DNA of 64,000 bases from a virus. Below, in pieces: positions 1-64,000 of this stretch. The notes beneath the pieces are model-generated. The model was not told where the DNA came from. It did not search any database and saw only the letters and a program-made list of their open reading frames with translations. The DNA is taken from positions 1 to 64,000 of IMG/VR virus record IMGVR_UViG_3300033273_000392; one strand, 5' to 3'. Each line of letters starts with the position of its first letter. Position 1 is the stretch's first letter. Both the position numbers and the translations under genes were made by a program.

Positions 1-975
1 GATATCATAAGTATCTCCTACAAGATCCATTGTCTCTAAAGCATCTTCGTTAATTGCGCAGAAAAGACCAGTTCTTCTTGTTTCTATGTTTACCAAAGAC
101 TCGATATACATCTGTCTTCCTTCAAGGTCAATAAAGTCAGGGATCAAAGAACCAGTATAAGTTGCAAGAACTGTAACTTCTCTTCTAGCCGCAAAATCGT
201 TAATTTTGTCTTTCTTAAGACCGTCTTCATCGAAGAACTCACCGTAAATAGGATCGTTACTTAATGTCTCGGCCTCAAACTTTCCCTTAAACACAATGAC
301 ATCAACCATGTACTCAGAAATAAAGTCCATTGGGTTTATACCCTCAGGAACATTATCTGCACCGTACCATTCTCTAGCAACAACATCAAATCCTCTTACA
401 TCTCTAGCCTGTCTTACTATAACAGTAATAGGGTCTTGCTTGATATTAACAAAGTTTAGTACTCTGTTAGCCATTTCGGTCTCTACTTCAGAAGTACTGA
501 AACCTAATCCTTCGTAATTATCGCTAACAACCTTTAGTAATTTAGCGTCGGTTGGCTTCCAGAATCTTTCGGTATCAAAAAAGTCTGAAAAATCACTGAA
601 ACCGGCAACTGAATTTATACCTTCGACAGATCCATTAGTTACTAATGATACGAATGGAGCATCGTCTGGGTGAATAGCTACTTCTTCTTTTTTATACAGG
701 TTTACCGCTAAAATAGGGCCTCTTGAAAGCGCTTCTAGTGCAGATCTGTGGAAATAGATGCCTCTTCTTTCAAGGCTTCTATCTATGTTTCCAAAAGCAT
801 CGATAAACTGCTCTGTATTCTCAATAAAAACTGGCGTGTTGTATGGTCCTTTTGTTGAGTGGCCAACAACAAGTCTTATGGTCTCCTGAGGAACATTTAC
901 TGTCTGTGATTTGTCAAACTCTAGTCTGTAAACACCAGAGCTCTTAAACTGTTGTAGTTCGGGACTTATTGCCAT
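1..975 (-). CDS. 18: Contractile tail sheath protein (gp18-like), 3' end cut by window
   Basis: This is the N-terminal 325 residues of a sheath subunit; the reading frame is open to base 1, so the C-terminus lies outside the window. The start is the ATG at 973-975, giving MAISPELQQFKSSGVY. The early part has the sheath-like stretch VVGHSTKGPYNTPVF followed by a segment reading FGNIDRSLERRG, which matches the usual start of T4-like sheath proteins. The sheath polymerises around the tail tube and contracts to drive it through the host envelope. It follows the terminase genes, as in T4 (16-17-18), and has its own late-promoter-like GATATATA 29 bases upstream of the start. The family call is fairly secure; T4 numbering is by analogy. 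Confidence 0.82.
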   Translation of the reverse strand, partial: MAISPELQQFKSSGVYRLEFDKSQTVNVPQETIRLVVGHSTKGPYNTPVFIENTEQFIDAFGNIDRSLERRGIYFHRSALEALSRGPILAVNLYKKEEVAIHPDDAPFVSLVTNGSVEGINSVAGFSDFSDFFDTERFWKPTDAKLLKVVSDNYEGLGFSTSEVETEMANRVLNFVNIKQDPITVIVRQARDVRGFDVVAREWYGADNVPEGINPMDFISEYMVDVIVFKGKFEAETLSNDPIYGEFFDEDGLKKDKINDFAARREVTVLATYTGSLIPDFIDLEGRQMYIESLVNIETRRTGLFCAINEDALETMDLVGDTYDI

Positions 976-1004
976 ATCTTCAAATTTATTTTTTTCTCTT
1001 TTTC

Positions 1005-1012
1005 TATATATC
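1005..1012 (-). promoter_or_regulatory. Putative late promoter core GATATATA for the sheath gene
   Basis: The minus strand reads GATATATA in the short gap between terminase and sheath, 29 bases before the sheath ATG. It is one copy of the recurrent motif found upstream of virion genes in this window. Confidence 0.6.
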
Positions 1013-1030
1013 TATTCCACTAAGATTTTT

Positions 1031-2860
1031 TTACTTTAGCAGGTCGTAAATATCATATTGAAGGTCTCCTTGATCAGTTGTGTCCTTATAAAGAACAGAT
1101 TCCATCTTGCTATGTATCTGTGGATCTATGAAATCTAGTAGTTCTTCTATAAAATCAGCGTAATCTGTTGTATTAAAAAATTCAGTTGCAGTTATAACTG
1201 TCATTATAATATCATCATTGCCCATTTGTGCGCCGTAGCTCCCATTATTAAGGGTTCCAAATAGACTTGCCTCTCTTACAGTTTCTTCATCTGTTATGTT
1301 TACCTTATTATTTTTGTATAGTTTAGCAAAGTTCTGACAGAAAATAGCCTTATTATCAGCCTTTAGCTTGATACCTGGCTTTAGGGATCTAGCATCATGT
1401 CTGTGCTTGAATCTTACAACCATTTCGTCATCAAAATCATTTCTTTGAGGGAAAATAGTTCTAAGATAGTTTAGCAGAACTGTACCATATGTATTATACT
1501 CTATAACCATCTTTACATTTTCTGCATAAAATACATCAACTGCTAACACATATAATATTTTTGCAAAATCTTCTATAACATGTTCGTTAGATCTAAATCT
1601 AGCAATTTGTTCAAGTTTAAAAAAGTCGTACATCGCACCTGGATTGGCCACTAGTTCAATTTCTTTTTCGTCCATAGGGTCTACCGAAAAAACATTGATA
1701 ACTGAATAGTCACCTCCATTACCTTCTGCAATATCTACTGAAAACAGCCAGAACTTTTCATCATTTCTAGTTGTATCTAAATCGAAGCCAGGGTGCCATT
1801 CCAGGAATCCCTTGGTCTCCATCTTAACATAGTCAAATTCATCTAGGTCATGCCAGACGTATTTAGTCATCCTCTTTCTCATAACCTTCATATCAGCAGG
1901 ATCTAGAAGTAGATTAGAAGAACTTACAAACTCATTACCATATTGTCTATTAAAAGCCTCTATAGAACCAAGATTACTTAATTCCTGCTGGTACCAAGCT
2001 TCATCTCTATCTGGATGCTGCCACCAGTCAATTCGCTGCGCATTATATTCATTGTCGCCTCTTTCTGCTGCTGAGTATATCTGATAGAACTTATTAAATC
2101 CATTAGGAGTAGAAGTAATATTAATCCTTGAAACTTTAGAAGCCGAAAGCGTTGGATAAACGTTTTCGTAGAATGAATCAACGATAGTAGGATGAATGTG
2201 TGCAAACTCGTCTAGATATAGGTTATGAATTGTAAAACCAATACCTGATTTTGCAGTAGTTGACTGTCCAACTAGTCGGCAGCCATTATCTGCCTTAACA
2301 TTCATGACATCATATTTAATAATGCCGGGTTTCATAAAGAAAGGTAAGTTCTCAATAACGACCTTTGCCTTATCAATGATTTCCTTTGTTGATTCTGATT
2401 TGTTTGCAAGCAATAACGTTGTCTTATCGTAGTTAAACGTTAAATACCATGCGTTAAAGATAGATGCTGTAACCGTCTTACCCATCTGTCTTGAAGCTAA
2501 GACTATATTAAACCTCTCTTCCTGGAAGTTTTTAAGCATTTCCTTCTGGTATTCACGAAGTTTTACTTTTCTAATACCTTCATCGGTCATAACTACCGCA
2601 TACTTTTCTGCAAAATAGTTTATGTCCTTAGCACATCTGGCCAATTCCATAATCTCTTCATCCGTATATTCGAATACTATATTGCCCTTACGGAGAAATT
2701 GCTTTCCCTCGTAAAAAGGCAATTTAATTTTAGGTCTATATCCCTGATCTAGCGCAAGAATAAGGTCATTGACGTTTTTTGTCGACCATATAATTCTTTC
2801 CGCTTCAGTATCTGACTCGCCTTTCGGAATCCATTTATTATCACCAATGTATTCGCTCAT
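1031..2860 (-). CDS. 17: Terminase large subunit (gp17-like packaging ATPase-nuclease)
   Basis: The 609-residue protein is the motor that pumps DNA into the prohead through the portal and cuts the concatemer. Visible motifs: Walker A ASRQMGKT at about residues 122-129, Walker B LYLDEF at about 214-219, the coupling motif ITSTPNG at about 248-254, and the nuclease aspartate in FSVDIAEG at about residue 376. Length matches T4 gp17 (610). The start ATG overlaps the end of the upstream small-subunit gene by 4 bases, indicating translational coupling. It sits directly before the sheath gene. Confidence is very high. Confidence 0.96.
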   Translation of the reverse strand: MSEYIGDNKWIPKGESDTEAERIIWSTKNVNDLILALDQGYRPKIKLPFYEGKQFLRKGNIVFEYTDEEIMELARCAKDINYFAEKYAVVMTDEGIRKVKLREYQKEMLKNFQEERFNIVLASRQMGKTVTASIFNAWYLTFNYDKTTLLLANKSESTKEIIDKAKVVIENLPFFMKPGIIKYDVMNVKADNGCRLVGQSTTAKSGIGFTIHNLYLDEFAHIHPTIVDSFYENVYPTLSASKVSRINITSTPNGFNKFYQIYSAAERGDNEYNAQRIDWWQHPDRDEAWYQQELSNLGSIEAFNRQYGNEFVSSSNLLLDPADMKVMRKRMTKYVWHDLDEFDYVKMETKGFLEWHPGFDLDTTRNDEKFWLFSVDIAEGNGGDYSVINVFSVDPMDEKEIELVANPGAMYDFFKLEQIARFRSNEHVIEDFAKILYVLAVDVFYAENVKMVIEYNTYGTVLLNYLRTIFPQRNDFDDEMVVRFKHRHDARSLKPGIKLKADNKAIFCQNFAKLYKNNKVNITDEETVREASLFGTLNNGSYGAQMGNDDIIMTVITATEFFNTTDYADFIEELLDFIDPQIHSKMESVLYKDTTDQGDLQYDIYDLLK

Positions 2861-3498
2861 TCGTCAACTTCTATGTCTTCTATCTCGTCTGATATATTTA
2901 TGCCCTGTTGTATCTTAGCCATAAGGTCTTTTGTACCTCTAACTACATTTCCTTCTGCTGAATTACCTCCAGCCTCCTCAATCTCTTTCGTATCCCTTCT
3001 CTTATTGTATATTTCTTGGTCTCTAGCTATTCTCTTGTTTGACTCTTCGGCAGCCATAAGATACATGGTCTGTGATTTGATGATGTCAAGCATTGATTTT
3101 TGTAAAGTTGCCAAGACTTCAAACATTCTAGGAGCCAATTCACCACCATCTATTGTTTCTAATAGTGTAGTTAATGCGCGTTCGCCAGCCTTAAGCTGAT
3201 AGATTAGTGACGCCATAGTCATTTCATCCATCTTCTTTTTAGCCTGAATGTACTCGTCATTCTCTATGATATCTGCATCCAAATAGAACTTCATAAGTGA
3301 AGATATAGTCTTCTTCGCCTGCTTCATAGACTTATCTTTTAACTCAGTATAAGACACGCTAGGTTGTGTGCTCTGCCTGAGAACAGGTAAATCCGGATCA
3401 GTGTCAACTTGAATCTGATCTTCATCTCCAATAAGTTTATCAAGCTCCCGTCTTATGTCATTCGTTTGTTCAGAAATACTTTTCTTTTCCTCGCTCAT
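2857..3498 (-). CDS. 16: Putative terminase small subunit (gp16 position)
   Basis: This 213-residue, largely helical and acidic protein lies immediately upstream of the large terminase and overlaps it by 4 bases. The central part (about residues 55-165) reads as long amphipathic helices suited to oligomerisation, and the C-terminus is acidic (SDEIEDIEVDE). Small terminase subunits recognise DNA and stimulate the large-subunit ATPase; they are poorly conserved, so the call rests mainly on gene order and fold character. A GATATATA motif lies 20 bases before the ATG, consistent with late expression. Confidence 0.65.
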   Translation of the reverse strand: MSEEKKSISEQTNDIRRELDKLIGDEDQIQVDTDPDLPVLRQSTQPSVSYTELKDKSMKQAKKTISSLMKFYLDADIIENDEYIQAKKKMDEMTMASLIYQLKAGERALTTLLETIDGGELAPRMFEVLATLQKSMLDIIKSQTMYLMAAEESNKRIARDQEIYNKRRDTKEIEEAGGNSAEGNVVRGTKDLMAKIQQGINISDEIEDIEVDE

Positions 3499-3518
3499 GA
3501 TATAGTTGTTTTACAATC

Positions 3519-3526
3519 TATATATC
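3519..3526 (-). promoter_or_regulatory. Putative late promoter core GATATATA for terminase operon
   Basis: Minus-strand GATATATA, 20 bases before the small terminase ATG and just past the stop of the preceding structural gene. Confidence 0.6.
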
Positions 3527-3527
3527 G

Positions 3528-5513
3528 TCATCTCGAAGTACCGTACTTTCTCAACATTAGGCTTGGAATAGCGTTATCAATCAAAATGCTAAGATCCGAG
3601 TCCCTTACAACATACTGCTGAAGCACATTTGCATGTTGCTCTTCTTCAATAGTTTTAGTAAAGACTCTTATGTTGGTCATGTGCATGTATCCAGATCTTA
3701 ATGAGTATTGCGTATTAGTATTCCACTCGGTTTCAGCTGCTATAGTATCTACACTAGAAAAAACTTTGTCCAGTCTATTCGATGCGGCCTGCGGTAATCC
3801 TGTGTTAGAACTTCCATCTAGCTTATAGATGTAGACTCCAATTTCACTGAATGTGTTACTAACGTTAATAACATATGCGAACCAATCTTCGTCAGTAGCC
3901 TCAAAGAATGGATTGTCTGTATTATCAATAGCTAAAAGATCTAGGTTAAAGACTTGTGAATTAATAGTCAAGACCATCTCAGTTCTAGAGGTAGAAAGAG
4001 ATATGCCAGATCCATTATTATAGCCATGGAACAAATCTTGTTGTGTGGAAGCAAAAGTTGTATTTAAAGTAGGTCTAAACCATCCGACGTAAGATGCGTT
4101 AGCATCTGCATTTAGGCTAGACTTAAGATTGTAAATTACAGCATCTTCTCCTGGGTTAGAAATACTTGTAAAGTCATAATAGTTTCTAGATATAACCGTC
4201 CATCTATTTCTTAGGTCAACATCTTTTATAGTAAGTTCTTGGTGAATAGCCTCTCTGATCCCGTCTTGTACTATATGAAATACTGTCTGATACTGATCTG
4301 GCTTTGTAACCTTATCGTATTCTTGCTGAATCTCCTCTCCGAAGATTTCATCAACTCCAGTTACGAGATCGTCAACTGACTGTTCGATAGCAGTATCAGT
4401 ATGCACGCTAGATGTTCTATCTTCATATTTACGAAGCTTAACTCTCCAGTAAGTCATAGTTAAATTAAACTCGTCAGCAAAAGATACAGAGCTTACCTCA
4501 TACATCTTATTGTTAAGCGGGAAATACAGATAGTCCCTCATGCTAGGTTGAGTGCCTATACCAAATGTATTATTGAACTCCGTTCCGGTAATATGAACTT
4601 CAAACTCTTCAAAACCCATTCCAAATATGTCAAAGTTAAACTCTTGGGTCGGGAATTGATTATCTGGAACCATAATCTTTAGAGTACCTTCCTCTACTAC
4701 ATTGTAGAGCGAGTATTCCATAAGGATTACATCTTTAGATCTTTCATCAGGCTCAACTCTAAAATACTGAACTTCATGGCCCCAGATAGAAGTAGATACG
4801 TCTGTTATCTGTTTGTATAGATTTATAGGTCTCTTTAAAGCATAAGGATCAAATGTATTATCCTCTTCACATGTAACTAATACGTTTTCACATCCTACAA
4901 ATGCCCATGGGTCATCACATTCTCCACAGAACTGAGGGCATGCCTCAATAACTCCAGATTCTGTTTCGATTTCATAGGTAATACTGATTATACTTAAAGA
5001 GTTACCAATTCCTAAAAGATCTACTGTTGCCCTAACATCAACCCAAAGCTTTAGACTTGGATTAAATGTAAGCGCAAGCAGATCACCAGGGTCTGAGTTT
5101 AGGGTTAAAGGCTTAAACTCGGACATTTCACCTGAAGTAGCTCCGTTACCCTGAGACCATCTATACTCGTAAACAAACGCGTTATTTTGATTTACTGGCT
5201 TATAAAAAGATAGGCCATCAAGGGTAAACGTAGCAGGAGAAGTAATAGTAAACGTATTTCCGTCTACGATTTGGTCAACCGTATATGTAAGGTTACCTAC
5301 GATAAAGGTATCGCCAGGCTGTAGATCCAAGTTTGTACCAGTTCCTACAACTGTGGTAGAATCCTGGGTAAACGCTAGAGTTCCTATAGTATTAGGAGTA
5401 CTAAGCCCTGCTAGTATTTCCCAGTTTGTAATCCTAAGTGCTTCTAAATAGGGATCCTTAAGCTTCGCCAGCAAGACATCGCCAATCTCATTAGCTGTAA
5501 AGGCAGTTACCAT
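3528..5513 (-). CDS. Structural protein, neck-like with C-terminal LamG/concanavalin-like region
   Basis: The 661-residue protein is not securely assigned. The N-terminal third is beta-rich. A cysteine cluster at about residues 192-213 contains six Cys (CPQFCGEC and later CENVLVTC), unusual for a cytoplasmic phage protein. A segment around residues 300-370, including the short run LYFPLNNKMYEVSSV, is reminiscent of neck protein gp14 of T4-like phages. The last 200 residues look like a laminin-G/concanavalin sandwich of the kind used for glycan binding. It sits upstream of the terminase genes, where T4 carries neck and tail-completion genes 13-15. It overlaps the preceding membrane-protein gene by 1 base. 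A virion component is likely; a decorated neck or whisker-like role is inference. Confidence 0.5.
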   Translation of the reverse strand: MVTAFTANEIGDVLLAKLKDPYLEALRITNWEILAGLSTPNTIGTLAFTQDSTTVVGTGTNLDLQPGDTFIVGNLTYTVDQIVDGNTFTITSPATFTLDGLSFYKPVNQNNAFVYEYRWSQGNGATSGEMSEFKPLTLNSDPGDLLALTFNPSLKLWVDVRATVDLLGIGNSLSIISITYEIETESGVIEACPQFCGECDDPWAFVGCENVLVTCEEDNTFDPYALKRPINLYKQITDVSTSIWGHEVQYFRVEPDERSKDVILMEYSLYNVVEEGTLKIMVPDNQFPTQEFNFDIFGMGFEEFEVHITGTEFNNTFGIGTQPSMRDYLYFPLNNKMYEVSSVSFADEFNLTMTYWRVKLRKYEDRTSSVHTDTAIEQSVDDLVTGVDEIFGEEIQQEYDKVTKPDQYQTVFHIVQDGIREAIHQELTIKDVDLRNRWTVISRNYYDFTSISNPGEDAVIYNLKSSLNADANASYVGWFRPTLNTTFASTQQDLFHGYNNGSGISLSTSRTEMVLTINSQVFNLDLLAIDNTDNPFFEATDEDWFAYVINVSNTFSEIGVYIYKLDGSSNTGLPQAASNRLDKVFSSVDTIAAETEWNTNTQYSLRSGYMHMTNIRVFTKTIEEEQHANVLQQYVVRDSDLSILIDNAIPSLMLRKYGTSR

Positions 5514-5905
5514 TATCGTTTAGTGATATTTTTCTTAACATCGTCCTCAGGCTTATAGTACTCGCCTAAAATCCACCCAGTAACAAAACCTGTAAGTGAA
5601 ACGAAGTAGACCGTAAGGTCGGTAAGTTCTATCTCATACCATATTCCAAATGCACCTGAGATTGCCCATAGGCAAGTGACTATATAAATCATAGCCTCTC
5701 TTCTAGAGGTAGGACCACTTCTAAAAATGCCTGTCTTTATAGATGGCTTCTTAGTCTCAGACCATACATAGGTTCCTACGTATGTAATTAGAGATCCGAA
5801 GTAGGCGGCCATTGCCTTAAGGTCTATACCCTTTGACGCACCGAAAGCTCCCATTATCACCCAAAAGGCAACAACAAGGTAGACTAGTCCCTCTCTTTTT
5901 CCCAT
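5513..5905 (-). CDS. Four-helix membrane protein with internal duplication (holin-like?)
   Basis: The 130-residue protein is an internal tandem repeat. Residues about 4-54 and 68-118 each begin with RE followed by two hydrophobic helices, and share the local patterns WVIMGAFG / WAISGAFG and AAYFGSL / TVYFVSL. Four transmembrane segments are therefore predicted. Such small membrane proteins in phage late operons are often holins, but no specific family was recognised. It has its own GATATATA motif 16 bases upstream of the ATG and is followed at once by the 661-residue structural gene. Alternative roles include superinfection exclusion or membrane anchoring of assembly. Confidence 0.55.
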   Translation of the reverse strand: MGKREGLVYLVVAFWVIMGAFGASKGIDLKAMAAYFGSLITYVGTYVWSETKKPSIKTGIFRSGPTSRREAMIYIVTCLWAISGAFGIWYEIELTDLTVYFVSLTGFVTGWILGEYYKPEDDVKKNITKR

Positions 5906-5921
5906 AAGCTTAGTTTTTCTT

Positions 5922-5929
5922 TATATATC
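5922..5929 (-). promoter_or_regulatory. Putative late promoter core GATATATA for membrane protein gene
   Basis: Minus-strand GATATATA 16 bases before the ATG of the four-helix membrane protein, just beyond the stop of the 210-residue gene. Confidence 0.6.
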
Positions 5930-5932
5930 CGA

Positions 5933-6565
5933 CTAATAGTCAGTGACTAATAGTATCTCCGGATTATCGCTCTCATACTCACCAATATGCTGGAGCATGG
6001 CACCTACAATAGAATTAACCTCCATTGCATTGTTCTCTGTAAGAACCCTTTCTAGCTTAAATACAAGCTCAGACGTCTTTATTACTACGAAGTGTCTATC
6101 AGGTGGCATAATCTTTGCATCTTCTAGAACCGCATTTACTGCGTATAAATGAGGAAACTCAAATATCTCAAACAACCTAAGCGTACCTCTAATTGTTTTA
6201 ATACTATACTTGATCGTCTTGATATCATCGACCTCAATAACTCTATTGTACGCTATATTCTTGTTTAGTGTAAACTTAACCCATCTAAGGTTAAGCATCT
6301 CCTCAAGCATATTCCATAGAAAGTAAATAGATGTTGCCTCTTTATGGACAACAGAGCTTCCCATAGATTCTACTCTATTAAGATCCTTTTTAAAGTTATT
6401 GATTAACTGCTGCCTTAAATTAGCAGTACTAATCAAGACTGAATCGTCAGAAAGCTTTTTATGAGAGCTATCTCGCTTTATAATCCCCCAGATTTTATTG
6501 TCTATAGAATTGTATCTATAGAGCGTTATATCAACCACCTCAGAAAATGTGTCCTTATCAGTCAT
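5933..6565 (-). CDS. Unknown 210-residue helical protein in replication block
   Basis: I do not recognise this protein. It is mixed charged and apparently mostly alpha-helical, with no cysteines cluster, signal peptide or nucleotide-binding motif visible. It overlaps by 8 bases the putative clamp-loader small-subunit gene upstream, and lies at the end of the gp44 / nuclease / gp62-like series, so it is probably expressed with replication genes. A helicase-loader (gp59-type) role is conceivable from size and context only; no motif supports it. Confidence 0.6.
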   Translation of the reverse strand: MTDKDTFSEVVDITLYRYNSIDNKIWGIIKRDSSHKKLSDDSVLISTANLRQQLINNFKKDLNRVESMGSSVVHKEATSIYFLWNMLEEMLNLRWVKFTLNKNIAYNRVIEVDDIKTIKYSIKTIRGTLRLFEIFEFPHLYAVNAVLEDAKIMPPDRHFVVIKTSELVFKLERVLTENNAMEVNSIVGAMLQHIGEYESDNPEILLVTDY

Positions 6566-6983
6566 AGACGTTAATTTGCTTCTCTATTTTTTGTAGGTCG
6601 CTGTATAGATCCTTTTTATAGAACTCTTTCAGCTCGTTAAACTCCCGCATTCCTATCTCGTTCTTTTCTAGAAATAGATCAATTGCCGCTTGGCTTGGAT
6701 TATATTTATCCTTCGGAGCAGACTTAGCCTTCTTGGTCTTTGTGTAAATCCATCCTGGAACCGATTTAAACCTATCAGCAACGAGAGACCAGCAGTCAAC
6801 CACAGAAGCGCCGTCTATTCCATTAACGTTGAACATATGCGCATTTGCTGGATATTTAATAGAAAAGAATCTATTAACCATAAAGTGATGTCGCTTCTTA
6901 CTATGTTGCTTTATGTTTGAATAGAGGTCTTTCTTCGTAAACATAATTTTTACGAAGTCAAAAAGCTTAGTTTCGTCTAGCAT
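6558..6983 (-). CDS. 62: Putative sliding clamp loader small subunit (gp62-like)
   Basis: The 141-residue protein has the short run HHFMVNRFFSI near residue 32, then a W-containing segment VPGWIYTKTKK and a C-terminal helical part. T4-like gp62 proteins show the same order: a conserved F-hydrophobic-V-N patch, a basic segment, and a helical tail. gp62 binds the gp44 ATPase pentamer and helps open the gp45 clamp. It is shorter than T4 gp62 (187). The gene starts one base after the nuclease gene ends and is two genes downstream of gp44, which supports the call. The similarity is weak, so alternatives remain. Confidence 0.5.
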   Translation of the reverse strand: MLDETKLFDFVKIMFTKKDLYSNIKQHSKKRHHFMVNRFFSIKYPANAHMFNVNGIDGASVVDCWSLVADRFKSVPGWIYTKTKKAKSAPKDKYNPSQAAIDLFLEKNEIGMREFNELKEFYKKDLYSDLQKIEKQINVYD

Positions 6984-8261
6984 TTAGAATAGGTTATTAA
7001 TCTTCTTAGTCTTAGGTTGCTCAGGAGTATCAGTCTTTTTAGAAGAACCTCGCTTATCTACCAGTTTCATTTTACCTGGCTTTTCTTTAGGTACATCCAT
7101 TCCTTCAAAAGGATCAAACCCTGTTGGTGCTTCTGACTTCAACCACTTAGTTCCCTTAAGGATTATATCCTTATCCAAGATAGAGTTTATATCATCGATA
7201 GCACCTTCCCAATCAACATCGATCTTTTCATAGATTGCTTTCTGAATAGAATCAGGGATAATCTTAGTATGTAGGAGCATGAGAGAGATATTGCTCGACA
7301 AATTAACCTTGATAAGATTAGGTGTACTGTGGCCGACAACTCTGTAAATAATGTCTGCAATAGTGTCCTTAGATGCTGAACTAAAGAGATAATCAATCCT
7401 AAAGGTGTCATTCTCTCTAAGAAACTGATCCATAATCTTATCCGCCTGCTTATCAGTAATAGAATAGTTGCGAATCTTTCCGTTACGCATCTCCTTCTGC
7501 CAAGTAACAACAGACGGAATGTTATCTGAGCGATCGCCGGTAAGAATCTTCTTAAGGATAAACTGATCGCAATCAACCTCACTTACTTGAATATTATTGT
7601 GATTGATCCAAGCCTTGATCTCATCTTGATACTGATCGCGCATAGATGATTTGCTGCTCATATTAAACAAAATATCATCATTACTCATATCAGCAGTGTG
7701 AGACTGTTCTAGATCCTTAAGGAAACCTTCATACGCGTAAAGACTTTTCTTAGTATTGTAGTACCAGAGTGTATGTGCGTCGTTAGCGTCTGAGTAGTTT
7801 ACTAGCTGAATAAGGTCACGATCGCCTGTCCAGACGATGCACGACTTGCCGCGGCCATTAAGCATTGTCGACCACGCGAAAAGGACATCGTCAGCCTCAG
7901 CTCCCTGGATTTGATGAACAGTTACACCTTTTGTGGCTAGAATGTCCTGAAACTCGCCATATAAAGAATAGAGGGCATCCCAGTCTACAGACTCGTCGTG
8001 CTTTCTAGTTCCCTTATAGTCAGCCTCTGGGTAGAGGTCCTTTCTCCATGACTTGGAGTCTACTGCAACTACAACATCATCAATAACACCCTTAAGCTTA
8101 CGCATCTCAGATGCAAAGTCAATAGCCAATTTACGCATAAACTGACCACGAGACTTGTCATCACCTAAGAGCTTACCGCTTTTAGGCTTAGGCATAACAA
8201 ATAGGCGACTGAAAACGAAATAGTTCCCGTCAATAAGTAGTGTATGTTTTCCCAATCTCAT
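6984..8261 (-). CDS. rnh: 5'-3' nuclease of FEN/RNase H type (T4 rnh-like)
   Basis: The 425-residue protein has the flap-endonuclease series of acidic motifs: DGNYF at 11-15, VAVDS at about 65-69, EADD at 122-125, TGDRD at 145-149 and the helix-hairpin-helix-like GDRSDNIPS at 242-250. In T4 this enzyme removes RNA primers and flaps from Okazaki fragments. It is longer than T4 RNase H (305), the extra length being a basic C-terminal tail. The protein ends INNLF, a C-terminal Leu-Phe like other likely clamp-binding proteins here. It lies between gp44 and the gp62-like gene. Confidence 0.88.
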   Translation of the reverse strand: MRLGKHTLLIDGNYFVFSRLFVMPKPKSGKLLGDDKSRGQFMRKLAIDFASEMRKLKGVIDDVVVAVDSKSWRKDLYPEADYKGTRKHDESVDWDALYSLYGEFQDILATKGVTVHQIQGAEADDVLFAWSTMLNGRGKSCIVWTGDRDLIQLVNYSDANDAHTLWYYNTKKSLYAYEGFLKDLEQSHTADMSNDDILFNMSSKSSMRDQYQDEIKAWINHNNIQVSEVDCDQFILKKILTGDRSDNIPSVVTWQKEMRNGKIRNYSITDKQADKIMDQFLRENDTFRIDYLFSSASKDTIADIIYRVVGHSTPNLIKVNLSSNISLMLLHTKIIPDSIQKAIYEKIDVDWEGAIDDINSILDKDIILKGTKWLKSEAPTGFDPFEGMDVPKEKPGKMKLVDKRGSSKKTDTPEQPKTKKINNLF

Positions 8262-8270
8262 AATCTTTGT

Positions 8271-9227
8271 TTATGACCTAACGATTGTTTGAATCTCATA
8301 GACACAGCTAAGCATAGTGATAACTGGATCTATAACGTGAACTCGTTGTGCCTGGTGTTTAGCTACTGAAATAATAATCTGTGGTATATGTTTTACGCTC
8401 GAAGTCTGCTCTTGTTTTATGTATTCTACAAATTCTTCACCTAGCGATTGCAGGATATCGTCGACTCTGTTAGAATAGTTGCTTACGAGCATTTGATAGT
8501 TCTTAGCTGGATCTGTCTCTGTAAATATAAGCAAAAAAACGTCTTTAAATACAGAATTAAATCTTTTAACATCTCCAACTGTGATATTTGTCGTTCCCTG
8601 AGTCTTAAAGCCTTGAAGTTTGTTAAGAGTACTCCTAAGATCTGGAAAGTTTCTACGTACAAACTCAACAAGTGCATCCTTTTCAATGGTAAGGTCTTCT
8701 GCCTTACAGATTTCATACACTCGCTTAATATACTTTTTAGTCAACTCAGACTCTTCTTCCTTATCAAAGTCAAAGTTGATAACTTCAAAACGACTCAAGA
8801 CCGGATCTGGAATCTTATTGATATAGTTACATGTTGCAATAAAGCGACTGTTAGATGCAAACTGTTCCATAGTAGCACGAAGTGCCTTAAAGAACTGATC
8901 AGAAACACCATCAACCTCATCGAGAATAACAACCTTAAATGCACCTGGAGCATCCATAATAGAAACAGTAGAACAGAAGTCAATGATTCTAGTTCTAATA
9001 ACATCAACTGACGTATCTGTAGACGCGTTAATGTACAGATAAGGAAGATTAAACTGATTTACGACTGCCTTTGCAGTTGAGGTTTTACCCGTACCAGGTG
9101 AACCTGCAAACAACATATTTTGCACAAGTCCGTCACTAAACTTAGACATAACCCTATCCGGAAGGATAAGCTCGTCTAGATTCTTTGGTCTGTACTTTTC
9201 GGTAAATAGTTGATTAACGGACTTCAT
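8271..9227 (-). CDS. 44: Sliding clamp loader ATPase (gp44-like, AAA+)
   Basis: The AAA+ ATPase loads the gp45 clamp on primer-template DNA. Taking the start at 9227 gives MKSVNQLFTEKYRPK, the conserved clamp-loader start (EKYRPK); an upstream in-frame ATG at 9293 would add 22 unrelated residues and overlap the divergent gene. Motifs: Walker A GSPGTGKTS at 42-50, Walker B VVILDEVD at 99-106, sensor 1 ATCNY at 131-135, and SRFE at 145-148 in place of the usual SRC box. Length 318 matches T4 gp44 (319). The 58-base gap to the plus-strand gene must hold its promoter. Confidence 0.93.
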   Translation of the reverse strand: MKSVNQLFTEKYRPKNLDELILPDRVMSKFSDGLVQNMLFAGSPGTGKTSTAKAVVNQFNLPYLYINASTDTSVDVIRTRIIDFCSTVSIMDAPGAFKVVILDEVDGVSDQFFKALRATMEQFASNSRFIATCNYINKIPDPVLSRFEVINFDFDKEEESELTKKYIKRVYEICKAEDLTIEKDALVEFVRRNFPDLRSTLNKLQGFKTQGTTNITVGDVKRFNSVFKDVFLLIFTETDPAKNYQMLVSNYSNRVDDILQSLGEEFVEYIKQEQTSSVKHIPQIIISVAKHQAQRVHVIDPVITMLSCVYEIQTIVRS

Positions 9228-9285
9228 ATTGATGGCTTTGTACTTTATACTAAGATGTTGTGTTTTGTTTAACGATAAATAATTT
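9228..9285. promoter_or_regulatory. Divergent intergenic region between gp44 and the plus-strand gene
   Basis: This 58-base AT-rich gap is the only place in the window where two genes diverge, so it should hold start signals for both directions. No GATATATA motif is present, in keeping with early or middle expression of replication genes. No clear -10/-35 pair is evident by eye. Confidence 0.35.
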
Positions 9286-9804
9286 ATGGCCAAGATAATT
9301 ATAGAACGGACAGGTGGACCATACCCGGCTAACAGATACGGAATAATACTAAGAAATCTTAAACGAAGAGACAGGCAGTTTTTAGTAGAACACCGGCATA
9401 TGAAAAAGTGGGCTAATAGCGATCAGTTTGTTGGCTGCGTCTTAAGAATGAAAGAGAATGGAAGGCAAATAGCTGCACGAAAACTCTACTGGGACTTTGA
9501 AAGCTCTTCTGCTGTAAATGGAGATGAACTTGTAAAGCGATATAATACTATAGACTGGGTTTGTGCTATTTCCCTAAAGCCAATCAAGGCCAAGTTTATG
9601 AACTTTGACCTTGATAACTTCGTGCATCCAGAATACAGAGACGTATTAAATGCTCCTATGGTTGACTCTAGAATACTAAAGTCATCAATAGAATTTAGAA
9701 AGGCATGTGAAAAGCTTCTTATAAAGCAACGCGACAAGTTCCTTAAACTAGCTAAAAAAGGATCTAGAAATACGGATAACCTAGATAAGCTTAAAGAAGA
9801 TTAA
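9286..9804 (+). CDS. Unknown 172-residue protein, the only plus-strand gene
   Basis: I do not recognise a family. The protein is basic and compact, starting MAKIIIERTGG, with no signal peptide or membrane segment. Its coding character is convincing (balanced composition, fills an otherwise empty 500 bases, no comparable minus-strand frame). It diverges from gp44 across a 58-base gap and converges on the 404-residue gene, the two stop codons sharing the TTAA at 9801-9804. Orientation opposite to all neighbours suggests separate regulation, for example an early gene or a recent acquisition. Confidence 0.75.
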   Translation: MAKIIIERTGGPYPANRYGIILRNLKRRDRQFLVEHRHMKKWANSDQFVGCVLRMKENGRQIAARKLYWDFESSSAVNGDELVKRYNTIDWVCAISLKPIKAKFMNFDLDNFVHPEYRDVLNAPMVDSRILKSSIEFRKACEKLLIKQRDKFLKLAKKGSRNTDNLDKLKED

Positions 9805-11015
9805 GCTTCCATAGACTGAAGCTTCTTTTTAGCGTCAGCTTCTTTTTTCTTTAGTTCCGCAATATCCTCCTTTCTATCTTCTATGTCCTTTTCAATCTTT
9901 TGAATAACATCATCAGATCCTTTTCCTGTACCTTTATCTCTTTTAGCTTGTTCTAAATCAGACTCTAACTTCTTAAGCTCCTTTCTTTCAGTTTCAATAT
10001 TATCGTTATATGCCTTAATATCAGACTCTAACTCAGCTACAGGATCAGACTCTTCCTTAGGTTCTTCCTTAGGTTCTTCCTTAGGCTCGTCTTTTGGTGC
10101 ATCTTCTCCTTTTAGATTAGATATCTTAGAGTCTAATCCGTCTATTTGTTTTTGTATAACTTCTTTTTCTTCATCGTCAGCGTCTTTTAGATCTTTCTCT
10201 AACTTAGACTTACTTTCTTCTGCGTTCTTTATCTGCTCTTCCTTTGGTGTATTTTTAAGAGCTTCAGCAGCTTCGGCCTCTTTTTCTTTAGCCTCTTGCT
10301 CTTCTTTAGAAAGCATCTCCTGATATTTTTTTACGCTATTTTCTAACTCTTCAGCCTCTTTTTCAGATAGCTTTCCTTCTAGCTTTATTTTAGCAACCTT
10401 AACTCTGGTTTCTGCTTTTAAAATAGACAATATCTTTTGTTGTCCTTCATCTGTAAACGCTTCGTCAAGGGTAGATTCTACTTCTTCAGCGTCTTTTATA
10501 AGTTGTTCTTTCTTTTTCTCATATGCTGCTATCTTTGACTTCATAGCATCTCTCTTCTCCTTTTCAACGTCGTATAGAGATATCTCAGAAAGAGCTTTAT
10601 CTATTTTAGCAGCCGTTATTCTGCTTTTTTCAGCAGGGGCATACATCTTCTTTAGCTTTTTCTTCTTTAAAAACTTTTTAAGTAGATAAACCATTCCTCC
10701 GGCTGCTGCAATAGTTCCACCAAGTGCTAACATAGGAAGAGCTGAAAGATCAGCTGCCAAAACCGTAGCTACTACAGACTCGTTAAGGTCTTCAGATTCG
10801 TTAGTAGAATCATCTGACTCTAGATTATCAACAAGGTCATTTAAGTTTGCTATTATAGCATCAATATCAGTTGAAATATCTTTAGATATAGATGCTACGT
10901 CACCAGTAGACGCTGGAGTAGCCTCCGGAGCTTGTGCTTGTGCACTCTCAGTAGAAGCGGCTCTTGAATCATTAAAAGATTCAAACATCATTAGTTTCTT
11001 ATTTAATCTAATCAT
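9801..11015 (-). CDS. Coiled-coil protein with one membrane segment, possible capsid internal protein
   Basis: The 404-residue protein starts MIRLNKKLMMFESF; the run MMFESF resembles the capsid-targeting leader of T4 internal proteins, and translation may begin at Met9 or Met10. After an acidic linker there is one hydrophobic segment (about residues 88-112, LSALPMLALGGTIAAAGG within it) followed by a lysine cluster, then about 290 residues of highly charged coiled coil with PKEE repeats near residue 310. It has a late-type GATATATA 19 bases upstream and lies next to capsid genes. A packaged protein that inserts in the host membrane on ejection is an inference. No enzymatic motif was seen. Confidence 0.6.
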   Translation of the reverse strand: MIRLNKKLMMFESFNDSRAASTESAQAQAPEATPASTGDVASISKDISTDIDAIIANLNDLVDNLESDDSTNESEDLNESVVATVLAADLSALPMLALGGTIAAAGGMVYLLKKFLKKKKLKKMYAPAEKSRITAAKIDKALSEISLYDVEKEKRDAMKSKIAAYEKKKEQLIKDAEEVESTLDEAFTDEGQQKILSILKAETRVKVAKIKLEGKLSEKEAEELENSVKKYQEMLSKEEQEAKEKEAEAAEALKNTPKEEQIKNAEESKSKLEKDLKDADDEEKEVIQKQIDGLDSKISNLKGEDAPKDEPKEEPKEEPKEESDPVAELESDIKAYNDNIETERKELKKLESDLEQAKRDKGTGKGSDDVIQKIEKDIEDRKEDIAELKKKEADAKKKLQSMEA

Positions 11016-11033
11016 AACTATGTCTATGTTTCT

Positions 11034-11747
11034 TTATATATCTGTGGGTTTAAAATAAGATTGATTTTCTGGCATGTGACATATTACGTAACCTCCCATT
11101 TTACAGAACATGTTACTTTCCCTTCTTATTCTTGTTAGATAGCTTTTATATGCCTCTGCATGAGAATTCCATGGTTTAGATTTATTTGGAATTAATGCCA
11201 TTGCTGATTTTACAAAACGAGTATCTTCTCCTCTCTCTAAACTATCCTCCCATTTGACTTTTCCACAGATAGATTTTTTATGACTTATTTGCCATGTTGC
11301 CACCCCACCGTCTTGTATTTCATTTAAAATACCATCCTCGTATCTAATCATTCTTAAATAATCTATAATAACATCGCTATTTTTTATAAACTTATTGATT
11401 AAAGAAAGTCTATAATCAAGCAGATAGTCATCACTATCTAGATATGTTATAGTATCATGTAATGATGCATCTATCCCCATTTGTCTAGCCTCGCCAGGAT
11501 ATCCATTAGACCTTGATTCTTTCTCTATAAGTCTTATATTATCTACGTCCTTAAAATGCTCATTATAAGCTTCAATAGTAAGCTGACATGCATCCGAAAT
11601 TATAATAAGCTCGCAAAGTTCTTTAGGATAATCTTGATCTATAAATGATTTAACAGCCCTTATAAACTTAGGTACTGGATTAGATCTAGACATTTCATAA
11701 TTGCCTAGATAGCTTGGCATGATAACTGATATTCCTTCTTGCACCAT
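11034..11747 (-). CDS. GT-A glycosyltransferase, family 2-like
   Basis: The start at 11747 gives MVQEGISVIMPSYLGNY, the classical first strand of a family 2 glycosyltransferase; an ATG 5 codons upstream lies inside the promoter motif and is unlikely. The metal/nucleotide-sugar binding DSDD is at 104-107 (TYLDSDDYLL), and a GEARQMG segment lies just before it. The enzyme would transfer a sugar from a nucleotide-sugar donor; the acceptor could be a virion protein, modified DNA or host glycan. It lies between the major capsid gene and a putative internal protein, behind its own late promoter and a strong terminator, so capsid or fibre glycosylation is a reasonable guess. Confidence 0.8.
   Translation of the reverse strand: MVQEGISVIMPSYLGNYEMSRSNPVPKFIRAVKSFIDQDYPKELCELIIISDACQLTIEAYNEHFKDVDNIRLIEKESRSNGYPGEARQMGIDASLHDTITYLDSDDYLLDYRLSLINKFIKNSDVIIDYLRMIRYEDGILNEIQDGGVATWQISHKKSICGKVKWEDSLERGEDTRFVKSAMALIPNKSKPWNSHAEAYKSYLTRIRRESNMFCKMGGYVICHMPENQSYFKPTDI
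11035..11042 (-). promoter_or_regulatory. Putative late promoter core GATATATA for the 404-residue gene
   Basis: Minus-strand GATATATA, 19 bases before the ATG at 11015, inside the 3' end of the glycosyltransferase gene. Confidence 0.6.
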
Positions 11748-11752
11748 ATCTC

Positions 11753-11760
11753 TATATATC
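11753..11760 (-). promoter_or_regulatory. Putative late promoter core GATATATA, 5 bases from glycosyltransferase start
   Basis: Minus-strand GATATATA separated by only 5 bases from the ATG at 11747 and directly following the major capsid terminator. With T4-like geometry transcription would begin at or next to the start codon. Confidence 0.6.
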
Positions 11761-11788
11761 AAAAAAGGGACCCCTGAAGGGTCCCTTT
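11761..11788 (-). terminator. Factorless terminator after major capsid gene
   Basis: Perfect 10-bp stem (AAAGGGACCC with GGGTCCCTTT, 11764-11773 and 11779-11788) with a 5-base loop, followed on the minus strand by a T run. It lies 26 bases past the gp23 stop codon. Confidence 0.85.
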
Positions 11789-11800
11789 CTATAATGTTTC

Positions 11801-11816
11801 TAATCTAATTAGATTA
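11801..11816. repeat. Perfect 16-bp palindrome at the gp23 stop codon
   Basis: TAATCTAATTAGATTA reads identically on both strands and includes the stop codon of the capsid gene. It precedes the main terminator hairpin. It may add RNA stability or be chance in AT-rich DNA. Confidence 0.5.
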
Positions 11817-13286
11817 TAGCTCTAGTCCGTAAACATTGAACTTCTCGTACTGAGTCTGTGGGTGGAAACCAGCCTCAACTAGTGCGTAGCGAGACTTAAC
11901 AGCTACCTTAGGAGCCATTGTTCCCTCAGCAATAGTCTGTACAGATTCAGCCATTAGGTATGGCATGAATACTAGACCTGGACCGTTACCGTCACCCTTA
12001 CGACCAACTAGAACCTCGTGAGTTTCAATAGCAGCTGTAGCAGTTGAAGAGTCGTGGTCAGTTAGAGTACCGTTGAATGGCATTAGAGGATCAGTGTAAA
12101 CATTGATACCAGCAACAGATCCAACTGGGTAGATTGCACCTGCAACCTGGTTGAATGTGTTAGCCATTGGGTTTGGTACGAAACCAGCAACACCCTGTAG
12201 AGCTGAAGCAACCTTAGCGTCAACGACTGCGAAGTTACCAGCACCTCTTCTACCTCTGTTAGCGATTAGGTTAGCAGCGGCTAAGATGTTAGTCAAGATT
12301 CTTCTGTGCTCGTCACCTCTAGTGTTACCACCAGAACCTCCGTCTAGAGTGATAGCAGCAATACCGCTTCCTGCTAGGCTTCTCATAGAAGAAAGGATAT
12401 GAGCGTTGATAGACTGAGTCAACTCGTTAGTTAATACAGCTTCAACCTGAGCAACAGCGTCAACGCCGAATTGCTTTAGGTCCTGAACCTGCTCACGAGT
12501 AACAGCAGCTGCAACCTGGAAAGTTTCAGCAGCAACAGACTTGCTGAATAGGCTCATGCCCATTACTTTGTCTGCAGTTCTTTCACCAGCTTCTCTGCTG
12601 AATGGAGTACCATTAGCATTACCAGAGAAACCTGGGATATGGTCCTCAAGAGCCTTAACTAGCTCAACTGAACCAGCATCAGCACCTGCATCCTCTAAGT
12701 CAGCAGCAACAGTAGCGTTAGAATCGTCAATAGTACCAACCTTGTAGATCTGCTTACCGTCGATTCTAGAATTACCAACGTAAGTGTAGTCGCCGTGAGT
12801 ACCATTATTTGCAGAGATATTACCTGCAGTAGCGCCTGAAGCCTTAACGTAAGTTGGGGTTTCAGAACGAGTGTCAGGTGATAGAGCACCTACAGTACCA
12901 CCTTCGTAAGTGAAGTCTAGGTAAGAAAGTAGACCCATTGGACCAGCCATAGGAACTACAGGAACTAGGTCTAGACCGATAGTTTGAGCTGCAACCTGCA
13001 TAGCCAATGGCAATAGGGTTGGAGCCTTGTCACCAGAACCTAGTGCACCACTACCGTCGCCAGTTGCAAGTGCAGACTGAGCTGGGAAAGATACAGCACC
13101 CATACCGGTTAGGTTCATAGGACCTGGGTTGTCAGACAAGGACATGATATTCGCGTCCTCGTAAAGCTTGTGATTGTGGCAGTATTCGCTCATCCAAGCC
13201 AATTTGTTAGAATCAGTGATACCAGTAGCCTCCTCAATGATTGGGCTCCAAGTGTTTCTGATTTCCGCTTCGTTAATTCTGTTCAT
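11814..13286 (-). CDS. 23: Major capsid protein (gp23-like)
   Basis: The main shell protein of the head, HK97-fold. I place the start at 13286 (MNRINEAEIRNTW), since the alternative ATG at 13328 adds 14 residues encoded by an A-rich leader-like stretch. The N-terminal arm has GMGAVSFP and GSGDKAP, then LLPLAMQVAAQTIGLDLVP, both typical of T4-like gp23; the arm is normally removed by the prohead protease. The C-terminal half keeps NRGRRGAGNF and VYTDP-type segments. Length 490 is close to T4 gp23 (521). The gene is followed by a strong terminator. No exact late motif precedes it; it is likely read through from the protease-scaffold gene. Confidence 0.94.
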   Translation of the reverse strand: MNRINEAEIRNTWSPIIEEATGITDSNKLAWMSEYCHNHKLYEDANIMSLSDNPGPMNLTGMGAVSFPAQSALATGDGSGALGSGDKAPTLLPLAMQVAAQTIGLDLVPVVPMAGPMGLLSYLDFTYEGGTVGALSPDTRSETPTYVKASGATAGNISANNGTHGDYTYVGNSRIDGKQIYKVGTIDDSNATVAADLEDAGADAGSVELVKALEDHIPGFSGNANGTPFSREAGERTADKVMGMSLFSKSVAAETFQVAAAVTREQVQDLKQFGVDAVAQVEAVLTNELTQSINAHILSSMRSLAGSGIAAITLDGGSGGNTRGDEHRRILTNILAAANLIANRGRRGAGNFAVVDAKVASALQGVAGFVPNPMANTFNQVAGAIYPVGSVAGINVYTDPLMPFNGTLTDHDSSTATAAIETHEVLVGRKGDGNGPGLVFMPYLMAESVQTIAEGTMAPKVAVKSRYALVEAGFHPQTQYEKFNVYGLEL

Positions 13287-13370
13287 TTTGAATTTTTTAT
13301 TTTTTTTAGCGGGGTTTAATTTCGACATTGTCTGGGCTTTCTGCTTCTTTCGCCCTATCGTCGATGTATA

Positions 13371-15269
13371 TTACTTTTTAAATCTCTTTTTAAACTGTTC
13401 AGCGTAGCTAGAGACATCGTACATTGGCTTCTCTTCCTGAGTCTTAGACTCATTAACCATTGCAAGTTTCTCCATGTTCTTAGACTCCTCTCTCATGTCT
13501 CTAGTCTGCCAGAAGTTTCTCACCTGATATTCAGTGTTTAACTTATGGTACTTAGACTGAGCTAAGATCTGGTTTTGCTTAGCTTCAGAAAGTGCTTCCC
13601 ACTTCTCCTTGTACTCTTCTGGCATTGCCTCTAGTACGAATGGTTGTGCATTTCTGTTTTCAACGATTAGCTGAGAAGACTCGATTAGAGAAACGATCTG
13701 TGCCTCTGTCATGAATCCTCTAGCAGAAACGTGCTTTCTAACTTCAGTCTTAGCGTCCTCGTTAAGCTCGTTGTACTTAGACTGAGTGTCTTTAGAAACA
13801 ACTCTGAAGAAAGATGGGCTCTCGTTTTCTCTTGCCTGAGCCTTTTCGGTTAGCGCACCAAGCTTAGCGCTAATATCGTTCTTGTAAGACTCTAGTGGAT
13901 CGTGAGCAGCATCTTTACCGTCAGTAGTTGGTGCAGTTGCAGTTCCAGACTTAGTCTCGTCCTCAACTTCAGCATCGTCCTTCTTCAATTCAGAATCTAG
14001 GTCTTCAGCCTCTTCACCTGCATCTTCACCTTCAACGCTTCCCTCTTTAGAGTTGTCACCAACTGCTTCTGGGTTTGCGTCTTCTTTTTCCTGTGATGCG
14101 CCTTCATCTTCAACCTCTTCAACTACCAAGCTTTCGTTGATAGATTCAGCGATGTATTCAGCATATTCTGCAACAGACTCTAGGCTTTCCTTTAGATATG
14201 CAGTATACTCTACTATATTGCTAACTTCTTCTAGACCTTCGTTCTGCGACTCAGCAAGGTAGTTTGAGTACTCCTTAACCTTGTTAACAGACTCTGCCAA
14301 GTGCTCAGCATATTGAATAGACTGGTCTAGCTTCTCAGCCAAGTGCTCAGAGTACTGGATAGACTGATCTGTTTTTTCTGCGATATGCTCTGCATATTGA
14401 ATCGCGTTATCTGTACCCTCAGCAACATACTCAGTGTACTGGATGTTTTGGTCTAACTTCTCTGCTAAATAGCTTGAGTAGCTTGCCAGATTATTTACGT
14501 TCTCTACGATGTGGTCGTTATGAGCAACTACGTTGCTTACCATTTCTTCTAGAGACGCAAGTTTTTCTGAAGCCTCAGAATCAGACTTCATCCCTTCAAC
14601 GCTGTCTTTAATAGACTTGATTTGCTCAGCTAGATACTGAGTGTACTTGTTGAAGTCATTTGTATTAACAAATTCTTCCATATTTTCGCTTGGTTTTATT
14701 TCGTTTGATTTTGTTTCATTACTATTTATCTCATAGATAAAAAGGTTATCATCGTTAGAGAATCCGTAAGACTCATTAACTCTTGATAGTTCCGCATTTT
14801 CAAATCCAGGATCTGCGACTAGATCGTATGTAAACAGTTGCTTAATCTTAACTTTACCGTTAGACTCAACTGTACCAGCAGCTCTTGAAGAGATCTGCAA
14901 TGGAACTCCAGCGTCAACTAGGGCCTTAGCCTGTCTTCCAGCATCTGTATCTAATAATCTGATTCTTCCTCTAACCTGCTTACTGTCCTTATCGTAGTAT
15001 AATTCTTCTACGATATGAGAAACATTTTTTAAAGAAACATCAAACTGCTGAGGGTGATCTAGCTCACCAAGAAGCTTAGAAGACTTAATCTTCTTTTGGA
15101 GCGACTCGATCTGAGGAAGATACTCTGCCTCAGTGTAGATACGATTATTTTTATTCTTGGAATCAATCTCTCCAAAAATACCCTCTAAAACGTAGTCTTT
15201 AGTCTCACCAGAAATGGCAAGGCTACCAGACGAACGTTCTACGATTAGTAAATCCTTTTGATTTATCAT
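13371..15269 (-). CDS. 21: Fused prohead protease (gp21-like) and scaffold (gp22-like)
   Basis: Residues 1 to about 160 are the prohead serine protease: catalytic His72 in LGELDHP, serine in the QISSRA motif at about 125-130, and DPGF at about 153. This enzyme matures the head by cutting core and capsid proteins. A low-complexity linker (about 182-196) leads to Met197 and a long acidic coiled coil with 14-residue repeats, then a charged tail, resembling the scaffold gp22. In T4 these are two genes. An in-frame ATG at 14681, after an A-rich stretch, could start a free scaffold. A GATATATA motif lies 21 bases upstream. The gene sits between core proteins and gp23, as in T4. Confidence 0.88.
   Translation of the reverse strand: MINQKDLLIVERSSGSLAISGETKDYVLEGIFGEIDSKNKNNRIYTEAEYLPQIESLQKKIKSSKLLGELDHPQQFDVSLKNVSHIVEELYYDKDSKQVRGRIRLLDTDAGRQAKALVDAGVPLQISSRAAGTVESNGKVKIKQLFTYDLVADPGFENAELSRVNESYGFSNDDNLFIYEINSNETKSNEIKPSENMEEFVNTNDFNKYTQYLAEQIKSIKDSVEGMKSDSEASEKLASLEEMVSNVVAHNDHIVENVNNLASYSSYLAEKLDQNIQYTEYVAEGTDNAIQYAEHIAEKTDQSIQYSEHLAEKLDQSIQYAEHLAESVNKVKEYSNYLAESQNEGLEEVSNIVEYTAYLKESLESVAEYAEYIAESINESLVVEEVEDEGASQEKEDANPEAVGDNSKEGSVEGEDAGEEAEDLDSELKKDDAEVEDETKSGTATAPTTDGKDAAHDPLESYKNDISAKLGALTEKAQARENESPSFFRVVSKDTQSKYNELNEDAKTEVRKHVSARGFMTEAQIVSLIESSQLIVENRNAQPFVLEAMPEEYKEKWEALSEAKQNQILAQSKYHKLNTEYQVRNFWQTRDMREESKNMEKLAMVNESKTQEEKPMYDVSSYAEQFKKRFKK
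14130..14471 (-). repeat. 14-residue tandem repeats in scaffold coiled coil
   Basis: About residues 267-380 of the protease-scaffold protein repeat a unit such as HLAEKLDQSIQYAE with period 14 residues (42 bases), seven to eight degenerate copies. The heptad-compatible period points to a long coiled coil forming the prohead core. Confidence 0.75.
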
Positions 15270-15290
15270 TATTTGGGTCTATATTTTTAC

Positions 15291-15298
15291 TATATATC
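15291..15298 (-). promoter_or_regulatory. Putative late promoter core GATATATA for protease-scaffold and capsid genes
   Basis: Minus-strand GATATATA 21 bases before the ATG at 15269, in the 66-base gap after the small core protein gene. It probably drives both gp21/22 and gp23. Confidence 0.62.
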
Positions 15299-15335
15299 TT
15301 GCTTAAACTATCAAATGTTCTAGAAATTAGACATC

Positions 15336-15671
15336 TTAAATGCCTAGGCCTCCGGCGTCATCACCACCCTCTTCTTCCTTCTCTACTTCTTTCTCCTTCT
15401 CGGCCGCTTCTGCTCTATAATCATTATATGCTTTCTTGATAGCTGACATTGATTCTATAGAGAAAGAACCCTCTCCATACTTGTCATAGAAGTACTGTTC
15501 AATTTCTTTTTCAGTTTCAGAAGAAATAATAGCTCCAAGTATTTCTTGAGCCGATATCTTTTTGCCCTTAACAGTAATTACCGAATCTACTTCAACTTTA
15601 GACTCCTCTCCTGCAAGAACTGAATCCCTTGCTTCACTTAGAAACTGTTCAAATAACCTTAAGTACTTCAT
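15336..15671 (-). CDS. Small prohead core protein (gp67/gp68 position) with capsid-targeting-like leader
   Basis: With the start at 15671 the 111-residue protein begins MKYLRLFEQFLSEA, very like the MKTYQEFIAEA leader of T4 internal proteins; the ATG 12 codons upstream would fall deeper inside the preceding gene. The body is helical and the C-terminal 25 residues are strongly acidic (EKEKEVEKEEE), as in T4 gp67. The gene overlaps its upstream neighbour by 4 bases and lies between portal and protease, exactly where T4 carries prohead core genes 67 and 68. A core or internal-protein role is likely; the exact counterpart is uncertain. Confidence 0.65.
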   Translation of the reverse strand: MKYLRLFEQFLSEARDSVLAGEESKVEVDSVITVKGKKISAQEILGAIISSETEKEIEQYFYDKYGEGSFSIESMSAIKKAYNDYRAEAAEKEKEVEKEEEGGDDAGGLGI

Positions 15672-15928
15672 TTTACTCTGTATTCTTTTTTCAACCAATT
15701 GGTCCACTCTCTAGTGTCCCAATCTGTTTGATCCATTGGATGCACCTCCCAATAGCCATTATAGATTTCTTTCATAACTTCTGGATCTAATTCCATTTCA
15801 TCGGCTAGATCCATAAAGCTATCCTCGTCATAATACTCCATGCTATTAACTAGGATATCGATAAGGCGAATTACAGTTGGAGACGCCTTTTCATTTAAAA
15901 AGTTTTCGAATTGCTTAATGTGTTTCAT
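15668..15928 (-). CDS. Small prohead core protein (gp67/gp68 position) with capsid-targeting-like leader
   Basis: The 86-residue protein starts MKHIKQFENFLNEK, a second match to the capsid-targeting leader type. The rest is acidic and tryptophan-rich near the C-terminus (WDTREWTNWLKK). It overlaps the next core protein gene by 4 bases, so the two are coupled. Position between portal and protease matches T4 gene 68 or 67. No other motif is visible. Confidence 0.62.
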   Translation of the reverse strand: MKHIKQFENFLNEKASPTVIRLIDILVNSMEYYDEDSFMDLADEMELDPEVMKEIYNGYWEVHPMDQTDWDTREWTNWLKKEYRVK

Positions 15929-15943
15929 ATCTTAATTTATAAT

Positions 15944-16003
15944 TTAGACTGAGTGCCATGGTTTAATCCAATACTCCCATATTATTTGTTTTACCTTTTT
16001 CAT
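15944..16003 (-). CDS. Possible 19-residue peptide between portal and core genes
   Basis: An ATG one base after the portal stop (TAAAATG) opens a 19-codon frame, MKKVKQIIWEYWIKPWHSV, ending in TAA. It is rich in Trp and Lys and fills most of the 76-base gap. The coupling-like arrangement and odd composition make it worth listing, but a frame this short could be chance. Confidence 0.3.
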   Translation of the reverse strand: MKKVKQIIWEYWIKPWHSV

Positions 16004-16004
16004 T

Positions 16005-17597
16005 TTACATTGCCATAGGATCTTCTGGCTCCGGAGCTTCAGCATCATCCTTATTAGACTTAGCCTTAGCAGCGTCGTTAGCCGCAATATCATCTGGTGT
16101 AAGATTTAGATATCTCTTCACCAAGAAGTCCATATCGAAGTAGTATTCTTCTTCCATTGTCTCCTGGTTTGTTGTCATCAAGCTGTCTCTCATAGATCCG
16201 ATAAACTCAAGTCTACGCTCCATAATCTCCATGTTCTTCAATTCAGCAAACGCATTCTCCTCATTGAATCGAAGAGCAACCTGTGTTTTAAACTGCGGAT
16301 CATCTGCAAACTCAGGGTACTTCAAGCACATCTGAATGTATAATGGCTTAACAAGAATCTCCTGGAAGACACTTCTAATTCTATTGATAAACTTACTGAA
16401 CTTGATTTCATCACGAATCATACCATCAGCAGCCAAGTTAAAGTCGCCACCACCATCTTCATACAAGAATCTATTGTAAGGAATCTTTGAAACGTGCTTT
16501 AACTTATCAGAGAAATACTTTAGTGCTTCAACGTCAGATAGATCTGGTCCGTCACCTCCTAGAGTTTCAATTTCTGGAGTTTCACCGTCCTTAGATGGCA
16601 ACCAGTACTCCTTGTTAAACTGAAGCATAGGACGTCCATCTGTTGATAGGTTTCCAGATTCCCAATCGAAATCAACAGTCTCTTTATATGAGTTCATAAG
16701 TTGAGCCAATGACTGCTTAGCACGAGTCTTTGACTTACCACCAACTGGAATAATAAACTTCATTCTGAATGAGGAGTTAGTCACAGCCCAGATAACTCTA
16801 GTGTGCTCCATAATTCTTAGAAGGTTAAACGCTCTTATAAGTCTTTCAACATAAGATACTCTAGAAGCAGTAGTAACCGAAGAATACGATAGGTAGATTA
16901 TTTGTGAGTCATATAGTTTTCTCTCCTTTACAGGATCGTCCTTAAATTGAACCCATACCTTTTTACCATCATCGTGGTTATATCCTGGAATAAGTGTAAC
17001 TGGATCTAGCTCCTTAAAACCTATAATCTCCTTTTGGTCTGGGCTATAGATAATCTCAAACGCTAGATATCCATCAATCAAAAACTTTCTATAAAAGAAC
17101 CAAGCTGATTGATCTGAATTAAATCCAAAATAGTGATAGATTTGGTTAAAATATCTTACAAGGTCCTTCTCGACCTTTTCAGAAACATCCATACCTAAAA
17201 TTTCAGGTCTACAAAAGAAGTTCTTTTCATCATATGAAATACTTTCATCACATAGAATATCTAGAATGTCTTCAATCTCATCATGTAGTGAAAATGATCT
17301 TAGATCTTCTCTCTTTGCCTGATAATCCATATCGAAGAACGGGATGTTCTTCCTCATTTGAGTGTCTGTCATAGACAAAGCGGCAAACGCCGAATAGATG
17401 TCATCGTTATCGACACCAAACGGATTCATCTGACCATATCCAATATGATCCTCCATCGGACCGATGGCCTGAGACTGCCTTAGTATTAAGTCGTCATATC
17501 TCATACCAAAAGAAGACAACGTCTTTAAAGCATCACTTAGCCTAAATGGTCGTCTTCCGGTACTTAGTGGACCGTTTCTTTCTGTAAATCCTGCCAT
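16005..17597 (-). CDS. 20: Portal protein (gp20-like)
   Basis: The 530-residue portal forms the dodecameric ring at the head vertex through which DNA passes. It has the T4-like portal series: an N-terminal FRLSDALK segment, FFCRPEIL near residue 127, FELDPVTLIPG-like text (KELDPVTLIPG), and the conserved DGPDLSDVEALKYF segment followed by LKHVSKIPYNRF near residue 378. Length is similar to T4 gp20 (524). It has a GATATATA motif 23 bases upstream and lies upstream of the core genes, as in T4. Confidence is very high. Confidence 0.95.
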   Translation of the reverse strand: MAGFTERNGPLSTGRRPFRLSDALKTLSSFGMRYDDLILRQSQAIGPMEDHIGYGQMNPFGVDNDDIYSAFAALSMTDTQMRKNIPFFDMDYQAKREDLRSFSLHDEIEDILDILCDESISYDEKNFFCRPEILGMDVSEKVEKDLVRYFNQIYHYFGFNSDQSAWFFYRKFLIDGYLAFEIIYSPDQKEIIGFKELDPVTLIPGYNHDDGKKVWVQFKDDPVKERKLYDSQIIYLSYSSVTTASRVSYVERLIRAFNLLRIMEHTRVIWAVTNSSFRMKFIIPVGGKSKTRAKQSLAQLMNSYKETVDFDWESGNLSTDGRPMLQFNKEYWLPSKDGETPEIETLGGDGPDLSDVEALKYFSDKLKHVSKIPYNRFLYEDGGGDFNLAADGMIRDEIKFSKFINRIRSVFQEILVKPLYIQMCLKYPEFADDPQFKTQVALRFNEENAFAELKNMEIMERRLEFIGSMRDSLMTTNQETMEEEYYFDMDFLVKRYLNLTPDDIAANDAAKAKSNKDDAEAPEPEDPMAM

Positions 17598-17620
17598 TTT
17601 TGTTTTATACTATTCAGGTT

Positions 17621-17628
17621 TATATATC
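17621..17628 (-). promoter_or_regulatory. Putative late promoter core GATATATA for portal gene
   Basis: Minus-strand GATATATA, 23 bases before the portal ATG and adjacent to the stop of the gp2-like gene. Confidence 0.62.
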
Positions 17629-18234
17629 TTACTTACGTAGATGGTTTCTAAACTGCGCTCTAATAGCTCCAACTGATGTTCCATTCAGATCTATAAAGTC
17701 ACATAATGCGATTCTTGGCCAGTTCTCATATGAAACCACGGCTTGATCTTTTTTCCTAGTAGGAATATATTGTCTTAACGCAAAATCAAATCCAAATCTT
17801 TCTAAAAATGATTTAGCTCCTTCGTATGTTAAAGAAATATGTCCCTGTATCTTTGCATTATCTGACTTATTGCCAGATGTTTGATTTTTAATTCTTCCCT
17901 CTAATCGGTCATAAACAAAATCAAGTAACTCTTCTTTAACGTTTGTTGGTAAAAGATTTAGATTTATGCCAAAGTCATTACTATCTACTGGATCTAATGC
18001 TAATACAACTGGATTTTGATCCCACCATGGAAGAGTCTTAATTCCAACTGGGGTTTCGTATCTAAAAACATAAATCTTACCTGGTAAAAATCTAGAACTT
18101 GTCTTAGCAACTGCACTCTCCCGTAGATTTCTTTTAGAGATTACAAACCAATCCTCTGCCTCCTTTCTGGCAAGCTTTTTTCCCCTTGCTGACTTACTTA
18201 GCTCTGATATTTGCTTTTTAACATAACCCATCAC
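17629..18234 (-). CDS. gp2-like protein (putative DNA end protector / head completion)
   Basis: The 201-residue basic protein has the segment LPGKIYVFRYETP followed by KTLPWWDQNPVVLAL and GINLNLLP, a pattern shared by a family in marine T4-like phages that is often labelled DNA end protector. Gene order agrees: in T4 gene 2 neighbours gene 4, and here it overlaps the gp4-like gene by 4 bases. gp2 protects packaged DNA ends from host RecBCD. The first two codons are both Met, so the start could be either. The functional label is by family and context and is only moderately sure. Confidence 0.5.
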   Translation of the reverse strand: MMGYVKKQISELSKSARGKKLARKEAEDWFVISKRNLRESAVAKTSSRFLPGKIYVFRYETPVGIKTLPWWDQNPVVLALDPVDSNDFGINLNLLPTNVKEELLDFVYDRLEGRIKNQTSGNKSDNAKIQGHISLTYEGAKSFLERFGFDFALRQYIPTRKKDQAVVSYENWPRIALCDFIDLNGTSVGAIRAQFRNHLRK

Positions 18235-18704
18235 TTAAGACTATTTTCAGTAAGTACGATGAATCTCCATCCTCTCTCCTCGGCCCACTGTTTGGCATAA
18301 GCGTACTTGTTTCTGTTCTTTATGTATTGCTCTGCAAGAAACTTATATGACTTAAGAGCCTTCTTAGAATTCTTTTTTGGAGGTTCTGGCTTTCTAATCT
18401 GAGCCTCTGGCTTTATCTCTACAAGATATTCTTCAAAGACTTCACCCTTTTTAACCTTCATATAAAAGTCTGGATAATACTTATGCTCCTTATTGTCAAG
18501 AGAGGACCAGTACTTTATCTCAACTGGTTCGCTTGACCATATTACAACCTCTTCCTTTGTATCGCACATTATCATAAACTTCCTCTCCCATGATGATCTA
18601 TAGATTATAGGAGTCTTGCCCTTGTACTTATCTGGGTTCTTAGGATTAAAGTAACCCTGTACAAAGCCTGAGTTTTTAGTTGGCTTTACATTCTTTATAG
18701 ACAT
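18231..18704 (-). CDS. 4: Head completion nuclease-like protein (gp4-like)
   Basis: The 157-residue protein matches T4 gp4 in layout: an N-terminal GYFNPKNPDKYKGK stretch, then IYRSSWERKFMIMCD, WSSEPVEIKYW, and YYPDFYMKV with the later EIKP. The D...E-K pattern (PDFYMKV, LVEIKP) is that of a PD-(D/E)XK nuclease fold of the TnsA type. gp4 completes the head before tail joining. The gene overlaps gp55 by 1 base and the gp2-like gene by 4 bases. Confidence 0.88.
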   Translation of the reverse strand: MSIKNVKPTKNSGFVQGYFNPKNPDKYKGKTPIIYRSSWERKFMIMCDTKEEVVIWSSEPVEIKYWSSLDNKEHKYYPDFYMKVKKGEVFEEYLVEIKPEAQIRKPEPPKKNSKKALKSYKFLAEQYIKNRNKYAYAKQWAEERGWRFIVLTENSLK

Positions 18705-19075
18705 TATATGTTAAAGATGCCACCTTCGCCGTGTGCTGAAGAAGACCTATCGATAGAGAGGGTGTCCTTATATTTTTGAGGATGAAGTTTGTTCCAGCCT
18801 TTGGCATACCCACGCTTAGCGATTTCTGTAAAATATGCAAATGCATTAGTGTACTGTGGGTTAAAGTTCTTCCAGTACTTCAGTAAATCTAAAATAGCGA
18901 ATTGAAGACAATCCAATCTGTCGTCTTCATTTACATAGCTAAGCTTTCTAATAGCTCTCTCAGCTAGCATTACAAGCATCTTCTCTGCTTTAGGAGTTAG
19001 CTTATCTTGTTCTTTAGACGCTACTATCTCTGCATATAGATCCTTATTGTTTAGGTAGTTCTTCTTTCTTGCCAC
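18704..19075 (-). CDS. 55: Late sigma factor (gp55-like)
   Basis: The 123-residue protein, started by GTG at 19075, has the shortened sigma-70-type layout of T4 gp55: a helical N-terminal part, the core region LDCLQFAILDLLKYW, then FNPQYTNAFAYFTEIAKRGYAKGW, equivalent to sigma region 2. gp55 directs host RNA polymerase to late promoters together with gp33 and the gp45 clamp. T4 gp55 is 185 residues, so this one is short. The C-terminus ends GGIFNI, a hydrophobic tail that could contact the clamp as gp55 does in T4. A terminator separates it from the gene upstream. Confidence 0.85.
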   Translation of the reverse strand: MARKKNYLNNKDLYAEIVASKEQDKLTPKAEKMLVMLAERAIRKLSYVNEDDRLDCLQFAILDLLKYWKNFNPQYTNAFAYFTEIAKRGYAKGWNKLHPQKYKDTLSIDRSSSAHGEGGIFNI

Positions 19076-19100
19076 AATTATGTTCTTTTAATTTATACGA

Positions 19101-19130
19101 AAAAAAGGCCGATTGTTTATCGACCTTTTT
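19101..19130 (-). terminator. Factorless terminator after the 418-residue gene
   Basis: A stem formed by AAAAAGG-C-CGAT and ATCG-A-CCTTTTT (19102-19113 with 19119-19130), one mismatch, 5-base loop, with T-rich sequence following on the minus strand. It may function in both directions by its symmetry. Confidence 0.75.
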
Positions 19131-19150
19131 AACAAAGACTTTTTAAGTTC

Positions 19151-20407
19151 TTAAACGGTTTCAGAACTAGATAGATCTATAAACCTTTTTTCTACTTTAA
19201 AGATATCCTCTCCTATAAAAACAGATATCATATCATCAGATCCAGCATTAGTGTAATCTATTGCGTCTACCATAATCTCTGTTCCCTTAGCAAGTCCATC
19301 AAGTTCTCTATTAATATTACCAGGAACATAACCGCTATCTCTATCTACTTCTCCAGCTTCTAGAACTCTGATCTCCTCTTCTAGCTTAGCGATTTCACCA
19401 TTGATTAGGGCATCAGCTTCCTTGATTTCAGGAATGTTCTTGTTAGCATCAGCAAGCATATTTCTCTGATCCTTTAGGAACGCAATCATCTCATGCAACT
19501 GCTCGATCTTCTTATCAGCTGCCTCCTTAGCAACTCTAGCGTCTTCTAAAATGTCTTCGAACATGAAAGAAACATCGTTGCCAGTATTTTCGTTCATATA
19601 CTCAATTGCATCAACTGCGTTTACTTTACTCATTGTAGTAAGATTAGACTCATTCATGTTTCTGAACAAGAATGCAGACTTACCAGATCTTAGTACTGCG
19701 TAGTATGCGTTATCGTCCTTGCTTTCAGAAACAAAGTCGAGGTGCTTATAGTTTGCATAGTTATTAGCAACCTTTTCGAAAAGCTTAACCTTTGGCATGT
19801 TATCATAAGTAACCATACCTAGGGCAAATACGTGATTTGAAAAGCTCTCGTCAAGAATCTCAGTAGAGTTGATGTAGAACTTATTGCTTTCTGCAACATA
19901 TCTGAATACAGCAATCATTGGATGTCTTCTGCTTTCATTAAGCTTATTCTCAACGTCTGAAATCTTAGCTGTTAAGCTTAACATCTTATCGTCATATGCC
20001 TTTCTAGATTCATCAAGCTGCTTGCTCTGCTCGCTAAGCTGGTCAAATTCAACGCGAGTATCTTTAACCTTAGAAACCTTTCGGTTAAACTTCAGCTTAG
20101 TCTGCTCCTCTATAAGTTCTTCTCTCTGTTCTTTTAGGCTTAGGTATTGATCGTAGTTAGATAGGTTTTCGTTTGTTGCACCACTAACTTGTGTGTTATT
20201 TACAACGTCATAGTACATTCTGGCTCCTAGCTCGTCTATATAAAAAGTTTTTAGGCCCGAGACTAAAGCAGAAAAATCTGCAGGAACTGCGTTCTCAACA
20301 ACGAAAGTATCTCCTGTTTTTCTTAGGTTAGTTCTGCCTAAATGGAAGAACATTCCGCCTTCTGTTTCAAAAACTGGAGAGAATACGCTCTTATTAAAGT
20401 TACTCAT
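19151..20407 (-). CDS. Unknown 418-residue late protein with two coiled coils
   Basis: I do not recognise the family. The protein has two coiled-coil stretches (about residues 85-160 and 285-350) separated by globular regions (HPMIAVFRYVAES near 163), and an acidic composition. No signal peptide or membrane segment is visible. It has a GATATATA motif 28 bases upstream and its own terminator, so it is a single-gene late unit between gp15 and gp55. A virion, scaffold or assembly-chaperone role is inferred from the promoter only. Confidence 0.6.
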   Translation of the reverse strand: MSNFNKSVFSPVFETEGGMFFHLGRTNLRKTGDTFVVENAVPADFSALVSGLKTFYIDELGARMYYDVVNNTQVSGATNENLSNYDQYLSLKEQREELIEEQTKLKFNRKVSKVKDTRVEFDQLSEQSKQLDESRKAYDDKMLSLTAKISDVENKLNESRRHPMIAVFRYVAESNKFYINSTEILDESFSNHVFALGMVTYDNMPKVKLFEKVANNYANYKHLDFVSESKDDNAYYAVLRSGKSAFLFRNMNESNLTTMSKVNAVDAIEYMNENTGNDVSFMFEDILEDARVAKEAADKKIEQLHEMIAFLKDQRNMLADANKNIPEIKEADALINGEIAKLEEEIRVLEAGEVDRDSGYVPGNINRELDGLAKGTEIMVDAIDYTNAGSDDMISVFIGEDIFKVEKRFIDLSSSETV

Positions 20408-20435
20408 CTTGAATTGTTATTTTGTTCAATTTCTA

Positions 20436-20443
20436 TATATATC
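20436..20443 (-). promoter_or_regulatory. Putative late promoter core GATATATA for the 418-residue gene
   Basis: Minus-strand GATATATA overlapping the gp15 stop region, 28 bases before the ATG at 20407. Confidence 0.6.
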
Positions 20444-21290
20444 ACCCAAATAGGTTCTTATTATCAAATGGAAGCCTAGGCGACTTGACCCTGTATTTAT
20501 CGCCTAAGAATCCTGGTGTGCTTAAGTTATCGTCCTCATGCATTCTCACTCTGTTATTGACACCTAGATCTGTATCTGATCCGATTTCAAACATTCTATT
20601 TCCAGCATGCATCTCAGTACTATAGTCAAACGATGGTATAAATGAATGTATTTCTAAAGAGAACGTTACCTTGTGATTTCCCTTATCATCAAAACCATAT
20701 TCAACTGGCCTTTCCATAGTATAATCATCTGGCATTGCATAATATGCTGCTAGTCTATATAGTCCTTCTTCTAGATGTCCAACCTCTACGTTATAGTAGT
20801 TAGACTTATACATCTTCTTAATGATAGACTCTGTAACCTTAAACAGATCTAGTTGGCTTGATAGTAACATCTCAACGTCAAATCCAACAGTAATAGGAAT
20901 CATATCAAACTCTGCCATATAGCCTGCCATATTTCCATCAGGACCTAGCTTAGCATAATGACCCATATTTCTCTTGTTAACAAGCTTAGATGGATCTACT
21001 GCAAGAGACGTTAAGTTTACAATACCCCTTGGAACTTGATCGTAATTACCATCAGCTCTTCCGTCTGGCTCGCAATCCTCTCCGTTAATAGTCGAGAACA
21101 AGAAATTATCTCTTAGGAAATTCTCATCTCCAGAGATAGCGTAAAAGAAAGGTACGTCAACGATAACTCTGTCATCATTGTTTACTTGTCTATAGAAGCT
21201 CATCTTATCATTAAGATCAGCCAGAAGACCAATAATTAAGTGTCTAACAACCGAGTCGTCCTTATTGAATTTAAGGTTATAACTTGCCAT
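20442..21290 (-). CDS. 15: Tail completion / sheath stabiliser protein (gp15-like)
   Basis: The 282-residue protein follows T4 gp15 in layout: an N-terminal stretch ending RVIVDVPFFYA (T4 has the similar FIRVPITYAS), a central AEFDMIPITVGFDVEMLL then FKVTESIIKKMY, and NHKVTFSLEIHSFIP near residue 212. gp15 caps the tail tube and sheath and makes the head-tail joint. Length is close to T4 gp15 (272). The ATG lies only 4 bases from a GATATATA motif. The call rests on pattern similarity, not an alignment. Confidence 0.65.
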   Translation of the reverse strand: MASYNLKFNKDDSVVRHLIIGLLADLNDKMSFYRQVNNDDRVIVDVPFFYAISGDENFLRDNFLFSTINGEDCEPDGRADGNYDQVPRGIVNLTSLAVDPSKLVNKRNMGHYAKLGPDGNMAGYMAEFDMIPITVGFDVEMLLSSQLDLFKVTESIIKKMYKSNYYNVEVGHLEEGLYRLAAYYAMPDDYTMERPVEYGFDDKGNHKVTFSLEIHSFIPSFDYSTEMHAGNRMFEIGSDTDLGVNNRVRMHEDDNLSTPGFLGDKYRVKSPRLPFDNKNLFG

Positions 21291-21294
21291 TGAT

Positions 21295-21302
21295 TATATA
21301 TC
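21295..21302 (-). promoter_or_regulatory. Putative late promoter core GATATATA, 4 bases from gp15 start
   Basis: Minus-strand GATATATA with only ATCA between it and the ATG. It overlaps the end of the cysteine synthase gene. Confidence 0.6.
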
Positions 21303-22176
21303 AAAGACAGGTCATGTATCTGTCTCCACGGTCACATAGTATCGTTGCAACCACTTGCTTACTATTTGCTTTAGCCCATCTTACAGATGCTAGAACGTTT
21401 GCTCCTGCTGAAATTCCCACAAAATAACCCATCTTAGCCAATTTAAGAGCCATATCCTTAGCATCGTCTGTTGAAATAACTTCTATATGGTCAACTTCCT
21501 TTAAGTCAACCAAGAACTTAGAACCATCACCAATACCTTGAATGCCATGGAGTCCGGGTTCGCCGCCTGACATAACAGCAGACTCTGCAGGCTCAACAGC
21601 AATAACCTTCATGTCATAATACTGATCTCGTAGATATGTACCTGCTCCCATAATAGTTCCGCCAGTTCCAGTACCTGCAACAAATGCATCTGGTGTAACT
21701 TCTAGATCTTTAAATGATTCATGAAATTCTGGCCCAGTGGTTTCATAATGTACATCGATGTTCCATTGCGTATGGAACTGATTACAATTAAACCATCCTT
21801 CGTTCTTGCGGGCTAGCTTGTCTCTAAGGGCAATAGCTCCATCAAAATCACCAGCAGGAACTTCGATAAGCTCAGCCCCATAATAGCTAAACATCTTCTT
21901 TCTTTCTTCGCTCATATTTGATGGCATAACAATTACCATTCTATAGCCGAGTAGAGCTGCGAACATGGCAAGTGCAATTCCAGTGTTTCCGCTAGTTGCT
22001 TCGACTAGAGTATCGCCTTTAGAAATAAGTCCTCGTGATTCAGCTTCAGTTATAACCCTAGAAGCTAATCTATCCTTAACAGATCCACTGGGGTTTAAGA
22101 ACTCTGCTTTACCTAGAACAGTAACTCCGTCTATTTCAAGTTCAATAAGTGGGGTCTTTCCTACGTATTCAATCAT
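21301..22176 (-). CDS. cysK: Cysteine synthase A-like enzyme (O-acetylserine sulfhydrylase)
   Basis: The 291-residue PLP enzyme would make L-cysteine from O-acetylserine and sulfide. Motifs: PLP lysine K34 in NPSGSVKDR (28-36), substrate loop TSGNTG (61-66), PLP phosphate loop GTGTGGT (168-174), and GISAGAN near residue 254. Length is slightly below bacterial CysK (about 320), with a shorter C-terminus. The start codon overlaps the gp46 stop as TGATG, so it is translationally coupled to a recombination gene, not part of any host-like sulfur operon. It is an auxiliary metabolic gene; a moonlighting role through CysK protein partners cannot be excluded. Confidence 0.9.
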   Translation of the reverse strand: MIEYVGKTPLIELEIDGVTVLGKAEFLNPSGSVKDRLASRVITEAESRGLISKGDTLVEATSGNTGIALAMFAALLGYRMVIVMPSNMSEERKKMFSYYGAELIEVPAGDFDGAIALRDKLARKNEGWFNCNQFHTQWNIDVHYETTGPEFHESFKDLEVTPDAFVAGTGTGGTIMGAGTYLRDQYYDMKVIAVEPAESAVMSGGEPGLHGIQGIGDGSKFLVDLKEVDHIEVISTDDAKDMALKLAKMGYFVGISAGANVLASVRWAKANSKQVVATILCDRGDRYMTCL

Positions 22177-23846
22177 CAGTCAATTGATTCTATTGCAAAT
22201 TTAGAGAAACCATTCTCTCTGTAGATCTGAAGCTTCTTATCGAAGATTTCATGAGGTAATACAGTATGATTAATTACAAACGTATTTATATTGTGCTCCT
22301 TGATAACCTGCTTTAGAATCTTAAGAATATTATAAACTCCATCATGGTCAACTGAGCTCAATAGCTCATCTAAGAACAGAAGATTGAGCTGTGGAAAGCG
22401 AAGCTTTAGAATCTTAATGATTGCAATAATAATGATAAAGTCTGCCTTCTTTCTTTCACCTGTAGAAAGAGTCATTGGGTTAATTTCTTCGCCTAGGTGA
22501 TTAATAACACAGTTAAACTTCTCATCAAATCTAATCTGAAATGGCAAGTGCATGGTCTGTGCCATTGCAGCAATGTTCGTATTTAGACCAGGTAAAATAG
22601 TCTTAACCGCAAGGTTCTTTACGCCATCATCGCCTAAGATCTGCTCTACAATTTCCATAAAGTTATAGTCTGCTGAAAGGCTATCACGTTCTTGTGACTT
22701 AGTCTTTTCCTTTTCTTCGAACTCTTGGATAAGATTCTTAAGATGCTGGAACTCTCCTTCGTCAGCTGTATCTTTTAGCTTTAGCAATTCTTTTTTAAGG
22801 TCACCCATCTGATATTTGATATCAGATACCTTTGATCCAATAGTTTGCTTTTCTTGCTTTAAGTTATCTATAGATTCTTTTATAGAATCCATATCTACCT
22901 TAATAGACTTAATCTTATTTGTATTGTCTGTAATACAATCACTAAACTCCGCCTTTTGTTGATTATGCCAGTCGCTCGTAAGCTTAGTCTCACATGTTGG
23001 ACAATGCCCGCTTTCGTATAGTGCTAGCTTTCTTTTAAGAGCATCTATTTCATGCTTTAGTTTTCCAGCAGAAGCACGTTGTACGTCATATTCATCCGTC
23101 TTTTCCTTAATACCTGAATCAACACCTAATCCCTGCTTAGATAGTTCTTTAGCCTCTTCATTTAAGGTAATAAGAGACTCTTTAAGCTCTTCAATTCTTT
23201 CCTTATTTTTCTGTGATGACTCTTCTAGCAGCGTGTTTAAATTGTAACGAACCGAAGCTATAGAATCTATAATTTGAGATAGCTCAGATTCATAACTATC
23301 TATGTCGACCTTTATAGACTTTCTACTATCTTTAACGGCACGTTGCATATCATTAAGAATAGAAAAGCCAAACATTCGATCAATAATCTGCTTCTTATCA
23401 GAAGGACTCATAGTCAAAAAAGACTTAAAGTCATTAATAGAAAGTATAATGATATTCTTAAATACGTGATATGGAATACCGTAAACCTCTTCTTCTAAAT
23501 AGTCTTGTACTGACTTCTTGCCTGCCTTATCAAATTCAACACCGTTAATTAGAACCTCAAACTTTGTAGGTGCCAGACCACGCTCAATCTCTACATTAAT
23601 ATCTCCACATTGTAAGTTAATCTTAACCCAAAGCTCTTTATTAATACGGTTAGGTAGGTCTGCAAGCTTTACACCTTCAACCTTACCATACAGCGCAAAA
23701 ATAATAGCATTAGCCACAGTAGTTTTACCATGGCCATTTTTACCCAATGTCAAGAAAAGCTCAGACTTATCCTTATCAAACTTTAGGACTTGCTTCTGAT
23801 TTCCGTACGACGCAAAATTCTTAAACTCAATAGAAGATATCCTCAT
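22176..23846 (-). CDS. 46: Recombination nuclease ATPase subunit (gp46-like, SbcC/Rad50 family)
   Basis: The 556-residue SMC-like ATPase pairs with gp47 to process DNA ends for recombination-dependent replication. Motifs: Walker A GKNGHGKTT at 35-43, a zinc-hook CPTC at about 282-285 between two coiled-coil arms, signature STGERKKAD near 460 and Walker B LLFLDELLSS near 500. Length matches T4 gp46 (560). Its start overlaps the gp47 stop by 4 bases, as in many 47-46 pairs. Confidence 0.95.
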   Translation of the reverse strand: MRISSIEFKNFASYGNQKQVLKFDKDKSELFLTLGKNGHGKTTVANAIIFALYGKVEGVKLADLPNRINKELWVKINLQCGDINVEIERGLAPTKFEVLINGVEFDKAGKKSVQDYLEEEVYGIPYHVFKNIIILSINDFKSFLTMSPSDKKQIIDRMFGFSILNDMQRAVKDSRKSIKVDIDSYESELSQIIDSIASVRYNLNTLLEESSQKNKERIEELKESLITLNEEAKELSKQGLGVDSGIKEKTDEYDVQRASAGKLKHEIDALKRKLALYESGHCPTCETKLTSDWHNQQKAEFSDCITDNTNKIKSIKVDMDSIKESIDNLKQEKQTIGSKVSDIKYQMGDLKKELLKLKDTADEGEFQHLKNLIQEFEEKEKTKSQERDSLSADYNFMEIVEQILGDDGVKNLAVKTILPGLNTNIAAMAQTMHLPFQIRFDEKFNCVINHLGEEINPMTLSTGERKKADFIIIIAIIKILKLRFPQLNLLFLDELLSSVDHDGVYNILKILKQVIKEHNINTFVINHTVLPHEIFDKKLQIYRENGFSKFAIESID

Positions 23847-24958
23847 GTAGTTACATCATAGTTATACGCGCATTGCGTATATAGATCTTTTAACCTAGCC
23901 TTTAGTCTTTGTTTCATTTCATCATCGTAACCCATTCCTTCAACATACGAATTACAAAGGGTCATGATGTTATAATTTTTATACATTTCTTCTATCTCAT
24001 CTATATCGTACATATCTTTATCGATATAGTTATCTTCATTATAAATCGTAGGCTCAAGCTTACGTCCTATATTTTGAATCTTATTTACTAAATGAGAAAG
24101 TGAATTAGTTGTAGCAATTTTAGATGGTACATATAGATCTACAAAGTTATTCTCAATATGCTTCTTAAAATGACCTAAAGGCATATCATAGATCTGTGTG
24201 ATATTGTACTTAAGAAACTTAGGAGAAACATGATTCTCAAAAAACGTTTCTTCCATAGTTGATAGATCTGAAAGATAAAATCCTTTGACGTTACCACTAT
24301 CAGAACGAGTAAGCTCATAAGGCGTTCCTACAAGTAGAAGTTTGCCCTGCTCTTGGCGATAGTGAATATGCCCAGAATACACTCGGTCATAACGATCATA
24401 TGAGTTAGGGGGAGTACCATGTTCATTCTTAACCTTAGAGTTAAGCTTGACTCCAGAAACTTCAGAGTGGCAAAATACAATGTTTGCATCTAGATATTCT
24501 GCAAGAGTCTCTGCTTCGTGATCCGGATCCTTTCTCCAAGGCATTAAGAGCACCTTTCTTCCGCTCCAATTAAATGTTTTACAATCTGTGTAGACTTGAA
24601 CGTTAGGAATCCATTTAAGAGTGTCAATTGAGGTAATCTCATTTGACTTCTTTGCCCAGATATCATGGTTTCCACAAATAACATAAGTGGGTAAGATTTC
24701 ACCCAAGCGCTCAAATAGGTTTACTGCATAGTTAAGAACTTTAATATTAATAGACTGTCGATTATCAAATGTGTCTCCAACCTGTACTAAAACATCTCCG
24801 GGCTGAACATGCTTCTTTAGGGTTGGCAAAAATAGGTTCTCGAAGAAATCCTTTTGAATATTCAGCCATTCTACTGAATTAGCACGAACTCCAAAGTGAA
24901 CATCACCGAGAACCCATACTCTTTTTACCTCGCTATCTAAAATTTCTGGGGTTATCAT
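23843..24958 (-). CDS. 47: Recombination nuclease subunit (gp47-like, SbcD/Mre11 family)
   Basis: The 371-residue calcineurin-type phosphoesterase is the nuclease partner of gp46. Motifs in order: GDVHFG (18-23), GDTFDNR (61-67), GNHD (96-99), CHSEVSG near 163 and GHIHYR (196-201). It overlaps gp46 by 4 bases and the upstream gp33-like gene by 1 base, forming a coupled set. Length is close to T4 gp47 (339). Confidence 0.95.
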   Translation of the reverse strand: MITPEILDSEVKRVWVLGDVHFGVRANSVEWLNIQKDFFENLFLPTLKKHVQPGDVLVQVGDTFDNRQSINIKVLNYAVNLFERLGEILPTYVICGNHDIWAKKSNEITSIDTLKWIPNVQVYTDCKTFNWSGRKVLLMPWRKDPDHEAETLAEYLDANIVFCHSEVSGVKLNSKVKNEHGTPPNSYDRYDRVYSGHIHYRQEQGKLLLVGTPYELTRSDSGNVKGFYLSDLSTMEETFFENHVSPKFLKYNITQIYDMPLGHFKKHIENNFVDLYVPSKIATTNSLSHLVNKIQNIGRKLEPTIYNEDNYIDKDMYDIDEIEEMYKNYNIMTLCNSYVEGMGYDDEMKQRLKARLKDLYTQCAYNYDVTT

Positions 24959-25395
24959 TAAAATAGCTTTTTAATGTTTTTCTTTCCTAAAATTCCAGTC
25001 TTATTGTCTAATTCCTCGATAAGCTCTTCTTTATATACATTTGAAAGTGACCCATAAAATTTAGTTGGATTGATATCAAAATAAACGCACAGCTCGCTAA
25101 AAATATCAATACGGGTATACTCTCTAAGTAGCTCATCAACAATAAACCCATAGACTTCATTGATGTCTACCTTTTTAAGCTTATTGTATTTACCAAGCTC
25201 ATCAATTTCATTAAACTGCTTGAACCTAGACTTAGTTATAAGTTCATGTATATCTCGGTTCAGCATTTCCTGCTGGATCTTTTCTTCCTCATGTCTGTGG
25301 TCTCTAAAGACCGGATCTAAATCAAACTTAAAGTTTGAGATAGACTCAAATTCAGTAGAAGTAAAATTATTATCAAATATTTTATCCTTTCTCAT
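24958..25395 (-). CDS. 33: Putative late transcription coactivator (gp33-like)
   Basis: I set the start at 25395 (MRKDKIFDNN), directly after the helicase stop; an earlier in-frame codon would lie inside the helicase gene. The 145-residue protein has a helical C-terminal half with FSELCVYFDINPTKF then KEELIEEL, a pattern seen in gp33 proteins of T4-like phages (a helix ending in a CEEHxID-like element). It ends KKLF, a hydrophobic tail of the kind gp33 uses to bind the sliding clamp. gp33 bridges clamp and polymerase to activate gp55-dependent late transcription. Presence of gp55 supports it, but similarity is weak. Confidence 0.55.
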   Translation of the reverse strand: MRKDKIFDNNFTSTEFESISNFKFDLDPVFRDHRHEEEKIQQEMLNRDIHELITKSRFKQFNEIDELGKYNKLKKVDINEVYGFIVDELLREYTRIDIFSELCVYFDINPTKFYGSLSNVYKEELIEELDNKTGILGKKNIKKLF

Positions 25396-25396
25396 A

Positions 25397-26713
25397 TCAA
25401 ATGCTGTGTATATTACTGTTCGACATTTCGTCGGTTTCAATTAGTCTCATGTAGTTATAGTTCACGTTTAGTTTGCACTTAACGCCTTTACCCTCACCGT
25501 CTCTCATCTTAAGAATCTTAAGCCAGTATTCCTCGCTTGCTCTCATGAGATCGTCTTGAATAATACCTAACATAACATCAGCAGTATGAGAAAGACCTGC
25601 AGATTCAGCAATGTCGCTCATAGTGATATCCGATGCATTATAGCCAGATCTTGTAATCTGTGTTGCTGTAACGATCAGCCAATTATTTCTGATACCCATA
25701 GCTCTTAGATCCTCAGCAATCTGCTTAATCTTCATATAGGTATTCTCAGTGTTTTGGTTTCTGTAGTTAGCTAGGATGTTTATATAGTCAATAACAACCG
25801 CGCCTAATTTAATCTGCTTCTCTTCCTCAACTTGAGTTAGATATGCTTCAATATCTAGGACCGTTGCCTGTGATGTTGGGAACTGTTTAATGAAAAGTTG
25901 ACCTGGAGGTGTAAATCCATCGCCAACTGTTTCTAGGCGTCTTTTTATGTATTCTGAATTCTGTGCCTTGTCTCCATATTCATTAATAGGAATACTCAAC
26001 AAGTTTGCACCAATACGCTTTACAAACTTATGTGCTGCCATCTCTGCTGTGATAACTGCAGTATTAGTTCCCATCTTAACGAAGTTAGCAGCGTCATTAG
26101 CAAGGTAGATTGACTTACCAATGTTTTGTTCGCCTGCATAAACTACAAGGTTACCGCCCTTATCATAACCACCTCCGAGAACTCTATCTAAGAAGTTATA
26201 GCCTGTTGAAACCTTATCGGCTTCTTTCTGATTGTGTGAATCAACGTCAAAGAAGTCTAGACCAAGATCTGAATTAAAGTTAAGGTTATTACGGTCATTA
26301 ATAAGACCCTTAACCTTTGTGATAATAGACTCTGCATTCTCAGGAGTTACCTTAGTAGTCTTGATAAACTCAATAGTATCAATAAGAGAAGTATCGAAGT
26401 TTCTCCACTTAATCCATGACTCAGCAGTAGACGTTAACCATTCTTCGTCATACTGATCTAGATCTACATCAAATATAATGCTAAGTACATCATCCGAAAC
26501 CTTTTCTTTAGCTCTCTTTGAATTCTCAATAAGTAGCTTTAGCTGGTCCCTAGTAGGCGTCTCATTAAACTTGCCATAAAACTTATTGGCCAAAATACTG
26601 AGGATGTCTATTTCTTCAGACGTATAGAAATTAGTCTTAATAGACTGCAAGTATTTAGGCTTCTCTAACGAGAGTCTAAAAAATACCTTCTCAAAATCTT
26701 GACCGAACTGCAT
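25397..26713 (-). CDS. 41: Replicative DNA helicase (gp41-like, DnaB family)
   Basis: The 438-residue RecA-fold helicase unwinds the fork and binds primase. Motifs: the STGYNFLDRVLGGG entry to the core at 169-182, Walker A variant GEQNIGKS at 194-201, catalytic glutamate in ITAEMAAH near 223, Walker B VVIDY at 306-310, and QITRSGYN near 347. Length is near T4 gp41 (475). It is coupled to its neighbours by a 1-base overlap upstream and a 1-base gap downstream, in a UvsX-helicase-gp47-gp46 series. Confidence 0.94.
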   Translation of the reverse strand: MQFGQDFEKVFFRLSLEKPKYLQSIKTNFYTSEEIDILSILANKFYGKFNETPTRDQLKLLIENSKRAKEKVSDDVLSIIFDVDLDQYDEEWLTSTAESWIKWRNFDTSLIDTIEFIKTTKVTPENAESIITKVKGLINDRNNLNFNSDLGLDFFDVDSHNQKEADKVSTGYNFLDRVLGGGYDKGGNLVVYAGEQNIGKSIYLANDAANFVKMGTNTAVITAEMAAHKFVKRIGANLLSIPINEYGDKAQNSEYIKRRLETVGDGFTPPGQLFIKQFPTSQATVLDIEAYLTQVEEEKQIKLGAVVIDYINILANYRNQNTENTYMKIKQIAEDLRAMGIRNNWLIVTATQITRSGYNASDITMSDIAESAGLSHTADVMLGIIQDDLMRASEEYWLKILKMRDGEGKGVKCKLNVNYNYMRLIETDEMSNSNIHSI

Positions 26714-27015
26714 TATTCAAATGGATTTACTAAAATTCTATAAGCCTCCTTTCCCTTTTCGGAATTTGTTTGTTCTACTAGACCTTCGACAACTAATTCA
26801 TCGACAGATCTTTTAAGATGCTGTCTTGTTGTATCTGGGAAATGATATTTGTTTAGGGCATGAAGCGTGAAAGTCCCCTTGTTTCTATCAGGAGACTTTA
26901 CGCAAAGTGATACCTCATGGTGAAGAACATCTAGGGATGTTGGATAACCCTCAAGGCTAGCCTCAATCCCTAGAATGTACTTTATAGGTAACTTGTCTTC
27001 ATTAATCCTCATCAC
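26713..27015 (-). CDS. Unknown 100-residue protein, winged-helix-like
   Basis: The protein reads like a small winged helix: helix-forming N-terminus, then TRQHLKRSVDELVVEGLVEQ (recognition-type helix followed by a wing) at about residues 67-86. It overlaps the uvsX 3' end by 14 bases and the helicase start by 1 base. A helicase-loading or regulatory DNA-binding role is possible from context; no family was recognised. Either of the first two Met codons may be the start. Confidence 0.6.
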   Translation of the reverse strand: MMRINEDKLPIKYILGIEASLEGYPTSLDVLHHEVSLCVKSPDRNKGTFTLHALNKYHFPDTTRQHLKRSVDELVVEGLVEQTNSEKGKEAYRILVNPFE

Positions 27016-28111
27016 CCTCCATTATTATATCTACGTCAAATTCAACGTTTGTATTGTAGTTAAATAGATCGTAGATCTTCTTGTCAATTTTCTCTAGAAC
27101 CTCTTTTGTAAACACTTTCTCGGTAAAGAATTCTCTATTAGGAACGGTAGTATCAAGGTGCTTACATATCCAGTTTCTAGCTGTCTTCTTAGGGATCTTC
27201 TCTCCTTTTTCAATAACACCTCGAGTAATGCCAATATCTTCCCAGTCAATATACTGCTCAAGTCCAACGTAACGGTTCATGCCCTCTGTGTAATGGAGGT
27301 GGAACTTAATGTTCTGTGGTTTTGCAAAGCGGTTTTTATTAGGCTTAGCCGTTACAACAATGCCTGCCTTTTGGTCTCCCTCTTTAAGCTGAGCCTTGTT
27401 TAAAAACAAGACAATAGATGCTGCGTATTCTGGTCCAGTTCCACCACCTGCAACCTGACGGCTAATAAAGTCCTGCGTCTGGTATGTGTGGTTCGTGAAC
27501 AAGAAAGGAATCTTAAGGTCTGCAAGTGGAGTCATAATGATTCTAAAGATAGACTTAAGAATCTTAGATCTAGTCATATCTGACTTCTCGTTACCTGAGA
27601 CTGCATCATCAATCTCTTTCTGTGTAGCCAAATTACCTGCTGAGTCTAGGATAATCATCATCTTAGGAAGCTCTGATCCTGCTCGTTTCGCCTCCTGCAT
27701 CTTCTTTGTAATGGTTGTAACCGACTGTCTAAACTCCTGAACCGTATTTACAGGCTGATAGTTAACCTTAGCAGTATCAATACCAAACTTTTCCATAGTA
27801 GTCTTATCTACTGCCGCTTCTGAATCATAGAAGATAACATGGTAACCCATATCGATTGCTCCTTTTACAGAGTTAAGGATAAGGTAGGTCTTTCCTGTAC
27901 CAGAAGGTCCTGCGATAGAGCAAGATCTGTTATTTGGCCAGCCCCCAAATAGAGAACCGGAAATACATGCGTTTAGGTGATAGTTACCTGAGTCAACCCA
28001 CTCTGTAACTTCACTAAAGTTTGACTGATCCATAACTGAACCGAGTGGGTTCAGATTGGCTAGCTCTGCATTGATATCATCAAAGCTAAATTCCTTTGTC
28101 TTTTTAGCCAT
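27002..28111 (-). CDS. uvsX: RecA-like recombinase (UvsX)
   Basis: The 369-residue strand-exchange protein has Walker A GPSGTGKT at 68-75, catalytic glutamate in YDSEAAVD at 95-102, Walker B MMIILDSAGNL at 151-161, and a loop-2 region near TNHTYQTQ and GGGTGPEYAAS. Length is near T4 UvsX (391). UvsY and UvsW are present elsewhere in the window, completing the recombination set. It overlaps the small coiled-coil gene upstream and the winged-helix gene downstream. Confidence 0.95.
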   Translation of the reverse strand: MAKKTKEFSFDDINAELANLNPLGSVMDQSNFSEVTEWVDSGNYHLNACISGSLFGGWPNNRSCSIAGPSGTGKTYLILNSVKGAIDMGYHVIFYDSEAAVDKTTMEKFGIDTAKVNYQPVNTVQEFRQSVTTITKKMQEAKRAGSELPKMMIILDSAGNLATQKEIDDAVSGNEKSDMTRSKILKSIFRIIMTPLADLKIPFLFTNHTYQTQDFISRQVAGGGTGPEYAASIVLFLNKAQLKEGDQKAGIVVTAKPNKNRFAKPQNIKFHLHYTEGMNRYVGLEQYIDWEDIGITRGVIEKGEKIPKKTARNWICKHLDTTVPNREFFTEKVFTKEVLEKIDKKIYDLFNYNTNVEFDVDIIMEGDED

Positions 28112-28277
28112 TGCTATTGTTGTTAAGTATTTGTTTTTCTTTTATTCTCAACTCCTCTAATTGATTCATTAAATCATGAGCTTTATTTCTCAGATTTACC
28201 ATATCACGTTCAATTTCGTTAAGTTCGTTATGGATAGTTTTATACTTCTCCAAAATATTGATTTCTTCAGGACTCAT
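28104..28277 (-). CDS. Small coiled-coil protein, 57 residues
   Basis: The start at 28277 (MSPEEINILEKYK) follows the polymerase stop with a 1-base gap; an earlier ATG at 28298 would overlap the polymerase gene. The whole protein is a charged heptad-like helix. It overlaps uvsX by 8 bases. Function unknown; it is likely a small partner in the replication-recombination operon. Confidence 0.55.
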   Translation of the reverse strand: MSPEEINILEKYKTIHNELNEIERDMVNLRNKAHDLMNQLEELRIKEKQILNNNSNG

Positions 28278-28278
28278 A

Positions 28279-29484
28279 TTAGAATAGTGCTGTAGCATAA
28301 ATTAGATTCGTGTCAAGAGTCTGAAGACCGATAGCCTTCAAAACACGGTTAAGAGGATCAATCATACACTTTTCGAACTGTGTGTCATAGTCCACATTAG
28401 GAGCTAACTCATAAGGATGGTCTCCTGGTAGATATGCAAACATCTCACTCAAAGTAGTATCAAGGCTATGATAGATCTTTAGCTTTTCTCCGTTTCCTAT
28501 CAATCTATACTTGTTCTTATATTTCTTGTTTTGATTTAGCAAATAGTTATAGTATCCTGCTGCTTTTACGTTAGGTGGACACTTAAGACCAAACTGCAGT
28601 TCAATCTGATCGTCTACGATATACTTATCGATGTTATTCGTTCTCTTGTTAAACGAAATGTCATCAATATCACACAGCTTAAATTGCTTTTTGGTTTCCT
28701 TCATAAACTGTACAAGCTCCTGTAGATCTTCAGCAGATGGCTTACTCGTGCTCTTAAATAGAATCTTAAGAGCTTCAACAAGTTTTTCTCTAGCAAACTT
28801 AGGCGTAGAAGACTGGATCGTATCAAAACCGATGGTCTTAATCTTCTTTAGAGATGGGTGACGGTCCGTAGTCTCTAGCTTATCATCCCATGCAATATTC
28901 TGAATATACTTCTTCTTGCTCATCCATATGCCATTATATGCAATAGTCTCCAATTCGAAGACAAGGAAGTTATCAGTGTTTCTTACCTTAGCATATTTCT
29001 CCATGCACTTGACAATATAGTCTCTAAGTCTAAACGCGTAAATCTCAAGGATAAACTGGTCAATTGTAAGCTCATCACCGAGCCATTCGATAGAATTATA
29101 CATGTCCTCAAACTGAACATAGCATGAGTCTGTATCGATATAGATTACAGACGGACGTTCTAGCTTGTGCTTTACCTTGATATTGAAGTGGTCGTGTACT
29201 ACTTTATCCTTATAGAAGAACTCGTTAAAGTACTTGTTCAATATCGTTTCAGAATACATGATAGCATTCTGACCCTGTAGTGTAATAGATTCTGCAATAT
29301 CGATATTAAAGAAGTGAAACCACTTATTACCGAATGCACCGTAAATAGAGTTAAGTGTTACCTTAACCGCCTGCTCGTATGCTGTATACTTAGCCGCCTG
29401 TTGCTCATAGTGAGCTATGAGAGCCTTCCCCTCTTCAGGGGAAAGCTCATCTATTTGTTTAGTCTCTAGCTCTTCAATGTTCAT
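28279..29484 (-). CDS. 43B: DNA polymerase, C-terminal part (gp43 fragment B)
   Basis: The 401-residue protein is the second half of a family B polymerase. It holds motif B in VTLNSIYGAFGN (about residues 41-52), motif C YIDTDSCY (about 114-121), the palm and the thumb (KKYIQNIAW near 191), but no exonuclease domain and no motif A. The missing parts are in the gene at 34049-35452, 4.5 kb upstream. The first 40 residues are a new N-terminus ahead of the fingers helix. The C-terminus ends ATALF, where T4 gp43 has its clamp-binding tail. It overlaps the clamp gene stop by 1 base. Confidence 0.92.
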   Translation of the reverse strand: MNIEELETKQIDELSPEEGKALIAHYEQQAAKYTAYEQAVKVTLNSIYGAFGNKWFHFFNIDIAESITLQGQNAIMYSETILNKYFNEFFYKDKVVHDHFNIKVKHKLERPSVIYIDTDSCYVQFEDMYNSIEWLGDELTIDQFILEIYAFRLRDYIVKCMEKYAKVRNTDNFLVFELETIAYNGIWMSKKKYIQNIAWDDKLETTDRHPSLKKIKTIGFDTIQSSTPKFAREKLVEALKILFKSTSKPSAEDLQELVQFMKETKKQFKLCDIDDISFNKRTNNIDKYIVDDQIELQFGLKCPPNVKAAGYYNYLLNQNKKYKNKYRLIGNGEKLKIYHSLDTTLSEMFAYLPGDHPYELAPNVDYDTQFEKCMIDPLNRVLKAIGLQTLDTNLIYATALF

Positions 29485-30233
29485 TACGCTGTTTGACAGG
29501 TTGAGATAGTCAATACAGTTTCAGACTCGCTAGATGAGAAAACAACTTTAGAATCCGAAACAAATACGTTCTGCTCTTCCTTATCAAGCAACGCAAGATA
29601 CTTTTTATATACGGTAACACCACCGTCTCCTGTAGACTTCTGGTTAATAACCGCACTGAAAGTCTTACCTTTAACGTTTACTCCCTTACCATTCGCGTTG
29701 ATAGAGAATGTCTCCTCTTTATCCAATGTGAACAAGTTCTTAACCTTACCTAGGGTATGTGTGTCCATGTCAAAGTTAAACTTACTTCCTTCAGTTGAGA
29801 AGATAGCTTTGATCTGGTCTTGTGTAAGGTCCTTAAAGCCAATAGAAGGCTCTGAACATGATAGGGTAATCTCCAACTCATCATTATAGATTCGGAACGT
29901 AGATGCTACGTAATCCTCATCGTTTTCAATAAACTCAATCTCTCCCTTGATTGCATCATGTTCAAAGTGCTTGATTGCATCAATAACCTTAGATCCATCA
30001 AAGAAAGCGATCTTCAACTCCTTATCGGAATCAAATCCCCACTTACCCTTGGTATTAAACACTTTATCCGTCTCTACTGAGTGGAACTTAACAGCATCCC
30101 TCTGTGGTAAATAAACTGCTGAGGTAATCTTATCCTGATCCATCTTCATGTAGATGAATGAATCGATAAGCTTAACACGATTAATAAAAGATACCAGCTG
30201 GTGCTGGTCAATTCGATTGATTTTAAGTTTCAT
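29484..30233 (-). CDS. 45: Sliding clamp (gp45-like)
   Basis: The 249-residue clamp encircles DNA, tethers the polymerase, and activates late transcription with gp33 and gp55. The segment FTLDKEETFSINANGKGVNV near residue 168 and YKKYLALLDKEEQNV near 208 match T4 gp45, whose length is 228. It lies immediately before the C-terminal polymerase half and overlaps it by 1 base, keeping the 45-to-43 association of T4 though gp44 and gp62 have moved 20 kb away. Confidence 0.92.
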   Translation of the reverse strand: MKLKINRIDQHQLVSFINRVKLIDSFIYMKMDQDKITSAVYLPQRDAVKFHSVETDKVFNTKGKWGFDSDKELKIAFFDGSKVIDAIKHFEHDAIKGEIEFIENDEDYVASTFRIYNDELEITLSCSEPSIGFKDLTQDQIKAIFSTEGSKFNFDMDTHTLGKVKNLFTLDKEETFSINANGKGVNVKGKTFSAVINQKSTGDGGVTVYKKYLALLDKEEQNVFVSDSKVVFSSSESETVLTISTCQTA

Positions 30234-30281
30234 GCTTACTATTATTTATAAGTTCTATATGAAATGCCAAAAAAGTTTCAA

Positions 30282-30312
30282 AGAAAAAGGGCCCGCTATC
30301 GCGAGCCCCTTT
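30282..30312 (-). terminator. Factorless terminator after the 63-residue holin-like gene
   Basis: An 8-bp stem (GGGCTCGC with GCGGGCCC on the minus strand, one G-U pair, GATA loop, 30289-30308) followed by TTTTTC. It separates the late 63-residue gene from the clamp gene. Confidence 0.85.
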
Positions 30313-30330
30313 ATTCCCTGGTATTGAGGA

Positions 30331-30522
30331 TTATCCTTCAGCTTCAGTGCCTTCTGCGTTCTTCTTAGCAACGTAAGACCATACGAAACCAACGATGGAC
30401 ATTACGATACCAACACCTTCAAGCATCATGCCTTCATCAAGAACTCCCTTAGCAACTAGAGCACCTCCAGCTGTAGTTAGTACGTGGCGAATAATACCAT
30501 AAATTTGATCTTGTGTCAACAT
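30331..30522 (-). CDS. Small holin-like membrane protein, 63 residues
   Basis: The protein has a helix with GGALVAKG near residue 19 and a second hydrophobic segment, VGIVMSIVGFVWSYVA (about 37-52), followed by a charged tail. Small phage proteins of this type are widely annotated as holin-like. It is a one-gene unit with GATATATA 31 bases upstream and a strong terminator downstream, so it is probably late and abundant. Lysis function is inferred; no endolysin is present in the window. Confidence 0.6.
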   Translation of the reverse strand: MLTQDQIYGIIRHVLTTAGGALVAKGVLDEGMMLEGVGIVMSIVGFVWSYVAKKNAEGTEAEG

Positions 30523-30553
30523 AGCAATTAATTTTTTTTAGTTAGACTTTATA

Positions 30554-30561
30554 TATATATC
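30554..30561 (-). promoter_or_regulatory. Putative late promoter core GATATATA for the holin-like gene
   Basis: Minus-strand GATATATATATAAAG context, 31 bases before the ATG at 30522. Confidence 0.6.
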
Positions 30562-30571
30562 AGACATTGCT

Positions 30572-31012
30572 TTAGAATCTAAAGCCGAATCCAATTCCTA
30601 GGTTAGTAGTTCCGTTGTTTGTGTTATAAACAACTTTTGGGTCGACATAAAGGCCATTTACGCCAGTGCCGAGTAGCATACCTACACCAACATTCAAACC
30701 GAAGTCAGTTGTTAGGTTTTCAGTTCCCGCGTAGACGAAATAGTTATCTACGAAGTAACGAGCGTGTACGTCTAGGTTCAAATCACCTGCTACAACTTCT
30801 CCGTCCTCATTGAGAGTTGTGCCTTGGTTAACTGAAACGCCAGCCATAACATCGTCTGTGAAAGCATATCCAACGGTAGGTGTTAGTGCCCATTGGGTCC
30901 ATGCTGTGTTTGAAAGATCTCCAGTACCAATGTACCAATCTCCCTGTTGTTGTGCGTTAATTGAGAGCAGCGCACCTGCTACAAGTCCGAAAGTCAAAAA
31001 TAACTTCTTCAT
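30572..31012 (-). CDS. Outer-membrane beta-barrel protein with signal peptide
   Basis: The 146-residue protein starts with a signal peptide, MKKLFLTFGLVAGALLSINA, cleaved before Gln, of the style common in Bacteroidota. The rest alternates polar and hydrophobic residues in short strands and ends GIGFGFRF, with the terminal Phe used by barrel insertion machinery; about eight strands fit the length. It resembles small host outer-membrane proteins, not any T4 gene. It has its own late-type promoter 43 bases upstream and a UUCG hairpin in its leader. A role in blocking receptors, modifying the envelope or aiding lysis is inference. Neighbouring genes are nrdA and a holin-like gene. Confidence 0.75.
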   Translation of the reverse strand: MKKLFLTFGLVAGALLSINAQQQGDWYIGTGDLSNTAWTQWALTPTVGYAFTDDVMAGVSVNQGTTLNEDGEVVAGDLNLDVHARYFVDNYFVYAGTENLTTDFGLNVGVGMLLGTGVNGLYVDPKVVYNTNNGTTNLGIGFGFRF

Positions 31013-31027
31013 GTTTATTTAGGTTTG

Positions 31028-31046
31028 TGGCCCGAAGGCCGGTTAA
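31028..31046 (-). promoter_or_regulatory. UUCG-tetraloop hairpin in leader of outer-membrane protein gene
   Basis: Minus strand CCGGCCTTCGGGCC: a GC-only stem closing a UUCG loop between the GATATATA motif and the ATG. No T run follows, so it looks like a leader-stabilising or translational element and not a terminator. Confidence 0.45.
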
Positions 31047-31055
31047 ACTCTTGTT

Positions 31056-31063
31056 TATATATC
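31056..31063 (-). promoter_or_regulatory. Putative late promoter core GATATATA for outer-membrane protein gene
   Basis: Minus-strand GATATATA overlapping the nrdA stop, 43 bases before the ATG at 31012. Confidence 0.6.
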
Positions 31064-32882
31064 AGCCATCGCAACTTAGGCAATCAGGATCTGTAGCTGA
31101 TGACGCGATATCGCCCCTTAATACCGATTCTGTTCGCATATAATAAAGTGTCTTGATTCCCTGGTTGTAAGCTTCTAAGTGTACCTGATTGATAAACTTA
31201 GGAGCTGCCTCTTTAGGGAAGGCAAGATTTAACGATACGGATTGATCCACATACTGTTGCCTCACTCCAGCCTGCTTCACAAGATCCAACTGATTTATCT
31301 CTTTAAAAGTCTTAAATACGTCTGCTAGTGGAATATACTTTTCTCTATCCACGTCAGACATCTTATCTAGCTTATCTTTTTTAATAGGCTTACTAAATTC
31401 ACCGTCAAATGATTCACCGATATGAACATAGTAGTCTCCTATCCAATCCAAGCCCTGTACTGAACCGCCATCTACAAGAATCTGATCCCATGTCTTCTTA
31501 GTATTCTTATTGATAAGATCTAAGACTTTCTCTAGTGATTTGTTTTTTCTAATAAACGTTCCCTTTGCAGTTTGTTCTGTAAATACGTTTGCAGCCCATG
31601 GCTCAATGCCTGGTGATACATTACCGCTAAGCTTAGAATTAGATACAGTAGGTGCAACTGCTCTTAGGTGAGTGTTGCGCATTCCAGTACCAGAGCACCA
31701 TAGAGGTTCACCGTATTCATGTGCCATATCACGGCTTGCCTTTTCACTTTCCGTCTTAATCTGACTAAAGATCTTACGAGTTTCAAACTGAGCAGTAAGC
31801 CCTTCAAAAGGAATGTTACGGTCTTGTAGGTATGTGTGCCATCCAAGAACACCAAGACCCAATGCTCTACCCTTTTCAGCAGATCTTACAGAGTTTTCAA
31901 ACCCACGCATATACTTTGCCTTAGCAATAAACTCTTCAAGAACACCGTCAAGGAACCAAGTTGCAGTATAGATGAGATCTGTGTCTTTCCACTCATCATA
32001 TCTTGCAAGGTTAACTGAACTCAAGCAGCACACAAAAGAATGGGACTCATCTGTATGGAGTGTAATCTCAGAGCAGATGTTGGTCATATAGACCTTTAGC
32101 CCATTCTTTTTATACGCGTCTGGGTTGACGTTATTAACGTTTCCTTTAAACATAATGTATGGTTCTCCAGTTGCTCTGCGCTTTCTTAGAACAGCAGCCC
32201 AGCGCTTTCTGGATTCCTTATCACCCGCCTCAACTCTTTGCATGAAGCTATCAGAGACAACAACACATTGGTGCATATTTAGACATTGGCGGTTTACATC
32301 ACCCTTAGGCTCTCTAATCTCAAGCCATTCCCAAAAGTCACCGTGCTCAATATCAATATTGACCGATGCTGCGCCACGACGAACCGCACCTTGGTTAGTA
32401 GCCAAGATAGATGAATCATAGATTTTACAGAATGGGACAATACCATCTGAGGTTCCATTCTGTGAGATATTAGATCCAGCAGGTCTGATTTGGTTCACCC
32501 CAATACCTACGCCGCCGCCATGCTTAGCAAGTAGCATCATCTCTAGGTTCTTGTTACCGATATCATGAATAGAATCAGCGACGTCGATACCAAAGCAAGA
32601 GATAGGTAGACCTCGTTCTGTACCTGTATTAGAAAGAACAGGAGAAGCTAGGTTTAACCAACCTTTCCAAATGTAGTCGAAAAACTTTGACGCAAGTTCT
32701 GGCTTTTGGAGTCTTTTAGCGATAGCAGTTGCCACGCGCCAATAAGCATCCTTTGGTGTCTCTCCTTCTAAGAGATAGCCACGGCTAATTGTCTTTACGT
32801 AGATCTCGGTGTTACCCCAAGTAGGAAAGTCTACTCCAAGCTCCCAGCCCAATTCTTCGCCATAGTTCATTTCTTCTTCCAT
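31062..32882 (-). CDS. nrdA: Ribonucleotide reductase large subunit, class I
   Basis: The 606-residue enzyme reduces ribonucleotides to deoxyribonucleotides with NrdB. Active-site elements: Cys in LPISCFG near 95, the N-x-C-x-E triad NICSE near 268, Cys in FVCCLSSVN near 284, and a C-terminal CLSC redox pair. The protein is short because it has no N-terminal ATP-cone, so dATP feedback at that site should be absent. Codons 1-5 contain two Met; the start could be MEEEMNY or MNYGEEL. It precedes the outer-membrane gene and follows nrdB. Confidence 0.93.
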   Translation of the reverse strand: MEEEMNYGEELGWELGVDFPTWGNTEIYVKTISRGYLLEGETPKDAYWRVATAIAKRLQKPELASKFFDYIWKGWLNLASPVLSNTGTERGLPISCFGIDVADSIHDIGNKNLEMMLLAKHGGGVGIGVNQIRPAGSNISQNGTSDGIVPFCKIYDSSILATNQGAVRRGAASVNIDIEHGDFWEWLEIREPKGDVNRQCLNMHQCVVVSDSFMQRVEAGDKESRKRWAAVLRKRRATGEPYIMFKGNVNNVNPDAYKKNGLKVYMTNICSEITLHTDESHSFVCCLSSVNLARYDEWKDTDLIYTATWFLDGVLEEFIAKAKYMRGFENSVRSAEKGRALGLGVLGWHTYLQDRNIPFEGLTAQFETRKIFSQIKTESEKASRDMAHEYGEPLWCSGTGMRNTHLRAVAPTVSNSKLSGNVSPGIEPWAANVFTEQTAKGTFIRKNKSLEKVLDLINKNTKKTWDQILVDGGSVQGLDWIGDYYVHIGESFDGEFSKPIKKDKLDKMSDVDREKYIPLADVFKTFKEINQLDLVKQAGVRQQYVDQSVSLNLAFPKEAAPKFINQVHLEAYNQGIKTLYYMRTESVLRGDIASSATDPDCLSCDG

Positions 32883-32921
32883 TTAATAACTGTCTTATTA
32901 TACTATGCTAAATAGTTTTGT

Positions 32922-33920
32922 TTAAAAAATATCGTCCTCGTCCCAGTTCTCGTCTTCTCCAGCCTTAGAATAGTCTGTTGGTCTTACCGCAAAGAAATCT
33001 GTATGTGTATGTCCACCAGTAAGATGGTAGAACCAATCTAGCTGAGAAGCTGATTCATCATCATACTTCATTTTTGGCTCATAGCCAAGCTCTACAAGCT
33101 TCTCATTTGCTCTCTTGATAATAAAGTTCTTTAGGTCTATTGCCTTAAGATTCTCCAGATCTCCCATCTCAAACATCTTCTCAATAAACTTATGTTCCAT
33201 CTGAACCATAAGCTCTGCTGCATGTTCAACTTCTGGTCTCACAAGCTCCTTAAGCTCTGGGTATTCCTCACACATATGACAGAATAGCTGACATCCCATC
33301 TTAGAATGTAGTGACTCGTCTCTAACTGACCACTTCATTTGCTGTCCAATTCCTTTAAGCATGTTTCTCATCTGAAATGAGTACAATACTGCAAATGAAG
33401 AGTATAGTGAAACTCCTTCGGCAAACGCTGAGAAAATAGCTAGAGACCTTGCCACATCCTTACGTGCTCTTGCATCTTTAGATAAATCGTCGTGTGTATA
33501 GTCTGCTTCGGTTGAAGTTAGCATTTCAAACTTCTCTGCAACCGCAGGCTCATGTAAGAATGCTGAGAAATCTTCAAGTCCTAGTGTTTCGTTTAAATAT
33601 GAGTATGCTGTGGCGTGAATAGTCTCTTGAGAGCCAAACATCATAGCCATCTGCTTAATTTCGTGTTTTGGGAACCAGCGAGTAACCATAGTTGTCCAAT
33701 AATCGGAAACTGCACATTCGGTCTGTGCAAAACCCAATAGGATATTACCCACGATGTTCTTTTCATGTGGTAATAACGCCTCGTTCCAATCTTTTACATC
33801 ACCCTGCATTGAGATTTCGGTATGTAACCAAAATGCTTGGGCCTGTTTTAACCATCCTTCTAAGTAATATACGGGGTACTCAAAAGGCTTATATTCAATT
33901 CTTTCTTTAAAAAGTGACAT
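32922..33920 (-). CDS. nrdB: Ribonucleotide reductase small subunit, class I
   Basis: The 332-residue subunit generates the radical used by NrdA. I set the start at 33920 (MSLFKERIEYKPFEYP), a typical NrdB start; an in-frame ATG at 33977 would translate through a terminator hairpin. Metal-ligand motifs are present: FAQTECAVSDYW near 78, ETIHATAYSYL near 114 with the candidate radical Tyr, EGVSLYSSF near 171 and RDESLHSKMG near 206. It is followed 39 bases later by nrdA. Confidence 0.93.
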   Translation of the reverse strand: MSLFKERIEYKPFEYPVYYLEGWLKQAQAFWLHTEISMQGDVKDWNEALLPHEKNIVGNILLGFAQTECAVSDYWTTMVTRWFPKHEIKQMAMMFGSQETIHATAYSYLNETLGLEDFSAFLHEPAVAEKFEMLTSTEADYTHDDLSKDARARKDVARSLAIFSAFAEGVSLYSSFAVLYSFQMRNMLKGIGQQMKWSVRDESLHSKMGCQLFCHMCEEYPELKELVRPEVEHAAELMVQMEHKFIEKMFEMGDLENLKAIDLKNFIIKRANEKLVELGYEPKMKYDDESASQLDWFYHLTGGHTHTDFFAVRPTDYSKAGEDENWDEDDIF

Positions 33921-33945
33921 TTTGCTATTATTTTTTACATAAGTC

Positions 33946-33970
33946 GAAAAACGGCCTATCTCTAGGCCGA
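33946..33970 (-). terminator. Factorless terminator after the N-terminal polymerase gene
   Basis: 7-bp perfect stem CGGCCTA / TAGGCCG (33952-33969) with a 4-base loop, followed by TTTTTC on the minus strand. It lies 78 bases past the polymerase stop and just before nrdB, and shows that the nrdB start is downstream of it. Confidence 0.85.
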
Positions 33971-34048
33971 CATCCAACTCATAATCTAAAAATACTAGCA
34001 GCGCTGCAAGTGATTTATATATTTGAAATGCTGCTTGTAATTTCCAAA
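33971..34048 (-). other. Non-coding gap between split polymerase and nrdB
   Basis: Besides the terminator, this gap holds a 10-bp palindrome GCAGCGCTGC (33998-34007) and an AATATATA variant of the late motif (34016-34023). I see no gene or polymerase remnant continuing from the upstream stop codon. Confidence 0.4.
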
Positions 34049-35452
34049 TTAAGAGTTAAACTTTTTCTTCAATTCCCTAGCTTTTTCGTAAAAATCATAC
34101 GAAGTTTTCTTGTATTGTTTACGCTGGGCATATAGATCTGTTAGAATCTTTCTAAGGATAGAATCCTCTTTTTGATAAACGACACCGTTTTCGCATACTA
34201 TGACATCTTCATCTTTACGACGCGTATTTATCTGGTCCTGAGTTACCATTTCGACGTATGAGTCAGGTGAGATATTAAACTGACGCATGATAGAAGGGTA
34301 TAGGGATGCAAAGTCAAATGCGCTAACTCCGCTATAATATCCTGAGATGGGTTCCTTGACAAATGCACCGGCGTACTTGCCGTCTTTCTTACCATCTTCT
34401 TTATCATACTCAATGCCAACTCGCTTATTCTGTTCAACAAGCTTACGTGCAATGAGTGCTTCAGTAACCGCCACTGGAGATGCTGCCTTATACAATGGCA
34501 TCTTCGTAATAGTGGCTAGCGTAAGAAGAACCTCCATGCTTCTAAGCTTCTCGTCAATATAGTATACAAGAATAGAGTCAACTACGTTATAGAATACGTA
34601 TTTCTTAAAGTCATTCTCATAAAGATCTTGAAGCGATCCTTGATACTTAATCTTCTTTACATTAAGAACCTGACCAGAAACATAGTCGAGTGTATTAGAT
34701 TCCTTTACCTTAACAGAACGATCATACTTATCGTAAAGCTGCATGTAGTCCAAGATTCCCATATGCAATGGACGGCTATCATTACGGTCTAATTCACCGG
34801 TAATTGCCACTTCGCTAAGGTCGATCTGAAGTCTCTTACATCGGTTTACAATATATTGCCAGTCATAGTTAATAAAGTTCCATCCTGTCATCATAGGAAA
34901 CTTAGGAAGGAACTTATGCAAGAAAGTGTACAGCATATTGTACTCGTCCTTAAACTTGTAATAGCTAAACTCCCAGTCTTGATCGTATCCCTCGAAATGT
35001 GCGTTGGTATCTTCCTCGATCTTTTTGATTTGATCAGAAGAAAGATCGTCTAGACCAAGAACAATTGCCTTACGTTCTGGTGTAATAATAGAGAACGTAA
35101 GAATACGGGACTTAGCTTCCTCTGGTTTAGGAAAGCCATCTACGATCTCGGTCTCGATATCGACAAAATATGTTCTAGGGATATTGAACTCAAAGATCTC
35201 GTTACGGTCCTTTTCAGGAAGGCTGTCCATAAAATAGATCAATGAGAACTTATTAAATGCTCTTGATCGATTCTTCTTTACACAACGTCCATCCCAATTT
35301 AGAATTCCCTCTTGGCGATCTCGGTCTTCGTTATTAGTGACAACCCAGTTCTCAAATTGTGAGACTGGATATCTTTTAAAGCTTACCTTACCCTCCCTGT
35401 TATAGTAACTTACAATTACCTCGGAATCTCTCTGCTCAATATCAAGTAGCAT
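34049..35452 (-). CDS. 43A: DNA polymerase, N-terminal part (gp43 fragment A)
   Basis: The 467-residue protein is the first half of a family B polymerase. It has the proofreading exonuclease: Exo I YFVDIETE near residue 95, Exo II MTGWNFINYDWQYIV near 190 and Exo III YNVVDSILVYYID near 295. It then has polymerase motif A AFDFASLYPS near 391 and the first fingers helix (LYAQRKQYKK), and stops at KKKFNS. Motifs B and C are in the gene at 28279-29484. The start overlaps the dUTPase stop. A terminator follows, so the two halves are made from different transcripts. Confidence 0.93.
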   Translation of the reverse strand: MLLDIEQRDSEVIVSYYNREGKVSFKRYPVSQFENWVVTNNEDRDRQEGILNWDGRCVKKNRSRAFNKFSLIYFMDSLPEKDRNEIFEFNIPRTYFVDIETEIVDGFPKPEEAKSRILTFSIITPERKAIVLGLDDLSSDQIKKIEEDTNAHFEGYDQDWEFSYYKFKDEYNMLYTFLHKFLPKFPMMTGWNFINYDWQYIVNRCKRLQIDLSEVAITGELDRNDSRPLHMGILDYMQLYDKYDRSVKVKESNTLDYVSGQVLNVKKIKYQGSLQDLYENDFKKYVFYNVVDSILVYYIDEKLRSMEVLLTLATITKMPLYKAASPVAVTEALIARKLVEQNKRVGIEYDKEDGKKDGKYAGAFVKEPISGYYSGVSAFDFASLYPSIMRQFNISPDSYVEMVTQDQINTRRKDEDVIVCENGVVYQKEDSILRKILTDLYAQRKQYKKTSYDFYEKARELKKKFNS

Positions 35453-35916
35453 TAGTATCCGCGGTTTTGGCGATCGTGATTCTCTTCGTTTTTAGCCATA
35501 TATAGATTGACTACATCTTTTGCAGTCATTCCAATTGAAATGGCAAAGTTCATATAGAAATGAAGACCATCAATCCACTCGTAGTAAAGCTCGAGGCGAT
35601 CATCATCGGAAAGGTCTTCGATACGCATATCTTTTGCCTTAACGTTATCCTTTTTCCAGTATTTCCAAGCCGCTGATGCAATACCATCATTAACTCCTCC
35701 AAGTGCATCAAACATTTCATTAAGCTCATCACTCATTGCATGTTTGTTAACACACCAAAAGTCTGCGATTTCTTTAAGAGTCCATCCATCAAAGTTAAAT
35801 CCTAGGCGCTCTTGCAATTCTTTTTGCTTGTTGTAAACCATGCCTAGAGTATCATTTGACTCAGTATAGTAGTCCTTAACTTCTAGATCTGCACATTTAT
35901 TGTCTGCGTTAGCCAT
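35452..35916 (-). CDS. Dimeric all-alpha dUTPase (dUTPase_2/MazG-like)
   Basis: The 154-residue protein has the all-alpha NTP pyrophosphatase pattern: W-K near 80-90 and, at the C-terminus, a helix ELYYEWIDGLHFYMNFAISIG followed by LYMAKNEENHDRQNRGY, the signature of dimeric dUTPases. It removes dUTP and supplies dUMP for thymidylate or modified pyrimidine synthesis. It overlaps the polymerase start and follows the putative base-modification genes. Confidence 0.8.
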   Translation of the reverse strand: MANADNKCADLEVKDYYTESNDTLGMVYNKQKELQERLGFNFDGWTLKEIADFWCVNKHAMSDELNEMFDALGGVNDGIASAAWKYWKKDNVKAKDMRIEDLSDDDRLELYYEWIDGLHFYMNFAISIGMTAKDVVNLYMAKNEENHDRQNRGY

Positions 35917-35954
35917 GTGTTTTTGTTTTTTCTATTCGTATTTGTAATATTGTT

Positions 35955-36851
35955 TCACTTATCAGTATCTCTAATCTCTCCCCATTCTCTTTGCGAGTCT
36001 ATTGTCTTTTTAGTCTTTTCAAAATCTGGTTTAGGATCGCCGCCTACATTCCAAAACCAAGCACCTGGAGATCCATGCTTTACCATAAATTCCCATGCCT
36101 TGGCGTCATAGTTAAGCGCAGATGGGAAAGGGGGGAAGAATTCTGAACTTACATTTTGGTTAAACGCTTTTGGGTGGCTCCACATAGTAGCGCGGCCTCT
36201 TTCTCCTTTCTGTATATTACGAGCAACCGCAACCGCATTAAACTTAGTATCTGGCCATGCAATCTGCAATGAGCGTTGCAAGACGCCTGTTGAAATAGCC
36301 GACCATGCCTCTTCAGGATATCCATGATTCTCTGCTAAGTCATAAGCAACCTTTACAGCAGCCGCAGTAACCCACTCGTGCTTAAGGCCGAGGGGGATAA
36401 AAAATGCATTGTTATCTTCTGCCCAATCTTTTGCTATCTTATTTAGGTTAGGCATAGCAGCGATTCTACGGAACTTCATTTCAGCACCACGCTCTACACA
36501 GATTGCCTGGTGATCTGAAATCTCTTTCTGGCTTGGGCTAAAGAGAACAAGCCTCTTATTATACTTCTTGGCTAAATATGCAAGAGAGATACCTGCGAAT
36601 CCATACCTAGGCTGAACATATACCAATGTATCTGACTCTGCCTTTTGTACTAGGATATCTCCGAATCTACACTTTGATCCAAAGCCCATCATATCTTCGC
36701 GCACTACTTTAAATCCATCATGCTCAACGATTTCAGGAGCATCGAATGGATCTTTCCAGTCCCCTGCTAGTTCTAGCCACGCGTCTCTATTAGGGTACAT
36801 AAGGTTTAAGTCCTGATTATACTCGCTTTCTGTATGTTTGTTATGAGCCAT
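35955..36851 (-). CDS. Fold type II PLP-dependent enzyme-like protein
   Basis: The 298-residue protein resembles the ACC deaminase / D-cysteine desulfhydrase / tryptophan synthase beta fold. The segment VVREDMMGFGSKCRFG (about 49-64) matches the KRDD...GGNKTRK pattern in which the lysine (here K60) binds PLP. QPRYGFAGISLAYLAKKY near 94 is the usual helix after the substrate loop, and FIPLGLKHEW near 165 follows. No specific substrate is evident. It overlaps the 404-residue gene by 11 bases, and the pair may act on the same amino-acid-derived group. Loss of the standard SGN loop suggests an unusual substrate. Confidence 0.5.
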   Translation of the reverse strand: MAHNKHTESEYNQDLNLMYPNRDAWLELAGDWKDPFDAPEIVEHDGFKVVREDMMGFGSKCRFGDILVQKAESDTLVYVQPRYGFAGISLAYLAKKYNKRLVLFSPSQKEISDHQAICVERGAEMKFRRIAAMPNLNKIAKDWAEDNNAFFIPLGLKHEWVTAAAVKVAYDLAENHGYPEEAWSAISTGVLQRSLQIAWPDTKFNAVAVARNIQKGERGRATMWSHPKAFNQNVSSEFFPPFPSALNYDAKAWEFMVKHGSPGAWFWNVGGDPKPDFEKTKKTIDSQREWGEIRDTDK

Positions 36852-38055
36852 ATAGTTCTGATACTTTTTGTTTGTATGATTCTACTGTGAGACCCGCTTC
36901 AGCAATAATCTTGTCATCGCTAGGGTGATGGGTCATACCGTTAAAGGTTTCTACTAGACCGAGATCTAGCATAGCCTTCTGTCTACCAAATGGATGGTCT
37001 TTGATAGTCGATGAGTTCCATAGGCTATCCATATCAATATGCTTATAGTCAGCGCCGGGTCTCATATAGTTTTCAATCCAACGGATAAAGTCACACGCAA
37101 CATCCTCTGCGTTATATGGAAGTGAACCAGTCTCTTCATATATCTTTGTCATCACGGCATCAAGGAATGGTTCTGACTTTTTGCCCTTTCCGCTAACCGG
37201 ATCAGCAAGATATCCAATACATTCCACTGCGTTTGTCCCATAGTAGAACATAGACTCGCGGTTCACATATTCAGGGAACCAATCAGCAATATCAGCTAAG
37301 ACAGCAGCATACTGGAACTTATAAGCTCTAAGGCCATTTTCTTTATTCCAATCAAACATCCATTGTCCGATGTCTCTGAGATTCTTTTTATCTCCCTCTT
37401 CAAGGTAGTTAGCCAAGTCACGAGCTAATCTAGGTGCAAATTCACAAAGGAAATAATCACCGCCTCTCTTATAACGATACTTAGGGCCTTCAAACCCTGC
37501 CATACCAACAAATAAATCTCCCTCTTCAACCGCCGGCGGCTTAGGGAACGCAGGGAACTGATATCCAACAGAAGTATAGAAAGACTTTGTAGCGCCTTTC
37601 ACCTGTTCACACATCTGTTCAATAGTATCGGATTGCCACAAGTCAAATAGGAGTGTGTTATGATATCCGCTAGGCTTAGTAGCATAGTTGATTGCCGATC
37701 CACAAACCCTGTGCAAGATAAACACATATAGCCATTCAGGAAGGCCAAATACATCCTGCTTTCCAGTCCAGTTTGTAGCTACATCTTTTCTTTGTGGCGT
37801 GATAAGACCCTCTTGCATGCGAGACCAATACGGATGGTCTTCTGTCCATCCGTAAAAACAGTCGTTTACAATCTGGCTAAATCCAGCAAACTTACGTTCA
37901 ACCACATCGTAGAGTTCGATATGTTCCATAAGAGGATCGTTCATATCAGATTCCTGATGCGGTATATGTCCTAGATTAGACTTCTTCTGCTGATCTAGAG
38001 CTAAGTTGTAATAACGGATAAACTCGTCATAGTATTTTGTAGTAGTAATATCCAT
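36841..38055 (-). CDS. Putative thymine-hypermodification transferase (aGPT-Pplase-like)
   Basis: The 404-residue protein has the segment LPEWLYVFILHRVCGSAINY near residue 110 with YHNTLL after it, and GLRAYKFQYAAVLADIADWFP near 250. I associate this pattern with the alpha-glutamyl/putrescinyl-thymine pyrophosphorylase or amino-acid:DNA transferase families of phages that hypermodify thymine. The recall is not certain. It overlaps the PLP-like gene by 11 bases and the SGNH-like gene by 1 base, forming a three-gene set beside dUTPase and polymerase. If the call is right, the phage DNA carries a modified pyrimidine; no thymidylate or hydroxymethyl-dUMP synthase is in this window. Confidence 0.35.
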   Translation of the reverse strand: MDITTTKYYDEFIRYYNLALDQQKKSNLGHIPHQESDMNDPLMEHIELYDVVERKFAGFSQIVNDCFYGWTEDHPYWSRMQEGLITPQRKDVATNWTGKQDVFGLPEWLYVFILHRVCGSAINYATKPSGYHNTLLFDLWQSDTIEQMCEQVKGATKSFYTSVGYQFPAFPKPPAVEEGDLFVGMAGFEGPKYRYKRGGDYFLCEFAPRLARDLANYLEEGDKKNLRDIGQWMFDWNKENGLRAYKFQYAAVLADIADWFPEYVNRESMFYYGTNAVECIGYLADPVSGKGKKSEPFLDAVMTKIYEETGSLPYNAEDVACDFIRWIENYMRPGADYKHIDMDSLWNSSTIKDHPFGRQKAMLDLGLVETFNGMTHHPSDDKIIAEAGLTVESYKQKVSELYGS

Positions 38056-39131
38056 TAAAAAAGAGCTGCTTGAATTTTTGTCTCGCCAAATTTTTTGTTT
38101 TCTTCGTCTTTAATTAAATCCCATCGATAGAACTCACGCGCAATATGTACCGACTTAGGCTTTTCCATAACATCAAATGTAAGTTCGCCTAGACTGTTTT
38201 TGTAACATGCTGGATGTTGCCATGTTTTCCATTCATTCCTAGCGCACATCGATACAACAAGTTCATTAAATTCTTTTACGAGATTAGTTCTTTCTTCCCA
38301 AGTTCCAAAGTAAGGCGTATCTTTATAGTAACCTGTCTTTGGTAGTTTTCTAGATACGTCTTCAATAGGCAAAGCTTGTACTACCTCAATGTCATTAATT
38401 CCTAAGTCTTGTAGCTGTAGCTCATATTCTAGCATCATGCTTTTAAGTGATGAATGTGGATCCTTCTGTCTCATTAGGTGGTGTCTTATATCTATATTAC
38501 CTAAATACACTCGAAGTGAATTAATTCCACTTGGAACATAAGTAGAAATACCACGCTTTAAGGTACCGAAGAGTGTCAATCCATCATTTCTATCACACAT
38601 AAAACCAGGAGTATACTGACTGAATGAATGAGAATCGCCAAAGCAAAGCTTATCTGTCTTTTCAATAAGGTCTACTCGCTTGATTTCTTTACAGATTTTC
38701 TTTGCTTCATCAATAGATGACTCAAGCGTCTTAAACAGATCCGAACCCGTCTTAAGCCTCTTTTCAATAAGAGTACCAACACATGGCATATCATGATGCA
38801 ATGAGTACATGCGAACCTTCTTAAAAAGCCGGTTGACCTGTCGGTACAAGTCATCATTGGCACCTCCAAAGATATTAAAGTTGCCCTTGAATTCCATACC
38901 ATGTTCTAGAAGGATAACGTCATAGTCTTCCCAATTTGTAGTATTATCATTGATAACACTCACACTAGGATAACCAGCATGCCACAATTGATTGCAAAGC
39001 ATATAAGCCCATCCCGCTTTATGCGAAGTGGGCTTAGAACTAAGCTTACCAACAATTGGGCATATACCAATCTTGATTCTAGTGTCAGGCTCGAGATCCG
39101 TAAAGTATACTTTATTGTTCGTATCCGGCAT
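38055..39131 (-). CDS. Two-domain protein with SGNH-hydrolase-like motifs and clamp-binding-like tail
   Basis: The 358-residue protein has an N-terminal part with a Rossmann-like feel (YDVILLEHGMEF near 68) and a C-terminal part with FGDSHSFSQY (block I GDSHS of SGNH/GDSL hydrolases, near 164) and YLGNIDIRHHL (block V-like DIRHH, near 210). The last residues are IQAALF; a C-terminal Leu-Phe is shared with the polymerase, nuclease and gp33-like protein here and may bind the sliding clamp. It overlaps the next two genes by single bases to 20 bases. Esterase, acyl or glycosyl transfer on DNA-linked groups is possible; function unproven. Confidence 0.45.
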   Translation of the reverse strand: MPDTNNKVYFTDLEPDTRIKIGICPIVGKLSSKPTSHKAGWAYMLCNQLWHAGYPSVSVINDNTTNWEDYDVILLEHGMEFKGNFNIFGGANDDLYRQVNRLFKKVRMYSLHHDMPCVGTLIEKRLKTGSDLFKTLESSIDEAKKICKEIKRVDLIEKTDKLCFGDSHSFSQYTPGFMCDRNDGLTLFGTLKRGISTYVPSGINSLRVYLGNIDIRHHLMRQKDPHSSLKSMMLEYELQLQDLGINDIEVVQALPIEDVSRKLPKTGYYKDTPYFGTWEERTNLVKEFNELVVSMCARNEWKTWQHPACYKNSLGELTFDVMEKPKSVHIAREFYRWDLIKDEENKKFGETKIQAALF

Positions 39132-39441
39132 CTGCGTCTGATAGATCTATTGGAGCTTCGTTATCCTTGTAACCGTACTTTTTGATATAGTTATCAAGGC
39201 CACCGATATATGCGACTGCGTCAAGCAAGTTATCTTGTTTGTAGTTATATGAATGTCGGCTAAGCTTAAGGGCAACAAGAGCTGCATACATGTCAGATCC
39301 TGTCCACTCTTTACCTGTCATACCTGAACAAATCATAGCTGCACGGCGCATACCTTCTTCAAAGGGGCCATACATTCTTTCTTTTTCTTCAGATCGATGA
39401 TTAATAATCTGATCAGCGTCTTTAAGAATGTTATTACTCAT
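39112..39441 (-). CDS. Small conserved phage protein (DUF6378-like)
   Basis: The 109-residue protein has the pattern of a common phage domain: a start with IINHRSEEKERMYG, a middle GSDMYAALVALKLSR, and DNLLDAVAYIGGLD, i.e. YG...MVxLKxxR...DNxxDxxGY. These are linked to all-alpha NTP-pyrophosphatase-like folds, so a house-cleaning nucleotide role is possible. It overlaps the SGNH-like gene by 20 bases and heads the unit after a terminator. Confidence 0.6.
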   Translation of the reverse strand: MSNNILKDADQIINHRSEEKERMYGPFEEGMRRAAMICSGMTGKEWTGSDMYAALVALKLSRHSYNYKQDNLLDAVAYIGGLDNYIKKYGYKDNEAPIDLSDADAGYEQ

Positions 39442-39463
39442 GAGATACTTTTCTTTTTTATAC

Positions 39464-39494
39464 TAAAAAGCCGCGAAATGTTTCACGGCTTTTC
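39464..39494 (-). terminator. Factorless terminator after the 79-residue gene
   Basis: Stem AAAAGCCG-C-GAA / TTC-A-CGGCTTTT (39466-39493), one mismatch, followed by T-rich sequence on the minus strand, just past the stop at 39497. Confidence 0.8.
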
Positions 39495-39496
39495 TA

Positions 39497-39736
39497 TTAA
39501 ACCAACTCTTCTTTGTATAGCTTGGCAATATATTGTTCAAGCATAGCGGCATTGAATCCATCAAGGCTCGCATAGAAGCGCGTCATCGCGCCGTATGGAC
39601 CGGCTAGTTGATATGATTCCGACCACTTTTTAGATAGATGTTCGACCATCATAGGACCCAACTCGCCGTAACAATCCTCGATGAAGTTAGGGGGATAGTT
39701 CATAGCGAACATCACGAAGTCTTTGTATTTCTTCAT
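39497..39736 (-). CDS. Unknown 79-residue protein
   Basis: Small helical protein, start MKKYKDFVMFAMNYPP. No family recognised. Its ATG overlaps the stop of the 45-residue gene upstream (ATGA) and it is followed by a terminator, which supports real expression. Aromatic-rich composition suggests a compact binding protein. Confidence 0.6.
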   Translation of the reverse strand: MKKYKDFVMFAMNYPPNFIEDCYGELGPMMVEHLSKKWSESYQLAGPYGAMTRFYASLDGFNAAMLEQYIAKLYKEELV

Positions 39737-39870
39737 GCCTCCATTTCGATTCGTTCGAGTTCAGCTTCGATTTCAAGGGCCAAATTACGACGTTGGCTCT
39801 CTGTCATTGCCATGATTTCAACCATGGAATATCCTGCATCTTTCAGCAGTTCAATAGCGTAGTTATTCAT
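39733..39870 (-). CDS. Unknown 45-residue protein
   Basis: A short frame beginning ATG at 39870 (MNNYAIELLKDAGYSM) and ending in TGA that overlaps the next start codon. It is predicted to be two helices. The ATGA coupling to a well-supported neighbour, and the fact that it fills an otherwise empty gap, support it. Confidence 0.6.
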   Translation of the reverse strand: MNNYAIELLKDAGYSMVEIMAMTESQRRNLALEIEAELERIEMEA

Positions 39871-39882
39871 TTTCTTTTTAGA

Positions 39883-40281
39883 TTAGTAGCGAAGACCTCC
39901 GATAACAGAAGCAGGGAATTTATAGACCTTTCCAGTGTTGACATTTTCAGCCAAGAGTGGGTACTTTCGAGATCGTGGCTTCAAACCAGTAATCTTGTAA
40001 GTTTCATAACGGAACTCAAAGGTATCGCCGAGCTTATAGCCGTTAATGCCAAAGCTAGACGCATAGCGGTTAAAGTCAGTTGCTTCTTTGGTCATCACAG
40101 TGCCATTCTTTGCAACCGTGGAGATGTTGATCTTAGTAGTGCAGTTTGTTGGTGAGAAACTAGAGTTTCCAACTTCAATCTTAACGCCGTAGCGCTTTGC
40201 GACTTTGGCCAACGCAATTTCGATGTCGTCGGCAATCTGGCGGACCGATGCACGGTCAAGGGAAGAAATAGCTTTACTCAT
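39883..40281 (-). CDS. Conserved phage protein of unknown function, 132 residues
   Basis: The protein has an N-terminal helix and a beta-rich C-terminal part containing GYKLGDTFEFRYETYKITGLKPRS-like text (GDTFEFRYETYKITG near residue 85), similar to small uncharacterised proteins in T4-like and cyanophage genomes. No catalytic motif. It is the first gene of a short unit and ends before the two tiny genes. Confidence 0.6.
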   Translation of the reverse strand: MSKAISSLDRASVRQIADDIEIALAKVAKRYGVKIEVGNSSFSPTNCTTKINISTVAKNGTVMTKEATDFNRYASSFGINGYKLGDTFEFRYETYKITGLKPRSRKYPLLAENVNTGKVYKFPASVIGGLRY

Positions 40282-40331
40282 GAGAGAATTGATTTGTTTA
40301 ACTGATTAACTTTACATATGCAATATACAAC

Positions 40332-40360
40332 AAAAAACCCAGACATAAAAATGCCTGGGC
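40332..40360 (-). terminator. Factorless terminator after the capsid-targeting cluster
   Basis: Stem CCCAG-G-CAT / ATG-T-CTGGG on the minus strand (40338-40359), 4-base loop, followed by TTTTTT. It ends the transcript of the 40388-46566 cluster. Confidence 0.85.
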
Positions 40361-40387
40361 TATTAATTTTGTTAAAAATCGTTAAAA

Positions 40388-40765
40388 TTACTTTTCTAGC
40401 CTTTCATTAAGAAACGACTTAAAACTGTAAATGTATTTCATTTCAGAAGTCTCTTCTTCCTCTTCGTCTTCTTTTCTGCCAGCTGGAACATCTCCAGAAC
40501 CGACTTCGCCAGTGTCTGGATTTGGAAAGGCTACTGGACCCATGCCGCTTATCTGTGCTGGAGTTATACCTTCTCCGACCTTATCAGGGAGACCTTCGTG
40601 TTTAGTCTCGGCAAAATCTTTAAGCTGCTTTAAAGTCATATTATCTACAAGATCCTCTACATCATCCCTATAAGATGAATCGACGTCAGAAAGTTGCATA
40701 TCACCGTTTTTGACGGCGTATGCAACTCCCATTAGTCTCTGTTGTGATTTACTTGTACTAGGCAT
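40388..40765 (-). CDS. DUF3008-like protein with capsid-protein-like segment and C-terminal targeting-like peptide
   Basis: The 125-residue protein starts with TSKSQQRLMGVAYAVKNGD and has TLKQLKDFAETKHEGLP, the pattern of DUF3008-type phage proteins. Residues about 72-92 contain SGMGPVAFP and GSGDVP, closely similar to the N-terminal arm of the major capsid protein here (TGMGAVSFP, GSGDKAP). It ends MKYIYSFKSFLNERLEK, which looks like a capsid-targeting leader placed at the C-terminus. It lies 3 bases after the 659-residue gene and before a terminator. A capsid-associated or packaged protein is likely. Confidence 0.6.
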   Translation of the reverse strand: MPSTSKSQQRLMGVAYAVKNGDMQLSDVDSSYRDDVEDLVDNMTLKQLKDFAETKHEGLPDKVGEGITPAQISGMGPVAFPNPDTGEVGSGDVPAGRKEDEEEEETSEMKYIYSFKSFLNERLEK

Positions 40766-40768
40766 TAC

Positions 40769-42748
40769 TTATGCTGGCATGTAATTTCCTTTTACGTACT
40801 TATGAATATCATTTATTTTCTTAGCAGCGGCATCGGCCTCGTCCTTATAGTATGAGGTACCGTTAGCTGCTTTACCTCCGGTTTCAGCTTCCCACTCTGC
40901 GACTCTTCTATTGTAATCAATATATTTTCCATATAGATCCAACGCTCTTGACATAGAGTGTGATGCATCTCCAACACTGTGCTTAGTGCCAGGGATCGCA
41001 ATACTTCCCCATTGGCCAGATTCTCCTGCTGCAATACCAGCTGAAACTGCATTACTTATTAATTCAACAATTTCTTTAACTAATGCATCAATATCTGTTT
41101 CTGATGCTCTCTGCTTAAGAATAGCATAGTATCTTTGCTGATTTTCTTTTCTAAACTCTTTATCACTAGTAAATGCAAGTGCACCTTTCTTAGCATCTTG
41201 TCTTGCTGAAATCTTATCAGATGTACTATATTTGTCACGTAGAGCTTGAACGTTAAATACAAGGGCCCTATCAGCCATTTCAGCAATTCTCTTTACATTG
41301 TATAGTCCAGTAGCACCGTATCCTTTGTACTTTTTATCAATACCATAAGAACCTACACCACGGTAACCTTTACTTGATTTTGTCAGACTACTGCCGCGTT
41401 TCCAGCCGCCAATTCCCATAAAATCACCATTACCATTAGAAACAGCTAAGATAAATCCACCGCCCGGAATAGTGCCATATGCACCTCGATCGGTATACGG
41501 GTTTTCTTTTTCATTATCTGAGATATAGATGATATACGTATTGTAATTATATCCCTTTTTACCCTGTTCAAGCTTATATGCATCTTGTGGGTCCATAACA
41601 GAAATATCTTCATCCTGTACTTTGTCTAGTGCGATCTTTGTAGACTGATAAAAAGCATTAGATAGTCTAGCGTCAACCTTCTTTTCATTAGAATGTCTAC
41701 TAGTATTACTAAAGGCGTCTCTTAATAGATTAGAAGAGAACGCTTCATTTAGAATAGAATACTTATCTAATTGCTTTTCTTCTTTTAGTAGAGCAGAAAA
41801 GCTTTCAAAAGATTCAGAAACGATTTTTTCTTCAGATTCAAAGAAGCTATTAAATACGTCAACAACGCGCTGTGCTTCATTACCAAATCCAATAGACTCT
41901 AGGTAAAGAGCAGCTCCTTCAACTACACCAATACCAGCAAAACCTGCAGCAGAAGATGCTAGGCTGTAGTGCGATTCGATAAACTGCTTGACTTGTGCGT
42001 TTGTTAGAACAATCTCATGTCCACCTAGTTCAGCTAGTCTAATAGCCAATGGTCTGTATGCTCTTGGGGTTGCTTTAGGAAAAGCTTTTCCAACCGCTTC
42101 CATTTCTCTGTGGAAGTTTGCGTCTTCCATACCGTTCATTGTAACTTGCTTTAGAGCTAGAAGTAGGTTAGCCTTATCCTTTGCAAGACCCGATGCGGTA
42201 ACTTCAAAGAACTTCTTAAGAGCTGCAAATACTTTTTTAGCCTCTCTAGACTCAACTTTAATTGCTTCGTTCATTGTATTGTTTGTATTTTGTGTTTCTT
42301 CTTGTATTGATTCATCAGAATCTTCTTCCTCACTTACATCTTTAACAGTAACTGGGAAAGTTTTACCTTGGAACTCAAACTCCTTTAAGCCCTCGGCCTT
42401 TGCAGCTCTAGCCGCAGTAATAAATGCGTTTCTACCTTCATCGATCTCCTCTTCTTCGTTGACCGCTAGGGCTGAAAGTGCCCTTTGTCCAAACTTAGAA
42501 AGCTTAACACCATCTTCTGAAACGCTAAAGTACTTTGCGTTTCTTCTTAACCATCTTTTAGAATCGCCGCTAAGCTCAGAAACAAGAGCATTAAACTCTT
42601 CTTGTGTAATCTGGCCGTCTGCAATTTCAGATAGAACTTTATTTCTTATTTTAGCAGTAAAACCCGCCTCTAAAGCAGGGTGGTTTTCTGTGTATCTTCT
42701 CTTGAGAGTAATCTTCTTTCTCTCATTTAAATAATCATTAAAATTCAT
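40769..42748 (-). CDS. 659-residue putative packaged protein with capsid-targeting-like leader
   Basis: Family not recognised. The N-terminus MNFNDYLNERKK resembles a capsid-targeting leader; LNERKK-type sites followed by prohead cleavage are plausible. Residues about 103-138 (EGRNAFITAARAAKAEG... KTFPVTVKDV) repeat a module found in the 215-residue protein of the same cluster. A second FESFSALLKEE motif occurs near residue 315. The C-terminal 300 residues form a globular domain with glycine-rich text (GTIPGGGFILAVSNGNGDFMG near 420) of unknown activity, perhaps an enzyme or toxin-like domain. A variant late motif, AATATATA, lies 19 bases upstream. Confidence 0.65.
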   Translation of the reverse strand: MNFNDYLNERKKITLKRRYTENHPALEAGFTAKIRNKVLSEIADGQITQEEFNALVSELSGDSKRWLRRNAKYFSVSEDGVKLSKFGQRALSALAVNEEEEIDEGRNAFITAARAAKAEGLKEFEFQGKTFPVTVKDVSEEEDSDESIQEETQNTNNTMNEAIKVESREAKKVFAALKKFFEVTASGLAKDKANLLLALKQVTMNGMEDANFHREMEAVGKAFPKATPRAYRPLAIRLAELGGHEIVLTNAQVKQFIESHYSLASSAAGFAGIGVVEGAALYLESIGFGNEAQRVVDVFNSFFESEEKIVSESFESFSALLKEEKQLDKYSILNEAFSSNLLRDAFSNTSRHSNEKKVDARLSNAFYQSTKIALDKVQDEDISVMDPQDAYKLEQGKKGYNYNTYIIYISDNEKENPYTDRGAYGTIPGGGFILAVSNGNGDFMGIGGWKRGSSLTKSSKGYRGVGSYGIDKKYKGYGATGLYNVKRIAEMADRALVFNVQALRDKYSTSDKISARQDAKKGALAFTSDKEFRKENQQRYYAILKQRASETDIDALVKEIVELISNAVSAGIAAGESGQWGSIAIPGTKHSVGDASHSMSRALDLYGKYIDYNRRVAEWEAETGGKAANGTSYYKDEADAAAKKINDIHKYVKGNYMPA

Positions 42749-42767
42749 GATAGAATCCTTGTTTTTG

Positions 42768-42775
42768 TATATATT
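42768..42775 (-). promoter_or_regulatory. Variant late-type promoter AATATATA for the 659-residue gene
   Basis: Minus-strand AATATATA, one mismatch to the GATATATA motif, 19 bases before the ATG at 42748. Confidence 0.35.
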
Positions 42776-44630
42776 AGTCTGACATCTTTATAAATTCAGA
42801 AAAGGTTAGTAGATTTGACTCATAAACCTTAGATTCTGCAGCTGCCATAGACATTTCTAAAGTATCTTTAAGCTCTTTATACATTCCATGAATCTCCTTA
42901 GGAGTAAGCTTCTTAAATAAGCGCTCGTCTCCATCTAACATCGCGTTTCTAACTTGAGTAGCTGAAATGTTTTTACCTGTTCTAGGAATCTCAAATAGAC
43001 CAAAATCATCTCTAACACCCAGATCTTCTCTGTATTCTTCTTTATCTACCTGGTAACTATAAACCTTAAGTCTATCGCTACCAGTTCCCCATAATACTGG
43101 TTCATATTTAGGTCTCATCATATTGAACATCTTATCAATAGCAGCGGATGGAACAATAAACACCTCTTGAATAGGGTATTTTCTTTTTAGCATATTAAGC
43201 ATCTTAACCTGCATCTCTTCAGAGTAAGGTCTCTTAAATGCATCCTCAGCCTTTCTCGTTTTTGACTTAACTAGAAAAATAACTACAGGATATCCATTCT
43301 CTTTATGAATTGCATTTATAACTTTAGCGTGGCCTAGTGTAAACGGCTGGAATCTACCAACAAACATGTTTACTGGCATTTTACCTTGTTCTTTATACTT
43401 TACATCAAGTGCCTCCATAACCGGTGAATCCTGAGACTGTATCTTTTCAGCTTTTAAGAAAGTGTTATATGTCATAATGCTAGACTCTTCCTGCTTCATC
43501 ATGATTCTATCTTCTATTTTTTCGACAATATCATTCATCTGACTCATAAGATCTGCATTTATAATCTTTGTTTCCTTGGTTCTCTTTTTTCTAAATGAAC
43601 CTAGCATAATCTTAAATAGCTCTGAAAGATCCTCGTTAGAAACAAGTTCTATAGTTTTTTCGTTTGTTATAAACTCCCTATTTAGTTCAAATCCGGGCTT
43701 ACTAGCAAATCCAGCCGAATCAAAGTCAGCTCCGATATACTTAACCGCATTCTTAGAAATGTAATCATTGAATATGGTAGACATAATCTCAAGATATCTA
43801 AGATCTGTATCTTCTTCTAAAAGATCTAAGGAACCTATGTTGTAGTCCGAAAGGTATTCTACTAAGTCTAGTATTGAAATCTGATACATGTCAGACGCCT
43901 CTCTTTCCTCATCGACCTTTCTATCAAATCTAGAAAGCTTAAAGTTCTTTATCTTTTTGCCATCAGCAAATGAGACTATTAATGAATCTATATCAGCATC
44001 TAATCCCTCATGTAATGCTGTCTTAGAAAGCTGCTTATTAAATATACCATAAACGCTTCTGGTAAAAGAGTCATCCTTAAATCTGTTTTCAAAGGCTTCA
44101 TCGCTTAACTCTAAAAGAGAAATAAGGTCATCCTTTTGGTGTGATGCAAGTACACCCTCGAATATAACAGGAATGCTATTTACATCAAGAGTATTAGCCC
44201 ACTTTTCTAAGATTTTAGGGTCTCTGATAACCTTTTTAATCTGTGTTGGATCTGTTGGATTTAAAACCTGAATGTGCGTTAGTATAAGGTGGTTCTTAGG
44301 AAGATTATCATACTCAATGTCGACTGTTTTTCTATTAGTCATATAGTCAAAACCAAACTTCCAGTCAGATGGCATCTCAGCCTTAATCTCGTCCGAAATA
44401 GAATGAAAATGCCCTATTGCGTTTTCGTAGTATTTAACAATTGTTCTATCGACCCTTGTCATAGGATATTTAGATCCACTCTTGTAGAACTCATATCCTT
44501 CAGATGTTCTTCTAGCATGAAACGAAGATGCTTGTACCTTTTCTGTAACTATGCACTTGTTTTTCAACATGTCCATAAATTCATTTCTATTACAAGAATT
44601 AAAATATGTTCTTAAGTTTTCAAGTGCCAT
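42774..44630 (-). CDS. Fusion of RNA-ligase-like domain and HxGH nucleotidyltransferase (NMN adenylyltransferase-like)
   Basis: Residues 1 to about 290 look like an RNA ligase / covalent nucleotidyltransferase: motif I TEKVQASSF with Lys31 (degenerate, QA for DG), FGFDYMT near 93, PVIFEGVL near 155, DSLIVSF near 217 and KNFKLSRF near 226. Residues 418 to about 600 are a cytidylyltransferase-fold domain with GRFQPFTLGH (425-434) and ISATQVR (555-561), as in NMN adenylyltransferases. Between them MTYNTFLKAE (386-395), and at the end LLTFSEFIK, resemble capsid-targeting peptides. Roles could be nucleic-acid repair and NAD synthesis; substrate is unknown. It overlaps the next ligase-like gene by 1 base. 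Confidence 0.6.
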   Translation of the reverse strand: MALENLRTYFNSCNRNEFMDMLKNKCIVTEKVQASSFHARRTSEGYEFYKSGSKYPMTRVDRTIVKYYENAIGHFHSISDEIKAEMPSDWKFGFDYMTNRKTVDIEYDNLPKNHLILTHIQVLNPTDPTQIKKVIRDPKILEKWANTLDVNSIPVIFEGVLASHQKDDLISLLELSDEAFENRFKDDSFTRSVYGIFNKQLSKTALHEGLDADIDSLIVSFADGKKIKNFKLSRFDRKVDEEREASDMYQISILDLVEYLSDYNIGSLDLLEEDTDLRYLEIMSTIFNDYISKNAVKYIGADFDSAGFASKPGFELNREFITNEKTIELVSNEDLSELFKIMLGSFRKKRTKETKIINADLMSQMNDIVEKIEDRIMMKQEESSIMTYNTFLKAEKIQSQDSPVMEALDVKYKEQGKMPVNMFVGRFQPFTLGHAKVINAIHKENGYPVVIFLVKSKTRKAEDAFKRPYSEEMQVKMLNMLKRKYPIQEVFIVPSAAIDKMFNMMRPKYEPVLWGTGSDRLKVYSYQVDKEEYREDLGVRDDFGLFEIPRTGKNISATQVRNAMLDGDERLFKKLTPKEIHGMYKELKDTLEMSMAAAESKVYESNLLTFSEFIKMSD

Positions 44631-45919
44631 TATCTTCCGTATTTAATGATTCCCATTAGCTGGTTTATAGCAGCAAATGTACCTGTTAGTTTGTAAGTAT
44701 GTCCCTTATATCTAAAAACAAGACCTTCGGTAGGTACAATTGATTCTATACCTCCAATTCTATCTAGTCTCTTTAGTTCGTCCTCTACCTTTTTAATTTG
44801 CTTTTCATCGCCTCCCTTTTTAATCTTATCTGCCTCCGTTCTTATTTCGTTATGCAATCTCTGCATTTCTTTATCAGGCGATACTGCCAAAAAGTTAGAT
44901 GCATTCTTTAATATGATAGAGCCTAACTCTAAGAAAAGATCTTCAAATGGCTCTATGTTTTCTTTATACTTTTTCTTTACATCCTCTTTATCAAACTTCT
45001 TAATAGATGCAAGTTGATTCTTGTCGACTGCCTTTGCTACAGCTCTCATATCAAGTGTCTTCTTATCACCATATGCCCATCTTAAAAGAAGACCCTCTTT
45101 AACTTCCTGAGGTAGGTCTGAGAAATTAGATTCTATCTGCTCTCTCCACCACATCTCGTGATATCTTGATACTTCATCTGAATCAGATAAACTGTATCTT
45201 TTCTTTAGAGATTCAACCTTAGCTAAAAATTTAGACTTATTTTTTTCAAAGTCTACATCCTTTCTAAGTTGTATAATTCTAGGTGGTATAATTTCAAAAG
45301 TATCACCTACCCTTGCGTTTACTTTATCTAATAATGATGTTATTTCTTTTGCTCCCTTTGGATTTTGTCCTATAATATTACCTTCGCCATCTGTTTCTAC
45401 GATACCGTGAAATTGTATAGCATCGACATCATAGTGTATTACATTAGGATTCTTAGAGTAGATAAGCTCCATGTTCATAAATGACTTTCCGTCATTAAAG
45501 TACTTATCTAAAACATCTTGCTTTATCTTAGGAAGATTAGTCGATAAATCCTTAGCTGCTAGTGTAAATGTATCTCTAACTAACTCGCTAGGATGATCGG
45601 CAAACATTGCCGTTATACCATCTAGATCCAGAGGAGCCATAAGTTGTGTCTTGTTTCTAGCAAATAGAACAACACCGCCTTTGACAGTAGCAAATACATT
45701 CTGGCCGTCTGTTTTTTCTGTAGGATCCTCTTCAAAGTTTAACTCGCCGCTAAGACCTGATTCTATAAGGTTTTTAAAGTCACCAAACGTAAGTGATTTG
45801 TTATCAAACGGGTGTGACATATGGCCGGCTGCACCGCCCTCCATAATAAGAGAATGGCCCGCTACTGCGGGCTTCTCCTTCTCAAATAAGAATTGCTTAT
45901 ATGTAAAAAATCTATTCAT
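44630..45919 (-). CDS. ATP-dependent ligase-type nucleotidyltransferase with capsid-targeting-like leader
   Basis: The 429-residue protein starts MNRFFTYKQFLFEKEK, a targeting-type leader, then GGAAGHMSHPFD, known from a conserved family in T4-like marine phages. Motif I is PTEKTDGQN with candidate Lys69; FMNMELIYS near 148 is motif III-like; TEGLVFRYKG (about 397-406) is motif IV and YKLTG is motif V. It therefore has the full nucleotidyltransferase core of DNA/RNA ligases and capping enzymes. The nucleic acid substrate is unknown. It overlaps neighbours by single bases, tying it to the ligase-nucleotidyltransferase fusion and the acidic 215-residue protein. Confidence 0.65.
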   Translation of the reverse strand: MNRFFTYKQFLFEKEKPAVAGHSLIMEGGAAGHMSHPFDNKSLTFGDFKNLIESGLSGELNFEEDPTEKTDGQNVFATVKGGVVLFARNKTQLMAPLDLDGITAMFADHPSELVRDTFTLAAKDLSTNLPKIKQDVLDKYFNDGKSFMNMELIYSKNPNVIHYDVDAIQFHGIVETDGEGNIIGQNPKGAKEITSLLDKVNARVGDTFEIIPPRIIQLRKDVDFEKNKSKFLAKVESLKKRYSLSDSDEVSRYHEMWWREQIESNFSDLPQEVKEGLLLRWAYGDKKTLDMRAVAKAVDKNQLASIKKFDKEDVKKKYKENIEPFEDLFLELGSIILKNASNFLAVSPDKEMQRLHNEIRTEADKIKKGGDEKQIKKVEDELKRLDRIGGIESIVPTEGLVFRYKGHTYKLTGTFAAINQLMGIIKYGR

Positions 45920-46566
45920 TATCCTAGAGAGCTCTGTAGCATGCCTACTGCAGCGCCATAGTCTCCTTCTGCTTTTGAAAGTATTCCGTCAATTGTCTCT
46001 TGTGCCTTTGCTTCGTCAAAGTCATCACCGAATGCCTTTTGAAGAACTGCTTTAGCATACTCAGAAAACTCTTCGTCAGAATTAACTTCTGCTTCACTTA
46101 CTTCAGCTTCTTCAACCTCTTCGGTTTCAGTAACTTCTTCAGTTGCTTCTTCAGTTGCTTCTTCGTTAGCAGCGGCTTCCATTTCCTCAGCATTTTCTTT
46201 ATCGTCGGCATCGACGTCTTCTACTGGGTATGTTTCACCGTCAACTGTAAACTCTTTTTCGCCGTCTGCTATAGCCTTAGCTCTTGCAGCACCAAACGCA
46301 TTACCTTCTGAAACATAAGCCTCTTCTAATCTATCGATCATATAAGTTACGTCTTCAGAACTTGCGTTTTCTTTTAATCTATCAAAGAAAGATGCCTTGT
46401 CATCATCGTTTAACTCTGAAATTTCAGAAACGCCGTATTCAGACAACAGATCTTTAAAGCTCTGTGCACTAGACGCTCTTTTTGCTTCTCTTTCTTCTTC
46501 AAGTTTTGCAGTTTGTTGTTCCTTTCTAAACTGAGAGAAAGAGTTAAAGTCGTGTAGTTTTTCCAT
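45919..46566 (-). CDS. Acidic 215-residue putative core/internal protein
   Basis: The protein starts MEKLHDFNSFSQF, another targeting-like leader. It has SEISELNDDDKASFFDRL near 48 and, at 87-117, SEGNAFGAARAKAIADG... ETYPVEDV, a module shared with the 659-residue protein. The middle is extremely acidic (EEATEEATEEVTETEEVEE region). Such composition is typical of head core or scaffold proteins removed or degraded on maturation. A GATATATA motif lies 33 bases upstream, making it the first gene of the 46566-40388 late unit. Confidence 0.62.
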   Translation of the reverse strand: MEKLHDFNSFSQFRKEQQTAKLEEEREAKRASSAQSFKDLLSEYGVSEISELNDDDKASFFDRLKENASSEDVTYMIDRLEEAYVSEGNAFGAARAKAIADGEKEFTVDGETYPVEDVDADDKENAEEMEAAANEEATEEATEEVTETEEVEEAEVSEAEVNSDEEFSEYAKAVLQKAFGDDFDEAKAQETIDGILSKAEGDYGAAVGMLQSSLG

Positions 46567-46585
46567 ATCTATATTATATTTTTTG

Positions 46586-46598
46586 GAATATCATATTC
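46586..46598. repeat. 13-base inverted repeat next to late promoter
   Basis: GAATAT-C-ATATTC lies one base from the GATATATA motif at 46600-46607. Possible protein-binding site or chance in AT-rich DNA. Confidence 0.3.
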
Positions 46599-48107
46599 TT
46601 ATATATCCCCATCAAATTTGATCTTTTTAATAACGTATTCAAACTTTTGTTCTTTGTAGATTCTGCGGCGTTCTATAGCATGTCGCATTAGATAGTTTGT
46701 CCACTCATCAGAAGATAGGTCATCTACAAAATCAATGATAGTTACGCTATCTTTTGATTCATGTTGTCTTAGACCACGGCCTATAGACTGTCTAATGATA
46801 ACCTCTGATTTAAACGACTCTGTAAAGAATATATTGTGGATCTTCTTGATCGAAATACCAGTTGAAAATGTACCGTATGATGCCACAATCACTACTTCTT
46901 CACCAGCCTCCATCTTTTTTTTATACTCCTCTCTTATGTCTTTATCGGTTCCACCATCTACATAATAGACTATCTTATCACTATCAGATCTAAGCTTATC
47001 ATATAGCTTTTTACCATGTTCTATTCTATGGAACAAGACAAGTGAGTTGCCAGGAATCTTAGCTACAACAGAGTTTATAAAGCTAAGTCTTCCAGGGGAA
47101 TTTATAACATAATTCTGTTCGAACTTAAATACATCCTTACTCTCATACCTATTTATTGCCATCTCACTAAACGCCTTCTTAGTAGAGTCTGATGCATAGT
47201 CCATCTCTATAATCTTTACTTTACATCCTGCAATATGGCCTTCTTTCTGCAAGTAGTTCGCGCTAACCTCTGTAATAACAGGGCCAGTATATGCCATCAA
47301 GGTAAGCCTATCTAGCTTTCCTTTTTTAGGTATAGTTCCTGATAGACCGTATCTGTATTTTGCATTGATACACTTCTGTAAGATCGCCTTGATAGAAGTG
47401 GACTTTGCCTTGTGCGTTTCGTCAATAATTACCGCATCAAATTGTTGGAAGTAATCCTTTGGCTTTTTAACAAGTGACTGATATGTACCTATAACCACAT
47501 TTCTGCCTTGGCGTATCTTCTGTCCTGAATAGATCTGCTGAACCTTTATACTTACCCTATTCTCATAATTGTAATCAAGGAAATCCTCGCTTGCCTGAAC
47601 TACAAGAGATACGTTAGGTACTATAAATAGAATCTTATTAGCCTTCTTTTTTTCTAGCATGTATGCAACCGTAAGAAACGATATAAGAGTCTTACCTGCC
47701 GAAGTGGCAAGTTCAGCAAGGCACCTCCTAAACTTCAATATATTATAAGCTGCCTCTATCTGATAGTCCCTAGGAGTTATCTCGCTGTCCTTAAAGAACT
47801 CTAATGCCCATGCTTCGAATTCATCTTGCTTTATAGACTTATCAAATATCTCTGTAATACCATTAAGCTTAAGGTCAAACTTATAGTCCTTACATAAATC
47901 CATGATGTCTTTCCACAGACCTGATGGAATCCATTTATTATCCTTTATGTACGAGACATAACCATCCCACACACCTCGTTTAACCAAGGGGTTGAATCTC
48001 CAAGAATCAATCCTCTTAGTTAACGAGATGTTGAGCTGCTCTATCTCCAGCTCTGTCGCAGAATCTACTCTAAGAAACTGCTTATTTTCGGTTAAGCTAA
48101 GTTCCAA
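46599..48107 (-). CDS. uvsW: RNA-DNA helicase UvsW
   Basis: The 502-residue superfamily 2 helicase unwinds R-loops and branched DNA, switching replication to the recombination-dependent mode. Motifs: TPRDYQIEAA (Q-motif-like) at 111-120, Walker A ATSAGKT at 134-140, DETH at 229-232, GLSGTIP near 251 (motif III), and RQSIGRGLRQ near 440 (motif VI). Length matches T4 UvsW (503). It precedes uvsY here by 24 bases in map order, and in T4 the two are also close. Confidence 0.94.
   Translation of the reverse strand: MELSLTENKQFLRVDSATELEIEQLNISLTKRIDSWRFNPLVKRGVWDGYVSYIKDNKWIPSGLWKDIMDLCKDYKFDLKLNGITEIFDKSIKQDEFEAWALEFFKDSEITPRDYQIEAAYNILKFRRCLAELATSAGKTLISFLTVAYMLEKKKANKILFIVPNVSLVVQASEDFLDYNYENRVSIKVQQIYSGQKIRQGRNVVIGTYQSLVKKPKDYFQQFDAVIIDETHKAKSTSIKAILQKCINAKYRYGLSGTIPKKGKLDRLTLMAYTGPVITEVSANYLQKEGHIAGCKVKIIEMDYASDSTKKAFSEMAINRYESKDVFKFEQNYVINSPGRLSFINSVVAKIPGNSLVLFHRIEHGKKLYDKLRSDSDKIVYYVDGGTDKDIREEYKKKMEAGEEVVIVASYGTFSTGISIKKIHNIFFTESFKSEVIIRQSIGRGLRQHESKDSVTIIDFVDDLSSDEWTNYLMRHAIERRRIYKEQKFEYVIKKIKFDGDI
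46600..46607 (-). promoter_or_regulatory. Putative late promoter core GATATATA for the capsid-targeting cluster
   Basis: Minus-strand GATATATA overlapping the uvsW stop, 33 bases before the ATG at 46566. It should drive the whole 46566-40388 unit. Confidence 0.6.
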
Positions 48108-48131
48108 TACATAGAAATCTTTTTATTCTCC

Positions 48132-48554
48132 TTACAGATCTTTTAGTGCGAGTCTGTTTCGGATGGCAAATCCCATGTTGTCTAGGGTCTTCACCGACTC
48201 CTTTAGAAAGTCAAGCTGATTCTCTAAGTGAGCCAAAATTGTATAGTCGTCGGCGAGGTCTGCTTCCATAAACCTCTCCTTTTGTTTTTCTCCTAACTTA
48301 TAGTCATACTCATAATATCGTATATACGCTTCTCTGTGACGCACTGATAGTCTAGCCTTCTGGTCACGAATCTTCGTATTCATATATGCTATCTGATCTA
48401 TAAGCGATTGTCTAGACGAAAGCACCTTTGCAATCGTCTCTTCCATTCCATTAATATACTTTAAGCTATGTGCAAGTTCTTTAATCTTTGTAGACCACTC
48501 ACTTCTTTGCTTTCCGAGCTTTTCATCTAACTCTATTATCTTCTCTTTACTCAT
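48132..48554 (-). CDS. uvsY: Recombination mediator UvsY
   Basis: The 140-residue helical protein loads UvsX on gp32-covered DNA. The C-terminal run LDNMGFAIRNRLAL corresponds to the conserved end of T4 UvsY (an RGFAIKH segment), and the central YYEYDYKLG...EADLADDY region fits its tyrosine-rich middle. Length matches T4 (137). Context with uvsW, primase and gp32 agrees. Confidence 0.78.
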   Translation of the reverse strand: MSKEKIIELDEKLGKQRSEWSTKIKELAHSLKYINGMEETIAKVLSSRQSLIDQIAYMNTKIRDQKARLSVRHREAYIRYYEYDYKLGEKQKERFMEADLADDYTILAHLENQLDFLKESVKTLDNMGFAIRNRLALKDL

Positions 48555-48563
48555 CTAGTTTCT

Positions 48564-48758
48564 TTAAAAGAGGCTTTTGCGATCTCCTCTTGGTTTAACA
48601 AACTTACTAGCCTTTTGTTTCTTCTTAAACTTTGGTTTTATCTTTTCAGATTCAGGTTGGTCTACTTTATAATTAGATGCGTCGAAGTCAATGAACATCT
48701 TCATGCCCTTGAATCTTTCACGATCCTTGTAGAATCCATCTAAATCGTCTTCGACCAT
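48564..48758 (-). CDS. Small basic protein, 64 residues
   Basis: I place the start at 48758 (MVEDDLDGFYKDRERFKG), after the primase stop; an earlier frame start at 48785 would overlap primase. The protein has an acidic N-terminus and very basic C-terminal half (KPKFKKKQKASK) and ends KSLF, another C-terminal Leu-Phe. It may be a DNA- or clamp-binding accessory factor. No family recognised. Confidence 0.55.
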   Translation of the reverse strand: MVEDDLDGFYKDRERFKGMKMFIDFDASNYKVDQPESEKIKPKFKKKQKASKFVKPRGDRKSLF

Positions 48759-48772
48759 CCGTGTTATTTTAT

Positions 48773-49834
48773 TTATACATACCATAGATCTAGCTGACTT
48801 GTAGTGAAGTAATCATCTAACCGCTTATAAGCATCGAGCTTATTGTTATAGCAGACCTTAATCAAGTCATTTAGATCCTTTATATTGTATTTATCTAGCT
48901 TCATTTCGTCTATGAATTTAGACCACATAAATACAGGTCGACCCTTCTTAAGCTTTTCTGCCATCTTCTTTTTACCTGTCTCGTCGTTATCAAACATGTA
49001 ACGCACCGTCTCCATTTCATCGAACTCATCAGTAGATCTGCCAGCCGTTGCAAGCGCTATAGAATTCTGCATGAACTTGGCATCGAGTGGCCCTTCAAAT
49101 AGGGTAACTGTTCTTTGAAAGTTAACTTGCATAATTCCAAATAGAGTAGATAGCTTGCTTATCTTTAGCTTCTCATCCGGATCGATCTCTAATTCCTTTT
49201 CTAGTTCTTCATAAAGCTTAGGCAGGTCGTATGTGAGATACCTTGATCCTTTGCCTTTCATTCTACGACTTTGTACTGCAAGGATATTACCACTAGGAGT
49301 CCTATTGAGGATCCATAACTTATTATCCCTTTCAGAATATAAGAACTCATCGTACTTAGAATGTAAAAGTCTCTCCTTAAGCTTTAGCCATATCCATTCA
49401 CCAGGCTCTATCTCTCTAGCACCAAATCCATTCTTAAACTCTTGTAATGGAATCGCGAGTTCATCTGCTCTTGTAAATATGGCAGGCCTGACCGTATCGA
49501 CTCGTTTAACCTCACGCTCTTTGCTTTTAATATAGTCGATAACATCAAATGTATCTCCTGTATTTCGCATTCTAACATCAAAGTCCTTAAGCATAAGGTG
49601 GACGTTAGTATGCTTTGAGCAGTTATAGCAATGATACTGCAAAGTGTCCCAGTACAGATTACCTCTTTTCTTAGAGTCATCTGAGTGAGAATCACCACAA
49701 TAAGGACATGCCAGAACCAAACGGCCCGACATGTCCCTTACTTCTTGCTTTCTAGGAGAGTTATGCTCTTGGGCTGTAATCTCCTCTAATGCGATCCGTA
49801 TATTGTGCTTAAGATCGTTAGATATCGAGGTCAT
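48773..49834 (-). CDS. 61: DNA primase (gp61-like)
   Basis: The 353-residue primase makes RNA primers with helicase gp41. A zinc finger is formed by CPYC (43-46) and CYNC (69-72) with GDSH between. The Toprim core shows LFEGPLDAKF near 241, then LATAGRST and FDNDETGKK near 278. Length is close to T4 gp61 (342). The start overlaps the end of gp32 by 17 bases. Confidence 0.92.
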   Translation of the reverse strand: MTSISNDLKHNIRIALEEITAQEHNSPRKQEVRDMSGRLVLACPYCGDSHSDDSKKRGNLYWDTLQYHCYNCSKHTNVHLMLKDFDVRMRNTGDTFDVIDYIKSKEREVKRVDTVRPAIFTRADELAIPLQEFKNGFGAREIEPGEWIWLKLKERLLHSKYDEFLYSERDNKLWILNRTPSGNILAVQSRRMKGKGSRYLTYDLPKLYEELEKELEIDPDEKLKISKLSTLFGIMQVNFQRTVTLFEGPLDAKFMQNSIALATAGRSTDEFDEMETVRYMFDNDETGKKKMAEKLKKGRPVFMWSKFIDEMKLDKYNIKDLNDLIKVCYNNKLDAYKRLDDYFTTSQLDLWYV

Positions 49835-50717
49835 TCAAGAAAGAATCTAGGTCGTCATCAGTGCTAACTGAACTCTCAGCGGCAACTGCCTCTTTAACTT
49901 CCTCTTTCTTGGCCTCAGTCTTAGTCTTAGTAGGAGCGTCGTTGTTAACGACCTCTGCAATAGAGTCTCCTGGATTCAAGTACATGCGAAGAACTGAGTT
50001 AACGAATTCACGAGTTTCCTCGTCCCATACTTGGTAGTCGTAGTTAGAGAGGTCAGGTGCATTATTCAACTCCTCTTTAAGAGATTCCATAGTCTCCTTG
50101 CTACGCTCTGCTGGACTTCCATCCATAATGATAGCTGAGCGAGAGCTAGAGAACTTAGACTTGTCGTAGTTGTTGTAGTCACCCTGGCGGTTAATAATCA
50201 ACTCAAAGTTCTTACCTTCGAACAAGTCAAAAACCTGTGTTGGTTCACCAAAGTCTGGCTTCAACTCTGCATCGATCTTCTCCTTGATCTTGTAACCAAA
50301 CTTAAATACTTTATACTGTCCCTCAAACTCTGGGTTCTGTGGGTCCTTAATCACCTTAATCAAAGCGTAGTATTGTTGGCGACGCTTCAACTTGTCAGAT
50401 GACTTACGGTCAACTGCTGAGTCAGACTTGCGAAGCTTCCAGAATACGTCTGCGATTGGGCAATGCTCACCAATTGTTGATGGTGAATCGACGATCTTAC
50501 CGTCGCCGTTTGAGTTTACCAGCCAGTGAACGTACTTCTGAATAAGAGACTTACGTGGGTTAGCTGGATTTGGAACGAAGCGAATAAGTGCTTTATAAGT
50601 TCCGTCCTTACCGTCGTCTGCGGTAGGCTTGTAGACCTCATTAGCTGAGGTTGTTTGTTGTGGTGCGTGCGTTTCAACGTCTTCTACACCGAGATTGAAA
50701 ATATCAAAATCTGCCAT
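49818..50717 (-). CDS. 32: Single-stranded DNA-binding protein (gp32-like)
   Basis: The 299-residue SSB coats single strands in replication and recombination. It keeps the core pattern KVIKDPQNPEFEGQYKVFKFG-type text (KDPQNPEFEG near residue 127), NFELIINRQGDYNNYDKS near 173, and an acidic C-terminal tail DDDLDSFLNDLDI that recruits partners. The T4 zinc site is eroded: His64 and Cys86 are present but the partners (Cys at about 77 and 89) are not (the motif reads CPIA). Length matches T4 (301). Repeated TTAAAGG elements lie in its leader. Confidence 0.93.
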   Translation of the reverse strand: MADFDIFNLGVEDVETHAPQQTTSANEVYKPTADDGKDGTYKALIRFVPNPANPRKSLIQKYVHWLVNSNGDGKIVDSPSTIGEHCPIADVFWKLRKSDSAVDRKSSDKLKRRQQYYALIKVIKDPQNPEFEGQYKVFKFGYKIKEKIDAELKPDFGEPTQVFDLFEGKNFELIINRQGDYNNYDKSKFSSSRSAIIMDGSPAERSKETMESLKEELNNAPDLSNYDYQVWDEETREFVNSVLRMYLNPGDSIAEVVNNDAPTKTKTEAKKEEVKEAVAAESSVSTDDDLDSFLNDLDI

Positions 50718-50724
50718 AATTAAA

Positions 50725-50769
50725 CCTTTTAATTTGTTAATCCTTAAAAATCCTTTAAGTTACCTTTAA
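50725..50769 (-). promoter_or_regulatory. Repeated TTAAAGG elements in gp32 leader (possible autogenous operator)
   Basis: On the minus strand four spaced copies of TTAAAGG-like sequence (TTAAAGG, TTAAAGG, TTTTTAAGG, TTAAAAGG) lie within 45 bases upstream of the gp32 ATG, at 50763-50769, 50752-50758, 50742-50750 and 50725-50732. T4 gp32 represses its own mRNA by binding an unstructured leader with UUAAA repeats, so a similar control is plausible. Confidence 0.5.
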
Positions 50770-50791
50770 TATACTATGATACGTAAAAGTT

Positions 50792-50992
50792 TCAGTTGAA
50801 TGTCAAAATAGATCCATCTTCTTCAATCCACTCGGTCTCACTAAGCTTAAGCAGCCCTGCCTTGTTGAGTATGCGTTCTCTTTCCTCTTCGGAAATGCAT
50901 TTTAACTCTACCATTTTGGTGAGTACCCTGTTTAAGTGGATAAAGTCAGCTGTGACTATTTCCATACATTTATCTGTAAAATTCACGTTCAC
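50792..50992 (-). CDS. Unknown small protein, 57-66 residues
   Basis: The frame opens with GTG at 50992, 4 bases from a GATATATA motif; the first ATG is at 50965, which would give 57 residues (MEIVTADFIHLN). The protein is helical with EEERERILNKAG near the middle. It lies between the RuvC-like gene's terminator and gp32. Small late gene of unknown function. Confidence 0.5.
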   Translation of the reverse strand: MNVNFTDKCMEIVTADFIHLNRVLTKMVELKCISEEERERILNKAGLLKLSETEWIEEDGSILTFN

Positions 50993-50996
50993 AATT

Positions 50997-51004
50997 TATA
51001 TATC
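50997..51004 (-). promoter_or_regulatory. Putative late promoter core GATATATA for the small gene upstream of gp32
   Basis: Minus-strand GATATATA, 4 bases before the GTG at 50992 and 31 bases before the ATG at 50965. Confidence 0.58.
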
Positions 51005-51026
51005 TACATTGCTATTTTGTTTATAT

Positions 51027-51065
51027 GAAAAAAGTTCATCGATTCTGAAACAAAATCTTTGAACT
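51027..51065 (-). terminator. Factorless terminator after the RuvC-like gene
   Basis: Stem AGTTCA-AA-GATT / AATC-GA-TGAACT on the minus strand (51033-51065) followed by TTTTTT. It lies 37 bases past the stop at 51102. Confidence 0.75.
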
Positions 51066-51101
51066 AGCATACAACAATTGTCTTTAAGTCTGAGAGACAG
51101 A

Positions 51102-51767
51102 TTAGGTGGCCTGGTTTCTACTGGCTATAAGGCTTACGAGGAAGTAAGCGTCGATAAGGTCATCAAGGGGCTTCGGAATCTTTTTCCCCCTTGGGTCAAT
51201 CTCAGCCTCCGAGCAATGATGAAATAATTCCCCTTTAAGCAAAGGAAGATCTCCATTAACATTATTAAGGAAAGCCAAGCAGAGATCTTGTTTACTCATA
51301 TTACCTTTACCTGCATGTTTCTTAATTGTAGTAGGTGCGATAGTCTCGATATATTCTGGCTTCATAGTATTAAGCATCTTAAGTTTTAGAACTGCAGCAC
51401 CAGCCGCCATATCAATAATGTTATTTGTACCCATCTTAGATCCGTATGAGGATCCTTCAAATGCTATATGATAACCATCGTTTTCGTATGAGTGTTGGTG
51501 TATAATGTTAATTATATCACTAGCCATCTTATCATATCTTTTAATCTTGGCTAACTCTTGGCTAGAGTACTCGTTATCTTGTGTAAAATCCGGTTGATAG
51601 ACGACGGTAACGTCTTTAAGTTGTGATATCTCCTCTTGGAATCTTTGCTCAGCTTTAGTGCCAGTCTTTGGCTTAATATACGATATGAAATGATACTTTT
51701 TGCCCTTGTCATTGTAGATACAAATGCCAGGTGAGTTAAGCGAAAAGTCTATAGCTACGTAATTCAA
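51102..51767 (-). CDS. RuvC-like Holliday junction resolvase
   Basis: The 221-residue RNase H-fold nuclease starts MNYVAIDFSLNSPGI with catalytic Asp7, has Glu104 in AFEGSSYGS, and DDLIDAYFLV near residue 203 with the last aspartates. This is the layout of phage RuvC-like resolvases, which cut branched DNA before packaging. T4 uses the unrelated gp49 instead, and no gp49-like gene is seen here. It follows the 122-residue glycine-zipper gene by 1 base. Confidence 0.8.
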   Translation of the reverse strand: MNYVAIDFSLNSPGICIYNDKGKKYHFISYIKPKTGTKAEQRFQEEISQLKDVTVVYQPDFTQDNEYSSQELAKIKRYDKMASDIINIIHQHSYENDGYHIAFEGSSYGSKMGTNNIIDMAAGAAVLKLKMLNTMKPEYIETIAPTTIKKHAGKGNMSKQDLCLAFLNNVNGDLPLLKGELFHHCSEAEIDPRGKKIPKPLDDLIDAYFLVSLIASRNQAT

Positions 51768-51768
51768 A

Positions 51769-52137
51769 TCAGAACTTTTTACCGATAGCAGCTCCTAGTG
51801 CAGCGCCAACGAGTCTAGAAGTTAAAAGATCGTAAAAGATACCCTTCTCAATACCTAGGACTCTTGCAATAATCTTACCGACAGACTTACCTAATGCAAA
51901 GCCAGTTAGTCCACCTAAGATACTTCCCAATAGGCCTTCATTTGTGATTTCAGAGTTAAAGCGATCCAGATCGTATGAACCATCCTCCAGCTTATACTCG
52001 CTCACGAATTCATCGATAGCCATATCTACTTTCTCTTCGAGCTCGTCAGACCACTCGGACTCTAAGCCCTCAACGATAATAGCCATATCATAATCTGATA
52101 TGTTCTGTTCTTCTAGGTATTCAAAAAAAGTTTTCAT
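51769..52137 (-). CDS. Glycine-zipper membrane protein with capsid-targeting-like leader
   Basis: The 122-residue protein starts MKTFFEYLEEQ, similar to the T4 MKTYQEFIAEA leader. After an acidic helical region it has a glycine-rich hydrophobic stretch, LLGSILGGLTGFALGKSVG (about 69-87), and LVGAALGAAIGKKF at the end, the pattern of glycine-zipper membrane segments. A packaged protein that enters the host membrane at ejection is an attractive guess. The ATG is 4 bases from a GATATATA motif. Confidence 0.6.
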   Translation of the reverse strand: MKTFFEYLEEQNISDYDMAIIVEGLESEWSDELEEKVDMAIDEFVSEYKLEDGSYDLDRFNSEITNEGLLGSILGGLTGFALGKSVGKIIARVLGIEKGIFYDLLTSRLVGAALGAAIGKKF

Positions 52138-52141
52138 AGCA

Positions 52142-52149
52142 TATATATC
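52142..52149 (-). promoter_or_regulatory. Putative late promoter core GATATATA, 4 bases from glycine-zipper gene start
   Basis: Minus-strand GATATATA with TGCT between it and the ATG at 52137, overlapping the stop of the 183-residue tail gene. Confidence 0.6.
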
Positions 52150-52699
52150 AATCTATTTCTAGTTTAAGATTAAACTTGTTGTAGTAGAAGTTAACCTCAA
52201 ACGTACTGAAGTCGGCAACATTCTCAGAGAAGTTTAGGTTCAGCTCATTTATTGAGTTCATGATAGGCTTCTCAAATGCAACGGAGGCCATACCAATTCC
52301 ATCGGCATCCATAATTCTAAGTACTAGATCTTCTGTAAAAGGCTGCTTTGTGGTTCTCGCATAATAGTAAAGCAAAGTATCGAGCATTATCCAGTAGTTT
52401 ACATATCCATCTAACAACTGAAACGTTAAAGTAAACTGACGTTCAACTGTATTCTGTATAGGAATAGCTCCTCTATGGTACCTAGTTGTCCCATCATTAT
52501 CAGCTTGGGTAACTGGATCAAAAGAAAGACCAGGTAGATTAATACCCTGGATAGAATAGTTAACGTAATCTATTGGATCCTGCATAAGAGTGCCAGGAAT
52601 CCTGTTAAGATACTTAACGTATTTTTGAGATACCTCTTCCGGAATGAAGTTCCTAGGAAGCTTAAATGAAAATAAGTTATTTCTAGAGTTTAGAATCAT
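52148..52699 (-). CDS. Tail-tube-fold structural protein
   Basis: The 183-residue protein has NYSIQGINLPGLSFDPV near residue 47 and FTLTFQLLDGYVNYWIMLDTLLYYY near 88, a pattern typical of tail-tube and tube-initiator proteins (gp19, gp54, gp48 type) in T4-like phages. Which tube part it forms is not clear. It is the last gene of a tail series and overlaps the upstream structural gene by 1 base. Confidence 0.5.
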   Translation of the reverse strand: MILNSRNNLFSFKLPRNFIPEEVSQKYVKYLNRIPGTLMQDPIDYVNYSIQGINLPGLSFDPVTQADNDGTTRYHRGAIPIQNTVERQFTLTFQLLDGYVNYWIMLDTLLYYYARTTKQPFTEDLVLRIMDADGIGMASVAFEKPIMNSINELNLNFSENVADFSTFEVNFYYNKFNLKLEID

Positions 52700-54777
52700 T
52701 ACTCAATAGTGAAATTTCCGTATGTAATTACAGTGTTATCCGATCCGCTTTTAGAAGTTATGTAGAACTGCTTATTAGCCATACCTCTAATAGCACTAGC
52801 ATTAGCTTCATCTATTCTAAATAGAACCTCACCTTTACTAGGATCTATATCCCTGTTAGCCTGGTTATTAAATATCCTCTTGTTCTGTCCGTCACCAAAT
52901 GTTAAGACTATGTTATCAGCGCCTATCAAAGACACGTCAATAAGGTCATCGTTTTCCTGCTTAGCTATCTTAAACTTATAGTAAGCTGTAAACGGTGGAA
53001 CATATATGTCAACCTCTCCGTTCTTTTTAAACTCAGGATTTTCTAAGTCAGTTATCTCACTAGGAAGTTCATCAGCGTTTGAACTAGAGCCGACATTTAC
53101 AGATATAGCACCTGTTACGATATTATTAGCTTCTACAAATGTAGGAACATATCTAGTACTTGCAGGTAAAGAATTCTCTATAAGACCTCTTACCGATCTA
53201 TTAGCTGAAAGATTAGGTAGAGTATTAAAAACTTCTGTTAGCTTATTAGTAGAAGATATGTTTAGTCTTCTCATTTCTTTAGCATACTTAGCAGGTATAT
53301 CATATGTTAAGCTAGCGGTTTTTACGATTGAAGTATTATCAGTCTCATTTACGATACGCATAGTTACGTCTATCGAGAAACTAACGGCTACATTTCCATT
53401 AATGACAACTGGTCTATAAGTTATAGGACGATTAAAATCTTGAACTTGTGTAAACGTCATATCATATGTCTTTATGAAAGATGTTCCAATCTGTTCATAC
53501 ATCTCAACATCATACATGATGACTATATCATCACTTGAAGTGTTTATTCTATTAAAGACATATTCTTCTAATGCGTCTATACTTCCACTTCTTTCTCCAT
53601 ATATCTTAAAGTAATCTCCATCCTCGGCTTCTTCTACTACAACACTAAAATCAGAAAACTCATCTTCTTTACTTATAGTAAACGTATTTTCTTCAGTTGC
53701 GTAGAAGTAATCAAAGCCCCCTATGTTTTCTAATCTGTCAATAAGCTTAAAAGAAACTTCATAGTTAGAGCTTGGATCTAGATTTGAAGTTCCAGGCTGA
53801 CCTAAGTTACCATAAAAGTTATTGTCAAACTGTGGGTTCTGTGAAACAAGGGTAGGTATCTTTACTTCGACAAATTTAGTGAATAGAGTTTCACCTATTA
53901 CAAAGGGTTTTGGATTAGACCATTCGTAATTTGATTGATTTAGATAAACTAACTGTGTAAGAAAGTTTTTAACTCCGTTGTCTCTAGATGTTTTTACTTC
54001 AAACAGAAACCCTTCGTAATTTCTATTCGCAAATGAGTAACCACTTCTAAAGTGAAGCCTAACTTCATCATATCTTATGTAGTTAATAGTGCTCGTTAAA
54101 AGAGACTGAGATGCATTTAACTGCGCCTCATTTGTTCCAGACCAACCAGGATAATTATCAATATAGTTAAAAGGTTGATCGTATATTCCGGTGGAATCAT
54201 AACCTATTAGGGCATATTTTACTGGATCGTCCTCGTGCTTTACTGCATGGAACCTTCCTAAAATTTGATTTATATCGTTACCTGCATCCTCATCTGGTTT
54301 AGAGAATATAGGATTAGTCTTATTAGCTATGACTATTTTTCCGCCGATAAGACCTTCATATGAGTAATCCACTGTACCAGTAACTGTAGGAATAAACGTA
54401 CCTATTCCACCTGTGCTTAAAGAATAAGTACCTGCGTTACCATCAATTGTAAATAAGCTAGGAATAGGTAAAGCATTAAGGTTAAACTTGTAGGTTTTAC
54501 CTGCCTCAAGAAGTAGAGTTCTTCCAGCAAAGTTTTCAACTGACAAATAAGCTCCTGAAATAGTGACATCAAAATTAACGACAGCACTTCCAAGTTCACC
54601 TATTAAGTGTATCTCTCGGTCAGTATAGGCATCCCCTGGATTTACCGTAAGAAATTTAACCTCATAACCATTATCATCAACATCAATATCATGTTGTGTT
54701 GGATTACTTTGGTCATGATAAATGAACTCTAAGAGAACATCTTCATCTATTCTAAAATACCTAGAAGACTTTGCCAT
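52699..54777 (-). CDS. Structural protein, beta-rich, 692 residues
   Basis: I do not recognise the family. The protein is beta-rich throughout with many Asn, Thr and Ser and no cysteine clusters, in keeping with a baseplate or tail-fibre component. It starts MAKSSRYFRIDEDVLLEF. It lies between the DUF6808-like gene and the tube-like gene and overlaps the latter by 1 base, so a virion role is likely. Wedge or fibre-attachment functions are possible. Confidence 0.55.
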   Translation of the reverse strand: MAKSSRYFRIDEDVLLEFIYHDQSNPTQHDIDVDDNGYEVKFLTVNPGDAYTDREIHLIGELGSAVVNFDVTISGAYLSVENFAGRTLLLEAGKTYKFNLNALPIPSLFTIDGNAGTYSLSTGGIGTFIPTVTGTVDYSYEGLIGGKIVIANKTNPIFSKPDEDAGNDINQILGRFHAVKHEDDPVKYALIGYDSTGIYDQPFNYIDNYPGWSGTNEAQLNASQSLLTSTINYIRYDEVRLHFRSGYSFANRNYEGFLFEVKTSRDNGVKNFLTQLVYLNQSNYEWSNPKPFVIGETLFTKFVEVKIPTLVSQNPQFDNNFYGNLGQPGTSNLDPSSNYEVSFKLIDRLENIGGFDYFYATEENTFTISKEDEFSDFSVVVEEAEDGDYFKIYGERSGSIDALEEYVFNRINTSSDDIVIMYDVEMYEQIGTSFIKTYDMTFTQVQDFNRPITYRPVVINGNVAVSFSIDVTMRIVNETDNTSIVKTASLTYDIPAKYAKEMRRLNISSTNKLTEVFNTLPNLSANRSVRGLIENSLPASTRYVPTFVEANNIVTGAISVNVGSSSNADELPSEITDLENPEFKKNGEVDIYVPPFTAYYKFKIAKQENDDLIDVSLIGADNIVLTFGDGQNKRIFNNQANRDIDPSKGEVLFRIDEANASAIRGMANKQFYITSKSGSDNTVITYGNFTIE

Positions 54778-54792
54778 TTCTTAATCTTATTA

Positions 54793-55590
54793 TTAGAACC
54801 TTAGCCATTTTGGAGACCAGAATAAACCAACTCCCATAGATGGGCCGTAGCTTATAACCTGGTTGTTATTAAGATTCACCCCGTAAGTGACTCCTAATCC
54901 AATAGACCAACCTGCTCTTTTTTCAATTTTTTTGTTTAACTCTCTATTGACTAAACTTATGTTTTCAATCTTATCGATCTTAACTCCAGGATATGAAGTA
55001 GCAACCTCTAAGTATTTAACGCCATTATTTTCTTTGATAGCCGCCAATAAACTAATTCTACTTAGAGAAACAATCTCTATAGGAGAAGACTCTATCTTAC
55101 CGTCTTTAATAGAAACCGAAAGTTTACCAGATATGGACCTCATATTGCCATCACCGTAATCATTTTCTTGTTCAAAAGTTAATTCACTATCGTCAATGTT
55201 TACAGGTAAAACGCTTGTATTTGCTATGATATCGTCTCTTATTTCTATTTCAGCAGTAAGTAGATTATTAACGTTCTTTAATTTTTTGTTTTCAGACAAA
55301 ACAAAATTATACTTAGAAACTAGCTGTCGGTTATCTTTAGTTAGATTGGTTATGTCAAACTCATAACTTCTAACTTTAGAAATTAAGACACCGTTATCGT
55401 TTCTAAGAGTTTCCATAGTTTGATTTGCCGCTATATAGTTAGAAAGATTTCTATCTGACTCAGCTTGCTGTATCCTTAGTTCCTCTTTAAACTTTGAGGT
55501 ACGGTTGCATTGTTGCAAGAATAGCATAAGAGATATTATCATTCCTGCAAAGATCCAACCTGATAAAGATATGTTTTGTTTTTGAGCCAT
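54793..55590 (-). CDS. Membrane-anchored coiled-coil protein (DUF6808-like, spanin candidate)
   Basis: The 265-residue protein has one N-terminal membrane segment (GWIFAGMIISLMLFLQ, about 11-26), a Cys at 28, a long coiled coil (about 35-120) and a C-terminal beta part ending GPSMGVGLFWSPKWLRF. This layout resembles a family seen in Bacteroidota phages. N-terminal anchor plus coiled coil and a distal domain would suit a spanin that links the membranes at lysis. It sits among tail genes, so a tail chaperone is an alternative. Confidence 0.5.
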   Translation of the reverse strand: MAQKQNISLSGWIFAGMIISLMLFLQQCNRTSKFKEELRIQQAESDRNLSNYIAANQTMETLRNDNGVLISKVRSYEFDITNLTKDNRQLVSKYNFVLSENKKLKNVNNLLTAEIEIRDDIIANTSVLPVNIDDSELTFEQENDYGDGNMRSISGKLSVSIKDGKIESSPIEIVSLSRISLLAAIKENNGVKYLEVATSYPGVKIDKIENISLVNRELNKKIEKRAGWSIGLGVTYGVNLNNNQVISYGPSMGVGLFWSPKWLRF

Positions 55591-55618
55591 ATTTAACTAT
55601 TAGGGTTTGATCGTAATT

Positions 55619-57508
55619 TTATCCAGGACCTGAACCAGTACTACTGCCAACTGTTCCCGTGCTGTATACAGATCTATTAGTATACGCATTTGTGTCTGTA
55701 AAGTAAGTGAAATTCATTTGCATTGCCTGCGGTCTACCTGGAAGCTCACCTACAATTTCAAATAGTGGACTTTGAAGTTGTCCTATAGTCACAAACTCTT
55801 CAGGAACTCCTGAGATGCCCCCAAGTGCTTTTCTTGCAAGAAATCTTATATATGACTCTGTAGGATTCCATGATCCAGTAAATCCAACATACGATTGACC
55901 TGATAAAGGCTGGACTCCCATATCATAAATACGTATTTCAAATGAAACTACATTTTCAGTTGGAAATACATCTGTTAAACCAGGTAATTTAAATTCAAAT
56001 AAATCACTACTTGATGCAGCCCAAGTTGCATCGTTTCCTGTAACAGTACCAGTATTAAAGCCCTGAGTCCTAGTAGAAAAAATTATTGTAGCATGTGCAT
56101 GTACAATATTACCTATTTTAGTATATTGTATTCTACTATCAGTTCCTACCGTTGAAACAATATTAGTTGGATTAAGATTACTACTATCTCTTCCCCTAAA
56201 CACGCCATTAGTTATAATACAATTTTCTTTTGTATAACCATGGTTCCCGTAAAATTCAGTACTATTTCCAGTTGCATTAACTCCTGGAACATAAGAACTA
56301 GTTGCAAGATCTTGTTCAAAAAATCCAGGTGGTCTTTCAAAATAGTCACTAAGCGTTCTTCGCTGAAGTGAAGAACCTGCATTAGGTGCTGCAAGAACAA
56401 AATTACTTTCTTCATTTCCTACTGAAAATGATATTCCCTTATTTTTATTAAAGTGAACATTTTCCTGGCTAAATACATTATAGTTTGTAATAATAGGCTT
56501 TCTAAAGTCACCATTTCCTATGTCTTGTGTAGTACCGCCTAGTCTCATAGCAACATCATCTTTAGTGACTAGATCAATGGTGTCGTTATCATTAGTTAAT
56601 GAAATATCAACCCTAGTATCTTTATCAGCGTCCGTAAGCTCTCTTAAAGGTAACCATATAGAACCGGACGAAGTACCTTCAAAATATGCTTCTAACTTAT
56701 TAGTGCTCGTATTGTATCTAATAACACCGCCTTCAAGTTCGTTTGTGGCAATATCGTTTCTTTGTGAAGTAGTACCGCTTGAAACTTTAGTGAATCCATT
56801 TCCGGTTACAATAAGGTCTCCTGTAACGAATACTCTATCGTTAAACGTAGAAATTGTTCCTTGACTTACATTAAATCCAGAAACAGCGCTTAACTCAACT
56901 GTGTTACTAGAGCTTATTGAAAGTATTCCCAACAAACCATTTCCAGTAGTGTTAATAGAAACGTCATCAAACGCAATATCTAACTTTACTGGATTTGAAC
57001 CAGAAATTCCAAATCCCTTTTTAATAGAAAAGACATCTAATACTGTACCACCTGAATTAAAAAACTCACCCTTAATAGTCAAGCTATTATATAATCCCTT
57101 AAGCTCTAAATGATTATTGTAGATTTGTGGTCTATCTATAACAAGAACTGAATCTGTTGAAGTATTACCTAAACTAGACGCACTTTGTGTAGAATCCCCA
57201 AGGTATACACTATTCTGGTTATTTGTATTAAAAATCGGCTTTAAAATGTTTGCGTCTAGCGTAGTACCGGGGACACTTAACCAGTAAGTAAAACCGTCAG
57301 CCCCGTTTTCACCAGCAACACCAGTAGGGCCTATTTCACCTTTTTGCCCCTTTTCTCCTTCAGGGCCTATTGGACCAAAATCACCCTTCAATCCTTTAGG
57401 TCCAAGCTGACCACCCACACCGAGCATTTGGTCAAAGTTATAGTTAATCTTTTCTATTCTAATCTGATTAGTATCATAGATGAAAAGTTCCTTTAAGTTG
57501 ATAGGCAT
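55619..57508 (-). CDS. Tail fibre with collagen-like segment
   Basis: The 629-residue protein has an N-terminal attachment-like part, a collagen-type G-X-Y stretch (about residues 33-72, e.g. GPIGPEGEKGQKGEIGPTG), then long beta-rich repeats and a C-terminal domain from about 460 with GNIVHAHATIIF, as in fibre tips. Trimeric fibres of this build bind host surface sugars or proteins. It follows the giant structural gene by 1 base and has a GATATATA motif 57 bases upstream inside that gene. Confidence 0.75.
   Translation of the reverse strand: MPINLKELFIYDTNQIRIEKINYNFDQMLGVGGQLGPKGLKGDFGPIGPEGEKGQKGEIGPTGVAGENGADGFTYWLSVPGTTLDANILKPIFNTNNQNSVYLGDSTQSASSLGNTSTDSVLVIDRPQIYNNHLELKGLYNSLTIKGEFFNSGGTVLDVFSIKKGFGISGSNPVKLDIAFDDVSINTTGNGLLGILSISSSNTVELSAVSGFNVSQGTISTFNDRVFVTGDLIVTGNGFTKVSSGTTSQRNDIATNELEGGVIRYNTSTNKLEAYFEGTSSGSIWLPLRELTDADKDTRVDISLTNDNDTIDLVTKDDVAMRLGGTTQDIGNGDFRKPIITNYNVFSQENVHFNKNKGISFSVGNEESNFVLAAPNAGSSLQRRTLSDYFERPPGFFEQDLATSSYVPGVNATGNSTEFYGNHGYTKENCIITNGVFRGRDSSNLNPTNIVSTVGTDSRIQYTKIGNIVHAHATIIFSTRTQGFNTGTVTGNDATWAASSSDLFEFKLPGLTDVFPTENVVSFEIRIYDMGVQPLSGQSYVGFTGSWNPTESYIRFLARKALGGISGVPEEFVTIGQLQSPLFEIVGELPGRPQAMQMNFTYFTDTNAYTNRSVYSTGTVGSSTGSGPG
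57293..57412 (-). repeat. Collagen-like G-X-Y repeat in tail fibre gene
   Basis: About 13 G-X-Y triplets encoded in a row (Lys, Glu and Pro rich). In phages such stretches form trimeric stalks. Confidence 0.8.
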
Positions 57509-57509
57509 G

Positions 57510-60500
57510 TTACTTCTTTATTTTTATCAACGGTCTTATAATATAGGAATATCCTAGACTCTTATTATATATCAATCTAAAGTTGATTGCGCTATTTGCA
57601 TGTTTTGTAATTGAGAATTCATCATCCTTTATAAACCCTCCGTTATCTATTAAGTCAATGCTATCCACAGACTCTATAGAAGATGCTTGATTCTTTCTTT
57701 TAGAAACAAACAGTTCAATATCATCTATGCTAAATACGGAAATTAAATTATTGTTTACGTATCTTTCAACATCATCTTCAATTGTCGTCTTATCGTTTTC
57801 AGAGAACTCAGGTAAAACATACTTAGATATTTCATTAAGCACTCCTGTTTTAGAGAACTTATCTACAATAGAATCAGAAACATAAAAGTCTATCATAATT
57901 CTATCTTCAGTCTCAAGAAATACTACTGGACTTTCATTATTTCTATTCCTCAATATAGACTCAAGTTCACCCTGATCGCCTGCAGTTTGATACTCAAAGT
58001 CAAAAATAGAGTATGAGTCACTAAGCTTCATAATAGTGCTAGAAAGATAAGATCTTGTCTCTTTAGTAGATAAAGTACCTGGAACGCTAGTAGAATCACC
58101 TCCAGCTGCAGATCTAACATAGTAGTCATTTTCCCATGAAGATCTTAAAACATTAACGTCCTTCTTATCAATTGCGATTTCTCCAATCAAAGGATATACT
58201 GGTAAGAACTCACTAGACTCACTCAGTTTAGTTACACCAGTTGGGTTATCTTCATTTACCTTATGGTAAAAATGATTTTTAATTATAGCCCAGTTTAAAT
58301 CATGCTCTCCTGAGATAAAGCCTACATTAAATGCAATTCCAGCCCTATTATACTTTTTGTAATATGCGATCGCTCTATCAATTTCAGCTTGATCTGATAT
58401 AGAATGCTTATACAGTCTATTTTTTAGGTCATTTTCAAACAAAAGAGCAAGTTGATTTAGATAGTTTCTTTCAATTTTATGATGATTGTAAACATCAGTA
58501 AAAGTCAAAACTGGGTTCATAGAAACAGTATAGTTACCAGAATGCCTAATAAGGAAAGGATAGTACGGATTTCTTTCAGAAATATTATATCCAATAGTTC
58601 CATTAAATAGGCTGTACGTACTTGGCTTATTAGTATCTTGTACTGAAATTATAGAAGATTCTTTTACAATTTCTTTACCATCTTCAAACGCGATAACAAA
58701 CCCACTTTCAATCTGGTTTCCATTCTTGTCAATTGTAGTATAGTTTATAAGAGGGCTTTTATTATTTATAAGATCTGCGACTCTACCAGCGCTAAGAGCT
58801 TTTAAGAAATTAGAGTGAGCATTCTTACCACCTTGCTTATATGTGTACTTAGCAGAAAGCTGTGTTGAATATGGGATATACGTTGGATCTAATGCAACTC
58901 CATCTGCTGTTTTTGGTGCACCATCTATTACTAGAGTATCAAAAGTCTTTATGTTTTTTACAGTAACATAGTACGGTATAGGATTACCATCTTCGTCCTC
59001 AAACCCATAGTCTATTTCAATATCTCCATATAAATTATCATTTAAAACTGCTAGCTGTAAATCTAATGAAGGAACGCTTCCGTTAACATGCGTTACCGCT
59101 GGAATTTCGTAAGGACCTGGAGCATTAAAGTTAATTCCACTAAAAATAAGAGCCCCGGATATCTCAATATCATCATATCCAAATGAATCTCCATCTATGG
59201 CTAACTTATTTGTCAAAGTGTAAAGTAACCTTCTATTAATCTTACCGTCAACATATCTTTCATTCAAGTCAACTTCAATGAAAAGGATTACAAATTTAAA
59301 TACGTCATTCTTTATGACGTCATACCGAATAGTATTAGATTCTGCATTAGTATTAAACTTGACAACAGTAGAAAACCTGTACCCATTAGCAGAAGAGTCT
59401 TGTATAAACTCGGTAGGTATTTCGTTTATAGATTCTTTTCTATGTTTTAACACGACTTTAATTCCATTAAAGAACGTACTTGCAAACGCAGAGTCACTAC
59501 CTTTCTTGAAAATAGAGTATTTCTTATCTAGTTGTGTCTTGGCAAACAACTTAAAGTCATCAAAGTCCTCTTCTAACTCACCAACGGAATTTAAGTTGTA
59601 TCCTTCTCCAACTAGATATATGTTAAAATAGTCATGTTCAGTTGACATGAACAAATTCTTTTCTAGCTTAGTATCACCAATAAAGTTTACATAGCTGAAA
59701 GATTTATTTACATTAAGATATGTAAAGTAATCTGGTAAGTCGGAAATGTAGAACCATTCATGTGAAAATCCCTTTGGATCTCTTTCGCGTACTTCGAGAT
59801 CAGGTGCAAAATTAGTTCTACCAAACGCTTCGTTTACATTTAAGTAATATGGATTATTTCTAACCGTCTTCGCTCCTTCTAAAACAAACTTATTAATAGA
59901 AGGTACGACCCTAGAATTAGTAGTTAATTCATTTACAAAGTTTTCATTTAGCCTATCAAACTCTGATTTTATCATAGTAGCCTCTTGTGAATCGGGCGTT
60001 TCTTGATTTAATACAGGTAGCAGATTAGCAAATAATGCACTAGAGTCTTTGAAGTAATCTTCGTTTAACAACTCTGTTCCCAGTAAAGTTTCATCTCCAG
60101 CTGGGGCATATGCTGTGTTTTCAATAGTTTCTAAACTTAGTTCTTTTAAATCTGAATTTGATTCATCGTAAAAATCAAAGTCCATATCATAAAAGTCGTA
60201 GCATGAGAAAAGTCCCATTTCACATCTAAAGTTAGAGTACACCTTGTATACTCCTTCAGATATTTCTATGTTTCTATCGAAGATAACAATTTTATAGTCT
60301 CCGGTAAGGTCATTAATATCATCCACAATGTCTAAAACAGCAGCATATGTTTTACCTCCTTTAGCCTGTATTAAGTCACCGACGCCAATAGCACCTAAAG
60401 AGTCAATGCTAATTTTAGCAGATCTCATATTCCTATATCCACCCCTTAGCGTAAATACACCGTTTTCATATGCCTGTAAAGCTAAATCAGAAAGTTCAAG

Positions 60501-63500
60501 TTCGTTACTTGAATCTATACTAGAGTCTTCAATCGTAACAAAGCTAGCTGTATTATCTGACCTTAACAACACAGCTGAGTTCATAAGCTTATAACCAGGG
60601 AACTTTGAAATAACATATACTTCATTTCCATTCGTTATAGCTCTAAACTTATCAATGTTATTAATGCACGCAGCAATAGCTCCGGCGATTTGACCATTAG
60701 TTCCATTAGAAGAGAAATACGTACCGCTTATTCTACCAGCAGAGAGACTAGATGTTGCAACTAAAGTATCTTCTAAAATATTTACAGAACTGTAGATGTT
60801 TTCTACTTTAACAACACTAGAAGGATTGTTATTAGTAATAGTTACTAGTATATCAGATAAGCCTGCTTTCTTTTCTTTGATAACACATGTAGTAATAAAC
60901 TCTCCTTGCTCGTTTTTAATAATATCGATTTCAGCTTCTAAGAAATCACTAAATTGTTGATTTTGATTTAGACTATTAACTAGCTCTTCTAAACCAGATT
61001 CTACATCTGATGAAGAATCCCAAGATTGAGAAAATGGAGATTCAAGACCTACAAAATTTATAGTGTTTGCATTCTCGTTAGCAATATGGTTTATATAGCT
61101 TACCCTATGTGCAACTTTTTTAACTTCAGTAATTATAACCTGATCTGAGTCTCCTGGAGTTTCTTCAACTGTAAGTTTTAAGAAATCAAAGCCGTCTCCT
61201 ACATTAGTAGACAGCGCAACGCTTCTTCCTGTATCAGTAATACCCCTTAGGTCTTCAATCTGTATATGCGGATTGGCAATTTTAACATCAAATGCATTAG
61301 TATCATAGTATGCTCCGTTAGGTATGTTAATATAACCTTGTTTAGTAGTTACATATCCTAGTGCAGGTGCATTCTTAAACAACTTGTAGTCTGGTATTGC
61401 AAAGGTTTCATCGCTAGAATCCATGTATGACTCTAATTTAGAAAACTTAATTATACCTCTATTTACATTATCGACTTCACCCATACCAGAAGGTATAGCA
61501 TCTGCATAAATACCAATATAACGATTAACTGTAAACTCTTCAGCGCTAGAATCGTCAAACATAAATTCAAGATTCATTAAGTTTGCCGAAACAAGTCCGT
61601 TTCTTCTAAACCCGTCAGTAATAAAATCATTTGATTCTATTAGAGTCTTATCAGAATATACAAAGTCCTTATAGATGAACTCCCCCTTTCTAGCAAAGCC
61701 ACCTCTAGCTATATCGATACCATTGTAAAAAGTCTGTTCGTTTTTTTCAAAAGAAACAGATATACAATCGCTTGGGAAATTTGTATCGTTTACATGGCTT
61801 CTTATGTAGGAACCCAAGTTTGAGTTATCAGACAGGTCGAACGTCTTAATAAGGGTTGAATTCTTAAGAAGCAGATCTACTCTAGATAGTTTGTCTTCAT
61901 TAGAATCGGTAAGTTGAACCGAAGGTACGGGTCCATCTATTCTGTAAACCAGGAATAATTTAGGAACGTTAGTATCTAACCAAATAGGAGCAAACAACCT
62001 GAAGCTTTCATTATATCTCTTTGAAGAATTAATCTTAGCGCCATATTGATATTCATCCTCGAATTGCTTTGCATAATCACTTAACGCTGAGAAATCAGAT
62101 GAATCTCTTTTTACCGAGTAAGTCATCTCATACGGCGTCTTATTATCATTATAGAATCTAGAAATATCGTAAGAATAAGATCCGCTGGGGCTTACAGAAA
62201 AAGCTTTATATTTTGAATCTGCTAAATCTTTAGTAGCACTAATTGTTTCTAAGTAAATGTTATCACTAGAATCTACGACTAACTTTATGTTTGAAGATAG
62301 TTTAGGATTTGTTCTTAATAGGGGTTTAGATAAGTTTTCTAGTTTATAGTTCTTTTCTAAATCAAGTCTAGGCCTTAAAACATCTTCCTCTACGCCTACT
62401 TCTTCAAGAAAGTTAAATTCACGTAGTTCCTTAGGATCTGAATTAATTAACTCATAACATGGAAGAGTTCCCCATAACACAGTAGAAACACCAACTAGTC
62501 CTAAATCAGATGCTTCTGCAAATAGAATATCGTTATAATCGTATCCAACCTGAACAAGTAATTCTCTTGCAGAAGAAGGATTTGTCGCAACTAGTGTATG
62601 AATATATGTTTTTGCGCTATTAATAATCAGAGGTTCTGGTGACCACGGTTCAGAATCTACTGTATAAAAAGTAGATCCAATTCCTATTTCGGAAGTAAAT
62701 TCATATAGTTCTCCTCTGTCAGCTACTGGAGTTGAGCTAGTATGGTTTCCATAGACTATGTAAATTCTTTGACTGCCTGATATATCAGCACATGACATAA
62801 ACGCGTAAAACACTGCATTACCAGTACCATCTGCTAGAACAGGAGCATTGGACGTTGGAAGTTCGAAAACTTCATGAACAATAGGACCGGATACATTTTG
62901 ATCTGTAATATCTCCATCTGCATTTACGCCAATGTATACTGTTTCTTCTTCGCCGTAAGTTGCTATATAGTGAGTATCGTTATCTACGCCAATTGCTATA
63001 TTTTCAGTAATAGAAAATAATGCACTAGGAAGTACCGGGTGTGGATAATATATAGTAAGTCCATATTTTGCAATTTCGTCTAGTGTCCAGTTAGGTAAAC
63101 CCAAATGCTTCTGATATCTAAAAACCTGGACATCTTTATATCTAATTCGGTATTCATTAGCATCATCATATAAATCTTGTGGAAGTGTAGATACTTCAGG
63201 AGCAACTACCTTATATTGAACTTCAACAGTTCCATACCAACTTGCAGGAATAATGTAAACGTTTATCTCATAAGGATAGTTAAATTCTAAGCCTGCCTTT
63301 CTATCTCCTCTTGCTCTCCATGCTGCACCATCTTCTAAATAATCGGTATTAAACTCCCAGTATATACCTTCTCTATCAGTAAGAAATCCAGAAGCTAAAT
63401 CACTATTAATAGAGTACTCGGCGCCTACAGATGTAGTGTATATTGGTATTTGTCTTTGCGCAATTTCATAGATGGTAAGATCTTCGTCTACTTCATTTGC

Positions 63501-64000
63501 ATAAAATATAGTATAGCTAGGCGCTGGAGACCCTGGTGTAAAATAGAGCTGTATTTCAACATGATCTAGACCCCTGTAAAGGGTGTTTGACTTAATAAAC
63601 AAGCCGCTTTGTGAATCACAATTAAACGTGTTGTAAATTCCTTGTGAAAAAGAAGCCGTTTGAATATTTATAAGAAGATCTAAAATATTAGCAGTAGATC
63701 CAATAACTAAATCATAATTAGGATTTATACCTTTCCATAAAAAGCCCGGTGAATTTGTAGTAAAATCAAATATAAACTTTTGATATGGATTCGAACCATA
63801 CGCTGCATACTCAGCTCTAGTAAGCTCCCAATACTCTGGAATAACATTTGAAGGAAGGTCAATCTGACTAACAAATATTTCTTCCTGTGCAACAGCCAAT
63901 TCCTCAATAGACGTATATTCCCCAGACGATGGTATTATATAGTAAACTCTAATATTAGAATCGATATTTCCACAATACCCCTGTAATGTAGGCCCATCTT
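57510..64000 (-). CDS. Giant beta-rich tail/host-recognition protein, 5' end cut by window
   Basis: The frame is open from the right edge to 57510: at least 2163 residues. A TTG at 63899 could be mistaken for a start, but the frame continues upstream to base 64000 with coding-like residues (YYIIPSSGEYTSIEE), so the true start is outside. The protein is beta-rich with many Asn, Ser, Tyr and Asp residues, few charges in clusters and no obvious catalytic motif. The size and location before the collagen-like fibre suggest a long tail fibre, baseplate hub or adhesin-like protein. The family is not recognised. Confidence 0.65.
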   Translation of the reverse strand, partial: DGPTLQGYCGNIDSNIRVYYIIPSSGEYTSIEELAVAQEEIFVSQIDLPSNVIPEYWELTRAEYAAYGSNPYQKFIFDFTTNSPGFLWKGINPNYDLVIGSTANILDLLINIQTASFSQGIYNTFNCDSQSGLFIKSNTLYRGLDHVEIQLYFTPGSPAPSYTIFYANEVDEDLTIYEIAQRQIPIYTTSVGAEYSINSDLASGFLTDREGIYWEFNTDYLEDGAAWRARGDRKAGLEFNYPYEINVYIIPASWYGTVEVQYKVVAPEVSTLPQDLYDDANEYRIRYKDVQVFRYQKHLGLPNWTLDEIAKYGLTIYYPHPVLPSALFSITENIAIGVDNDTHYIATYGEEETVYIGVNADGDITDQNVSGPIVHEVFELPTSNAPVLADGTGNAVFYAFMSCADISGSQRIYIVYGNHTSSTPVADRGELYEFTSEIGIGSTFYTVDSEPWSPEPLIINSAKTYIHTLVATNPSSARELLVQVGYDYNDILFAEASDLGLVGVSTVLWGTLPCYELINSDPKELREFNFLEEVGVEEDVLRPRLDLEKNYKLENLSKPLLRTNPKLSSNIKLVVDSSDNIYLETISATKDLADSKYKAFSVSPSGSYSYDISRFYNDNKTPYEMTYSVKRDSSDFSALSDYAKQFEDEYQYGAKINSSKRYNESFRLFAPIWLDTNVPKLFLVYRIDGPVPSVQLTDSNEDKLSRVDLLLKNSTLIKTFDLSDNSNLGSYIRSHVNDTNFPSDCISVSFEKNEQTFYNGIDIARGGFARKGEFIYKDFVYSDKTLIESNDFITDGFRRNGLVSANLMNLEFMFDDSSAEEFTVNRYIGIYADAIPSGMGEVDNVNRGIIKFSKLESYMDSSDETFAIPDYKLFKNAPALGYVTTKQGYINIPNGAYYDTNAFDVKIANPHIQIEDLRGITDTGRSVALSTNVGDGFDFLKLTVEETPGDSDQVIITEVKKVAHRVSYINHIANENANTINFVGLESPFSQSWDSSSDVESGLEELVNSLNQNQQFSDFLEAEIDIIKNEQGEFITTCVIKEKKAGLSDILVTITNNNPSSVVKVENIYSSVNILEDTLVATSSLSAGRISGTYFSSNGTNGQIAGAIAACINNIDKFRAITNGNEVYVISKFPGYKLMNSAVLLRSDNTASFVTIEDSSIDSSNELELSDLALQAYENGVFTLRGGYRNMRSAKISIDSLGAIGVGDLIQAKGGKTYAAVLDIVDDINDLTGDYKIVIFDRNIEISEGVYKVYSNFRCEMGLFSCYDFYDMDFDFYDESNSDLKELSLETIENTAYAPAGDETLLGTELLNEDYFKDSSALFANLLPVLNQETPDSQEATMIKSEFDRLNENFVNELTTNSRVVPSINKFVLEGAKTVRNNPYYLNVNEAFGRTNFAPDLEVRERDPKGFSHEWFYISDLPDYFTYLNVNKSFSYVNFIGDTKLEKNLFMSTEHDYFNIYLVGEGYNLNSVGELEEDFDDFKLFAKTQLDKKYSIFKKGSDSAFASTFFNGIKVVLKHRKESINEIPTEFIQDSSANGYRFSTVVKFNTNAESNTIRYDVIKNDVFKFVILFIEVDLNERYVDGKINRRLLYTLTNKLAIDGDSFGYDDIEISGALIFSGINFNAPGPYEIPAVTHVNGSVPSLDLQLAVLNDNLYGDIEIDYGFEDEDGNPIPYYVTVKNIKTFDTLVIDGAPKTADGVALDPTYIPYSTQLSAKYTYKQGGKNAHSNFLKALSAGRVADLINNKSPLINYTTIDKNGNQIESGFVIAFEDGKEIVKESSIISVQDTNKPSTYSLFNGTIGYNISERNPYYPFLIRHSGNYTVSMNPVLTFTDVYNHHKIERNYLNQLALLFENDLKNRLYKHSISDQAEIDRAIAYYKKYNRAGIAFNVGFISGEHDLNWAIIKNHFYHKVNEDNPTGVTKLSESSEFLPVYPLIGEIAIDKKDVNVLRSSWENDYYVRSAAGGDSTSVPGTLSTKETRSYLSSTIMKLSDSYSIFDFEYQTAGDQGELESILRNRNNESPVVFLETEDRIMIDFYVSDSIVDKFSKTGVLNEISKYVLPEFSENDKTTIEDDVERYVNNNLISVFSIDDIELFVSKRKNQASSIESVDSIDLIDNGGFIKDDEFSITKHANSAINFRLIYNKSLGYSYIIRPLIKIKK
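57566..57573 (-). promoter_or_regulatory. Possible intragenic late promoter GATATATA for tail fibre
   Basis: Minus-strand GATATATAATAAG inside the 3' end of the giant gene, 57 bases before the fibre ATG. It is intragenic, so less certain than the others. Confidence 0.4.

What the first reader, a model, noticed from the sequence alone, without database searches (positions are those of the whole stretch)
42774..45919. RNA-ligase-like domain fused to an HxGH nucleotidyltransferase, next to a second ligase
The 618-residue protein joins a degenerate ligase-type domain (TEKVQASS in place of the usual KxDG) to a GRFQPFTLGH/ISATQVR domain like NMN adenylyltransferases, and overlaps a gene for an intact ligase-type enzyme (TEKTDGQN). 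Phages are known to use RNA ligase to undo anticodon-nuclease damage, and NAD synthesis to counter NAD-depleting defences. One packaged protein that unites both would be an immediate counter-defence. The function is not shown by sequence alone.
Basis: partly seen in the sequence, partly recalled or inferred. Interest (0 to 1): 0.68.

Follow-up and report, generated by a model that had tools for sequence, protein, structure and literature searches.

The report
Packaged phage ligase–nucleotidyltransferase repair module
A phage of marine bacteria carries two neighbouring genes, a nucleic-acid ligase and a second ligase-like domain fused to a nucleotide-adding enzyme; the same pairing recurs across T4-like phages and appears to be loaded into the virus particle, which would let the phage deliver a ready-made repair kit with its DNA.

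Summary
The 618-aa protein (A) has an N-terminal RNA-ligase-2-like domain (Foldseek to T4 Rnl2, E=4e-8) and a C-terminal HIGH-superfamily nucleotidyltransferase (NTase) closest to archaeal NMN adenylyltransferases. A overlaps by one base the gene of a 429-aa intact ligase (B) whose motifs I, III, IV and V are invariant in 59 relatives.

Beyond the finding, ligase plus HIGH-NTase is a recurrent module of T4-like phages. It occurs as ligase–NTase fusions, as NTase–ligase fusions, as three separate genes, and in cyanophages as DUF6267 followed by a cytidyltransferase (65 of 70 informative loci). The cyanophage NTase (T4-GC190) was detected in purified virions by others.

B has a T4-like capsid-targeting tag at its N-terminus (37/40 relatives). 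A has an aromatic tag at its C-terminus (48/48). The genome encodes a gp21-type prohead protease.

I favour a virion-delivered end-sealing kit. RNA versus DNA is not resolved. Packaging, catalysis and counter-defence are inferred, not shown.

The parts
42774..44630 (-). Protein A, 618 aa: Rnl2-like domain (AN) + HIGH-NTase (NT) + C-terminal aromatic tag
43431..44630 (-). AN: Rnl2-fold domain of A (residues 1-400); motif I E30-K31-V-Q-A-S at 44526-44543
   Evidence: AF2 pLDDT 84; Foldseek T4 Rnl2 2hvr E=4e-8; standalone in huge phages and L070/L286/L304
42831..43388 (-). NT: HIGH-superfamily nucleotidyltransferase domain of A (residues 415-600), active-site signatures intact
   Evidence: Pfam CTP_transf_like E=9e-8; PDB profile search, best hits archaeal NMNATs, E=1e-9; TMt 0.71 to 4yp7
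42777..42812 (-). C-terminal tag of A, LLTFSEFIKMSD
   Evidence: [TSQ][FY]xx[FY] in last 16 aa of 48/48 relatives vs 6/1692 internal 16-mers; kept at the C-terminus of standalone AN
44630..45919 (-). Protein B, 429 aa: intact ligase-type covalent nucleotidyltransferase with ~200-aa helical insertion before motif IV
45881..45919 (-). N-terminal capsid-targeting-like tag of B, MNRFFTYKQFLFE, containing an L-x-E prohead-protease type site
   Evidence: 37/40 relatives carry [FY]xx[FY][LIV]x[ED]; residues 11-28 disordered in model; CTS rules in PMC9026906
45704..45718 (-). Motif I of B, E68-K69-T-D71-G72
   Evidence: 59/59
44681..44728 (-). Motifs IV/V of B, EGLVFRY...YKLTG (residues 398-413)
   Evidence: 59/59 for E398, G399, K410, T412, G413
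40769..42748 (-). 659-aa protein downstream with N-terminal tag MNFNDYLNE; its KRRYTE domain is fused to the NTase in L199/L201/L203
40388..40765 (-). 125-aa DUF3008-domain protein ending in tag SFKSFLNERLEK
   Evidence: Pfam DUF3008 E=2e-10
46599..48107 (-). UvsW helicase, neighbour; T4 rnlB also lies near uvsW and head genes
13371..15269 (-). ORF with prohead protease domain (Peptidase_S77, T4 gp21 type)
   Evidence: E=1.8e-13, over cut-off

Best explanation
A and B are parts of a virion-delivered nucleic-acid end-processing and sealing kit of T4-like phages. Short aromatic tags (N-terminal on B, C-terminal on A) carry the proteins into the prohead core. The gp21-type protease can trim B after L-x-E. 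The proteins then enter the cell with the DNA. B forms a Lys69-AMP intermediate and seals 5'-phosphate ends. The Rnl2-like half of A helps bind or present ends. The HIGH-NTase performs a coupled nucleotidyl transfer onto a phosphate: most simply NMN to NAD+, alternatively adenylylation of a polynucleotide or other phosphate. Status of steps: folds, motif conservation, tags, protease and recurrent ligase-NTase linkage are shown; packaging of these exact proteins, ligase and NTase activity, substrate (RNA or DNA) and benefit are inferred.
For: Rnl2 fold for A's N-half and NMNAT-like fold for its C-half. The best solved-structure neighbours of B are RNA and DNA ligases, and beyond its own family and unnamed phage proteins the viral-library neighbours are mostly RNA ligases. 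All catalytic motifs of B are invariant. Ligase and HIGH-NTase are linked in many arrangements: AN-NT beside B (262 loci), B / NT / AN as separate genes (9 loci, plus 2 without B in the fetched stretch), AN then NT (3 loci); NT fused ahead of B (most of some 30 long B proteins, Mel-JY01, LR756508); KxDG ligase-like domain fused to NT in Campylobacter CPt10 and Vibrio pv27; adjacent genes in Xanthomonas X1 and Stenotrophomonas Ps15; DUF6267 then NTase in cyanophages and DLP6 and in 65/70 informative IMG/VR loci. Cyanophage NTase T4-GC190 is an experimentally detected virion protein (PMC3037559) and starts with a tag (MKKFSAFLSEA). Tag enrichment: 14/141 N-termini vs 1.2 expected. Gp21-type protease present.
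Against: No virion proteomics or enzymology for A or B. B's fold match is weak by score (PDB E=2e-3, TM about 0.2), probably because of the helical insertion. A's motif I is not canonical and the huge-phage AN lacks the lysine. No end-healing kinase of the AAA_33 type was found. Co-packaged proteins of unrelated function may also cluster and fuse. B-DUF6267 homology is suggestive only.
Confidence: 0.5

Rival explanations
1. Same kit, but for DNA: it seals nicks and ends of the incoming phage genome (a virion-borne repair set, as recalled for African swine fever virus) rather than RNA.
For: Relatives add a DEDD exonuclease (L241, RNase_T E=8.5e-6), a ParB-like domain (L165, ParB_N E=4e-4) and Pol-beta-like NTases seen by motif (L230, L070, X1, Ps15). 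No DNA ligase of PF01068 or PF01653 was found in the record.
Against: The nearest folds are RNA ligases (Rnl2, Trl1, Rnl1) ahead of DNA ligases.
Confidence: 0.22
2. NAD+ supply: the NTase is an injected NMN adenylyltransferase that restores NAD+ after NAD-depleting defences; the ligase half is a by-stander fused for co-packaging.
For: Best PDB profile hits are archaeal NMNATs/NadM; NTase signature intact.
Against: No NadV in the record, although every NadM phage in PMC9503650 also has NadV. 30 bits vs 181-bit equivalog cut-off. Many ligase-linked NTases are of other sequence types.
Confidence: 0.12
3. The fusions and neighbourhoods only reflect shared packaging tags: unrelated injected effectors joined into polyvalent proteins, with no joint pathway.
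For: Many tagged, dissimilar proteins in runs (L286, L304; window genome 101694-106765). Polyvalent injected proteins are a known theme (PMC5512222). The NTase is fused to the KRRYTE head-cassette domain in three loci.
Against: The ligase-NTase pairing is specific and recurs in at least five arrangements and distant phages.
Confidence: 0.12
4. Structural or dead enzymes, or an NDP-sugar or other small-molecule role for the NTase.
For: HIGH-NTases in cyanophages were assigned to NDP-sugar synthesis by reviewers (PMC7824862); huge-phage AN has lost the lysine.
Against: Full conservation of catalytic residues in B and NT.
Confidence: 0.04

Closest known systems
T4 RNA ligase 2 (Rnl2, gp24.1, PF09414)
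   Same: Fold of A's N-half; motif-I neighbourhood EKxxxS resembles Rnl2's EKIHGT (Rnl2 motif recalled, not tested); T4 rnlB also lies between head genes and uvsW
   Different: Motif I EKVQAS lacks the H/D and G; no Pfam match for the window's A; fused to a HIGH-NTase
Archaeal NMN adenylyltransferase / NadM
   Same: Fold and GRFQPF..GH, GSDR, ISAT..R signatures of A's C-half
   Different: Far below the equivalog cut-off; no NadV partner in the record; no Nudix domain in the protein
DUF6267 (PF19782) + T4-GC190 cytidyltransferase of cyanophages
   Same: Gene pair KxDG protein + HIGH-NTase; tags; H..H(P)..D segment before KxDG, PN(T/V)I.Y and EG...K at the C-terminus in both
   Different: B is not detected by PF19782; profile similarity only suggestive
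Campylobacter CPt10_0251 / Vibrio pv27_0281 (phrog_27149)
   Same: One polypeptide with ligase-like domain then HIGH-NTase; NTase homology E=1.5e-13
   Different: Ligase half keeps canonical EEKYDG/EHKTDG; only the NTase halves align significantly
T4 internal proteins IPI-III and Alt (capsid targeting sequence)
   Same: Y/F-xx-F-[LIV]-x-E tag, gp21-type protease
   Different: Different cargo; A's tag is C-terminal and lacks the Glu needed for cleavage

Membership tests
T4 Rnl2-type RNA ligase (PF09414) | Rnl2 fold (protein A, N-half) | tested here: met
   Foldseek 2hvr E=4e-8, prob 1.00
T4 Rnl2-type RNA ligase (PF09414) | Canonical motif I K-x-(D/H)-G in A | tested here: not met
   EKVQAS; A in place of G in 38/48; lysine absent in huge-phage AN
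T4 Rnl2-type RNA ligase (PF09414) | Pfam gathering score for PF09414 in A or B | tested here: not met
   No match for the window proteins; best relatives E about 0.005
Covalent nucleotidyltransferase (ligase) superfamily, protein B | Motifs I, III, IV, V | tested here: met
   EKxDG, E151, EG(398-399), K410 all 59/59
Covalent nucleotidyltransferase (ligase) superfamily, protein B | Ligase fold | tested here: inconclusive
   The top PDB hits are ligases but E=2e-3 and TM about 0.2
Covalent nucleotidyltransferase (ligase) superfamily, protein B | Lys-AMP formation and strand sealing | not testable with these tools
   needs enzymology
NMN adenylyltransferase (TIGR01527) | Curated equivalog cut-off | tested here: not met
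   30.2 bits vs 181.2
NMN adenylyltransferase (TIGR01527) | HIGH-NTase active-site signatures and NMNAT-like fold | tested here: met
NMN adenylyltransferase (TIGR01527) | Makes NAD+ from NMN and ATP | not testable with these tools
   needs enzymology
Phage NAD+ salvage pathway (NadV + NadM) | NadV/NAPRTase partner in the genome | tested here: not met
   PF04095 absent from the 149-kb record, which may be incomplete
T4-type capsid-targeted internal proteins | Terminal [FY]xx[FY][LIV]xE tag (B), enriched over chance, and gp21-type protease | tested here: met
T4-type capsid-targeted internal proteins | Present in the virion and trimmed | not testable with these tools
   needs virion mass spectrometry; only the cyanophage NTase T4-GC190 is documented (PMC3037559)
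DUF6267 (PF19782) | Sequence-profile membership of B | tested here: not met
   No PF19782 match; hhalign z=3.0 (0/60 shuffles) with one B alignment but z=0.6 with another; BFVD structural hits to 300-446-aa phage proteins not identified as DUF6267

The most novel reading that the evidence does not exclude
A widespread, previously unrecognised virion-delivered repair system in which a HIGH-NTase chemically feeds the ligase: it either regenerates NAD+ from NMN for an NAD+-using ligase B, or itself pre-adenylylates 5'-phosphate ends. The system would act before any phage gene is expressed, and the cyanophage core gene T4-GC190 would be its best-known part.
Probability: 0.15. Interest if true: 0.88.

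Novelty: new variant of a known kind. Interest (0 to 1): 0.68.

Why it matters
Phages are known to make RNA ligases after infection to undo tRNA cleavage, and to inject effectors such as Alt and IPI. A ligase delivered inside the particle would meet fast-acting nucleases at time zero. The same link would suggest a function for DUF6267 and for T4-GC190, a cyanophage core gene found in virions in 2010 but unexplained in the papers read here, and would make both testable with purified proteins.

Tried and rejected
(1) Intron or intein in L069/L070/L080 (long match): rejected; these loci simply have B, NT, a Pol-beta-like gene and AN as separate genes. (2) NAD salvage pathway: NadV absent. (3) Classical T4 tRNA repair: no AAA_33 kinase; the Pol-beta-like neighbour did not match RlaP, only Polbeta E=0.09. 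(4) B as a LigA-type NAD+ ligase through its H..HPF segment: considered, no test gave support; PF01653 absent. (5) B-DUF6267 and B-AN homology by hhalign: single-pair E about 0.05; z 2.3-3.7 against column shuffles, except the smaller A2 alignment vs DUF6267, z=0.6, 16/60; treated as suggestive. (6) Sequence-only PDB search for B and AN profiles: no ligase hits. (7) PA5oct: NTase present, no adjacent ligase. (8) Literature for DUF6267/cytitidyltransferase: nothing held. (9) Bacterial/archaeal genomes: B in only 8 loci of 84,980 species, mostly short MAG contigs, so a phage gene.
Full report
WHAT IS THERE. They share one base (TAATG). UvsW lies at 46599-48107 and a T4 gp21-type prohead protease at 14859-15206. 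The closest match to the phage's ribonucleotide reductase is from Flavobacterium phages, so a Bacteroidota host is likely (inference). T4's rnlB (RNA ligase 2) also lies between head gene 24 and uvsW, a positional parallel only.

PROTEIN A. Pfam sees only the C-terminal cytidylyltransferase-like domain (E=9e-8). An AlphaFold2 model from 48 relatives (pLDDT 84, pTM 0.63) matches T4 RNA ligase 2 over the N-half (E=4e-8) and fungal and archaeal RNA ligases below it. The C-half matches phosphopantetheine adenylyltransferase and archaeal NMN adenylyltransferase (TM 0.71 over the target). A profile of the NT domain alone puts archaeal NMNATs and NadM first among solved structures (E=1e-9), but the NCBIfam NMNAT equivalog is reached with only 30 of 181 bits. 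NTase signature residues are invariant. The ligase half keeps E30-K31 and K231 in this clade but has EKxxA[SP] instead of KxDG. In huge phages the same domain stands alone and has lost the lysine. It may be a binding domain or a divergent enzyme; sequence cannot decide.

PROTEIN B. No family library names it. In 59 diverse relatives EKxDG, RN, E151, EG(398-399) and K410-x-TG never vary. The model is good (pLDDT 89, pTM 0.84) with residues 11-28 disordered. The best PDB matches are Trl1, Rnl1, Aquifex and Palaeococcus ligases and Rnl2. Scores are low (E=2e-3 to 0.2), presumably because roughly 200 helical residues separate motifs III and IV (the reason is inference). A segment GGxxGHxxHP is invariant before motif I; its role is unknown.

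THE PAIRING IS GENERAL. Among loci fetched, 262 have B followed by AN-NT. Nine have B, NT and AN as separate genes and two more have NT and AN without B in the fetched stretch; three have AN before NT; two carry a tandem duplication of the whole pair (some loci are overlapping views of one contig). In most of some 30 further long B proteins from metagenomic phages, and in Microcystis phage Mel-JY01 and LR756508, a HIGH-NTase is fused ahead of B, in at least two sequence types (PGRFQPMGxHH and FPGGFKPLTGAH), sometimes with a DEDD exonuclease or ParB-like domain. Campylobacter phage CPt10 and Vibrio phage pv27 fuse an intact KxDG ligase-like domain to a C-terminal HIGH-NTase homologous to the window's NT. 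Xanthomonas X1 and Stenotrophomonas Ps15 encode a short KxDG protein immediately before a HIGH-NTase, with a gene bearing a Pol-beta-like GDIDI or GDVDI motif upstream (the Pol-beta and ligase labels there rest on motifs, Pfam was silent). In cyanophages and phage DLP6 a DUF6267 protein (KxDG, EG...K) is followed, directly or after one gene, by a cytidyltransferase. In IMG/VR 65 of 80 DUF6267 loci have a HIGH-NTase close downstream, 10 end too soon to tell, and 5 lack it. Whether B and DUF6267 are homologous is suggested by collinear motifs and a shuffle test for the larger alignment (z=3.0, 0/60), but not by the smaller one (z=0.6).

PACKAGING. T4's capsid targeting sequence is about ten residues in which positions 4 and 7 target and 8 and 10 allow processing, and gp21 cuts after L/I-x-E (PMC9026906). 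The motif [FY]xx[FY][LIV]xE occurs in the first 30 residues of 14 of 141 ORFs of this genome against 1.2 expected from internal frequency (shuffles: mean 0.34, maximum 3 of 200). B has it (Y7xxF10LxE13), and so do 37 of 40 non-redundant relatives although the residues in between vary. A has [TSQ][FY]xx[FY] in its last 16 residues in 48 of 48 relatives (background 0.35%), and when AN stands alone the motif is still at its C-terminus. In L286 and L304 many successive, dissimilar genes begin MKHxKLFEQFxNE. Independent experimental support comes from cyanophage S-SM1: the putative cytidylyltransferase T4-GC190 was found in purified virions and is a cyanophage core gene (PMC3037559); its P-SSM4 member and the syn9 counterpart start MKKFSAFLKEA and MKKFSAFLSEA. 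This does not prove that A and B are packaged.

MECHANISM. I favour a delivered end-sealing kit: B seals, A's Rnl2-like half assists, NT performs a coupled nucleotidyl transfer. The nearest folds favour RNA, while exonuclease and Pol-beta-like partners and the lack of a recognised phage DNA ligase in the record leave DNA open. NAD synthesis as the purpose is weakened by the absence of NadV (all NadM phages in PMC9503650 have NadV) and by the variety of NTase types joined to the ligase. Simple co-packaging without joint chemistry remains possible.

NOVELTY. RNA ligases, HIGH-NTases, targeting tags and polyvalent injected proteins are known (PMC7824862, PMC5512222, PMC9026906). I found no description of a ligase-HIGH-NTase virion module in the papers searched; subscription papers are not covered. 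I rate it a new variant of a known kind. The record may be incomplete, so absences are provisional.

Noticed in passing
G000 101694-106765 (L330/L331), outside the window: Run of seven adjacent genes, six starting with MK[YH][IL]K...F-type tags and one (104868-105797) with a GNAT domain followed by an internal tag MKHLNLFESFVNEA; several look ADP-ribosyltransferase-like by eye, but Pfam is silent except a weak KptA/Tpt1 match (E=0.02).
   Followed up: partly
L007 and L258: Tandem duplication of the B + A pair: two B genes and two A genes in a row.
   Followed up: no
L286:2487-5990, L304:3352-5989: Arrays of small unrelated genes nearly all beginning MKH[VI]KLFEQ[FY][IV]NE or MRYVKLFEQF-like, a modular packaging tag.
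   Followed up: partly
L070:5570-6448, L304:4865-5989, L348:533-1687, L346:1128-2138, L345:1390-2310: Genes with a Pol-beta NTase-like motif (GS...GDIDI/GDVDI) close to the ligase and HIGH-NTase genes in several phages; no significant Pfam match.
   Followed up: partly
L168:6321-7640, L336:3206-4936, L337:3750-4922, L338:1478-2977: Genes upstream of DUF6267 or the cytidyltransferase in cyanophages share a (G/P)(V/I)SLK pattern reminiscent of PD-(D/E)XK nucleases; phrog_12709 joins a Stenotrophomonas protein of similar look (Ps15_147) to the KxDG protein.
   Followed up: no
window 13371-15269: The prohead protease ORF is 632 aa, about three times T4 gp21 (length of gp21 recalled); the extension is uncharacterised.
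   Followed up: no
window 40769-42748 and 45919-46566: Both flanking proteins share a short segment EG..AF..A..A...G..EF...G..(F/Y)PV, also seen repeatedly in L304 and L286 cassette proteins.
   Followed up: no
window 21301-22176: Predicted cysteine-synthase-like PLP enzyme by motif (NPSGSVKDRLA), a possible auxiliary metabolic gene.
   Followed up: no
G000 100773-101576 and 107267-109117: DnaJ-like and DnaK-like chaperone genes in the phage genome, on either side of the tagged cluster.
   Followed up: no
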